From a virus: DNA of 34,777 nt. The DNA lies in IMG/VR virus record IMGVR_UViG_3300043409_000937, positions 1 to 34,777 of that record, one strand, 5' to 3'. Within the stretch, counting starts at the first letter, position 1. The number at the start of each line of letters is the position of its first letter. Positions 1 to 34,777 of this stretch are shown in pieces. Below the pieces are notes generated by a model. That model was not told the DNA's origin, did not search any database, and saw only the letters and a list, made by a program, of their open reading frames with translations. The translations under genes and the position numbers were made by a program.

Positions 1-1
1 T

Positions 2-14
2 GGGGCCAAAGCAG
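2..14. repeat. Left copy of 13-bp terminal direct repeat
   Basis: The 13 bases GGGGCCAAAGCAG are identical to the last 13 bases of the window. The position just upstream of the terminase genes is where a lambda-like cos site would lie. It may be a cohesive-end sequence present on both ends after end filling, or the overlap left by circular assembly. The sequence alone cannot decide between these. Confidence 0.8.
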
Positions 15-33
15 ACCGATGAGCCGCCGAGCG

Positions 34-58
34 TAAACTTTCCTAAACTCTGTAAACT
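34..58 (+). promoter_or_regulatory. Three TAAACT repeats, possible terminase binding sites
   Basis: TAAACT occurs at 34-39, 44-49 and 53-58, so the starts are 10 and 9 bases apart, close to one helical turn. The cluster lies between the terminal repeat and the first packaging gene. In lambda, repeated sites next to the cut site (cosB R sites) bind the small terminase. A similar role is inferred from position only. The repeats also form an A+T-rich island that could hold a promoter element. Confidence 0.35.
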
Positions 59-61
59 CCC

Positions 62-280
62 ATGACAACCGCCGCCAGTTATGTTGCGCTCAACATCGGA
101 CACCACCTCATTAAATGGGCAGTTTCCCGCATTCGAGCTAAGGCAATGACACCGGAACAATTCGCTCTCCAGCATTCTCCGAACGCCAAGCCGAACGCTC
201 CGGTGCTGCGGACCATTGCCGTGGGCATCCGGGACATCATAAACGAAAAGCCCGAGAACCTACCCGAGACGCTGCGATGA
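62..280 (+). CDS. Hypothetical protein, first gene of packaging module
   Basis: This is a 72-residue basic protein that I do not recognise. The start ATG follows an A/C-rich leader with no Shine-Dalgarno sequence, a pattern shared by several structural genes here. The stop overlaps the next start as ATGA at 277-280, which suggests translational coupling to the small terminase gene. No membrane segment, cysteine pair or known motif is visible. The place between the genome end and the small terminase suggests a packaging or accessory role, but this rests only on position. Confidence 0.6.
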   Translation: MTTAASYVALNIGHHLIKWAVSRIRAKAMTPEQFALQHSPNAKPNAPVLRTIAVGIRDIINEKPENLPETLR

Positions 281-891
281 CCCAGACCGATTACGTCAAC
301 CACAGCGGTCTGACCAAGGGCCGGGTAAGCCAACTGGTGAAGGCCGGGATGCCGTTGACCTCGCCCGAGGCCGCGGACTCTTGGCGGGGCATGGGTGCCC
401 AGAAGCGCCCGGGGATCATCCCGAAATCTGCTTCGGGATCATCCGCAGATCCGGGACCGTATCGACCGCCCGAGGCCCAAGCACCTACAGACCCATCGTT
501 GATCTCAGCGGACACACCAGCGGGCTCCTACGAACGGCAAAAAGGCATCGAGAAAGCTGCCTACGCCTTGTCAGTGCGGGCGCTTAAGGCAGGGCAACCG
601 GACGCCGGCCGACTGGTTCAGATCCACAACAGCGCAGCCCGCAACCTGACCGCCGCCCGGGAGGAGGTGCTAACGTTAGCCGAGCGAGAACGAACGCTCG
701 TCTCCGGTGACTGGGTCCGAAAGGTCATGCAGGAACACGACGGAGCGGTCGCCACATTGCTGCGATCAATGCCCAAACAACTCGCCGGCCGGATCGCGCC
801 GCACGACCCCGAGCACGCAGAAAAGGAACTGGACCGCTGGGTTCAGGAAGTAGCCCTCGCAACCTTGCAGCAAACCGACCCATGGAAATAA
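277..891 (+). CDS. terS: Putative small terminase subunit (Nu1-like)
   Basis: This 204-residue protein has an N-terminal helix-turn-helix-like stretch at about residues 5-28 (YVNHSGLTKGRVSQLVKAG), as in Nu1-type DNA-packaging proteins that recognise the viral end and recruit the large subunit. A proline-rich linker follows at about residues 45-80. The second half is helical and charged, with a repeated Arg/Glu pattern and a segment around HDGAVATLLRSMPKQLAGRI that resembles the assembly part of small terminases. The ATG overlaps the previous stop, and the end overlaps the ParB-like gene by 10 bases. Position and HTH support the call; the family is not certain. Confidence 0.65.
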   Translation: MTQTDYVNHSGLTKGRVSQLVKAGMPLTSPEAADSWRGMGAQKRPGIIPKSASGSSADPGPYRPPEAQAPTDPSLISADTPAGSYERQKGIEKAAYALSVRALKAGQPDAGRLVQIHNSAARNLTAAREEVLTLAERERTLVSGDWVRKVMQEHDGAVATLLRSMPKQLAGRIAPHDPEHAEKELDRWVQEVALATLQQTDPWK

Positions 892-1526
892 AGACCAAGC
901 CAACCATCGAAAACGTCTCAATCGAGAAACTCAAAGCCTACGACCGCAACGCCCGGACCCATTCGTTTGAACAGGTCGCCCAGATCGCCGCTTCAATGGT
1001 CGAGTTTGGATTCACCAACCCGGTGTTGATCGACAAACATGGGACCATTGTGGCGGGGCACGGTCGCGTGGAAGCCGCCCGGTCGCTTGGATTGGAGGAC
1101 GTGCCTTGCATTCGATTGGAACACCTCACCGAGGATCAAGTCCGGGCCTATTGCTTGGCTGACAACAAGTTGGCACTTAATGCGGGTTGGAACATAGACG
1201 CCCTAGCCGGGGAATTAAAAGGCCTCGACGCGGTCGGTTTCGACCTAAGCTTGACCGGATTTAGCCCGGAGGAACTCGCCGAAATCATAGGCGACACCGT
1301 CGAAGACACCGACCCGCAGCAAGCCGCCCCAGAAGTCGAGTTCTCCGAGGAATTGCTCCACGCTCACAACTACGTTGTCTTGTACTTTGACAACCCGTTG
1401 GATTGGCAAGTCGCCCAAGAAAAGTTTGCACTTAAGGAGGTCAAAGACCTCATCCCCAGAAAAGGGCAACCCACCGGCATCGGACGGGTCATCCGAGGGT
1501 CCGAGTGGCTCAACCGCATCGCATGA
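882..1526 (+). CDS. ParB/sulfiredoxin-like nuclease-domain protein
   Basis: The 214-residue protein begins with a ParB N-terminal-type domain (about residues 10-100). Visible marks are NPVLID near residue 47, the signature GHGRVEAARSLG at 59-70, and VPCIRL followed by LTEDQVRAYCLADNKLA. Phage proteins with this domain are often fused to DNA methyltransferases, but here no methylase motifs follow. The C-terminal 60 residues carry an NYVVLYFDNPLDW segment typical of stand-alone phage members. It overlaps both the small terminase gene and the glycosyltransferase gene, so it is co-translated with them. It may act on DNA or nucleotides; the exact activity is unknown. Confidence 0.75.
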   Translation: MEIKTKPTIENVSIEKLKAYDRNARTHSFEQVAQIAASMVEFGFTNPVLIDKHGTIVAGHGRVEAARSLGLEDVPCIRLEHLTEDQVRAYCLADNKLALNAGWNIDALAGELKGLDAVGFDLSLTGFSPEELAEIIGDTVEDTDPQQAAPEVEFSEELLHAHNYVVLYFDNPLDWQVAQEKFALKEVKDLIPRKGQPTGIGRVIRGSEWLNRIA

Positions 1527-2308
1527 AAGACCCCACCGTCTCCGTCATCATCCCGTCGTTTCGGCGGGCTCACCCGGATCGCCTACCCGGTCGGGACTAC
1601 TTCCAGTCCGCCCGATACTGCGTCCCGGAATCCCAAGCGAAAGACTACGCCAACGTGGTCGGGGCGTCCCGGGTGTTGGCAATCCCGGACTCGGCCGACG
1701 GTAACATTGCCCGAAAACGGAACTGGATCCTCCGAAATATCCCGCGGCCGTTGCTCATGATCGACGACGACGTCAGCGGGCTTTGCCATACCGAAGGCGT
1801 CTACAAGCGCGGCCGGTGGACCGGAAAGAGCAACCAGAAGATTATGCTAACGCCGGAGCAAGCCGAAGACCTTATCATTCGTGGCTTTAACCTCGCTCAG
1901 CAGTTTGGGTGCGTTTTATGGGGTCTCAATCTCAACGAGGACGGGCGCATCTACAAACAGTTCAAACCGTTCTCGCTATCCGCCCCGGTGTTGGGGCCGT
2001 TCACCGGGCATTTGTCGCACCGATACCTCAACGACGAAAGGATGGGATCGAAGGACGACTACGACTTTGCGCTCCAAGTGTTGAACAAAGAGCGAAAGAT
2101 TCTCCGTCTAAATAAATACGCGTACGTCTGCGAACACGGGGACAATGCGGGCGGGATCGTGTCGAGCCGGACCATCGAGTCCGAAACCAAATTTTGCCGA
2201 GCCATTGAAAGAAAGTGGGGGCGGCACGTCATCCAATACTCACTGCAACCAAAACGCATGGCCGACTTGCTCAATGCCCGAGTCGCCGTCCCGATTGGGA
2301 ACGTCTGA
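1523..2308 (+). CDS. Putative TET-associated-type glycosyltransferase (TAGT-like)
   Basis: The protein has 261 residues from the ATG at 1523, chosen because it overlaps the preceding stop as ATGA; an in-frame GTG at 1505 is an alternative. The N-terminus VSVIIPSFRRAHPD is a GT-A nucleotide-sugar fold start. It is followed by RYCVPESQAKDY, a GNIARKRNWIL segment and MIDDDVSG with a DxD-type metal site at residues 81-83. This order matches the phage family named for its association with TET/JBP dioxygenases, which is thought to glycosylate oxidised bases in phage DNA. The family call is from recognition of the pattern. The acceptor in this phage is unknown, since no dioxygenase gene is visible. 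Confidence 0.7.
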   Translation: MKDPTVSVIIPSFRRAHPDRLPGRDYFQSARYCVPESQAKDYANVVGASRVLAIPDSADGNIARKRNWILRNIPRPLLMIDDDVSGLCHTEGVYKRGRWTGKSNQKIMLTPEQAEDLIIRGFNLAQQFGCVLWGLNLNEDGRIYKQFKPFSLSAPVLGPFTGHLSHRYLNDERMGSKDDYDFALQVLNKERKILRLNKYAYVCEHGDNAGGIVSSRTIESETKFCRAIERKWGRHVIQYSLQPKRMADLLNARVAVPIGNV

Positions 2309-4119
2309 TGTTCACCGACTTACAACGAGACCTTTTGGAGTTCCGCCGGGGCTTGTACCGACCGACACCGAGGCAAACCGTGGTCCAATGGGCTGAGGCC
2401 AATCTTAAACTGACCGCGAGGCAGACCGAGCATCCGGGACCGTACTCGACCAGCGTTCGACCCTACGTCAGGGAACCGCTCGAATGTTGGAAAGACTCAG
2501 GCGTGGTCGAAATGACGCTGTGCTGGGGATCTCAGACCAGCAAAACGACGACCCTGATGGCTGGCCTCGCGTGGTTGATCGACAACGAGCCAAGCCCGGC
2601 GCTCTGGTTAATGCCCACAGAACCCCTCGCCCGGTCGTTCTCAAAATCTCGATGGATGCCGATGCTGGAGGATTGCCCTGCCATGGTCGCGCATTTTCCG
2701 AGCGACAAGGACAAGCTGACCCACCTCGAACAGCATTTTGACCGCTCGACGCTAACTTTTGTGGGCACCAACAGCCCGGCCAACCTAGCCTCAAGACCCG
2801 TCCGGGTGCTGGTGGCCGACGAGGTTGATAAGTTCGCCCAGGCCTCAGACCGAGAAGCCGACGCGCTGGACTTGGCCGAGCAGCGCCTCAAGGCGTTCTC
2901 ATCCTCCAAACTGTTCTTGACCTCGACCCCGACCACCACCGAGGGCCGAATCTGGCAGCGGTTCCTTCGTGGGGACCAGCGCCGGTATTACCTGCCCTGC
3001 CCAAATTGCAAGGCCCTGATCCGGCTCGAGTGGAAACAAGTCAAATGGGACGAGAGCGCCAAGCATGAAGACGGCAAATGGGACTTCGGCCGGGTCCGTG
3101 GATCCGCCCGCTACGAGTGTCAACTTTGCAAGGGGGCCATCACCGACTCCCAAAAGGTCGCAAGTCTCCGGCACGGCCAATGGATCCCAGAAAACAAGGG
3201 TTCGTTGCCCGGGGTCCGATCTTACCATCTGTCGAGCCTTTATAGCCCAGACCGCAAATGCACATGGGGTCACCTAGCCGTGCAGTTTTTGGAGGCCCAG
3301 GAATCCCTGATCGGGCTTCAAGGCTTCATTAACGGCAACTTGAGCGAGCCATGGGAAAACCAAGCCGCGCCTCGACAACGCGAGGAGTTAATCGTCGCAG
3401 GGACCGAAGGCGTGCCCGAAAAGGCGATCAAGTTTTTGACCGTCGACTGTCAGGCTTCAAGCCCGCACTTCTGGTTTGTCGTCCGTGCATGGAACGAGGA
3501 CGGATCTTCCCGAGCCATCGACGCGGGACCGCTGGACACTTGGCACGACGTGAGGGAAAAGCAGTCCCATCACGGGGTGCAGGACGTCCACGTCATTATC
3601 GACTCAGGCTACGATGCTCCCAGCGTTTACTCAGAATGCCTCCGGTGGGGCCGATTCTTTCCGCGCACCGGCCGGGTGCCTCTGTGGGTTGGGTGGATGC
3701 CCGCCAAGGGAATGCCGAGGAAGGGTTGGCGCAACCCGAAAACCGGGGTGGAAGATCCATTCTTCCTCCGAGGCATTGACCCTCGTGTCGGCGACAACGC
3801 TGGCCGGCAGGGACGTCTTGAATTAAAGCTCTTGGAGTTTGGCACCGACGTGACAAAGGACATTCTCGAACGCCTCCGCAAGGGCAAGACAGCCACCCGG
3901 TGGGAGGTCGCCGATAACGTGGCCTCGCCGGAATACTGGAGGCACCTCGACTGCGAGCAAAAGGTCGCTCGACTTTCCAGCGCCACCGGCCGAACAACGT
4001 GGACGTGGTTGTCTCGTTCCTCAAAATGGCCGAATCACTTGGCCGACTGCGAAGTCATGCAAGTTGCCGGTGCAATTTTCCACAACCGCCTCCGCATGAC
4101 CAACTCCGATGCAAACTGA
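2308..4119 (+). CDS. terL: Terminase large subunit, lambda GpA family
   Basis: The 603-residue packaging ATPase/nuclease starts at an ATG that overlaps the upstream stop (TGATG, 2306-2310). The N-terminal ATPase has a Walker A-like loop GSQTSKTT at residues 74-81 and a Walker B VRVLVADEVD with acidic residues at 171-172. A motor coupling motif LFLTSTPT comes next, then two CxxC pairs (CPNC and CQLC) around LEWKQVKW that are typical of GpA proteins. The C-terminal nuclease half begins near KFLTVDCQ, with further acidic residues such as IIDSGYD. GpA-type enzymes usually cut at cos sites, in line with the short terminal repeat. An in-frame start at 2215 would lie inside the glycosyltransferase gene and is unlikely. 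Confidence 0.95.
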   Translation: MFTDLQRDLLEFRRGLYRPTPRQTVVQWAEANLKLTARQTEHPGPYSTSVRPYVREPLECWKDSGVVEMTLCWGSQTSKTTTLMAGLAWLIDNEPSPALWLMPTEPLARSFSKSRWMPMLEDCPAMVAHFPSDKDKLTHLEQHFDRSTLTFVGTNSPANLASRPVRVLVADEVDKFAQASDREADALDLAEQRLKAFSSSKLFLTSTPTTTEGRIWQRFLRGDQRRYYLPCPNCKALIRLEWKQVKWDESAKHEDGKWDFGRVRGSARYECQLCKGAITDSQKVASLRHGQWIPENKGSLPGVRSYHLSSLYSPDRKCTWGHLAVQFLEAQESLIGLQGFINGNLSEPWENQAAPRQREELIVAGTEGVPEKAIKFLTVDCQASSPHFWFVVRAWNEDGSSRAIDAGPLDTWHDVREKQSHHGVQDVHVIIDSGYDAPSVYSECLRWGRFFPRTGRVPLWVGWMPAKGMPRKGWRNPKTGVEDPFFLRGIDPRVGDNAGRQGRLELKLLEFGTDVTKDILERLRKGKTATRWEVADNVASPEYWRHLDCEQKVARLSSATGRTTWTWLSRSSKWPNHLADCEVMQVAGAIFHNRLRMTNSDAN

Positions 4120-4294
4120 CCTCCTCACGACAAAGGAAATCGCCGCCATGCTCAAGCGGGCTCCGTCCTACGTCTACGCGATGAAGGCCCGAGGGTTCCC
4201 AATGCCTGGAGGCCGGGCGCGACTCACAGAGGCGTTGGCGTGGCTGACAAAACATCCGCAACCGCGTGCCGAACGCCGCCACGGGCGGAAATGA
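4109..4294 (+). CDS. Small helix-turn-helix protein
   Basis: This 61-residue protein overlaps the end of the large terminase gene by 11 bases. TTKEIAAMLKRAPSYVYAMKARGFPMPGG is a MerR/excisionase-like winged-helix pattern in which the first helix pair ends in a recognition helix followed by a wing. Such proteins bind DNA, and in this place it could help regulate late genes or assist packaging. The C-terminus is short and basic (RAERRHGRK). The exact role is unknown. The fold call is fairly good, but the function is inferred only from motif and place. Confidence 0.7.
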   Translation: MQTDLLTTKEIAAMLKRAPSYVYAMKARGFPMPGGRARLTEALAWLTKHPQPRAERRHGRK

Positions 4295-4352
4295 GCGAGG
4301 ACGGTTCAAACCACCCGTAGCGTCAACGCTCTGTTCTTGCGGACCTTCAATC

Positions 4353-4712
4353 GTGGCAGTTTCTTCTGTATTCGCCCGCGGTCTCTTGCGTCACGTCTAC
4401 TCGACGGTGACCCACGGGGCCACGCTGCTCGATAAGCTCAACAGCCTCAACAACGAGGCCGTCCACGCGCTTGAGTCGGGCAAGATCTTGCAGCAGACCA
4501 CCGGCAATGGGCGGTCGGTGACGTTCCAAGTCAATGGTTCCGAAGGCGTGACTCCCACAGACATGGCCGAGGCTTTCAGCCGTTTGCTTGACCTCTACGA
4601 CGACGCGGTGACGGCCGGAAATGCGACTGATGCCAATCGCTTCGGCTACATGATGGGACGGCTAAAACCCGTTCGTGCCTTCCGCAACGATTTCTCTAAT
4701 CTGATGCGATGA
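4353..4712 (+). CDS. Hypothetical head-module protein, in gpW position
   Basis: The 119-residue protein is taken from the GTG at 4353 because the in-frame upstream part (4266-4352) looks unlike protein-coding sequence and overlaps the previous gene. The body has two helical blocks: LLDKLNSLNNEAVHALESGK, and DMAEAFSRLLDLYDDAVT with the C-terminal RFGYMMGRLKP. A short beta-like SVTFQVNGSEGVTP lies between them. It sits between terminase and portal, where lambda carries the head-tail joiner gpW, but I see no direct gpW match. Its stop overlaps the portal start (ATGA at 4709). Confidence 0.65.
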   Translation: MAVSSVFARGLLRHVYSTVTHGATLLDKLNSLNNEAVHALESGKILQQTTGNGRSVTFQVNGSEGVTPTDMAEAFSRLLDLYDDAVTAGNATDANRFGYMMGRLKPVRAFRNDFSNLMR

Positions 4713-6145
4713 AATTACTTGAACGCCTAGCCGCTGCGACTCGGTTCGTGGTTTCACCAAAAGCCCGGTACGAGGGAGCCCGCCAAACAACTCAGCGATC
4801 CACGCTGCACGGTTCGGTTCAGTCGGCTTCGTTCGACATCGACCCCTACAGCCGCTACGAGTTGGTGCGTCGGTCCCGGTACTTTGAGCGCAACAATGCG
4901 TTTGTGAACCGCATCGCTGACCTTTTTGAGCAGTACACTGTAGGGCAGGGACTCGCGTTCTTTCCGTCGTCGTCTGACACCGCGTGGAATGCGACCGCGC
5001 TTAATTACTGGCGCGACTGGCAACGGTTTGCCGATCTATCCTCCCGCCTGTCGTTTGGAAGCCTTCAGGGCATCATTGCCCGGGCGCTTTTCGTCGATGG
5101 TGAAATTTTCATCATCCTCACCCGAGGTGAATCTGGAAACCCTCGGATCCAGTTGGTCGAATCCCACCGGGTCAAAAGCCCGCCCGCTTTGCAGGGTCGG
5201 ACTATCATTGACGGCGTTGAGGTGGACGAGCGGGGCCGGCCGGTAGCCTACCACATCACCAACGACGACGGAAAACGTCAGGACATTTTCCAGCGGGTCG
5301 AAGCCGAGTTCGTTGTCCATGTTTTCGAGCCGGGACGCCCGGGTCAGTATCGCGGACTCCCGGCGCTTTACCCGGTCATGAACGACCTTCACGACTTGGA
5401 CGATCTCCAAATCTTTGAAATGCAAGCCGCCAAGGCCGCGTCAAAGGTTCAGAACGTCATAAAGACCAAGGAGGGCGAGGTCACCGATGACGACATTATC
5501 CGCGGGACAATATTGGGAAGCGATGGGGTCGAACGGGCTGATTATTACAAGGACGTCTTCGGCGGGGAGGTCGCTGTTCTAAAACACGGTGACGAGTTCA
5601 ACCAGTTCCAAGTTGAGCGCCCGTCTGCTGCGACCAGCGGTTACTGGGACTACCTGACCGCCAAGGTCTGCGCTGGCATTGGCATCCCAAAAGAGATTGT
5701 GCTGCCTACCTCGATGCAGGGCACCTCGATGCGGTCGGTTCTCGACATTGCCAACGCCTTTTTCCGGTCCCGGTCTTTCGTGATCGCAGACCACCTCCGC
5801 CGCGTCTACGAGTACGTCATCGAAACCGGAATTAAAACGGACCCGTCAATGCGTCCGGCACCGGCTGATTTCTATCGGTCAACCTTTCGGTCTCCGCGGT
5901 CGATCAATGTGGACGTGGGCCGCAATTCATCTGCTGCGGTGAATGAGTTCAAATGCGGCATGAGAACGCTCCAGAGCATCTACGCCGAGACCGGAGAGGA
6001 CTGGCGCGAGCAACTGCGGCAAAAGGCGGCTGAAATTGCTTATGCCCAAGAACTCGCTCAGGAGTTCAACGTGGACCGGGCCGAGATCATGACTCTTGAC
6101 CCCAACGAGCTTTCGAGCAACAACGCCGCAGCAACAAACGCGTGA
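4709..6145 (+). CDS. Portal protein, lambda gpB-like
   Basis: This 478-residue protein forms the dodecameric ring at one capsid vertex through which DNA enters and the tail attaches. The opening segment DIDPYSRYELVRRSRYFERN followed by VNRIADLFEQYTVG is typical of lambda-family portals. Other marks are GEIFIILTRGESGNPRIQLVE, HVFEPGRPGQYRGLPALYPV and a conserved C-terminal clip/crown region with GIGIPKEIVLPTSMQGTSMR. Length is close to the family norm of about 500. It lies directly upstream of the protease gene, and GTGA at 6142-6145 couples the two. Confidence 0.93.
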   Translation: MKLLERLAAATRFVVSPKARYEGARQTTQRSTLHGSVQSASFDIDPYSRYELVRRSRYFERNNAFVNRIADLFEQYTVGQGLAFFPSSSDTAWNATALNYWRDWQRFADLSSRLSFGSLQGIIARALFVDGEIFIILTRGESGNPRIQLVESHRVKSPPALQGRTIIDGVEVDERGRPVAYHITNDDGKRQDIFQRVEAEFVVHVFEPGRPGQYRGLPALYPVMNDLHDLDDLQIFEMQAAKAASKVQNVIKTKEGEVTDDDIIRGTILGSDGVERADYYKDVFGGEVAVLKHGDEFNQFQVERPSAATSGYWDYLTAKVCAGIGIPKEIVLPTSMQGTSMRSVLDIANAFFRSRSFVIADHLRRVYEYVIETGIKTDPSMRPAPADFYRSTFRSPRSINVDVGRNSSAAVNEFKCGMRTLQSIYAETGEDWREQLRQKAAEIAYAQELAQEFNVDRAEIMTLDPNELSSNNAAATNA

Positions 6146-7818
6146 AAAACTGGTACGAGATCAAAGCACAAGCCCAATCGGATCAACCGATTGAGGTTCT
6201 GATTTACGACGAGATCGGAGGCTGGGGGATCACGGCTGCTCAGTTTGTGCGCGACGTCAAAGCCCTCGGCAATGGTCCGATCAATGTCCGCATCAACTCG
6301 CCCGGCGGGTCGGTGTTCGACGGTCTGGCAATTTACCACTATCTGTCGTCTCGGCCTGACGTGACCGTCACCGTGGACGGCATTGCTGCCTCGATTGCTT
6401 CCATCATCGCCATGGCTGGCGCCAAACGCGTCATGCCCGCGTCGGCTTATCTGATGATCCACAACCCGTGGACCGGTGCTATCGGTGACGCCAATGACCT
6501 CCGCGAACAAGCCGATCTCCTCGACAAGTTGGGCGAGACCCTCGCCGGGATCTACTCGAAGGTGACCAAGAAGGGCAAAGAAGCTATCCGCACCATGATG
6601 GACGCGGAGACTTGGATCGACGGCACCATGGCTCTGTCTGATGGATTCATGACCGACCTGACCGATGCCAAACCAATTTACGCCAAGGTCCGTGCCGACC
6701 GATTCGCTTGCACTCCGACCGCCTTGGTTCAGGCCGCAGCGCCGTCTGAACTCATGGTTGATGACTGTGTCAGTTGGAACGATTCAACCGGCACCGCTTA
6801 CGGAGAAATTCTCGAAATCAAACGCGAGGGCACTCTTGAACTGCCAGACGCTGGAATCCTAGTCGTTGCCTCCGCAGCCGATCCCGCTGCCTTGATTCAG
6901 CGGCATCAACCCATCCCGGGGACGGACGCTTTCGTCGAGGGGGACATTCTCGTTGGACTCAATTTCTCCCAACTGACCAAGGTCGAAGGCCTGAAAATTG
7001 TTGAGACCGAGTACAAGGACTCCAAGGTTGGTGACATTCAAGCCGTTTCAAAGACCGCGCCTCAAGCCGCTCGCAACGCATTTGACAAAGGCGTCAAGCA
7101 GGTCGAAGACGGCAAAGGTGGGGACGGACTTGAACCGGCAACCGTGAAGGAAGCCCGCAGCCTCAAGGCTGGCGAGGCACCGACCGAAGCCAAGATCCGC
7201 AAAGCTTACCGTTGGTGGGCTCGCAATGAGCGGTTCCTTGAAGCCGAAGTGGACAGCCCGGCTGACGTTGCTGGCAATCTTTGGGGCGGTGCTGCTGGCC
7301 GTGACTGGTTCCGCGCTCTGTACGCGCAACTGGAAGCAGAGACGGAGTCAAACAAAACAACCGAGACTGACCAAAACAACATCGAAACCATGCAAAAACT
7401 GCTTCAGAGTCTGACCGCCGCCGGTTTGATTTCCTCCGTTGACCTCGCCGAAGACGCCGTGGTCGCTGAGTTTGAGACCAACTTCGCCAACTTCGCCAAG
7501 GCCAAGGCCGACGCTCAGGCCTCGTTGGACGAGATCGCCAATGCCAAGATTGTTGCCACCGTCGAGGCTGCAATCGCTGACGGGCGCATCATGGCGAGCG
7601 GCAAGGACGCCTGGGTTGCCCAGATCAAGTCCGACGCCAAGGCCTCTGATTTACTGGCTGTCATCCAAACGATGAAGCCCGGATCCGACCCAGTCGGCGC
7701 TCCGGTTTCCTCGGGCGAAAAAGCCTCCGATCTTCGCGCTGAATTTGCACGGATCACTGATCCCAAACAGCGCACTACTTTCTGGTCCGCCAACAAGGCC
7801 CAGTTGCTTCAACAGTAA
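6142..7818 (+). CDS. ClpP-type head maturation protease fused to scaffold-like region
   Basis: The 558-residue protein starts with GTG overlapping the portal stop. Residues about 15-175 are an S14/ClpP-like serine protease: RINSPGGSVFDGLAIY, catalytic Ser84 in GIAASIAS, His107 in LMIHNP, and a likely Asp154 in MMDAETWI. A Tudor-like beta segment (VSWNDSTGTAYGEILEI, near residue 212) and a charged linker follow. The last ~140 residues are alanine-rich and helical, like a scaffold. Lambda gpC has the same protease-scaffold plan, in which the protease removes the scaffold after shell assembly. The major capsid gene follows 21 bases later. Confidence 0.9.
   Translation: MKNWYEIKAQAQSDQPIEVLIYDEIGGWGITAAQFVRDVKALGNGPINVRINSPGGSVFDGLAIYHYLSSRPDVTVTVDGIAASIASIIAMAGAKRVMPASAYLMIHNPWTGAIGDANDLREQADLLDKLGETLAGIYSKVTKKGKEAIRTMMDAETWIDGTMALSDGFMTDLTDAKPIYAKVRADRFACTPTALVQAAAPSELMVDDCVSWNDSTGTAYGEILEIKREGTLELPDAGILVVASAADPAALIQRHQPIPGTDAFVEGDILVGLNFSQLTKVEGLKIVETEYKDSKVGDIQAVSKTAPQAARNAFDKGVKQVEDGKGGDGLEPATVKEARSLKAGEAPTEAKIRKAYRWWARNERFLEAEVDSPADVAGNLWGGAAGRDWFRALYAQLEAETESNKTTETDQNNIETMQKLLQSLTAAGLISSVDLAEDAVVAEFETNFANFAKAKADAQASLDEIANAKIVATVEAAIADGRIMASGKDAWVAQIKSDAKASDLLAVIQTMKPGSDPVGAPVSSGEKASDLRAEFARITDPKQRTTFWSANKAQLLQQ
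7390..7818 (+). CDS. Possible nested scaffold protein (Nu3-like in-frame start)
   Basis: An in-frame ATG at codon 417 of the protease gene would give a separate 142-residue protein made only of the helical scaffold part. The ATG follows an A/C-rich leader (AACAACATCGAAACC) that looks like the leaders of other starts in this genome, and it lies exactly where the low-complexity Glu/Thr/Asn linker ends and the helical domain begins. In lambda, Nu3 arises this way inside gene C. No independent proof of initiation is visible. Confidence 0.4.
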   Translation: MQKLLQSLTAAGLISSVDLAEDAVVAEFETNFANFAKAKADAQASLDEIANAKIVATVEAAIADGRIMASGKDAWVAQIKSDAKASDLLAVIQTMKPGSDPVGAPVSSGEKASDLRAEFARITDPKQRTTFWSANKAQLLQQ

Positions 7819-7839
7819 ACTCACACACCCAAACACACC

Positions 7840-8730
7840 ATGGCTAACACCCTCGATTCCGGCCTGAATGGGACGCTCATCTCCCAGGCGGGCCTAGACG
7901 CTTTCGTTGGAGCTTTTGCTCCCATGCAAGCCTTCACCACCGACTTTGACCCGGCTCCGGCCTCGAAGTCTGACACCATCCAAGTGCCTTACGTTCCGGC
8001 CGCTTCTGCCGCCGCGGACTTTTCCGGCACCTACACCCGTCAGGACAGCACCCTGAACAAGCGCACGATCACGCTCAACAAACACAAGTTTGTCACTTGG
8101 TTCCTGTCCGACGTGTCCATGGCTAAGTCGCCCGCCGCGACTTTGGAGCGCTTCGGTATGCAGAAGGGCTTCCAGTTGGCCAAGGCCGTGTTTCAGGACA
8201 TTTTGTCCGCGGTCACCAGCACCAACTACGGATCCGCTGCCCACACCGGTGTGGCCGCAAACTTCGATTACGCGGACGTGGTCGACATCAAGGACGCTTG
8301 CGACACCGCAGATATGCCCGAGGTGCCCCGCTCGTTGATCCTTGGATCCAGCTACTACAACGCCCTGCTGAAGGACTCCGTCATCAAGGACGCCGCCGCC
8401 CTCGGTGCGACTGCTAACCAGACCGGTTCCCTCCCGAACCTGTCCGGCTTCATGACCTACCGGTCGAGCCTAATCCCGGGCAACTCCCAGAACCTCGTAG
8501 GCTTCGCCGCTTACCCTTCCGCGCTCATCACCGCGATGCGTTACCTCCAGCCCGCTGGCCGCAGCCAAGATGGGGTCTATCGACCCGTGGCTGACGAAAA
8601 GACCGGCATCACCCTTGGCTACCGCGAGTTCTACGACAACGACACCGGAAACGTCGTCGCTGTGCTTGAGTGTTTCTATGGCTACGCTCTCGGCGAGGCC
8701 AATTCGCTCAAGCGGATCATCTCGGCCTAA
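7840..8730 (+). CDS. Major capsid protein
   Basis: This 296-residue protein lies directly after the protease/scaffold gene. It has an HK97-fold-like pattern: an N-terminal arm, a beta-rich segment with SDTIQVPYVPAASAA and TYTRQDSTLNKRTITLNKHK, a spine-helix region (RFGMQKGFQLAKAVFQDIL), and a C-terminal axial domain with SSYYNALLKDSVIKDA and TLGYREFYDNDTGN. It is unlike lambda gpE and closer to the non-lambda coat families by general look. The leader CACACCCAAACACACC lacks a Shine-Dalgarno sequence although the product must be abundant. The call rests on position, size and fold pattern. Confidence 0.85.
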   Translation: MANTLDSGLNGTLISQAGLDAFVGAFAPMQAFTTDFDPAPASKSDTIQVPYVPAASAAADFSGTYTRQDSTLNKRTITLNKHKFVTWFLSDVSMAKSPAATLERFGMQKGFQLAKAVFQDILSAVTSTNYGSAAHTGVAANFDYADVVDIKDACDTADMPEVPRSLILGSSYYNALLKDSVIKDAAALGATANQTGSLPNLSGFMTYRSSLIPGNSQNLVGFAAYPSALITAMRYLQPAGRSQDGVYRPVADEKTGITLGYREFYDNDTGNVVAVLECFYGYALGEANSLKRIISA

Positions 8731-8735
8731 TCGCC

Positions 8736-8948
8736 ATGCGCCTCGGGATTCTCATCGTAGACGGCAAGGTCGTTTCTGGACCCGCTCTGGCCTCACAGGT
8801 CGAAGCGGAGTTCAAAGCGACCGTGCATTCTGGGGGCAACGGAATCGGCACAATCGAACTTTGGTCTGAGGACCGAGGCCGCGAGAAGCGCCACAAGTTC
8901 CCGGGATCTATTCCCGCCCCGGTGCCAGACAAGCCGCGCAAAAAGTAA
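8736..8948 (+). CDS. Small hypothetical head/neck protein
   Basis: This is a 70-residue protein from the ATG at 8736, six bases after the capsid gene stop. The first half is a short beta-rich stretch (RLGILIVDGKVV). The C-terminus is basic and proline-rich (PAPVPDKPRKK). I do not recognise a family. The upstream in-frame extension overlaps the capsid gene and was not used. Its place suggests an accessory head protein or connector, but there is no motif to support a role. Confidence 0.6.
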   Translation: MRLGILIVDGKVVSGPALASQVEAEFKATVHSGGNGIGTIELWSEDRGREKRHKFPGSIPAPVPDKPRKK

Positions 8949-8956
8949 CCGAGCCA

Positions 8957-9265
8957 ATGAACGCAGCCGATACGGCACTCGCTAACGGATTCACCGCCTT
9001 GCTGGCAACGGCAGGGGACACGGTGACTTTCCGAGGTGCGTCCGTGTCGGCTGTGATCAACTGGGTTCCGTTTGACGAAAAAGCCTTTCCGAACAACCCG
9101 GACTTTGACCGCGAGTCAACCAGCCGAGTCGAGTTTGTCGACGGGGCAGTTTCTCCAGATCCGAAGGTCGGGGAGGTCATCACGCAGGGAACCAAATACC
9201 ACCGCATCCAATCTGTTCGCTATAACGGGCTGGCTTGGATGATGGATTGCGAGGTGACGACGTGA
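8957..9265 (+). CDS. Putative head-tail connector/stopper protein
   Basis: This 102-residue protein lies between the capsid and tail-completion genes, where lambda has the gpFII-type attachment protein. The sequence is beta-rich: DTVTFRGASVSAVINWVPFDE near the start and GEVITQGTKYHRIQSVRYNGLAW near the end. The latter is a common ending in small head-completion proteins, which sit below the portal and stop DNA leakage. The end overlaps the next GTG start (GTGA at 9262-9265). Function is inferred from order and fold type. Confidence 0.6.
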   Translation: MNAADTALANGFTALLATAGDTVTFRGASVSAVINWVPFDEKAFPNNPDFDRESTSRVEFVDGAVSPDPKVGEVITQGTKYHRIQSVRYNGLAWMMDCEVTT

Positions 9266-9969
9266 CTCTAAGCTTCGAGACCAACCTCGCCGAGTTCAAC
9301 GCTGCGTTGACCCGTTACGCCGCGCTGTCGAGCAAAGGAGCGGCTGAGGCCGTTGCCAAAAAGGGTGCCGACTTTGGTTTCCGCCTTTCCCGCAAATTGC
9401 TGGCGCTTGCCCCAAGCAAAGGTTCCGTCCGAGAAAGCCGCCTTGCCATCCTCGCTTCTGGTGGGGGCCTCAAGATCCGCGACAAGATCCGTCAAAGGGT
9501 CTACTCCAAATTGGGAGTGTCTCAGACCGCCGAAGGCCGAAAACTCCGCATGGGAGGCAAGAGACTGTCCGCTTCAAAACTGATCGGTGGAAAGCGCCTC
9601 AACCTTCAGGCCTTGCTGGTTCGCGCGGAACTCAACACCCGCGAAAGTGGCCGAGGGTTCTCCGCGTTGTCTGCCCGGTACCGATCGCTTTCTCAGCAAC
9701 TGGCCGCTGACCGATTCGGTGAACAGCGCAAGAAGATCACAGACCGATACAACCGGCTTGTGTCTCAGGTCGGTTTCAAGCGGGACGCTGATTCCGTAAG
9801 TTTGACTTTCCAGTGGGGCGGCAACGAGTCATCCGGCAAACTGGCCGCATCCCTCCAGAAGCCGCGCCAACAAGCAGCAATTGCCGACGCGCTCAACGAA
9901 GCCCGGGCTGACATGATGGAATACATCATCCGCAAACAAGCCCAAGCCGCCCGGACGATGGCTATTTGA
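9262..9969 (+). CDS. Putative tail completion protein (gpZ-like)
   Basis: The 235-residue protein starts at GTG 9262, chosen because it overlaps the preceding stop; an ATG at 9235 would add nine residues inside the previous gene. It begins with FETNLAEFNAALTRYAALSSK and GADFGFRLSRKLLALAPSKGSVRE, a helix-then-beta pattern seen in tail completion and head-tail joining proteins of the gpZ/HK97 gp10 type. The rest is very basic. It is larger than the usual 120-190 residues because of a central arginine/lysine-rich insertion. The next gene fits the tail terminator. Confidence 0.6.
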   Translation: MTLSFETNLAEFNAALTRYAALSSKGAAEAVAKKGADFGFRLSRKLLALAPSKGSVRESRLAILASGGGLKIRDKIRQRVYSKLGVSQTAEGRKLRMGGKRLSASKLIGGKRLNLQALLVRAELNTRESGRGFSALSARYRSLSQQLAADRFGEQRKKITDRYNRLVSQVGFKRDADSVSLTFQWGGNESSGKLAASLQKPRQQAAIADALNEARADMMEYIIRKQAQAARTMAI

Positions 9970-9972
9970 CCC

Positions 9973-10425
9973 ATGCTTTCCCTCGCATCCATGCAGTCAA
10001 CGGTGGCCGCGGCAATCAATGCCAACGCGTTCTTTTCAAGCGCCCCAAGCGTGCTCTGCATTTCCGACGACGGGCTCCAGGACTCTGCCATCGAGACCCA
10101 ACTCCGGTCCAAAGGCTGCGTGGTTGTAATTCCTCCGATTCTTCGGGCAATGCGCCGAGACATTGGTGGCGGCAAGCTGCTTCTGGACGCCGAGATCGTG
10201 GTTCGAGTGCTGGTCAACCCGCACGTCAACACGGCGGCAGGAGGGGCCAACCGGAACGTCTATGCCGCGATTGCAGCGGTGACCCAATCCGTCTTGTCGT
10301 GGGTTCCTGCCACCGTCGGGGACCGTCGATTCGAGACCTCCGAGGATTTCCTCCAGATCGCCGTCAACGACACCGGACTACTCGGTTACCACTTACTTTT
10401 CACGAAACTTTCCACCCTTAACTGA
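9973..10425 (+). CDS. Putative tail terminator protein (gpU-like)
   Basis: This 150-residue protein comes just before the tail tube gene, as lambda gpU does. It has an N-terminal helix (MQSTVAAAINANAFF), alternating strands (GCVVVIPPI, LDAEIVVRVLVN) and a helix near AIAAVTQSVLSWVP, which agrees with the small alpha/beta tail terminator fold. Such a protein forms a hexameric ring that ends tube growth and links the tail to the head. A long frame beginning at 9966 on the same strand is a shadow. The family call is from order and secondary structure only. Confidence 0.6.
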   Translation: MLSLASMQSTVAAAINANAFFSSAPSVLCISDDGLQDSAIETQLRSKGCVVVIPPILRAMRRDIGGGKLLLDAEIVVRVLVNPHVNTAAGGANRNVYAAIAAVTQSVLSWVPATVGDRRFETSEDFLQIAVNDTGLLGYHLLFTKLSTLN

Positions 10426-10438
10426 CCTCTAAAACCCC

Positions 10439-10972
10439 ATGAACACCGCTTCAGTTATTCTCGGCAACCACGGCTTCTTCTTCCGCGATGGCGGCAGTTT
10501 CACCGTTCCTTCAGCCGGCACCGCAGCCCGCACATCCAAGCCCGGAGCCGCTGACACCGGATGGATTGACCTCGGCATTCTGTCCGAGGCCACCATTCAG
10601 CACGAACGCGAAGAGCGCGACATATTCGCCCCGACCCCAGGCGTGATGCGTCTCTATGACGTCATCGAGACCAAGCGCCAGTTGTCCATCAACCTGACGG
10701 CTCAGGAACTCAGCCCGCTGGCGTTTGAGTTGATCTTCGGCACGCTCGCTTTGACCTCGGCTTCGACCCAGTACAACCCGCTGGAAGGTGCGACCAAAAA
10801 GGGCTGGCTTAAATTGCAGCAGTACAACCAGAGCGATGCCCTCGTCAACACGATGGACGTCTACGTTCAGATCAAGGTGTCGGGCGAAATCAGCTTCAGC
10901 GACAACGTCGTCACCGCTCAGTTTGAGGCACGCGTTCTGCACTCGACCTTAAACACCGGCACCCTCGCCTAA
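10439..10972 (+). CDS. Major tail tube protein
   Basis: This 177-residue protein has the usual tail-tube features: a hydrophobic start, GWIDLGILSEATIQHEREERDIFAPTPG, then a RQLSINLTAQELSPLAFELIFG helix-strand unit, and a strand-rich C-terminus (VNTMDVYVQIKVSGEISFSDN). The phrase about a change along a column followed by E-R-E-x-x-D is often seen in tube proteins that stack as hexamers around the tape measure. Position after the terminator-like gene agrees. The leader CTCTAAAACCCC has no Shine-Dalgarno sequence. Confidence 0.8.
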   Translation: MNTASVILGNHGFFFRDGGSFTVPSAGTAARTSKPGAADTGWIDLGILSEATIQHEREERDIFAPTPGVMRLYDVIETKRQLSINLTAQELSPLAFELIFGTLALTSASTQYNPLEGATKKGWLKLQQYNQSDALVNTMDVYVQIKVSGEISFSDNVVTAQFEARVLHSTLNTGTLA

Positions 10973-10982
10973 CCAAACAACC

Positions 10983-12152
10983 ATGCCCGCCGATCCAATT
11001 ACGCCCGGCTTGGCCGCGGCGTGGTCCAACACAAACCCGACGGTCTACGGTGTTCCTTCGAGGTTCACCGCAGCCGTCCGGGCGCAGTCAAACCAGACGA
11101 TTGGCGCGACTCTTACCGGCACGTTTGACTCGGTAAATTTACAGGGGACACTTGCAACGGTTTCGAGCCGTGCGATTTTGCTCACCGCTCAATCGGTGAC
11201 GACGCAAAACGGCATCTACACCACCGGGGCTGGGTCGGTTGCGGTAGACATCAGCGCCACGTTTGGGGGCGGCACCAAAGTGGTCAGCAGTCTGACGGTG
11301 GGACGGCTTTATTACTGGATTCAGTCCAACGGCTACACGGTCACAAACGGGACTGAGACGCTTACCGCCAGCGGATTTATCACCGCGTCATCCGGTGGTT
11401 CTTTGACCTTTACGGGGCCGGCCGCTGCGTTCCAGACCGACAGTCTCTACGAGGCCGGGCTTGTCCGTCTCACGTTGTTTGATGCCCCGAATGAGTTCCC
11501 GGTTGAGTTGGTGGTCAACGTCACCGGAGGCACCTCCGTCAACACTTGGTGGGAACTCACCTCGACCGTCACCAGCGTGGGCAGTTCTGCGATTGTGTTC
11601 TCTCAAATCACCATCGCCAGTTTGGACGTCGGTTTCGAGGACAACCCGTTTGACAACACGCCGCCGGTCGCTGCAACGGTCGCCGAGGCTGCGCCTTACG
11701 ACAACACCAGCCCGACCGCGGTGACGCCGAGCTTGTCGCAGTCATTCGCCAACACTACGCCGGACGGCAAGACTCCAAGCACCGCCGCCGCGTTCGACAA
11801 CACCGCCGCCAGTGCGTTGGTGCTTCAAGGCGAGCAATCACCCGTTGCTGGCATTACAACGCCCGCCAGCCCGACCGCCGTGAGCCACAGCGCCACGTTG
11901 GTTGCAGGGACCAACTATCTCGTCCAAGTTGGAGCCCGCCTTGCTCCCGTCACGGTCACCCTGCCCGACCCTGGCAGTCTTGCCCAACGCATCGAGATTG
12001 CCGACGTCACCTCTCAGGCCGCGACTGATGCAATCACGGTGAACGCCGGATCAAGAGACATCGAGACGGCCGGCCAAACCTCCTACACCATCGACCGCAA
12101 CGACGCGGTCCTTGTTTTGTCCTACACCGGAAGCAAGTGGAAAATCCTCTGA
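10983..12152 (+). CDS. Threonine/alanine-rich surface or tail decoration protein
   Basis: This 389-residue protein is rich in Thr, Ser, Ala and Val and almost free of charge, like phage surface or fibre proteins. The first ~215 residues look like stacked beta sandwiches (SVTTQNGIYTTGAGSVAVDI, TVGRLYYWIQSNGYTVTNG). Residues about 223-277 contain four related units around the motif (F/Y)(D/A)NTxPxxxTP. The last ~100 residues resemble a compact beta domain ending in NDAVLVLSYTGSKWKIL, a pattern seen at ends of fibre-like proteins. It lies right after the tail tube gene. I do not recognise a named family. Confidence 0.7.
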   Translation: MPADPITPGLAAAWSNTNPTVYGVPSRFTAAVRAQSNQTIGATLTGTFDSVNLQGTLATVSSRAILLTAQSVTTQNGIYTTGAGSVAVDISATFGGGTKVVSSLTVGRLYYWIQSNGYTVTNGTETLTASGFITASSGGSLTFTGPAAAFQTDSLYEAGLVRLTLFDAPNEFPVELVVNVTGGTSVNTWWELTSTVTSVGSSAIVFSQITIASLDVGFEDNPFDNTPPVAATVAEAAPYDNTSPTAVTPSLSQSFANTTPDGKTPSTAAAFDNTAASALVLQGEQSPVAGITTPASPTAVSHSATLVAGTNYLVQVGARLAPVTVTLPDPGSLAQRIEIADVTSQAATDAITVNAGSRDIETAGQTSYTIDRNDAVLVLSYTGSKWKIL

Positions 12153-12159
12153 CCCCATC

Positions 12160-12444
12160 ATGATCACAAAAATTGCCGTGGCGACGACCGCCACCCTCGT
12201 CGATGCAGCCTCCGAAAGGCAGTGGCTGATGCTGCAAAATCAGTCCGACACCGCGATCTTCATCTCGTTCGATGGCACCTCCACGGTGACTACCGATTCA
12301 GGAGCAACCCCGGGCATTCGGCTGGCTCCCTACGACACCATCATGTCCACGGACATTTCCGGTCGGTTCAGCGGCAACAATTTCCCGATCTACGCTATTC
12401 ACGGCGGGACCGGCACCAAAAACCTCGTCCTTCACGAAGTCTAA
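12160..12444 (+). CDS. Small beta-rich decoration-like protein
   Basis: The 94-residue protein starts at the ATG at 12160, eight bases after the previous stop. The upstream in-frame start at 12112 lies inside the previous gene and was not used. The sequence has WLMLQNQSDTAIFISFDG and ending NFPIYAIHGGTGTKNLVLHEV. This is a single jelly-roll-like or immunoglobulin-like pattern common in small phage head or tail decoration proteins, where a strand pair binds the surface and a glycine-rich loop joins a last strand. No catalytic residues are visible. Role is inferred from composition and neighbours. Confidence 0.65.
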   Translation: MITKIAVATTATLVDAASERQWLMLQNQSDTAIFISFDGTSTVTTDSGATPGIRLAPYDTIMSTDISGRFSGNNFPIYAIHGGTGTKNLVLHEV

Positions 12445-12456
12445 AAATTTACTACC

Positions 12457-13209
12457 ATGAGTTGGAACATTAAAACTCCCGGGGACTACATCAACGGGCC
12501 GCTGACGGTCGCTGGCTCCGCCACCATCACCGGCGATCTGACGGTGGCTACTGATGCGTTTAAAGTCATCAGTGCCACAAAAGATGTGTGTATCGGAACC
12601 GTGACTCCGACTTTCAACAACAAACTGACAGTTGTTGGTGGTGGTGGTGGAGATGCGTTTATTACATCCGGTAACGGCACTCGCACTGGTTACATTGGTA
12701 CCGATGGAACCTATGTTATCATGGGTGGATATAGCAATCATACGCTGAGAATCCATGCTAATGATGTTGCTCAAATGCAGATTGCTCCGCTTGGTCTTTT
12801 TGAGTGGTACGACGGCGCTGGTGGCACCCGAATGACCCTCAACAGCACGGGGTTGGGCGTGGGGGTTACGGCGAGTTCTGGTGGTAGCATTTCAAACACT
12901 TCTCAGATTTTAGCGGGAATATTCTCAACACTGATTGGAATTTTACCGTCAGTTGCTACCGCAACTCCAACCACAATATTTGCAGCACCATCAGAATCAA
13001 CATTGATAGTGACTGCTTATGTAGTGGGTGCTGCACCATCCGATTACAAGGTTGTTGCTGTAGTTAAGGTAGGTGGTGGAGTTGTCGCAATTACAAACAT
13101 TTCTACTGCTACAAGCATAACAATTACTGCTAGTGGAACAAATATTCAAGTTACACAAACAAGCGGCGGCTCTCAGAACGTCTATTTCAACGTGCTTCGT
13201 TTATCCTAA
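12457..13209 (+). CDS. Tail fibre-like protein with AT-rich, probably exchanged region
   Basis: This 250-residue protein opens with NIKTPGDYINGPLTVAGSATITGDLTV, a beta-helix-like repeat used at the start of many tail fibre and spike proteins. A glycine-rich part follows (VVGGGGGDAF), then RMTLNSTGLGVGV, and a C-terminal beta domain rich in Thr, Ser and Ile. Base composition changes inside the gene: the row 13081-13140 has only 22 G or C in 60, while neighbouring genes are clearly GC-rich. That suggests a receptor-facing part gained from another source. No chaperone or peptidase motif is visible. Confidence 0.7.
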   Translation: MSWNIKTPGDYINGPLTVAGSATITGDLTVATDAFKVISATKDVCIGTVTPTFNNKLTVVGGGGGDAFITSGNGTRTGYIGTDGTYVIMGGYSNHTLRIHANDVAQMQIAPLGLFEWYDGAGGTRMTLNSTGLGVGVTASSGGSISNTSQILAGIFSTLIGILPSVATATPTTIFAAPSESTLIVTAYVVGAAPSDYKVVAVVKVGGGVVAITNISTATSITITASGTNIQVTQTSGGSQNVYFNVLRLS

Positions 13210-13217
13210 CCAATACC

Positions 13218-13622
13218 ATGATTACCCTCTCTTGGATCATCGAACGCCTTCTCGTTAAGCCGACCGAAGGCTCACTCACCGATGTCGTAATCACCGCCGA
13301 TTGGCGATGCAACGGCACTCAGGATCAATACAGCGGCACCTGCTACGGCTCATGCTCGTTCCAGCCGCCGTCTGGTGAGTTCACGCCTTATCCTGACCTG
13401 ACGCAGGAACAGGTGCTTGGCTGGTGCTTTAGCAACGGCGTCGATCAAGCGGCCATCGAAGCGAACGTGACGTTGCAGATCGAGAATCAGATCAATCCGC
13501 CGGTGATTGCTCCGCCGTTGCCGTGGGTGCCGGTTGTGGTTGCCAAGCCTGTAATTGTTGCCGATGCTGCCTCCGCTGATACGGTGACCGAGGCAACGCC
13601 CGAAGTGCTGGTCAGCGAGTAA
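13218..13622 (+). CDS. DUF7936-type phage protein
   Basis: This 134-residue protein has LSWIIERLLVKPTEG, then VVITADWRCNGTQDQYSGTC and YGSCSFQPPSG, followed by LTQEQVLGWCFSNGVDQAAIEA. The same order (a strand pair with W-x-C/A, a small sandwich, then a T-E-x-x-V-L-G-W helix) occurs in a group of phage proteins next to tail fibre genes. The C-terminal tail is alanine/valine/proline-rich and probably disordered. Function is unknown; the context suggests a structural or fibre-associated role. Four cysteines are present. The family name is from memory of the pattern. Confidence 0.65.
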   Translation: MITLSWIIERLLVKPTEGSLTDVVITADWRCNGTQDQYSGTCYGSCSFQPPSGEFTPYPDLTQEQVLGWCFSNGVDQAAIEANVTLQIENQINPPVIAPPLPWVPVVVAKPVIVADAASADTVTEATPEVLVSE

Positions 13623-13641
13623 AAACCACCTCATCGCACTC

Positions 13642-13869
13642 ATGGAAAACGTTACTGCTCCTATTACGATCACTTGGATTCTGACCGAAGAAAAAGCTCA
13701 GAAGGTTATCGAATGTTTGGACATCTGCTGCAAGGCGGGCGGTCTCCAAAATGCCCGGGTTGCTCTGCCTTTGGCTGAGGAACTGATGCAGACCGCGCTC
13801 AAGGCTAAGGAAGGCCAAGAAGTCGCGTCTAAAGCCCCGGCAAACGCCGAGGACATCACAAAGAACTGA
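13642..13869 (+). CDS. Small hypothetical helical protein
   Basis: This 75-residue protein has the sequence WILTEEKAQKVIECLDICCKAGGLQNARVALPLAEELMQ. This is two or three amphipathic helices, followed by an alanine/lysine-rich tail. The ATG follows a leader AACCACCTCATCGCACTC without a Shine-Dalgarno sequence. Similar short helical proteins with an ARVALPLAE-like segment occur next to fibre and lysis genes in some phages, but no function is known to me. Confidence 0.6.
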   Translation: MENVTAPITITWILTEEKAQKVIECLDICCKAGGLQNARVALPLAEELMQTALKAKEGQEVASKAPANAEDITKN

Positions 13870-13877
13870 CCGAGCAG

Positions 13878-14054
13878 ATGACCAACAACCACGACGAGAT
13901 CCGCGATGGGTCAATCGGTATCGGGTCGGGCCTAGTTTCCGCAGTGATGGGGATTCTAAAGCCTCTCGGTGAGGTTGCGTCATCCGTTGGGTCAATCGTC
14001 GGTTGCGTCATAGCTTGCGTCATGCTCTACCGGCTGCTACGAAAGAAAGACTAA
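13878..14054 (+). CDS. Small single-span membrane protein, holin-like candidate
   Basis: The 58-residue ORF starts at ATG 13878 and ends at TAA 14052-14054. Residues 1-10 are polar (MTNNHDEIRD). Residues about 12-25 are moderately hydrophobic and glycine-rich, and residues about 36-52 (SSVGSIVGCVIACVMLY) form a likely membrane span. The end is basic (RLLRKKD), giving a cytoplasmic-positive tail. Size and shape fit a small holin or pinholin. The gene fills the gap between two other genes and is two bases upstream of another membrane protein gene, so a lysis cassette is possible. Confidence 0.6.
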   Translation: MTNNHDEIRDGSIGIGSGLVSAVMGILKPLGEVASSVGSIVGCVIACVMLYRLLRKKD

Positions 14055-14056
14055 CC

Positions 14057-14278
14057 ATGAACATGAAAACCACTCTGGCCGGTATCGGCTCCATCCTCGC
14101 CGCTGTTGGGTTTGCCCTGAAGGCAATCTTTGACAACGACCCAGCCACCAACGTGGACATCGGTGCGACCATCGCCGCGGTCACCGCTGGCATTGGTTTG
14201 ATCGCTGCCAAGGACGCCAAGGAATCGAAGCCGCTGTTGTCCGACAAGCCAGCCGAGCCTAGCGAGCCCAAGGCGTGA
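14057..14278 (+). CDS. Holin-like membrane protein
   Basis: The 73-residue protein starts at ATG 14057, two bases after the previous stop; the ATG at 14003 would overlap the upstream gene. It has two hydrophobic stretches, about residues 6-23 (TLAGIGSILAAVGFALKA) and 33-50 (IGATIAAVTAGIGLIAAK), separated by FDNDPATNVD. A charged proline/glutamate-rich tail follows. Small phage proteins with this two-segment plan are often annotated as holins, which open the inner membrane for the endolysin. Function is inferred. Its stop overlaps the next GTG. Confidence 0.6.
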   Translation: MNMKTTLAGIGSILAAVGFALKAIFDNDPATNVDIGATIAAVTAGIGLIAAKDAKESKPLLSDKPAEPSEPKA

Positions 14279-14448
14279 ATTGGCTCGAACAGATCGTCAC
14301 CGCCTTGCTGAAGTTCCTCCGCGACCTAGCCCGTGAACCAAACACCCTCGACAACGCGCAAACGCCTCCAGAAGTTCGCCGTGGTTGGGATGCTTGGATT
14401 CGCAACCGGCTGCGGGACAAGGGCGGTGGTGATCGACCCCAGGGCTGA
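14275..14448 (+). CDS. Small overlapping ORF, role unknown
   Basis: The 57-residue ORF starts at GTG overlapping the previous stop (GTGA at 14275-14278) and ends at 14448. The N-terminus NWLEQIVTALLKFLRDLAR is an amphipathic or weakly hydrophobic helix. The end is tryptophan- and arginine-rich (RRGWDAWIRNRLRDKGG). Half of the gene overlaps the lipoprotein-like ORF in another frame. That geometry recalls Rz/Rz1 spanin pairs, but the helix is too short and charged for a clear membrane anchor. Coupling to the previous gene is the best support that it is real. Confidence 0.5.
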   Translation: MNWLEQIVTALLKFLRDLAREPNTLDNAQTPPEVRRGWDAWIRNRLRDKGGGDRPQG

Positions 14449-14584
14449 CGTTGTCCGCCTCGGGCCGGGAGTGCGCGGTCCGGTCTACGTTTTCGTAGAT
14501 GGGCAATGGACGCTGACCCGGAAAATGACTTTGCCCGAAGGCTGGTTCGCCGGTCCCGGGCCTCAACCAGAAACAAAACCCTAA
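14333..14584 (+). CDS. Putative lipoprotein in overlapping frame (spanin-like candidate)
   Basis: The 83-residue protein starts at GTG 14333 in the frame one base ahead of the preceding ORF and overlaps it by 116 bases. It has a basic start (TTRKRLQKF), a hydrophobic stretch (AVVGMLGFATGC) ending in a possible lipobox Cys at about residue 27, and a small beta-rich domain (VVRLGPGVRGPVYVFVDGQW). Outer-membrane lipoproteins of this size act as o-spanins in Gram-negative phages. The ending LPEGWFAGPGP is of a type I associate with phage lysis-region lipoproteins. The lysis role is an inference. Confidence 0.55.
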   Translation: MNQTPSTTRKRLQKFAVVGMLGFATGCGTRAVVIDPRADVVRLGPGVRGPVYVFVDGQWTLTRKMTLPEGWFAGPGPQPETKP

Positions 14585-14593
14585 AATATTCCC

Positions 14594-14977
14594 ATGACTG
14601 ACAGCATGGCCACATTGATGGGCGGCAAACAACTTGTCGCCTACCACCTCGACGGAACTCAAGAGATCGTGGATCTCAAGCAGTTGCCCGTTCGATTGCT
14701 CCCGCAATACCTCGCCACCATCGACGACGAGGCATCTCGATTGGAGATGATTCTCGGCAAACCAGCAGGGTGGGCCGACACGATCACATCTGACTCGCAC
14801 GTCGAGTTGCTTGAGGCCGGGGAGGGTCTCAACTCAGATTCTTTTTCCGCGTGGCTCCGTCGCAGAGTGCAGCGACAGGAGCAGCTAGTGCCGGGCTCAA
14901 GCGGCGAGTTGGGCAAGCAGTTGCTGCTGTCAGCCTCGCCGAGTGGGTCGCGGAATGCGCGGTCCGCTGTGGTTTGA
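14594..14977 (+). CDS. Tail assembly chaperone (gpG-like)
   Basis: This 127-residue protein sits just before the tape measure gene, where lambda gpG and gpGT keep the tape measure soluble and recruit tube subunits. The N-terminal part is alpha/beta (QLVAYHLDGTQEIVDLKQLPVRLLPQYLATI), and EASRLEMILGKP is a typical helix of this group. The last ~40 residues after codon 84 are Ser/Gly/Arg-rich and look less natural than the -1 frame. That fits a system in which a fraction of ribosomes shift frame. The leader TAAAATATTCCC has no Shine-Dalgarno sequence. Confidence 0.75.
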   Translation: MTDSMATLMGGKQLVAYHLDGTQEIVDLKQLPVRLLPQYLATIDDEASRLEMILGKPAGWADTITSDSHVELLEAGEGLNSDSFSAWLRRRVQRQEQLVPGSSGELGKQLLLSASPSGSRNARSAVV

Positions 14978-15174
14978 CGCTCGCCCAAGCGGCAGACCAT
15001 AGTCCGGCACAGCTACGACTTTTGGCTTCCGCAGCCTCGCGCATTGACGCGGGGACTGGGCTGCTCAATCTGCACACGACCTATGCGGCCACGGCCGCAA
15101 CAGTTGCCAAGGAGGGGCGCTCTGTTTTGGAACGCCTCCAGAAGCAATTGACCAAGCAAGCAAAAGGAGTCTGA
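14594..15174 (+). CDS. Probable frameshift fusion gpGT-like tail chaperone
   Basis: A -1 frame is open from 14815 (after TGA at 14812-14814) to the stop at 15172-15174 and contains a well-formed domain (VSLAEWVAECAVRCGLTLAQ, QLRLLASAASRIDAG, then a helical end). It has no good start of its own; the GTG at 14851 lies deep inside the upstream gene. A slip at TCT-TTT-TCC around 14842-14848 would join the first 84 residues to about 109 residues in the -1 frame, giving about 193 residues. Lambda uses the same -1 direction. The tape measure follows at once. Confidence 0.6.
14841..14848 (+). promoter_or_regulatory. Candidate -1 ribosomal slippery site
   Basis: The bases CTTTTTCC include five T residues, read as TCT TTT TCC in the chaperone frame. 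A P-site TTT can re-pair one base back without mismatch. This is the only clear homopolymer slip site in the overlap of the two frames (14815-14977). It is not a perfect X XXY YYZ heptamer, so slip efficiency is uncertain. Confidence 0.4.
15164..15169 (+). promoter_or_regulatory. Strong ribosome binding site of tape measure gene
   Basis: AAGGAG lies six bases before the ATG at 15176. It stands out because many structural genes in this window begin without such a site. It lies inside the last codons of the frameshift product gene. Confidence 0.7.
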
Positions 15175-15175
15175 C

Positions 15176-17644
15176 ATGGCTGACACGAACTTACGGATTA
15201 AGATCGGGATGCAGGGGTCCGCGGACGTCAACGCGGGCCTTCGAGCCATCGGATCCGCCGCGGCAGGACTCCAGGCAACGCTGGCCGGCATCGCTGCGTC
15301 TGTGGGTGCAGTTGTCAGCCTAGGCGCTGCGATACAGCAGTCCGTCAAGTTCAACGCCGAATTGGAGCAACAGGCCGTTGCGTTCAAGACTCTCTTGGGC
15401 AATGCCGAGGCCGCATCGCGCCGCATGGCCGAGTTGGCAAAGTTCGCTGCCCAAACCCCGTTCGAGCTTCCCGAGATCGTTCAAGCCTCAAGGGTTCTCC
15501 AGAGTCTCACCAACGGGGCACTGGCGTCCGGTGACGGTCTTCGCCTCGTCGGTGACGCCGCTTCCGCGACGGGGAGACCATTGGAGGAGGCCGCTATGTG
15601 GATCGGCCGCTTGTACGCTGGACTCCAGTCGGGGACGCCCGTGGGCGAGGCCACGCTTCGGTTGTTGGAGATGGGCCTAATTTCCGGGACGACCGCCCGC
15701 AAGCTCAACGACCTAGCCGAATCCGGTGAAGGTGCCGGTCAGGCCATGACGATCCTGCGCGACACGTTCGGCCGCCTCGGTGGCGCAATGGCTGACCAGT
15801 CTCAGACGTTCAGCGGGTTGCTTTCAACACTCAAGGACACGTTCAACATGGCGCTGGCCGACATCGGCAAGCCGTTGTTCGACGCGCTCAAGGCCGGACT
15901 CACCGAATTAATTCCGGTGGTTGAGGAGATCGGAACCCGCATCGGTGCGTTTACCCGGTTGGCGGTTCAATCGTGGCGCGACGGCCGATTTGCGGAACTC
16001 ATCGGACTGACTATCGAGGCAGGAGTCGAATATGGGGTCGAGGCATTTGCCGGTCTCCGCGATAAGGTGCTGTCGTTCTTTACCGACGAAAGGGTCGCCA
16101 ACGCAATCGGCAACTCGGCAGCAACTTTGGCAGTTGGCACCGCTAGAGCGTTCATCGAACTCAACACGTTTTTTCAAAGCTATTGGAACTCGGTCGGGGT
16201 CTACGCTGCCCAAGCAATCGGGGCCGCAATCCGCCTTTCAATCAACTCGGTGCTGGCATCGGTTTCCGTCGCTACGTTGGGGCGAATTAATCTTCCGCTC
16301 ATCCAGCAGACGACCCCTAATTTCGACGAAGCTTTGGCAGGTGGAACCGCGATTGCTCAAGCCAACGCCGCAAAGCAAAAGGAGATCGTAGACGCATTAC
16401 TGGAGACTTACCGCGAGTTTATTGGGATCGAGTCCAGCATCACCGACGAAAGCGGAAAACAGGTTACCGCCCGCGAAAAGCTGAAGACTCTCATCGACCA
16501 AGTGTTGGCAGTCGAAAAATCCCGCAAGGATCTCACCGGAGGGGCTCAGGCCGTCATCGAGAACGAGGCAAAGCTCATCAACGTAAAGTTGGAGCTTCAA
16601 AAGCTGGAATTGGAATACAGTCGTCAGTTGCAGCAAATCAATCAGACACGCGGGGCGATTGAATCAAGCTGGCTGACGACCAACTTGGTGAAGTATCAGG
16701 AGAAAAAGCGACTTTTCCAAAACGAGCTTGATCTCATTGCCAAACAGATTACCGCACTCGAAAAGTTAAAGGCGACAGCCACCGAAACCGAGCGGGTGCA
16801 GATCGAGCAACGAGTGGTCGGCCTCCAAGGCACAGCAGGAGGAGTCCGAAACCAAATGACTGGAATGGGGCCGGATCCTCAGTCGATGGGGGAAAATTTC
16901 CAAGCCACGCTCATCAATCTGCAAAACCAGTTTGGAACCGTCGCGCAGCAGATGGCGGCAACATTCGCCGACGTGTTCAACGCTGCGACTGCGTCAATCT
17001 CAACCGGCATTCAAGGGTTGATTATGGGGACGATGACATGGGGACAAGCCCTGCAAAACATCGGTCTTTCCATCGTCAACTCAATCGTCAAATCGTTCGC
17101 TGACATGGTGGCCGGTTGGATCATGTCCCACGTCATCATGAAGGGCGTTTCGACGGCTTGGTCCGGGTTCCAATCAATGCTCCGAGGCAAGGACGTGGTC
17201 GAAGCAAACGCCACGGAATTGGCAAAGACTCCGGCGCTTGCTGCCAACGCGACACTGGCTTCGATTGGGTCTTACGGTGTGGCCGCTGTCATCGGCATTG
17301 CTGCGATTGCTGGAATCTTGGCAATGATCGGAGGATTTAAGGAAGGCGGCTACACGGGCGACGGCAACCCGAACGACGTGGCTGGCATCGTCCACCGAGG
17401 CGAGTATGTGGTCCCTGCCGACGCTGTGGATCGCATCGGACTGTCCAGCCTCAACGCGATGGCTTCCGGTGGCGTATCTGATGCCGGTGCATTTACCTCC
17501 GCTGCCGCCCCGGGTCCGATCACGCTCAACATGGGAGTCTTCGATAACCCTGCCCGGCTCAACGATTGGGCTCGGTCGAATGAAGGTCGCACGGTGCTGG
17601 TGGACATTATGCGCCAACACTCTCACGAATTTTCTCGCGCATGA
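15176..17644 (+). CDS. Tape measure protein
   Basis: This 822-residue protein is the longest helical protein in the tail module. The N-terminal part has IKIGMQGSADVNAGLRAIGSAA and the conserved tape measure block (FKTLLGNAEAASRRMAELAKFA, ELPEIVQASRVLQSL). Residues about 390-560 are charged coiled-coil-like helices, followed by hydrophobic stretches near 590-720 that may form the membrane-active part. The end has GGYTGDGNPNDVAGIVHRGEYVVPADAV, a common tape measure ending. Protein length sets tail length; at about 0.15 nm per residue it predicts a tail of roughly 120 nm. It is coupled to the next gene by a 4-base overlap. Confidence 0.92.
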   Translation: MADTNLRIKIGMQGSADVNAGLRAIGSAAAGLQATLAGIAASVGAVVSLGAAIQQSVKFNAELEQQAVAFKTLLGNAEAASRRMAELAKFAAQTPFELPEIVQASRVLQSLTNGALASGDGLRLVGDAASATGRPLEEAAMWIGRLYAGLQSGTPVGEATLRLLEMGLISGTTARKLNDLAESGEGAGQAMTILRDTFGRLGGAMADQSQTFSGLLSTLKDTFNMALADIGKPLFDALKAGLTELIPVVEEIGTRIGAFTRLAVQSWRDGRFAELIGLTIEAGVEYGVEAFAGLRDKVLSFFTDERVANAIGNSAATLAVGTARAFIELNTFFQSYWNSVGVYAAQAIGAAIRLSINSVLASVSVATLGRINLPLIQQTTPNFDEALAGGTAIAQANAAKQKEIVDALLETYREFIGIESSITDESGKQVTAREKLKTLIDQVLAVEKSRKDLTGGAQAVIENEAKLINVKLELQKLELEYSRQLQQINQTRGAIESSWLTTNLVKYQEKKRLFQNELDLIAKQITALEKLKATATETERVQIEQRVVGLQGTAGGVRNQMTGMGPDPQSMGENFQATLINLQNQFGTVAQQMAATFADVFNAATASISTGIQGLIMGTMTWGQALQNIGLSIVNSIVKSFADMVAGWIMSHVIMKGVSTAWSGFQSMLRGKDVVEANATELAKTPALAANATLASIGSYGVAAVIGIAAIAGILAMIGGFKEGGYTGDGNPNDVAGIVHRGEYVVPADAVDRIGLSSLNAMASGGVSDAGAFTSAAAPGPITLNMGVFDNPARLNDWARSNEGRTVLVDIMRQHSHEFSRA

Positions 17645-19665
17645 TCTCGACAACCTTTGCCAGTCAATCGGTCTACCTCCTGAACGATGCCCCGGACTGG
17701 GGATCGCCGGTCGGGGTGACGTTTGACTTGGTGACGCAGTTTGAGGAAGGCCTGACAGGTCGCGAAGCCCGAAGGCCCCATGCTGCAACTCTACGGGCCA
17801 AGCTTAAGTTCCGGCTGACAATCCAAGGTACAGACGCCTTCACGTTTAAGACCGCGCTACGGGCCTACCAAACGCAGCCAATCATCGTTCCGTTCTGGCC
17901 GCTGGCTGAGACATGGGCCAACCGGGCCAACATTGCAGCGACGGGGCTCAAGGTCGCTTATAAAGCCGACTGGTCACAGTACGAACTCTACACGACGGTG
18001 GAGCCCGGTTGGGTGCTGGCTGACGACCTTGTTGCCCCGGCCTTCTGGGGACGCTTGGAGGATCGGGAAATGGTCTGGATCAACGCCACCGTTGCCCAGT
18101 TTGACGTCAATTTCACCGAGACCGGATCGACGACCTACGCGCTGGTCCCAGGCAGTCAAACATTCCAGCCCGGACCCAACCTTGCTGGCTACGCCTTAAA
18201 CCTTCGCTTGTGGCCGACCGCGTTGGACTGGCGGGAGGTTCCCGAGTCGTTTTCTGTCCGAATCATCCGGGAGCAACTCGGATTTGGCCGGGCACCATTC
18301 GAGACGATTTACCCGCAGACCAACGTGCGTGAAGCCCAGTTCCGCACGATTACTCAGTCTTCGGCCGAGTGTTGGAAGCTCATTCGATTCTTCAGCGATC
18401 ACGGTGCCGGCAAGGCGTTCTGGACTCCGACGTGGCATTCCTCGGCAGTCATGGCCGCAGATATCGGAGCCGGGTCCACTGTGCTGACGGTGCAGTCTGC
18501 CGTTGGAATTCTGCCCGGTGACTACCTCGCGTTTGTGCAGGGGACCGGGATCGTGAACTACGCTCGGACAACGACCATCAGCGACCCCACGGTCAACCTA
18601 GCCAGTGCGCCCGGAGCATTCACCGCGGCCGATACCGTGGTTGCAACGCTGGTCCTTGCCCGGTTCGAGAAGCCGCGCCTCGGGTTGGAGTTCGTCATGG
18701 GGTCGCTCGCCCAAGGGGCCGTTTCCGTCGTCGAGCTTCCGCCAGAATACTCACCGGCCGGAGACGAGACCCTCGGAACGACCATCGGGCTCCTAACGAC
18801 TCGGGGCTATATCTACGAGCTTGCCCAGACCATAGGCGTCACAACGACGACCACCCGGCTAACCAGCTACGAGGCCGACCTGACCGTTGGTGGAAATACC
18901 TACACCGCCCGCCGCATGGACCACGGCATGGTCAAGCAGTCGCTTTTCTTGGATCGGGACGAGATTGAAATCCGGTCCGAGATCGTTGCCGGGGATCCGC
19001 TGGTCAAACTCGCCACTGTCCAAGCCGAGGCACCTGTCCGCCTGACGATCAAGTCGGTGGACGTGTCCGGGTCGAGCGGATCCAACGACACGGTGCTTTT
19101 CACCGGGGACATCATCGGGCTGTCGGTCCGCGGTTCAAAGTTGACGGCAAAGGCAGTATCCGCGGGGACGGTGTTCGACCGGATCTACCCACGGTTCAGA
19201 ATGCAGATTGGCTGCAACCACGCGCTGTTCTCGACCGGCTGCGGGCTATCCAGCGCCGCGTGGCAATTCACTGCCACCCTGAGCAACCCTGGCACGGTCG
19301 GCTACCCATTCACGTTCGATCTGACAAGCCTTGCCCGAACCATCGGATCCGTTCCAACGATCACCGCGGGCTGGTTTTCCGGTGGGTGGGTTGAGTTTCA
19401 ATCTGGTGCGAACCTCAGCCGTCGGGCAATCATCGACAACACCGCGCCAGTATCCGGGGCGATGACAATCACGTTGGCAAGGGATCCAAGCCCGTTTCCG
19501 CCGCCGTTCTCGACCGTCAAACTGTTCCCGGGCTGCGACGGATCAAAGGCAACGTGCACTGACAAATTTGCCAACTACGCCAATTTTGGAGGGCATCCGT
19601 TCTTGCCGGCCACCAACCCGTCGTTGGTAAAAGTCTCACAGAATGTCGGTGGAGGTAAAAAATGA
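17641..19665 (+). CDS. Distal tail hub protein with BR0599/gpL-type cysteine domain
   Basis: The 674-residue protein overlaps the tape measure stop (ATGA). The N-terminal half is beta-rich with RLTIQGTDAFTFKTALRAYQTQPIIVPFWPL. The middle has SVRIIREQLGFGRAPFETIYPQ, which looks like a distal tail protein ring. The last ~280 residues (YIYELAQTIGVTTTTTRLTSYEADLTVGGNTYTARRMDHG) resemble phage BR0599/GTA tail proteins. Cys525, Cys534, Cys632 and Cys639 with NYANFGGHPFLPA are like the iron-sulfur domain of lambda gpL. The gene looks like a fusion of a distal tail protein and a gpL-like protein. Metal binding is inferred. Confidence 0.75.
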   Translation: MISTTFASQSVYLLNDAPDWGSPVGVTFDLVTQFEEGLTGREARRPHAATLRAKLKFRLTIQGTDAFTFKTALRAYQTQPIIVPFWPLAETWANRANIAATGLKVAYKADWSQYELYTTVEPGWVLADDLVAPAFWGRLEDREMVWINATVAQFDVNFTETGSTTYALVPGSQTFQPGPNLAGYALNLRLWPTALDWREVPESFSVRIIREQLGFGRAPFETIYPQTNVREAQFRTITQSSAECWKLIRFFSDHGAGKAFWTPTWHSSAVMAADIGAGSTVLTVQSAVGILPGDYLAFVQGTGIVNYARTTTISDPTVNLASAPGAFTAADTVVATLVLARFEKPRLGLEFVMGSLAQGAVSVVELPPEYSPAGDETLGTTIGLLTTRGYIYELAQTIGVTTTTTRLTSYEADLTVGGNTYTARRMDHGMVKQSLFLDRDEIEIRSEIVAGDPLVKLATVQAEAPVRLTIKSVDVSGSSGSNDTVLFTGDIIGLSVRGSKLTAKAVSAGTVFDRIYPRFRMQIGCNHALFSTGCGLSSAAWQFTATLSNPGTVGYPFTFDLTSLARTIGSVPTITAGWFSGGWVEFQSGANLSRRAIIDNTAPVSGAMTITLARDPSPFPPPFSTVKLFPGCDGSKATCTDKFANYANFGGHPFLPATNPSLVKVSQNVGGGKK

Positions 19666-20114
19666 CACCAACATGGTTTACCGAGGAGCGCATCGACGCG
19701 CTCGAAGTCGAAGCCGCCACATGGGTGGGGACGCCGTTTGCGGCAAACTCATCGGCCAAGGGGCTGGGAGTTTCCTGCCATACCCTCGCGGGCGCCCTCT
19801 ACGCCGCCGTTGGGTGGGGCGACATTCACATCCCTGAGGTTTCTATTTCACACGCACGCTTTGGCGAAAACTCTCTGGCCGATCCGTTTTTTGAAGCCAT
19901 GGCGGAACGCTTCACCCAGATCCCCCGCAACTCCGAGATCCTGCCCGGGGACGTTCTAGGGTTCCGCATCGGGCGCATCGTCCACCACTTGGGAACGGCA
20001 CTCCGCAACGGCCGGTTCATCCACGCGCTCGAAGGCCTAGGGACAACAATCTCGACCACCGAGGACGCAACCTATCGTTCGAGGCTCACGACCATCTGGA
20101 GGCCGGCACCTTGA
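19662..20114 (+). CDS. NlpC/P60-family tail peptidase (gpK-like)
   Basis: The 150-residue protein overlaps the previous stop by 4 bases. A catalytic Cys39 in GLGVSCHTLAGALY follows WVGTPFAANS, and His108/109 in GRIVHHLGTAL comes after PGDVLGF (Asp97); the third polar residue may be His121. This is the usual NlpC/P60 order, in which the enzyme cuts peptidoglycan stem peptides during DNA entry. In lambda and GTA tails it lies between the hub gene and the J-like tip gene, as here. The N-terminal helix ERIDALEVEAATWVG is typical of tail-associated members. Confidence 0.85.
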   Translation: MTPTWFTEERIDALEVEAATWVGTPFAANSSAKGLGVSCHTLAGALYAAVGWGDIHIPEVSISHARFGENSLADPFFEAMAERFTQIPRNSEILPGDVLGFRIGRIVHHLGTALRNGRFIHALEGLGTTISTTEDATYRSRLTTIWRPAP

Positions 20115-20308
20115 AGGGCGAAACAAAAAACCAACCGGACCCCGAACTCAACGACGCCAACACCGAGGCGGACGAGTTCTCGACCAACCAAGAGGCCGTT
20201 TCGATCCCTTGGTTTTGCGGTGAGCGCAAACTTGCGCTCCGGTGGATCTCACCGATTTACAACCAAATTACGAAAGAAGCTCCGCAGGAACGACCGGGCA
20301 AAAAATAG
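20111..20308 (+). CDS. Short tail-tip protein, likely split N-terminus of J-like protein
   Basis: The 65-residue ORF starts at TTG, overlapping the peptidase stop (TTGA). The first 28 residues are polar. The rest (EAVSIPWFCGERKLALRWISPIYNQ) resembles the extreme N-terminus of J-like tail tip proteins, where a P-x-x-x-G-x-R-K-L-A strand pair leads into the hub. In many phages this part is in one gene with the next ORF. Here a stop at 20306-20308 separates them, and the next ATG is nine bases later. It may be a separate accessory protein or half of a split gene. Confidence 0.65.
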   Translation: MKGETKNQPDPELNDANTEADEFSTNQEAVSIPWFCGERKLALRWISPIYNQITKEAPQERPGKK

Positions 20309-20310
20309 GA
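20307..20310 (+). promoter_or_regulatory. Ribosome binding site of tail-tip gene
   Basis: AGGA lies six bases upstream of the ATG at 20317 and overlaps the stop of the short upstream ORF. It decides the choice of 20317 over the further upstream in-frame start at 20242. Confidence 0.55.
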
Positions 20311-20316
20311 ATCACT

Positions 20317-23226
20317 ATGGGAAAAGGTGGAGGAAGCGGAACAAAAATTTACGACTACTACGGCACGATTGCCGGGGTGGTCTGCGCCGGTCCGGTCGAC
20401 GAATTGGTCTCCATCATTGTGGATGGGCGGACAGTTTGGCCGACCGCGACAGCTTGGAATGCCGGACAAGTTCTTTCGGTTGGCGATCTTAGGAAATGGC
20501 TTGGCGTGGTCTACAAGGCCACCCAGTCGCACACGACCAGCAACCTCAACAAGCCTCCGACCAGCACCCATTGGGTACGCTATTCGTTGGTGCGGACTGT
20601 TGGACCATCGGCTTCAAATCCGCAGCCGCTAACGATTGACGGCTACGGGGCAGCGTATCTGTACTGGGGCACAGATAACCAAACTCTGGATTCAGTCGGG
20701 GAGGCGATCCTTGCAGCAAACGGGCACCCAAATTACCGCCGGCAATGCGTTCTGCTGCTCAAGGCGTTTCTGTTTGGTCGAGAGCGCACGTCGGCTCCCA
20801 ACGTCGAGGTCATCGTCCGGCGCAAACCGAATCAAACGATCATCACCGGAGACCCGGCCGCGCTTACCGATGGACAGGCCAACCCGGTGGCCGCGATGGC
20901 CGACCTTTACACCGACCCGGTCTTTGGGGCCGCGCTAACAGTTGACGCGCCCGGAGGCCCGGATTCGACAACATGGCAGTCTGCCGCAACCGCGATCCAG
21001 AGCAACATTGACGAAACAGGCATCTCGCCCGTTTTGACTCAGGCCAGAAGCCTCCGACAATTCACGGCCGACTTGTTGACCTACTGCGACGGGTGGGTGC
21101 GGTTCTCGGCGGCCGGTGAGATCGAGGCCGGGCGGTTCCCACACAACGCAGCGCCGCCCGCATTCACCGCTGCCACGACCATTGACTACCACGACCTCAT
21201 CGACGAGGTGAGCTACACGGCCGACGGATGGGCCACGACCTACAACCAGACCCAAGTCAAATTCACGGACCGCGAACGCTCCTACAAAGACGGCTCCGTG
21301 TCCGTGGTCTCGGGCTACAATTACGTCGTTACCGGAGAGCCGAGGACCGCAAAACTTGACCGCCCGTGGATCACTCGCCGGTCCCAGGCATCCGAACACG
21401 CGGCCGAATACCAGAAAATCGTCGGTGAGCCAAAACTCTCGGGGTCGTTGGTTGTCCGCGCTGAGAAGGCCGCAAGCATCCGCCCGGGTGACCTATTTCT
21501 GCTGACCCACGACGCGCTGTCGGTCTCCATTATTTGCCGGTGCATTGGCAAGGATCTCGCGCAACCGCCCGCCGGTCGAGCAACGATCCGGTTTGAGTCT
21601 GACCGAGCATCCGCCCCGGTTCCGTTTGCTCCCACTGGAGCGCCCGACGAAGGCAGCGCCTATCCGGACAACGAAACGCTGTCGCTTCAACAGTTCTTCC
21701 AACCTCCGCCGTCAATGTTTTCATCGGACAACGACGCCGCGGTGGTCCCGTTAATTGGCCGAACATCTACGGTCACCATCGGAGCAAACGTGTGGCTGCG
21801 AAAAGATGATGCTTCGGGGTTCTACAACATCGGATCCATCGAGCAATTTGCAATCCACGGGACAATTCAGGCGTCTTGGCCGTATTACAGCCGGGCGACT
21901 GCAACCCGAGGCCGCTCGACCAACGTGGCAACGGTGACGACATCGGCAGCGCACAATCTGACGAGTGGGGACGTGGTCACAATCTTTGGGTTTGCCGACC
22001 CGACTTTTGACGGTCAGGTCACCGTCACCGTGATCAACTCAACGACGTTTAGCTACCCAAACACAGGGGCCGTCGTTTCAACGACCTCAGACACGGGCGG
22101 CACCGTGACCACGGGCAACGAGGACAACACAGAAAACCTCCGGGTGACGCTCGACGCCGGAACAGTAGCCGCCGACCTGTCCAAAATGCTGGACACTCAG
22201 ACCGAGGACGCAATCAACGACAACGCTGTGTATGTCGTAATCCTCAAAGCCTCCGACCGAAAAGTCTTTGAGGTTTCCACCCTTCGGGCCATGCGGGTGA
22301 TCTCTGGCGATTCGTTTTACCGGCTGAAGGTTCGCCGCGCTCGGTATGGCACCGCGACAAGGACTGCCGACGTTGGGGACAAAGTCTGGATCGGCTACCG
22401 TTCCGACTTGGTCTCGATGACCCACGAATCTTTCGTTGGCTATCTGGAGGGGTTATCGACCGCAACTTTCCGCCTTCAATCAGCCAACGCCGAATCGGTG
22501 GCTGATTTATCCAACACGACGCTCTGCCCAAATATCTCCTACACGTTCGCCGATCCCTACGCGCCGACGACGGTCTTCACTTCGGTCAAATCGGATGGAG
22601 TCGAAATGGTTGCCGGTGACTTTTTGACTCACCACCTCCCTGACGAACGGTGGACAATCGAAGCCACGATCACCGACGCATCCGCCGACCTTGTTGCGGC
22701 TCGCTTGTACGCAAAAAACGGGGCTCTGGAACTGTTGCTTTGGTCGGCAGAATACACGCCCTCAAGCCAGCAGCGCATAGTTGCAGAGTTCCAGATTCCA
22801 ACTAATGGAACGTGGCAGGTTTTTATTGCTGGCATTGACGTCTCTAGGCGCATTCGCCGAAAGCAACTGACGGTCGGAGGCGGTGCAACCTCGGTAAATA
22901 TTTTGGTGCAACAAAACAACACGGACACAGCCGCCCCAACTTTTAATCCTCCAGGCGTTGGTTTTCGGTCCGGTCAATTCCCGATTTCTGTAGTGCTTGC
23001 CACCACGACCGTCGGGGCTCAGATCAAATATTCAATCGTCAACCTCGGCGCTGCTCCCGGAACTTTTACGAACGTTGCAGCCACAAGCACGACGGTCGTG
23101 GTCGGTCGCGACAAGCGACTTTGGGCCAAGGCTGACCAAGGTGGAGCCCATGAGTCGGTGCTGCTCTACCACGAATACTACGTCGAGGTTGACACGTTTT
23201 ATCCGATTGGCACCCAGCCGCCTTAA
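20317..23226 (+). CDS. J-like tail tip/host specificity protein
   Basis: The 969-residue protein starts with KGGGSGTKIYDYYGTIAGVVCAGPVDELVSIIVDG, typical of J-like tip proteins. The hub region includes YLYWGTDNQTLD and LLLKAFLFGRERTSAPNVEVIVRRKP. A putative insert at about residues 525-600 (VATVTTSAAHNLTSGDVVTIFG, STTFSYPN) looks like a repeated beta module common in tail proteins. The C-terminal ~100 residues (PTFNPPGVGFRSGQFPISV, IKYSIVNLGAAPG) resemble a chitobiase/beta-hexosaminidase C-terminal domain and may bind a glycan. Together this protein would contact the host and open the tube. It is followed by a hairpin and the early genes. Confidence 0.88.
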   Translation: MGKGGGSGTKIYDYYGTIAGVVCAGPVDELVSIIVDGRTVWPTATAWNAGQVLSVGDLRKWLGVVYKATQSHTTSNLNKPPTSTHWVRYSLVRTVGPSASNPQPLTIDGYGAAYLYWGTDNQTLDSVGEAILAANGHPNYRRQCVLLLKAFLFGRERTSAPNVEVIVRRKPNQTIITGDPAALTDGQANPVAAMADLYTDPVFGAALTVDAPGGPDSTTWQSAATAIQSNIDETGISPVLTQARSLRQFTADLLTYCDGWVRFSAAGEIEAGRFPHNAAPPAFTAATTIDYHDLIDEVSYTADGWATTYNQTQVKFTDRERSYKDGSVSVVSGYNYVVTGEPRTAKLDRPWITRRSQASEHAAEYQKIVGEPKLSGSLVVRAEKAASIRPGDLFLLTHDALSVSIICRCIGKDLAQPPAGRATIRFESDRASAPVPFAPTGAPDEGSAYPDNETLSLQQFFQPPPSMFSSDNDAAVVPLIGRTSTVTIGANVWLRKDDASGFYNIGSIEQFAIHGTIQASWPYYSRATATRGRSTNVATVTTSAAHNLTSGDVVTIFGFADPTFDGQVTVTVINSTTFSYPNTGAVVSTTSDTGGTVTTGNEDNTENLRVTLDAGTVAADLSKMLDTQTEDAINDNAVYVVILKASDRKVFEVSTLRAMRVISGDSFYRLKVRRARYGTATRTADVGDKVWIGYRSDLVSMTHESFVGYLEGLSTATFRLQSANAESVADLSNTTLCPNISYTFADPYAPTTVFTSVKSDGVEMVAGDFLTHHLPDERWTIEATITDASADLVAARLYAKNGALELLLWSAEYTPSSQQRIVAEFQIPTNGTWQVFIAGIDVSRRIRRKQLTVGGGATSVNILVQQNNTDTAAPTFNPPGVGFRSGQFPISVVLATTTVGAQIKYSIVNLGAAPGTFTNVAATSTTVVVGRDKRLWAKADQGGAHESVLLYHEYYVEVDTFYPIGTQPP

Positions 23227-23248
23227 AAAATAGTTCTTCCCTTTTTCC

Positions 23249-23279
23249 CATCGTTGGGTTATTCCTCAACCCGACGATG
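23249..23279 (+). promoter_or_regulatory. 12-bp hairpin covering a start codon
   Basis: Left arm 23249-23260 (CATCGTTGGGTT) pairs with right arm 23268-23279 (AACCCGACGATG), with one G-U pair and a 7-base loop. The right arm ends in the ATG of the small zinc-ribbon-like ORF. It lies at the border of the tail and early modules. No U-rich tract follows, so it is a poor intrinsic terminator; a translation control hairpin or an mRNA processing site is possible. Confidence 0.6.
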
Positions 23280-23432
23280 AAGTGCCCCATCTGCAATTCA
23301 ATATTTGCTGCAAGCCTCCGCGAGATCGCGGGGGAGATGGGGCGTTCCACGTCAAAACAAAAGGCCGAAGCCGCCCGCCGCAATGGCAAAAAAGGTGGCC
23401 GGCCGAGAAAGAAAAATGACCGAGAACAATGA
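23277..23432 (+). CDS. Small CxxC/basic-tail protein
   Basis: This 51-residue ORF has an N-terminal CPIC motif (residues 3-6), a helix around AASLREIAGEMG and a very basic end with KKGGRPRKK. The KGGRPRK part is like an AT-hook or a nucleic-acid-binding tail common in small phage proteins. It overlaps the next gene by 17 bases in another frame, which fits the dense packing here. The start codon is inside a hairpin. The role may be in regulation of the early genes; I do not recognise a named family. Confidence 0.6.
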   Translation: MKCPICNSIFAASLREIAGEMGRSTSKQKAEAARRNGKKGGRPRKKNDREQ

Positions 23433-24474
23433 CCTAGAAATCATGGCGGCAGACGCCATTGGTTCAATCGAACGCGCTCAGATCGACGTTCAAATCTCCA
23501 CCGCCCGCCGGTATCCGCGGACGTTGTCTAAGGTGAAGGAAAGGATGCTTTCCTTTGCCACGCTCGACGAGGAAACGGCCAGCAGTTGCTTCTACACCCT
23601 CCCGGCTCGCCGGGGTGGGGACGACAAACCAATCCAAGGACCGAGTGTCCGCATGGCTGAGATTGCCCTCGCCAGCTACCAGCACGTCAAAGCCGGCTCT
23701 CGAATCATCGCCGACGACGGCAAATTCATCGTTGCTCAGGCGGTGGTCCACGATCTGGAAAACAACGTCTCGGTCTCCATCGAGGTTCGCCGCCGGGTGA
23801 CCAGCAAAAGCGGGGCGCGATACTCCGACGACATGATCGCCGTCACCGGAAACGCTGCCTGTTCCATCGCCCTGCGAAACGCCGTGTTTCGCGTAGTGCC
23901 CCGGGCACTTATTACGCCCGTCTACGAAGCCGCCAAGCGGGTCGCCGTTGGGGACGTCAAGAGCTTGACCACCAAGCGAGCGCAAATCATCGCCCGGCTC
24001 AAACAGATGGGCGCAAAGGACGCCGCGATCCTAGCCGCCGTTGGGGCCGAAAAAACCGAAGACATTGACCTTGCCAAGCTCGAAGTCCTGATCGGCCTTG
24101 GGACCGCCATCAAGGACGGTGAGATCACGCTGGAAACCGCTTTCCCGGGGGCATCACCGAAGGAGGAGGGCAAGCCGATCTTCAAGGAGGAGCCAAAGCC
24201 GGCACCCGCCGCCCCAGAACAGCCCGCCTCCGCGCCCGCCACTCCGGAGCCTACAAACCCAGCAGGAGACCCCGCAGGAACCCCGCAGGAACGTTTGGCA
24301 GCTATTGTAACCCAATGCGGGTTCACGCTAGAGCAGTTCTCCGAATGGTGCATTGCTATTGGATTCCACACGGTCGCAATCACCGCTTGGTCCGAGGTAA
24401 CCGACCAAGTTGCCACGCGGATTCTGCGCTCACCTTCCGGTTTGATCACCCAACTCAAAGGGGTGGCAAAGTGA
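23416..24474 (+). CDS. Putative single-strand annealing/recombination protein
   Basis: The 352-residue protein is taken from ATG 23416; upstream in-frame starts overlap the small ORF. The core (RRYPRTLSKVKERMLSFATL, GPSVRMAEIALASYQHVKAG, SRIIADDGKFIVAQAVVHDL and DDMIAVTGNAACSIALRNAV) belongs to a conserved phage protein group found next to PD-(D/E)XK nucleases. I think this group serves as the annealing partner of such an exonuclease, as RecT/Bet do, but this is by context. The end is Pro/Ala/Glu-rich, followed by a helical tail. It is coupled by GTGA to the next gene. Confidence 0.6.
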   Translation: MTENNDLEIMAADAIGSIERAQIDVQISTARRYPRTLSKVKERMLSFATLDEETASSCFYTLPARRGGDDKPIQGPSVRMAEIALASYQHVKAGSRIIADDGKFIVAQAVVHDLENNVSVSIEVRRRVTSKSGARYSDDMIAVTGNAACSIALRNAVFRVVPRALITPVYEAAKRVAVGDVKSLTTKRAQIIARLKQMGAKDAAILAAVGAEKTEDIDLAKLEVLIGLGTAIKDGEITLETAFPGASPKEEGKPIFKEEPKPAPAAPEQPASAPATPEPTNPAGDPAGTPQERLAAIVTQCGFTLEQFSEWCIAIGFHTVAITAWSEVTDQVATRILRSPSGLITQLKGVAK

Positions 24475-24476
24475 AC
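24462..24476 (+). repeat. 15-base gene-border repeat, copy 1
   Basis: GGTGGCAAAGTGAAC spans the end of the annealing-type protein gene and the GTG start of the next. The same 15 bases are at 25887-25901 at another gene border. Both upstream proteins end in VAK and both downstream proteins start with MN. Confidence 0.75.
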
Positions 24477-24809
24477 GTCCCAATCGACACCACGGCAGAA
24501 ATCAACCGCATCGAGGAGCTTGCCACGCTGATTCAAGCCGAAATCCCGCGCCTAATCGGTGAAGCCACCGACGCAATAAACGAGTCGATCAACGTGGCGC
24601 TGGAGGAAGCCCAGGAAGCCGAATCCGACGTCCCGGCAAAGCTCCGGCTCGCAATCACTGCGACATGGAACCTCGACACCAACACCGTCGAGGTCTCAAT
24701 GCCGGTGAACGTAAAACGGAAATTCAGCCGAACAGTCGCAATGCCGGATCACAATCAGGAAAACCTTCCGTTCATGGTCGCTGAGGAAGACGGAGGTTCC
24801 AATGAGTGA
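24471..24809 (+). CDS. Hypothetical early protein between annealase and nuclease
   Basis: The 112-residue protein starts at GTG 24471 (GTGA overlap with the preceding stop). An N-terminal helical coiled-coil-like part (INRIEELATLIQAEIPRLIGEATDAI) is rich in Glu. A strand-rich end follows (RLAITATWNLDTNTVEVSMPV). The end overlaps the nuclease gene by 8 bases. A protein of this type is frequent between the two recombination genes in related layouts. The function is unknown to me; a helper or regulator of the recombination pair is possible. Confidence 0.7.
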   Translation: MNVPIDTTAEINRIEELATLIQAEIPRLIGEATDAINESINVALEEAQEAESDVPAKLRLAITATWNLDTNTVEVSMPVNVKRKFSRTVAMPDHNQENLPFMVAEEDGGSNE

Positions 24810-25899
24810 CGAACGCCAAGGGTTGCCGTCTGCCTCATCGGCACACCGCTACACGGTTTGCCCGGGGTCGTTTCTGTTGGAGCAGTCAATCCAAGAGCCC
24901 GACTTCTCTGGCGCCGATGCCCAGATCGGGAACCGCATCCACGCTCACCTAGCCGGTGAGACGGTGGAACTCAACGAGGATGAAAAGCGGTTGGCAATGA
25001 GTTCTCGAATTCAGGAGACCGACCTAGCCAAGGCGGTGTTTCCGTTCCAGCACGGACTGCATTTTGTCCGCGAAAGGCGACTGTGGGGATACGACAATTG
25101 GTTTGCCAAAAGCTGGTCTGGAAAGCCTGACGTGGTAATTCACGACGGCAAAAAGGCGCTTGTGATCGACTACAAGACAGGCCGCGGTGACGTGACCCAC
25201 GCGACCGGTAACTTGCAACTGCGGGCGCTGGCAGTTCTGGCAAACGAACACTTTGGGCCGTTTGAGGAAATCACCGTTGCAATCATTCAGCCGCTGGCCG
25301 GTGAGCCGACAACTTGCACCTACACGGTCGCAGAGATCGAAAAAGCCACCAGTGAAACGCATGGACTGATGGAGCGGGTCAAACTGCCCAACCAACCGCG
25401 CAACCCGTCAACCGAGGGCTGCAAATACTGCAAGGCCAAAGAAGTCTGCCCGGAGGCTCAAGGCGTTGTGGCAAATCTTCCGGCGCTTGTCCCACGGGAC
25501 GGGGTCGAGATCGTCATGAGCCCGGAACAGATTGCAGAGTTCTTGGCGAAGGCACCGCTGGCCGAGGCAGTGATCGAAGCCGTCCGTGGCAAGGCCCGCA
25601 GAATGATCGAAGCCGGTCAAACGGTCCCGGGCTGGAAGCTGAAGCCGGGCGCAACCCGGGAGGCAATCACCAACCCGGAGTTGACCTTTGCCCGGTTCAC
25701 TTCGATGGCTCAAGGCACCCAAGAACAGTTTCTTGGGACCATCTCAATCACCAAAACCAAACTGGTTGCTGCCGTCAAAACGGCCACCGGCAAAAAAGGC
25801 AAAGACCTCGACGGATTCGTGGAAATCATGCTGGAGGGCTGCACCGAGGCCAAGGTCACCGCCCCATCGCTTGTCCAGGACAAGGAGGTGGCAAAGTGA
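24802..25899 (+). CDS. PD-(D/E)XK nuclease, DUF2800/Cas4-like exonuclease
   Basis: The 365-residue protein begins with LPSASSAHRYTVCPGSFLLE, then ADAQIGNRIHAHLAG (the His likely in the active site). The nuclease core has a GKPDVVI stretch near residue 108 and VIDYKTGRG with Asp123 and Lys125. A C-terminal cluster with CKYCKAKEVC at about residues 207-217 together with an earlier Cys in VCPGS could hold an iron-sulfur cluster as in Cas4/AddB-like enzymes. It would make 3' single strands for the annealing protein encoded upstream. The end is coupled to the next gene by GTGA. Confidence 0.8.
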   Translation: MSDERQGLPSASSAHRYTVCPGSFLLEQSIQEPDFSGADAQIGNRIHAHLAGETVELNEDEKRLAMSSRIQETDLAKAVFPFQHGLHFVRERRLWGYDNWFAKSWSGKPDVVIHDGKKALVIDYKTGRGDVTHATGNLQLRALAVLANEHFGPFEEITVAIIQPLAGEPTTCTYTVAEIEKATSETHGLMERVKLPNQPRNPSTEGCKYCKAKEVCPEAQGVVANLPALVPRDGVEIVMSPEQIAEFLAKAPLAEAVIEAVRGKARRMIEAGQTVPGWKLKPGATREAITNPELTFARFTSMAQGTQEQFLGTISITKTKLVAAVKTATGKKGKDLDGFVEIMLEGCTEAKVTAPSLVQDKEVAK

Positions 25900-25901
25900 A
25901 C
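25887..25901 (+). repeat. 15-base gene-border repeat, copy 2
   Basis: This is identical to 24462-24476 and covers the end of the PD-(D/E)XK nuclease gene and the start of the MazG-like gene. It also supplies part of the ribosome site for the GTG start. Confidence 0.75.
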
Positions 25902-26348
25902 CCCATCATGGAACCGGAAGACGCCCACTCGATGGAGTTCGTTCGGGAGTTCATGCTGCGCTTTGGGCAAGCTGTTCCCCCAACGGTCTCAATGCCAGAC
26001 CCGGAGACCCACAACCTTCGGTGGAGGCTTATCGACGAGGAAGCCCAAGAGCTTCGTGACGCGACCAGCTTGGTGCAATATCTCGACGCCGTCGGGGACC
26101 TCCTTTATGTGGTCTACGGGGCCGCCATCTCCGCAGGATTCACCGCCCATCAAATCGAATCCGCGGTCTACGAGATACACCGCTCAAACATGAGCAAACT
26201 GTGGAGCGCCGACGAAATCGAGTGCATCCCGGGTGGGTGCTTTTCCTCCCACGCTGGGGACGGGCGCTACATCGTCCGACGCAATGACGGCAAGGTCATT
26301 AAGAGCCCGTCCTACTCACCTGCAAACCTCCAACCGATCATTCGATGA
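25896..26348 (+). CDS. MazG-like NTP pyrophosphohydrolase
   Basis: The 150-residue protein starts at GTG 25896. A helical core has RWRLIDEEAQELRDA and YLDAVGDLLYVVYGAAISAG, matching the E-E-x-x-E and x-x-x-D metal site of all-alpha NTP pyrophosphohydrolases (PRA-PH/MazG group). The C-terminus has VYEIHRSNMSKLWSADE and RRNDGKVIKSPSYSPAN, which is usual for phage members. These enzymes remove non-canonical nucleotides or affect (p)ppGpp signals. The start region repeats a 15-base junction seen at the earlier gene border. Confidence 0.8.
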   Translation: MNPIMEPEDAHSMEFVREFMLRFGQAVPPTVSMPDPETHNLRWRLIDEEAQELRDATSLVQYLDAVGDLLYVVYGAAISAGFTAHQIESAVYEIHRSNMSKLWSADEIECIPGGCFSSHAGDGRYIVRRNDGKVIKSPSYSPANLQPIIR

Positions 26349-26683
26349 GAAGCCTAAAAGCCATCGGTTTTGGGCGCATTTTCAACGCCGCCGAAATCCA
26401 CGAAGCAGAGTCGGGAAACCCGGTAATGCTGCTGACCGTAGAGTTTGAGGACCGAGTCCTAAAGAAGGGAACGCCTTATGCTCAACGGGTGCAGTTTCGC
26501 TCGTTTGAACCAGCCGACCACGCATTGATTGACCGGCTTCTCATTGGGGCATTTGTCACGTTTGACGGTGACTGCGATGCCATCGCCGAGAAATCATCAA
26601 CTGGCTGGTGGTACGCCAACCCTCGGGTGACCGGCCGGATCTTAAGCGTCATCAACCCCGGCTCCGAGGTGCAGCATGGCTGA
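26345..26683 (+). CDS. OB-fold single-strand binding-like protein
   Basis: The 112-residue protein overlaps the previous stop as ATGA. It has a short RIFNAAEIHEAESGNPVMLLTVEFEDR beta unit, then QRVQFRSFEPADHALIDRLLIGAFVTFDGDCDA and GWWYANPRVTGRI. This is a compact five-strand OB-like pattern, as in small phage SSB proteins. No acidic C-terminal tail is seen. It sits between the pyrophosphohydrolase and the RusA gene, which fits a recombination or replication role. The family call is by pattern and place. Confidence 0.65.
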   Translation: MRSLKAIGFGRIFNAAEIHEAESGNPVMLLTVEFEDRVLKKGTPYAQRVQFRSFEPADHALIDRLLIGAFVTFDGDCDAIAEKSSTGWWYANPRVTGRILSVINPGSEVQHG

Positions 26684-27146
26684 CGTGCTTCAGTTCCTTG
26701 TTGTGGGCCATCCCAAGGCCCAACCACGCGTCAAAGCGTTCAAACGAGGAAACCACGCGGGCGTCTATGACCCGGGCACCGCAGACGGCTGGAAGCTTGC
26801 TGTTGGGGCCACCGCCCGCATCCATTGGAACCGGGTGCAATTCATGGGGCCGCTTCGCCTTGTCCTTGGGTTTTTTATGCCAAGACCCAAGGCGCATTTC
26901 AACAAGCAGGGCGACACCAAACCCGGGGCACCGACATGGCACGAATCCAAGCCTGACACGGACAACCTTGCCAAAGCTGTTATGGACGCAATGACCCAGT
27001 TGCAAGTCTGGCGCGATGACTCTCAGGTCGTCCAACTGGAGGTTTCCAAGGCCTACGGAGCCCGAGCGGGCTGCATCGTAATCCTCGGGGCAGCATCATC
27101 GCCTGACCCACTGCTGCACCTCGACATGGGGCGGTTCATCGACTGA
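26676..27146 (+). CDS. rusA: RusA-family Holliday junction resolvase
   Basis: This 156-residue protein has PKAQPRVKAFKRG at the start, then a dimer core and the RusA signature KPDTDNLAKAVMDAM at residues 92-106, followed by WRDDSQV at 112-118. Asp94, Asp96 and Asp114/115 with Lys100 are the expected active-site residues for cutting four-way DNA junctions formed in recombination and replication. The start ATG overlaps the upstream OB-fold gene by 8 bases. It is the last gene of the early recombination block; a 129-base leader follows. Confidence 0.92.
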   Translation: MADVLQFLVVGHPKAQPRVKAFKRGNHAGVYDPGTADGWKLAVGATARIHWNRVQFMGPLRLVLGFFMPRPKAHFNKQGDTKPGAPTWHESKPDTDNLAKAVMDAMTQLQVWRDDSQVVQLEVSKAYGARAGCIVILGAASSPDPLLHLDMGRFID

Positions 27147-27275
27147 CCAACACCGGGGGCCGCGCATCCGAAACACGCGGGCAAAATCTTTTTGAGAAAG
27201 TTCTTTCAATCCTCCGATTCCTCGTTAAATTGGACACATCGAAGGCAAGCAGTTGAAAGAAAAAAAGGAAACAAT
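27147..27275 (+). promoter_or_regulatory. Intergenic leader with RBS and possible promoter
   Basis: This 129-base gap is A+T-rich compared with its surroundings. A CCGCG/CGCGG stem lies near 27165-27180 and is followed by a T-rich stretch (27189-27193), which could be a weak terminator. TTGAGA at 27192 and TTAAAT at 27225 are loose promoter-like boxes but 27 bases apart. AAGGAA at 27265-27270 is a clear ribosome binding site five bases before the ATG at 27276. A new transcription unit may begin here. Confidence 0.4.
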
Positions 27276-27539
27276 ATGAGCAAAGCAGCAAATTTCACAT
27301 TTCAGAAGGACGAACAAAAGTTTGAGCTGCTGGCCCCTTACTTGGCTTCACAAAAGGAAGTCATCGCCGGATGGGGAGTTCTGAACATCGCTCAGTGCGC
27401 CCAGCAGGACGGTCTACGTGAAAACCCGCCGTGCTGGAGCGTTACTTACCTTGAGCAATATTTTGCTGGTTGCATCGGAGACACCGGGAGCCGAGAGCTT
27501 GAGGAAAGCTGCAAGGCCATTTGGGACGCTGCCCTTTAA
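27276..27539 (+). CDS. Hypothetical accessory protein
   Basis: The 87-residue protein starts at ATG 27276 behind a good Shine-Dalgarno site; the earlier in-frame start at 27192 lies in the leader. The sequence has KDEQKFELLAPYLASQKEVIAGWGVLNIAQ, probably helical, followed by a Cys-containing part (CWSVTYLEQYFAGCIG) and a helical end. Three cysteines are present. No family is recognised. The strong ribosome site and separate leader suggest it is highly expressed or early. Confidence 0.65.
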   Translation: MSKAANFTFQKDEQKFELLAPYLASQKEVIAGWGVLNIAQCAQQDGLRENPPCWSVTYLEQYFAGCIGDTGSRELEESCKAIWDAAL

Positions 27540-27546
27540 TTTTACG

Positions 27547-27575
27547 CCCGGGTGGGGCGAATACCACCCACCGGG
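27547..27575 (+). terminator. GC-rich hairpin, weak terminator candidate
   Basis: GGGTGG (27550-27555) pairs with CCACCC (27564-27569) across an 8-base loop, with an additional CCC/GGG pair beyond a 3-base bulge. It starts eight bases after a stop codon. No U tract follows directly, so intrinsic termination is doubtful; it could stabilise or process the mRNA. Confidence 0.3.
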
Positions 27576-27623
27576 GGCGCGACCGGCCAACGCGCACAAT
27601 TTTAACACCTACCGAATCAAAAC

Positions 27624-27875
27624 ATGATCACCGTTCAACTTCCGACCGATCCGACATACTGGAGCTGCTTTTGGGGCAGCGATTACGAGGAAGGAGTCGC
27701 CCGAGCCAACGACAACCTTGAAGCCATGATCCGCAGCGAGTTTGCCGACGCGCCTTTTGAGATCCGCTTCGAGCGCACTGCAACCCCAGCACCCCGCGGG
27801 GTCATCGGGCACGATGAGGAGGCCGTGGAGGCTGTCTTCGAGTTCATCGCCACCAACTGGACCAACGCGCTCTGA
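27624..27875 (+). CDS. Hypothetical protein
   Basis: This 83-residue acidic protein has YWSCFWGSDYEEGVARANDNLEAMIRSEF followed by a strand pair (FEIRFERTA) and a helix (GHDEEAVEAVFEFIATNWTNAL). The alpha/beta mix resembles small phage accessory proteins. I do not know a family. It is three bases upstream of the endolysin gene, which suggests a shared transcript. The leader ACCTACCGAATCAAAAC lacks a Shine-Dalgarno site. Confidence 0.55.
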   Translation: MITVQLPTDPTYWSCFWGSDYEEGVARANDNLEAMIRSEFADAPFEIRFERTATPAPRGVIGHDEEAVEAVFEFIATNWTNAL

Positions 27876-27878
27876 GCC

Positions 27879-28208
27879 ATGAACCTGACCAACTTAATCA
27901 GCGCCCTGATCGCCGTGGAATCTGGCGGGCGTGACAGTGCCATCGGTGACCAAGGACGCGCCCTTGGGCCGCTACAGATCCACCGGGCCGTGGTGGTGGA
28001 CGTAAACCGATTCACCGGGTCGCACTATCGGCACCAGGACATGACCAACCGCGCAGCAGCCCGGGCCGTCTGCGAGGCCTACCTGACGCACTACGGCCGC
28101 GGGGCAACGACCGAGCAACTCGCCCGACGCTGGAATGGGGGGCCGACCGGAGACCGTAAATCTGCGACCGAGGCCTACTGGCGCAAGGTTGAGAAGGCGA
28201 TGAAATGA
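27879..28208 (+). CDS. Lysozyme-like endolysin (transglycosylase fold)
   Basis: This 109-residue protein starts NLTNLISALIAVESGGRDSAIGD, with probable catalytic Glu14 in the ESGG motif, and then GRALGPLQIHRAVVVDVNRF, as in SLT/goose-lysozyme-like domains. The rest is helical (AARAVCEAYLTHYG, ARRWNGGPTG). Cutting of the glycan strand of peptidoglycan is expected. There is no signal peptide or transmembrane segment, so a holin would be needed. It lies far from the holin-like genes near 14 kb. It overlaps the next ORF by 4 bases (ATGA). Confidence 0.8.
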   Translation: MNLTNLISALIAVESGGRDSAIGDQGRALGPLQIHRAVVVDVNRFTGSHYRHQDMTNRAAARAVCEAYLTHYGRGATTEQLARRWNGGPTGDRKSATEAYWRKVEKAMK

Positions 28209-28396
28209 ATCTGACAACCTACGTTCCTGCCCGCGGACACATTCCCGAGGCTGTTGTCTTGGAGGTGATGGCGGACCTCAAAACCGGGAGAACTTACCGA
28301 CAAATCGCGGACGATTACGCTGTCAGCCTTGGGTGGATCTCAAAACTGAAACGCGGACAAATCAGAAAAACCAATGACCAAAAAGCCGTTGCTTAG
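28205..28396 (+). CDS. Small helix-turn-helix protein
   Basis: This 63-residue protein has IPEAVVLEVMADLKTGRTYRQIADDYAVSLGWISKLKRGQIRK. The part IADDYAVSLGWISKLKRG is a helix-turn-helix, similar to small phage DNA-binding proteins. The ATG overlaps the endolysin stop. It is related in pattern to the protein at 29614-29865. It may regulate early genes. No cofactor or dimerisation domain is seen. Confidence 0.7.
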   Translation: MNLTTYVPARGHIPEAVVLEVMADLKTGRTYRQIADDYAVSLGWISKLKRGQIRKTNDQKAVA

Positions 28397-28517
28397 ACTG
28401 CAAGGGATCGAGGCCGCACCGATGACCAAAAACGACGTTGGCGAGGCATTCAAAAAAGCTCGAAAACACCGTTTAATCAACAATCTCAGCCCATGGAAAA
28501 GGAAGCCAAAACAATGA
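28374..28517 (+). CDS. Small basic ORF, tentative
   Basis: This 47-residue ORF fills the gap between two genes. It is very basic (17 Lys, Arg or His residues) and has a helix-like part around DVGEAFKKARKHRLINN. It overlaps the HTH gene by 23 bases and its TGA at 28515-28517 overlaps a downstream ATG. Only packing and composition support it. A similar basic small protein could bind nucleic acid, but no motif is visible. Confidence 0.4.
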   Translation: MTKKPLLRLQGIEAAPMTKNDVGEAFKKARKHRLINNLSPWKRKPKQ

Positions 28518-28711
28518 AATTGCACGAACTGGAGCCGGATCACCGGCTGCGAAACATACCGATCAAATCAATTGAGGGTCTCCGCATCCACTGCCGCAAT
28601 ACCACCTACAAGGCCAAGCCCGCGACGTGGAAAATCAGTGGGGAGACCTTCAACCGCCTTGGCGAAAGCTGGCGGACCAACTTTGACTTCATCGTGGAGG
28701 AGCCCAAGTGA
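28514..28711 (+). CDS. Hypothetical protein
   Basis: The 65-residue protein is taken from ATG 28514, which overlaps the upstream stop as ATGA. An in-frame ATG at 28493 would add seven residues. HELEPDHRLRNIPIKSIEGLRIHCRNTTYKAKPATWKISGETFNRLGESW is a mix of strands and helices with one Cys. No family is recognised. It is coupled by GTGA to the coiled-coil protein gene at 28708. Confidence 0.55.
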   Translation: MKLHELEPDHRLRNIPIKSIEGLRIHCRNTTYKAKPATWKISGETFNRLGESWRTNFDFIVEEPK

Positions 28712-29055
28712 ATCCAAAAACCGAAACCCTTGTCTCAGCGCTGCGGATTCTGTCTGTCGAGATCCAGTCCGGGGACGGGGTCGCCAACGCCGTTGTGGCC
28801 GAAGCCGCGGACCGCCTGACGCTGATGGCCAATCTTGTTGCCCGACACATCGAAGAGACCAAAAAAGACACGCAGGAAATGCAGACCGCTTGCGAGACAA
28901 TGAACGGGGCAACCGAAACGATCCAGCGACTCAAGGACCGCATCAAGCGGTTGGAAAAGGCGGGAGATGCGCTTTACGAAGCATGGCTCGGATATGGTTT
29001 CACCAAGGACAAGCACCTTGCAGCCTGGCGCAAAGCAAAGGAGGACAAGCCGTGA
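28708..29055 (+). CDS. Coiled-coil hypothetical protein
   Basis: The 115-residue protein starts with GTG overlapping the preceding stop. It is almost fully helical, with AVVAEAADRLTLMANLVARHIEETKK and ETIQRLKDRIKRLEKAGDALYEAW, which has a heptad pattern suited to a coiled coil. The C-terminus is basic and short. Phage proteins with this plan are common in early regions and have no assigned role. Its last codons and the next start share a 12-base junction sequence with the 29399 gene border. Confidence 0.65.
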   Translation: MNPKTETLVSALRILSVEIQSGDGVANAVVAEAADRLTLMANLVARHIEETKKDTQEMQTACETMNGATETIQRLKDRIKRLEKAGDALYEAWLGYGFTKDKHLAAWRKAKEDKP

Positions 29056-29057
29056 CA
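29046..29057 (+). repeat. 12-base gene-border repeat, copy 1
   Basis: CAAGCCGTGACA covers the end of the coiled-coil protein gene and the start of the ABA-sandwich gene. The same 12 bases occur at 29393-29404. Confidence 0.7.
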
Positions 29058-29402
29058 GACGAAGAAATCAACGAAGCAATCGCTTTGCAGCTTGGATGGG
29101 CGAAGTGCGCCTGCGGAGATATTCGGTGTGGAGTATGGTTTCCTCATGGAACATCACACCCAAACGAGGCTGAACTTGGTGTCCCAAGTTTCTGCAAAGA
29201 CCTCAACGCGATGCACCAAGCAGAGATGGTCCTAGATTCAACAAACGGAGGCCCGGTAAATCCTGATTGCCTTCGATACAGGTATGCTTGCGAGCTTTAC
29301 CGATTGGTCCCGTACGACATTCAACCTTTCCGAGCAACCGCTCGCCAACGCGCCGAGGCGTTTTTGCGGACGTTTGGAAAGTGGAAGGAGGTCAAGCCGT
29401 GA
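29052..29402 (+). CDS. Phage ABA-sandwich domain protein
   Basis: The 116-residue protein starts at GTG 29052 (GTGA overlap). It begins TDEEINEAIALQLGW, then two CxxxxxC-type cysteines in KCACGDIRCGVW, a conserved LPSFC-like segment (GVPSFCKDLNAMHQAE) and the ending ATARQRAEAFLRTFGKWKE. This is the pattern of the phage ABA sandwich domain family. The function is unknown. The N-terminal in-frame extension upstream to 28572 is a shadow of other genes. Confidence 0.8.
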   Translation: MTDEEINEAIALQLGWAKCACGDIRCGVWFPHGTSHPNEAELGVPSFCKDLNAMHQAEMVLDSTNGGPVNPDCLRYRYACELYRLVPYDIQPFRATARQRAEAFLRTFGKWKEVKP

Positions 29403-29404
29403 CA
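29393..29404 (+). repeat. 12-base gene-border repeat, copy 2
   Basis: This is identical to 29046-29057 and covers the end of the ABA-sandwich gene and the GTG start of the following ORF. Both upstream proteins end in Lys-Pro. Confidence 0.7.
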
Positions 29405-29617
29405 ATCAAACCACCGCTGGAAGGCTCCTACGCCTTTGTTTACGTTCACAAAACCAATGGAAAGATCCGCGTTGGAAACATCTCAAACGCCGAGCAAATC
29501 GAACAATCTGGAATTTGGAACCACGTCACAACCATCAACGCGCACGTTGCCTTAGAGGAAATTCTGCGGGCGACGATTAAAGACAGAAATCAGATCATCA
29601 AAAACCTTCTACGATGA
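29399..29617 (+). CDS. Hypothetical protein
   Basis: The 72-residue protein starts at GTG 29399, chosen because it overlaps the previous stop; an in-frame start at 29267 would run through the preceding gene. It has GSYAFVYVHKTNGKIRVGNISN, a small beta hairpin, followed by a helix with VALEEILRATIKDRNQIIKNLL. No family is recognised. The start shares CAAGCCGTGACA with the previous gene border. It is coupled to the next gene by ATGA at 29614. Confidence 0.6.
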   Translation: MTIKPPLEGSYAFVYVHKTNGKIRVGNISNAEQIEQSGIWNHVTTINAHVALEEILRATIKDRNQIIKNLLR

Positions 29618-29865
29618 AAGCCCAGCTATCCGCCGAACAAATCGCCCGCCTGTTAGGGACACCCAAGGCCACCGAAATCACTCCGGTAAAACGACTCACA
29701 GGAGGAGTCTTGCTGCATCCTCCGTTGCCCGACGACACGGTCCGAGATATTCGCAAACGCTGGTCCGCGGGGCAACCGCTCAAAGGCATCGCCAGCCGCC
29801 ACAAGATCACGATGGCCGCGGTCTCGCTCATCGGGTCGGGCCAGCGCCGGAAGGACGTCTTGTGA
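29614..29865 (+). CDS. Helix-turn-helix protein
   Basis: This 83-residue protein has an N-terminal helix (LSAEQIARLLGTPKA) and a second helix-turn-helix-like part (DDTVRDIRKRWSAGQPLKGIASRHKITMAAVSLI). The end is basic (GSGQRRKDVL). The second part is similar in pattern to the HTH at 28205-28396, with G-x-x-x-x-x-I-A and a final G-x-x-R. It might regulate the replication genes that follow. The start overlaps the previous stop. Confidence 0.65.
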   Translation: MKAQLSAEQIARLLGTPKATEITPVKRLTGGVLLHPPLPDDTVRDIRKRWSAGQPLKGIASRHKITMAAVSLIGSGQRRKDVL

Positions 29866-29931
29866 GCCCATCGCTGCTCGCTGGTCACCGCGGGCTTGTA
29901 CCGAAGCTCAATTTCTGGTCAACGGTGCAGA

Positions 29932-30681
29932 GTGAACGTCATCACCGCCCGCCGCCGGGTTATGGCAGTCGGGTGCAGTCACGGGAACCGAGCGAACAAG
30001 GACGCGCTGGCTGCTGCGATTTTGTTCCGCGAGCAGTTCAAGCCCGACGAGGTGATCCACCTCGGGGACGCCTACGACCTTGCCAGCCTTCGTGCCGGAT
30101 CGCTGGCAAATCCTGATGACTCGGACCATGCAGACGACTACCTCGACGACATCGAGCAGGGCCGAGAGTTCCTCAACGCCCTTCGGCCGACGGTGTTTAT
30201 CCTCGGCAACCATGACCAGCGGGCGCTCAAATATTTGCACCACCACAACACCGTGGTGCGGGGCTTTGCCGAGGCCATCTGGGACAAAATGCGTGAGCCC
30301 ATCGAGCGCCATGCCCGGGTTTTCATCAAACACCACGACGTGCTTCCGAGGAGTTGGTACACCCTGGGAGGTTACAAGTGGGGGCACGGTCTGCTTTACA
30401 GCGAAAACTTCCTCAGGGACACCGCCGAGACTTGGGGAAACACCGTCGTTGCCCACGCCCACCGCGCTGGGATCGCCACTGGCCGACGCAGCGACAACCC
30501 GGTCTGCTTATCGCCCGGGACGCTGGCCGACGCACCCTGCATGGACTACGCGCTCCGGCGCCGGGGCACCCTCGCTTGGTCACACGGCATTGTCTTTGGC
30601 GAGTACACCGAGACGACCGCGCAACTCTACCTCCACCAGTGGCCGCAGGGAGAAAAGCAATGGAATCTTCCGAGCTTCTAA
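29932..30681 (+). CDS. Calcineurin-like metallophosphoesterase with altered first motif
   Basis: The 249-residue protein is taken from GTG 29932, which keeps the first beta strand; ATG 29962 is an alternative. Visible metal motifs are HLGDAYD (Asp46, Asp49), ILGNHDQ (Asn93, His94, Asp95) and VVAHAHRAG (His175, His177). The first motif, normally D-x-H, reads GCSHGN, so Cys15 replaces Asp and His17 stays. A central KHHDVLPRSWY and GHGLLYS follow. The enzyme could act on phosphodiesters or phosphoproteins; the Cys might bind a metal or lower activity. It overlaps the next gene by 22 bases. Confidence 0.75.
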   Translation: MNVITARRRVMAVGCSHGNRANKDALAAAILFREQFKPDEVIHLGDAYDLASLRAGSLANPDDSDHADDYLDDIEQGREFLNALRPTVFILGNHDQRALKYLHHHNTVVRGFAEAIWDKMREPIERHARVFIKHHDVLPRSWYTLGGYKWGHGLLYSENFLRDTAETWGNTVVAHAHRAGIATGRRSDNPVCLSPGTLADAPCMDYALRRRGTLAWSHGIVFGEYTETTAQLYLHQWPQGEKQWNLPSF

Positions 30682-30905
30682 AACTGATCCGCGACGAGAT
30701 TCAGCACACAATCCAGAGCCCAACCGAGGACTGGAAAACGGTCGCTCAATGGGGAGCCGAGTGGGGACTCCAACGCGCTCAAACAGCCCGAATGCTGAGC
30801 ATTGCAGTCCGAGCCGGCATCATGGAGCACAAGCGGTTTCGCATTTTTATGCCCATGCGCCATTCTTACCCGGTGCCCCATTACCGAAAAAAAGTTACAC
30901 CATGA
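30660..30905 (+). CDS. Small winged-helix-like protein
   Basis: The 81-residue protein starts at ATG 30660 inside the end of the phosphoesterase gene. A long in-frame extension to 30354 is a shadow. The central part WKTVAQWGAEWGLQRAQTARMLSIAVRAGIMEHKRFRI has the helix-helix-wing order of a winged HTH, and the C-terminus is basic. DNA binding is probable. A role in early regulation or as a replication helper is possible but not shown. Its stop overlaps the next ATG. Confidence 0.65.
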   Translation: MESSELLKLIRDEIQHTIQSPTEDWKTVAQWGAEWGLQRAQTARMLSIAVRAGIMEHKRFRIFMPMRHSYPVPHYRKKVTP

Positions 30906-31084
30906 TCTACCAAGCCAGACACAACGCCGCCGTCCACGTCGAAATGATCGCCGAGGCCGAACTCCGCATCGGTGAGACCAAGCGACAGGTCATCGTCTAC
31001 ACCCGAAACGGCCGCAACTACGTCCGCCCCAAGGCTGAATTTTACGACAAGTTTTCGCTGGTAGTTCCCGACAAATCAAAGTAA
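30902..31084 (+). CDS. Small DUF1653-like protein
   Basis: This 60-residue protein has IYQARHNAAVHVEMIAEAE, then QVIVYTRNGRNYVRPKAEFYDKFSLV. The VVYxxxxGxxxVRPxxxF core is like the small DUF1653 family and related phage proteins. The function is unknown. It begins with ATG overlapping the previous stop (ATGA at 30902-30905). It is the last gene before the 165-base structured gap that precedes the methyltransferase. Confidence 0.6.
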   Translation: MIYQARHNAAVHVEMIAEAELRIGETKRQVIVYTRNGRNYVRPKAEFYDKFSLVVPDKSK

Positions 31085-31249
31085 CTGTCAGCAGTCGCCG
31101 GAATAGGTGACACGGGAGTGAGACCCCGACAACAGAATGAAACCAGAAATCCCAATCCAACCACCGGCAGAGGCTTCCCCTGAGCGCAAAGCTCAGGCTC
31201 TGTGCCAACTCTCACCTGTCAGTGGTTGGATTGGGGATTCACTCGTAAA
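31085..31249 (+). promoter_or_regulatory. Structured intergenic region with nested inverted repeats
   Basis: Left arm 31148-31164 (AATCCCAATCCAACCAC) pairs with right arm 31222-31239, with 14 uninterrupted pairs and one extra G in the right arm. Inside lies a perfect 7-bp stem CCTGAGC/GCTCAGG (31179-31185, 31191-31197) with loop GCAAA, and CAGAG/CTCTG flank it. CTGTCAG occurs at 31085 and 31216, and AGGTGA at 31105 could pair with TCACCT at 31212. No open frame is evident here. It could be a small RNA, a leader that controls the methyltransferase, or a protein-binding cruciform. Confidence 0.65.
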
Positions 31250-32497
31250 ATGATCCCCAAAACTATCACCATCGCCGACCTGTTCTGCGGAGCAGGAGGC
31301 ACCAGCACCGGAGCGATCCAAGCGATCATAAAGTTAGGTTTCAGACCACAACTGACAGCCGTCAATCATTGGGACCGAGCGGTCGCCACACACTCAGCAA
31401 ATCACCCAGCGGCTCGCCATTTGTGTGCGTCCATTGACTCGCTGAACCCTCGCCATCTGTTCAAGGAAGACGAACTGGACATTCTTTGGGCAAGCCCAGA
31501 ATGCACTCACCACAGCAGAGCCCGAGGGGGAAAACCTATGCTGGACCAAAGCAGGGCAACGGCTTGGTGCGTTGCTCGTTGGGCCGAGGCGCTAAGACCC
31601 TCGATCGTCATGGTGGAAAATGTCCCAGAGTTTGAGGAATGGGGGCCTCTCGGAAGTGACGGCAAACCGTTACAGAGCCGCAAAGGCGAAACATTCAAGG
31701 CATGGGTTCTCGCTATGAGGTCCATTGGATACACGGTCGACCATCGGATTCTCTGTGCAGCAGACTTTGGTGACCCAACAACCCGCCGAAGGTTGTTTGT
31801 TCAAGCTGTCCGAGGTCGCCGAAAAATTATCTGGCCTGACCCAACCCACTCGAAGGAAGCGGATTTGTTTTCGAGACCGCGCTGGAAGTCTGCCGCTGAT
31901 TCCGTCATCGACTGGTCAATTCCGACGCAAGTGATCGCTGATCGAAAACGGCCGCTGGCGCCAAAGACTTTAAAACGGATTCGCGAGGGTCTTGCCCGGT
32001 ACGGTGGGGGCCCGGTCATCATTGCAATGGAACACGGTGGCCGCAGCCTATCGGCAGACGCACCACTGCCCACCGTGACTTGCGCCAGAGGCGGGGCGAT
32101 GGGAGTTGCTTACCTTTTGCCTCAGCACGGTGGAGGAAACCTTAGGCCGGCAACGATGCCTTGTCCGACCGTGGCGACATCAGGGGCCATTGCGTTGATC
32201 TTGGAATATTACGGGACGGGTCAAGCCAGGCCCGTAACCGACCCTTTACCTACGGTAACCTGCCACGACCGCTTTGGACTGCTTCAAACTGATCAAAACC
32301 GAATTGGATTCCGAATGCTCCAGCCCAAAGAGTTGGCGGCTGCGCAAGGTTTTCCCGATGGATACCAATTCACAGGAACCAAGACCGAACAAGTCAAACA
32401 AATCGGAAACGCGGTCCCGTGTGGGTTCTCCCGAGCCCTGATCACCGCGCAACTTACCCAAAACTCTGACGTGTCAGAAATGAGGGCCGCAGCATGA
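31250..32497 (+). CDS. DNA cytosine-C5 methyltransferase
   Basis: The 415-residue protein is taken from ATG 31250; an in-frame GTG at 31202 lies within the hairpin. Motif I is DLFCGAGGTSTG (residues 10-21). The catalytic Cys85 is in ASPECTHHS, a variant of the usual PPCQ motif IV. ENV at 123-125 is motif VI, and DPTTRRRLF is motif VIII. The end has LQPKELAAAQGFPDGY and QIGNAVP (motif X). Between them are three P-x-PTV units about 30 residues apart, likely in the target recognition part. It makes 5-methylcytosine in phage or host DNA. Confidence 0.93.
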   Translation: MIPKTITIADLFCGAGGTSTGAIQAIIKLGFRPQLTAVNHWDRAVATHSANHPAARHLCASIDSLNPRHLFKEDELDILWASPECTHHSRARGGKPMLDQSRATAWCVARWAEALRPSIVMVENVPEFEEWGPLGSDGKPLQSRKGETFKAWVLAMRSIGYTVDHRILCAADFGDPTTRRRLFVQAVRGRRKIIWPDPTHSKEADLFSRPRWKSAADSVIDWSIPTQVIADRKRPLAPKTLKRIREGLARYGGGPVIIAMEHGGRSLSADAPLPTVTCARGGAMGVAYLLPQHGGGNLRPATMPCPTVATSGAIALILEYYGTGQARPVTDPLPTVTCHDRFGLLQTDQNRIGFRMLQPKELAAAQGFPDGYQFTGTKTEQVKQIGNAVPCGFSRALITAQLTQNSDVSEMRAAA

Positions 32498-33219
32498 GAA
32501 TCCGAACCATCAAACCGGAGTTCTTCACGCACGAAGGACTCTTTGAAGCAGAGCAGGAAACTAAGTTACCTATCCGCATCGCATTTGCCGGGCTGTGGTG
32601 CGTGGCTGACCGAGAAGGCAGATTTAAATGGGAACCGAGACGCATCGGGGTCCAGATTCTTCCATACGACGCCGTCGACTTTTCACGCGTGCTCCACGCG
32701 TTGACCACGCGTGGTTTTGTTCTTAAGTATCGCGTGAACGACGTGTGGTTTGGATGGATTCCGAGCTTTTCCAAGCACCAAGTCATCAACAACCGAGAAT
32801 CTGACTCCGTTTTGCCAGATTTTGCGGAAAATGGGGCAAATACCGAGGAAATTGACGCGTGCGCCACGCGTGAGGCACGCGACGACCACGCGGGTCAAGA
32901 GGAAGGGAAGGGAAAGGAAGGGAATAAGGAAGGGAAAGGAAAGGAAGGAGATGGCGCATCCGCGCCACGCGTTCGGTTCGTTCCTCCAACCCGTGAACAG
33001 TTGGATCTTGAAGCCGCAAAGATTGGTCTTCCTTCCATCGAGGTGGACAAGTTCGTTGCCCACTACACCTCAAACGGTTGGAAGGTCGGAAAGTCACCGA
33101 TGAAGTCATGGCCAAGCGCATTAGCTGGGTGGTCGATCCGGTGGAAGGAGCGATCCCAAAGCCTCAGCCTCGGGGACAACCGCTACTCAACCGCAACCGC
33201 CGAAAACGCCGAGTTCTGA
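32494..33219 (+). CDS. O-like replication initiator protein
   Basis: This 241-residue protein overlaps the methyltransferase stop. It starts with RIRTIKPEFFTHEGLFEAEQETKLPIRIAFAGLWCVADREGRFKW, the typical N-terminal winged helix domain of phage replisome organisers. A linker rich in Glu, Gly and Lys (about residues 134-152) comes from a polypurine DNA tract, and the C-terminal part has FVAHYTSNGWKVGKSPMKSW, a motif common in DnaD/O-like proteins. The gene contains phased CACGCG repeats, suggesting that the origin lies within it as in lambda. A helicase loader follows. Confidence 0.82.
   Translation: MRIRTIKPEFFTHEGLFEAEQETKLPIRIAFAGLWCVADREGRFKWEPRRIGVQILPYDAVDFSRVLHALTTRGFVLKYRVNDVWFGWIPSFSKHQVINNRESDSVLPDFAENGANTEEIDACATREARDDHAGQEEGKGKEGNKEGKGKEGDGASAPRVRFVPPTREQLDLEAAKIGLPSIEVDKFVAHYTSNGWKVGKSPMKSWPSALAGWSIRWKERSQSLSLGDNRYSTATAENAEF
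32684..32746 (+). repeat. Iteron-like array 1 (CACGCGT, 11-bp phase)
   Basis: CACGCGT starts at 32684, 32695 and 32706, exactly 11 bases apart. Weaker copies TCGCGT (32730) and ACGTGT (32741) continue with the same 11-base step after one gap. An 11-base step cannot come from codon repeats, so it is likely kept at DNA level, for binding on one face of the helix. Confidence 0.65.
32854..32893 (+). repeat. Iteron-like array 2 (CACGCG, 11-bp phase)
   Basis: Four units start at 32854 (GACGCGT), 32865 (CACGCGT), 32876 (CACGCGA) and 32887 (CACGCGG), again 11 bases apart. A single further CACGCGT is at 32966-32972. The array ends four bases before the polypurine tract. Confidence 0.7.
32897..32951 (+). 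repeat. Polypurine tract in candidate origin
   Basis: This stretch of 55 bases has 54 purines, with a single T at 32925, and is built of GGAA/GGGAA/AAGG units. It encodes the low-complexity EGKGKEG linker. Next to an iteron array it may be the melting or triplex-forming part of an origin. Confidence 0.7.
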
Positions 33220-33221
33220 CC

Positions 33222-33974
33222 ATGGAAACCATCGACGACATCGAGCGGGTGCCTAACGAGTGCCCAAACTGCCTCCAGAGCTTCCAAGCCGCCGTCATGC
33301 GGTCACCGTTTGATGCGGGCAAGGTTCTGTTCCAAGCCCGCTATTGCGACCCGTGCATCGTCAACCGCCAAAGCATCGAACGAGACAAAGAGTGGAAGCA
33401 GGACCAAAGCGAACGCCAAAGAGCCAGCCGAGAAGCCTGGGACAATCTTTGCCCGAGTGAGTTCCGAACCATCGAGGAAGGAGGCAGGACCGACACTGCC
33501 CGGCTCCTAAGCGAGTTTCCGGTTCTCCAGCAAGTCATGGAACACGACCTTGGAAGCCAAGGGTTGATCGTCCGAGGCAAGTCCGGGCACGGCAAAACCC
33601 GGGCGGTCTGGCGATTACTCCGTCGATCATTCGAGGAAGGCAAACGCATCCGGGCCATGGCATCCGGTGAGTTTGACCGCCAAGCCCGGGACGCGGGCGG
33701 CAATTTCACCCTGACAGAGTTTGTGGATCGGCTCATCAAGTCCGACGTGCTTTTCATCGACGACCTTGGCAAAGCGCCTTGGACACCGGCCACCGTTGGC
33801 ATCTGGTTTGACGTTCTGGATGGACGCTACCGACACAACCGTCAAATCGTGGTAACCACCAATCTCGACGGGGCCGCACTCGTCAAACAACTCCGCATTG
33901 GACCCGATATCGGTGAGCCAATGCTACGTAGAATGAGAGAAACAACCCGACAAATCGTAATCAAAACCACATGA
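33222..33974 (+). CDS. DnaC-like helicase loader (AAA+ ATPase)
   Basis: The 250-residue protein is taken from ATG 33222; upstream in-frame starts overlap the initiator gene. Two CxxC pairs (Cys14/17 and Cys42/45) form a probable zinc ribbon. The AAA+ core has Walker A RGKSGHGKT (residues 118-126), Walker B VLFIDD (176-181), sensor 1 VVTTN (210-214) and a late Arg pair in MLRRMRE. This fits loaders that place the replicative helicase on DNA opened by the O-like protein. No helicase gene is seen, so the host enzyme is probably used. Confidence 0.88.
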   Translation: METIDDIERVPNECPNCLQSFQAAVMRSPFDAGKVLFQARYCDPCIVNRQSIERDKEWKQDQSERQRASREAWDNLCPSEFRTIEEGGRTDTARLLSEFPVLQQVMEHDLGSQGLIVRGKSGHGKTRAVWRLLRRSFEEGKRIRAMASGEFDRQARDAGGNFTLTEFVDRLIKSDVLFIDDLGKAPWTPATVGIWFDVLDGRYRHNRQIVVTTNLDGAALVKQLRIGPDIGEPMLRRMRETTRQIVIKTT

Positions 33975-34264
33975 TCATCGCAAAAATAGACGTCACCAAA
34001 CTCGACAAGGCCCACTTTTTCAAGGGCACGAAAGGCATCTACGCCGACCTTGTTCTAATCCCAAACAAGCAGGGCGTTGACCAGTACGGTAACGACGGGT
34101 TCGTAAGCCAAGGCACGTCCAAGGAAGCCCGAGAGAAGGGCGAGAAGGGCGTTATTGTCGGCAACTACAAGAAGGTCAACCGAGGCTCAGACGCAAAGCC
34201 CGAGCCAAAGCCGACCGCTAAGGTCCAGCCCGACTTCGACGACAACGACGGGGTGCCTTTCTAA
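33971..34264 (+). CDS. Small SSB-like protein with acidic C-terminal tip
   Basis: This 97-residue protein overlaps the previous stop as ATGA. The N-terminal half is beta-rich (IIAKIDVTKLDKAHFFKGTKGIYADLVLIPNK), a compact OB-like pattern. The end has a Pro/Lys-rich linker and the tip DFDDNDGVPF, like the acidic SSB C-terminal tail ending in -PF that recruits replication proteins. A role in covering single strands near the fork fits its place after the helicase loader. It is a second possible SSB besides that at 26345. Confidence 0.7.
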   Translation: MIIAKIDVTKLDKAHFFKGTKGIYADLVLIPNKQGVDQYGNDGFVSQGTSKEAREKGEKGVIVGNYKKVNRGSDAKPEPKPTAKVQPDFDDNDGVPF

Positions 34265-34266
34265 TT

Positions 34267-34777
34267 ATGAGAAACAAATACTATCTGACCAACAAGGTTC
34301 AGCCCGGTGAGATCAAGCCCGGGTTTGCCGATGCAGCCAAGGCACTAGCCGAGGCCGACGACCTAGTGGCCTATGGGCTACGACGTGGCCTTATGTCCTA
34401 CCCGCATGGCACCCAGTTCGACGCCACTGGCCGACCCATCCCGAAGCTCCAAGCAACCCGGGCGACCTACACCAAGCCAATCGAGAGCTACTCATGCCTC
34501 AGGGCTTACCTCATGCGCGACAACGGATCGACCCATGCCGAGATCGCAAGGGCCGTCCAATCCTCAATCGTCAAGGTGCCGGCAATAATTGCCCACGGTA
34601 AGACGCTGTGGCTTGCCCAAGGAGCCGCCGTGACCACCGGCAAGGGTAAGGAGACCAATCAGCAATCAAAACGCGCCAGCGGGGCAGCAGCGCACGCGGC
34701 GGGGCATCCAATGGCAGGCACCTCCCCCCGGATGGGAACCCTCCCGGCCAAAACCTTGCACGCAGGGGCCAAAGCAG
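34267..34777 (+). CDS. Partial ORF running off the window end
   Basis: An ATG at 34267 opens a frame with no stop in the next 170 codons to the window end. The first part (QPGEIKPGFADAAKALAEADDLVAYGLRRGLM) is helical. A central part (SYSCLRAYLMRDNGSTHAEIARAVQSSIVKVPAIIAHG) has a helix-turn-helix look, with H-A-E-I-A-R-A-V as the first helix. The C-terminus is Ala/Gly/Lys-rich. If the two ends are joined through the 13-base repeat, the frame ends at TGA 20-22, giving about 172 residues. DNA-binding function is likely but not certain. Confidence 0.65.
   Translation, partial: MRNKYYLTNKVQPGEIKPGFADAAKALAEADDLVAYGLRRGLMSYPHGTQFDATGRPIPKLQATRATYTKPIESYSCLRAYLMRDNGSTHAEIARAVQSSIVKVPAIIAHGKTLWLAQGAAVTTGKGKETNQQSKRASGAAAHAAGHPMAGTSPRMGTLPAKTLHAGAKA
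34765..34777. repeat. Right copy of 13-bp terminal direct repeat
   Basis: The last 13 bases match bases 2-14. Joining the ends through one copy keeps the last ORF open until a stop at 20-22. This supports circular or cohesive-ended topology of about 34,764 bases. Confidence 0.8.

Follow-up and report, generated by a model that had tools for sequence, protein, structure and literature searches.

A ParB-domain protein and a TAGT-family glycosyltransferase form, as judged from sequence comparison, a real and widespread two-gene module, which in all records tested stands apart from the TET pathway. The comparison establishes the pair itself, a ParB tail that is specific to this partner and diverges together with the enzyme, the fold of the enzyme and the position of the pair. 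It likewise shows that the pair does not depend on any detectable gene for TET, a C5-methyltransferase or a hydroxymethylase of the thymidylate-synthase type. We propose a late phage module in which the tail probably docks the glycosyltransferase and a sugar from an NDP-sugar is put onto virion DNA.

The window, that is the whole stretch of DNA analysed, is an IMG/VR virus record of 34,777 nt; many of the contigs used for comparison are fragments. The same 13 bases (GGGGCCAAAGCAG) are present at positions 2-14 and 34765-34777, and in the circularly permuted relative G003 the two ends of the window join internally with exactly this 13-base overlap. The window is thus effectively a complete genome, so that the absence of a gene from it carries meaning. 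Relative G001 has ends identical to those of the window, and these shared 13-base ends, located directly 5' of the gene for the terminase small subunit (TerS), may represent a cohesive-end (cos) site.

The pair is located between the genes for TerS and the terminase large subunit, TerL (Table 1). Both the ORF table and the sequence indicate that TerS ends at 891 and ParB starts at 882; the tetranucleotide ATGA at 1523-1526 overlaps the ParB stop with the TAGT start, and base 2308 is common to the TAGT stop and the TerL start. The first-pass annotation had described a ParB and glycosyltransferase pair between the two terminase genes with overlapping codons, and coordinates, order and overlaps all match that description. 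The PHROG assignments (phrog_57 for TerS and phrog_842 for TAGT) are consistent with the Pfam calls.

Table 1. Features of the terminase locus and the C5-methyltransferase gene in the window.
Feature	Position	Strand	Evidence
Terminase small subunit TerS, flanking landmark	277..891	+	phrog_57, E 2.8e-6
ParB_N-domain protein, 214 aa	882..1526	+	PF02195, 27.5 bits; ParB/Noc fold model
TAGT-specific C-terminal ParB tail, last 63 aa	1335..1523	+	Present-absent pattern; co-divergence with TAGT
TAGT-family GT-A glycosyltransferase, 261 aa	1523..2308	+	PF20691, 39.5 bits; AlphaFold2 model; alignments
Terminase large subunit TerL GpA, flanking landmark	2308..4119	+	PF05876, 213.5 bits; PF20454, 68 bits
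C5-cytosine methyltransferase, judged outside the module	31250..32497	+	PF00145, 121.6 bits

The assignment of the 261-residue protein to the TAGT family was borne out by a profile search, in which PF20691 was matched above its curated cut-off (27.5 bits) in two stretches (profile 3-93 and 168-205), and the fold agrees with it. Relatives of the protein score 40-63 bits, with that of locus L021 slightly under the cut-off at 27.0. The AlphaFold2 model (pLDDT 88.7) shows a GT-A fold with a metal-binding DxD-type site, DDD at residues 81-83, which is invariant across 34 TAGT sequences; alignments reveal D179/D181, GG210-211 and WG232-233 as further invariant residues. Among viral structures the model matches TAGT proteins and a beta-glucosyl-HMC-alpha-glucosyltransferase with TM of about 0.7-0.8, the homologue of the latter from Klebsiella PKO111 giving 0.71. 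The gene is under strong purifying selection (dN/dS 0.04-0.08), which argues that it is not a chance ORF. Furthermore, its dS of 0.33-0.45 against three relatives is low compared with about 1.1 for TerL, and at locus L016 the amino-acid divergence of TAGT exceeds that of the neighbouring genes; both suggest that the ParB-TAGT module is exchanged by recombination.

No convincing solved relative of TAGT was found by sequence search, and the top Foldseek match among solved structures is AvpGT (9jn3, E 1.1e-5), an enzyme that glucosylates nucleosides (PMC11959488). TAGT might accordingly be imagined to glycosylate the sugar hydroxyls of nucleosides, nucleotides or DNA ends in the manner of this nucleoside 3'-O-glucosyltransferase. 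We regard this as very improbable, since AvpGT aligns at 14% identity and TM 0.51, many GT2-type enzymes equal it by VIA-align (Z 12-14), and such an activity leaves the ParB adaptor unexplained.

Scans by TAGT alone detected relatives both in bacterial genomes and in contigs of viruses; in 30 of 32 representatives (<80% identity) a ParB gene lies upstream, either next to TAGT or close by. The same arrangement, with the tail-bearing ParB upstream of TAGT, is present in all seven loci from bacterial genomes, which belong to Verrucomicrobia/Lentisphaerae, Bacteroides, Phascolarctobacterium and Treponema. The pairing proposed from one genome thus recurs in many phages that are unrelated to one another. 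When the tail alone was used for the scan, TAGT was found downstream at 44/44 loci examined, mostly overlapping, with one gene between the two in a few loci (L130, L131 and L174). The pooled locus set, which is partly redundant, comprises 172 loci with both, none with the tail alone and 11 with TAGT alone; of these 11, three are contigs that are cut off, six carry outgroup TAGTs, and the other two are L021 and L199, the last having a diverged tail visible by eye. In 131/167 pairs the ParB gene ends in ATGA or GTGA, the usual overlap. Across the 32 representatives the pair has no other conserved neighbours besides terminase, small-terminase-like and head genes. Locus L021 counts against the module, as a radical SAM/SPASM gene (79-1104) takes the place of ParB upstream of an in-clade TAGT, with a start/stop overlap. 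Tandem TAGT genes behind a single ParB occur at L020 (7437-8156 and 10004-10765, with a DUF5131/radical-SAM-like gene between them) and also at L076, L081 and L084.

The ParB protein comprises a ParB/Srx-fold N-terminal domain (residues ~9-136), a linker and the C-terminal partner tail. PF02195 is matched just over its cut-off of 26.3 bits, and the model contains a confident ParB/Noc-type domain (Z ~15 to ParB/Noc structures), while the linker and the tail, the latter modelled only within the whole ParB, are of low confidence. No ParA partner was seen among the genes assigned. The ParBs adjoining TAGT have in common a tail of about 60 residues with the consensus EVxFSEELLLxHNYIVLYFDNxxDWxVA...GIGRVIxG, which is better conserved than the ParB_N domain (mean top-residue frequency 0.67 vs 0.45). 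Its distances correlate with those of TAGT with r=0.66, whereas the ParB_N domain gives r=0.20 (bootstrap difference 0.22-0.74, 27 loci). Because the tail co-diverges with TAGT and the ParB_N domain does so far less, we infer that it is a docking tail for TAGT carried on a separately evolving ParB_N domain.

The position adjoining the terminase, to which the first-pass annotation had attached meaning, is indeed shared with other systems, since in other phages the same place bears ParB with other DNA modifiers. Beside the terminase we found ParB with Mom in Psychrobacter phage Y8A (PF25680, 188 bits), ParB with ABC-ATPase/GNAT in Pasteurella phage Pmp13, a ParB-methylase fusion in Verrucomicrobia phage P8625, and ParB with TAGT in Streptococcus phage Javan291. 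In contigs of viruses, 66/74 Mom loci and 40/40 ABC-GNAT loci have ParB_N directly upstream, and none of the 125 loci inspected has the TAGT tail. Since every tail profile was trained on the set it stands for, the informative values are the cross-comparisons alone: the TAGT-tail profile matches 33/33 ParBs of its set and 0/67 in the other sets, the Mom-tail profile 36/36 and 0/64, and the ABC-GNAT-tail profile 31/31 with cross-matches of 3/36 and 7/33, which count against the module. These loci are best read as an interchangeable late cassette composed of a ParB adaptor and a DNA-modifying enzyme, each enzyme apparently with its own tail.

Of these enzymes, Mom is known to modify adenine at N6, and ABC-GNAT is predicted to modify bases (PMC7824862). 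That the same ParB adaptor partners known or predicted DNA base modifiers is our main reason for regarding DNA as the TAGT substrate, and DNA glycosylation is the likeliest function of the enzyme, one that we consider probable by analogy. GT-A folds are also found on enzymes modifying proteins, glycans and free nucleosides, which counts against a DNA substrate; the acceptor could then be a protein, namely ParB itself, terminase or a head protein, as might fit the resemblance to GT-A enzymes that modify proteins, for instance GalNAc-T2 (Z ~13), and the packaging genes that surround the pair. However, the ParB partner elsewhere goes with DNA modifiers, no Ser or Thr is invariant in the tail alignments, and proteins named as TAGT or DNA glucosyltransferase are among the nearest viral matches by fold, so that a protein acceptor appears improbable.

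The presence of a C5-methyltransferase in the genome, as first annotated, is confirmed (Table 1), and its sequence contains the Cys (PEC), ENV, RR and GNAV motifs. Together with this gene a pathway had been envisaged in which 5mC made by the phage enzyme is oxidised, by the host or by an enzyme that escaped notice, and then glycosylated by TAGT. This does not withstand the comparison: the methyltransferase occurs in 3/31 TAGT-carrying records and is absent from 28/31, and three relatives that keep the pair with 95-98% identical TAGT (G001, G003 and G005) have no C5-methyltransferase match and lack the syntenic segment. In the window a replication gene comes after the methyltransferase; in G005 this gene directly follows a conserved hairpin. 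From synteny and distribution the link with TAGT was rejected; on this sequence evidence METHYLTRANSFERASE is incidental to the pair and the C5-methyltransferase is an inserted accessory gene. Furthermore, TET/JBP (PF12851) gave no match at E<=1 in the window and in 37 records of TAGT relatives, seven bacterial genomes included, in searches run without a phage TET positive control. The pathway through 5mC is hence hardly credible. As TET/JBP is undetected in these 38 records, including the bacterial genomes that carry the genes, a TET-type host oxidase preparing the acceptor, which had also been suggested, is unlikely. The hairpin at 31146-31244, 5' of the methyltransferase gene (-51 kcal/mol, z -6.4), is present as the same element in two relatives with compensatory changes at 9 pairs, and Rfam gave no match over the window, this hairpin included.

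The earlier statement that no dioxygenase is detectable stands, since neither PF12851 nor the AlkB-like PF13532 has a match in the window and the larger ORFs fit other families or nothing. A dioxygenase hidden in a large ORF was rejected, the larger ORFs with matches belonging to head, tail, nuclease or uncharacterised phage families; ORFs 9235, 10983 and 12457 have no informative match. A thymidylate-synthase-type hydroxymethylase was likewise discarded as the maker of the acceptor, no such gene being detectable in the window and PF00303 being absent from all 27 phage records with a working positive control (MW202897, 87 bits).

None of the genes conserved beside the pair codes for an enzyme that makes a hydroxyl acceptor, which counts against the module as we propose it. 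Within the same module, an unrecognised phage enzyme or a non-TET host enzyme might first hydroxylate or otherwise functionalise the base, and TAGT would then glycosylate that handle. Such a preparatory step, which we hold to be possible though doubtful, is in line with the T2/T6 relatives, which act on hydroxymethyl-derived groups and, needing no TET, put a second glucose on already glucosylated hmC (PMC13216743, PMC13390438), with the outgroup TAGT of MW202897, which adjoins a pyrimidine hydroxymethylase, and with the radical SAM/SPASM genes in the cassettes of two loci, L021 and L036. It is opposed by the absence of PF00303 and PF12851 just described and by the lack of a third gene kept with the pair. 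The ParB partners methyltransferases and Mom act on unmodified bases, and by this likeness TAGT, guided by ParB, might glycosylate an unmodified base directly and with no hydroxylation step, a suggestion that we make only tentatively. Equally tentative is the wider idea that the late regions of phages harbour a general plug-in system, in which one ParB adaptor would take up different DNA-modifying enzymes by means of enzyme-specific tails.

In the mechanism that we favour, the C-terminal tail of ParB would dock TAGT, the ParB_N domain would carry the docked enzyme to the phage DNA at about the time when this is packaged, and TAGT would transfer the sugar from the NDP-sugar to virion DNA, where it may hinder host nucleases.

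The module is found in prophages of cultured hosts, and a diverged form of it in isolated phages of Microbacterium cluster EC, a distant TAGT relative being present in 56 Microbacterium phage records. In Metamorphoo and Quhwah, TAGT comes after the ParB gene (directly, or with one small gene between in Quhwah) and before a UDP-glucose dehydrogenase gene (PF00984, 59 bits in Metamorphoo); the TAGT of Metamorphoo keeps the motifs and scores under Pfam detection. A Microbacterium genome paper lists glycosyltransferase and UDP-glucose dehydrogenase genes without an assigned role (PMC7302621). In L199, also a Microbacterium phage, a compact UDP-glucose dehydrogenase-like gene behind the pair (7072-7854) hints at a uronic-acid sugar donor. 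Some loci contain, in or beside the cassette, FkbM or other methyltransferases, radical SAM/SPASM genes or a weak phosphoribosyltransferase-like gene, none of them general. Those of the last type lie near the pair in L030 (9524-10129, PF00156 22 bits, below cut-off) and L032 (1793-2374), and similar-looking genes in L031 and L192 match no Pfam family. These genes in or beside the cassette look as if they served tailoring, and such neighbours, like the UDP-glucose dehydrogenase, speak for the module as we propose it.

A full-text literature search for ParB with TAGT returned nothing relevant, the founding TAGT papers (Iyer 2013, Burke 2021) being outside its reach. The present loci share the PF20691 glycosyltransferase family with the phage TET-TAGT clusters for cytosine hypermodification, but differ from them in that TET is absent from the records searched, the C5-methyltransferase is not conserved and the ParB partner is nearly obligate. 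TAGT enzymes are thereby separated from the TET pathway that gave them their name, which predicts a DNA glycosylation route outside that pathway. The T2/T6 beta-glucosyl-HMC-alpha-glucosyltransferase belongs to the same Pfam family and has a similar fold, and no ParB tail is known to accompany it; T2/T6 phages make hmC at the nucleotide level, whereas PF00303 is absent from the present phages. The ParB-methyltransferase, ParB-Mom and ParB-ABC-GNAT loci have the same ParB_N adaptor, placed directly before the modifier gene or joined to it as a fusion and frequently beside the terminase, and differ in the enzyme and in the C-terminal tail of ParB. The CmoX/CmoY carboxymethylcytosine system also has ParB-domain proteins in its neighbourhood, whose function is there called unknown, although it works with an amide ligase and a homologue of C5-methyltransferases and not with a glycosyltransferase (PMC12783734). 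The small ParB proteins found beside phage DNA-modification enzymes gain a proposed role, that of an adaptor with an enzyme-specific tail.
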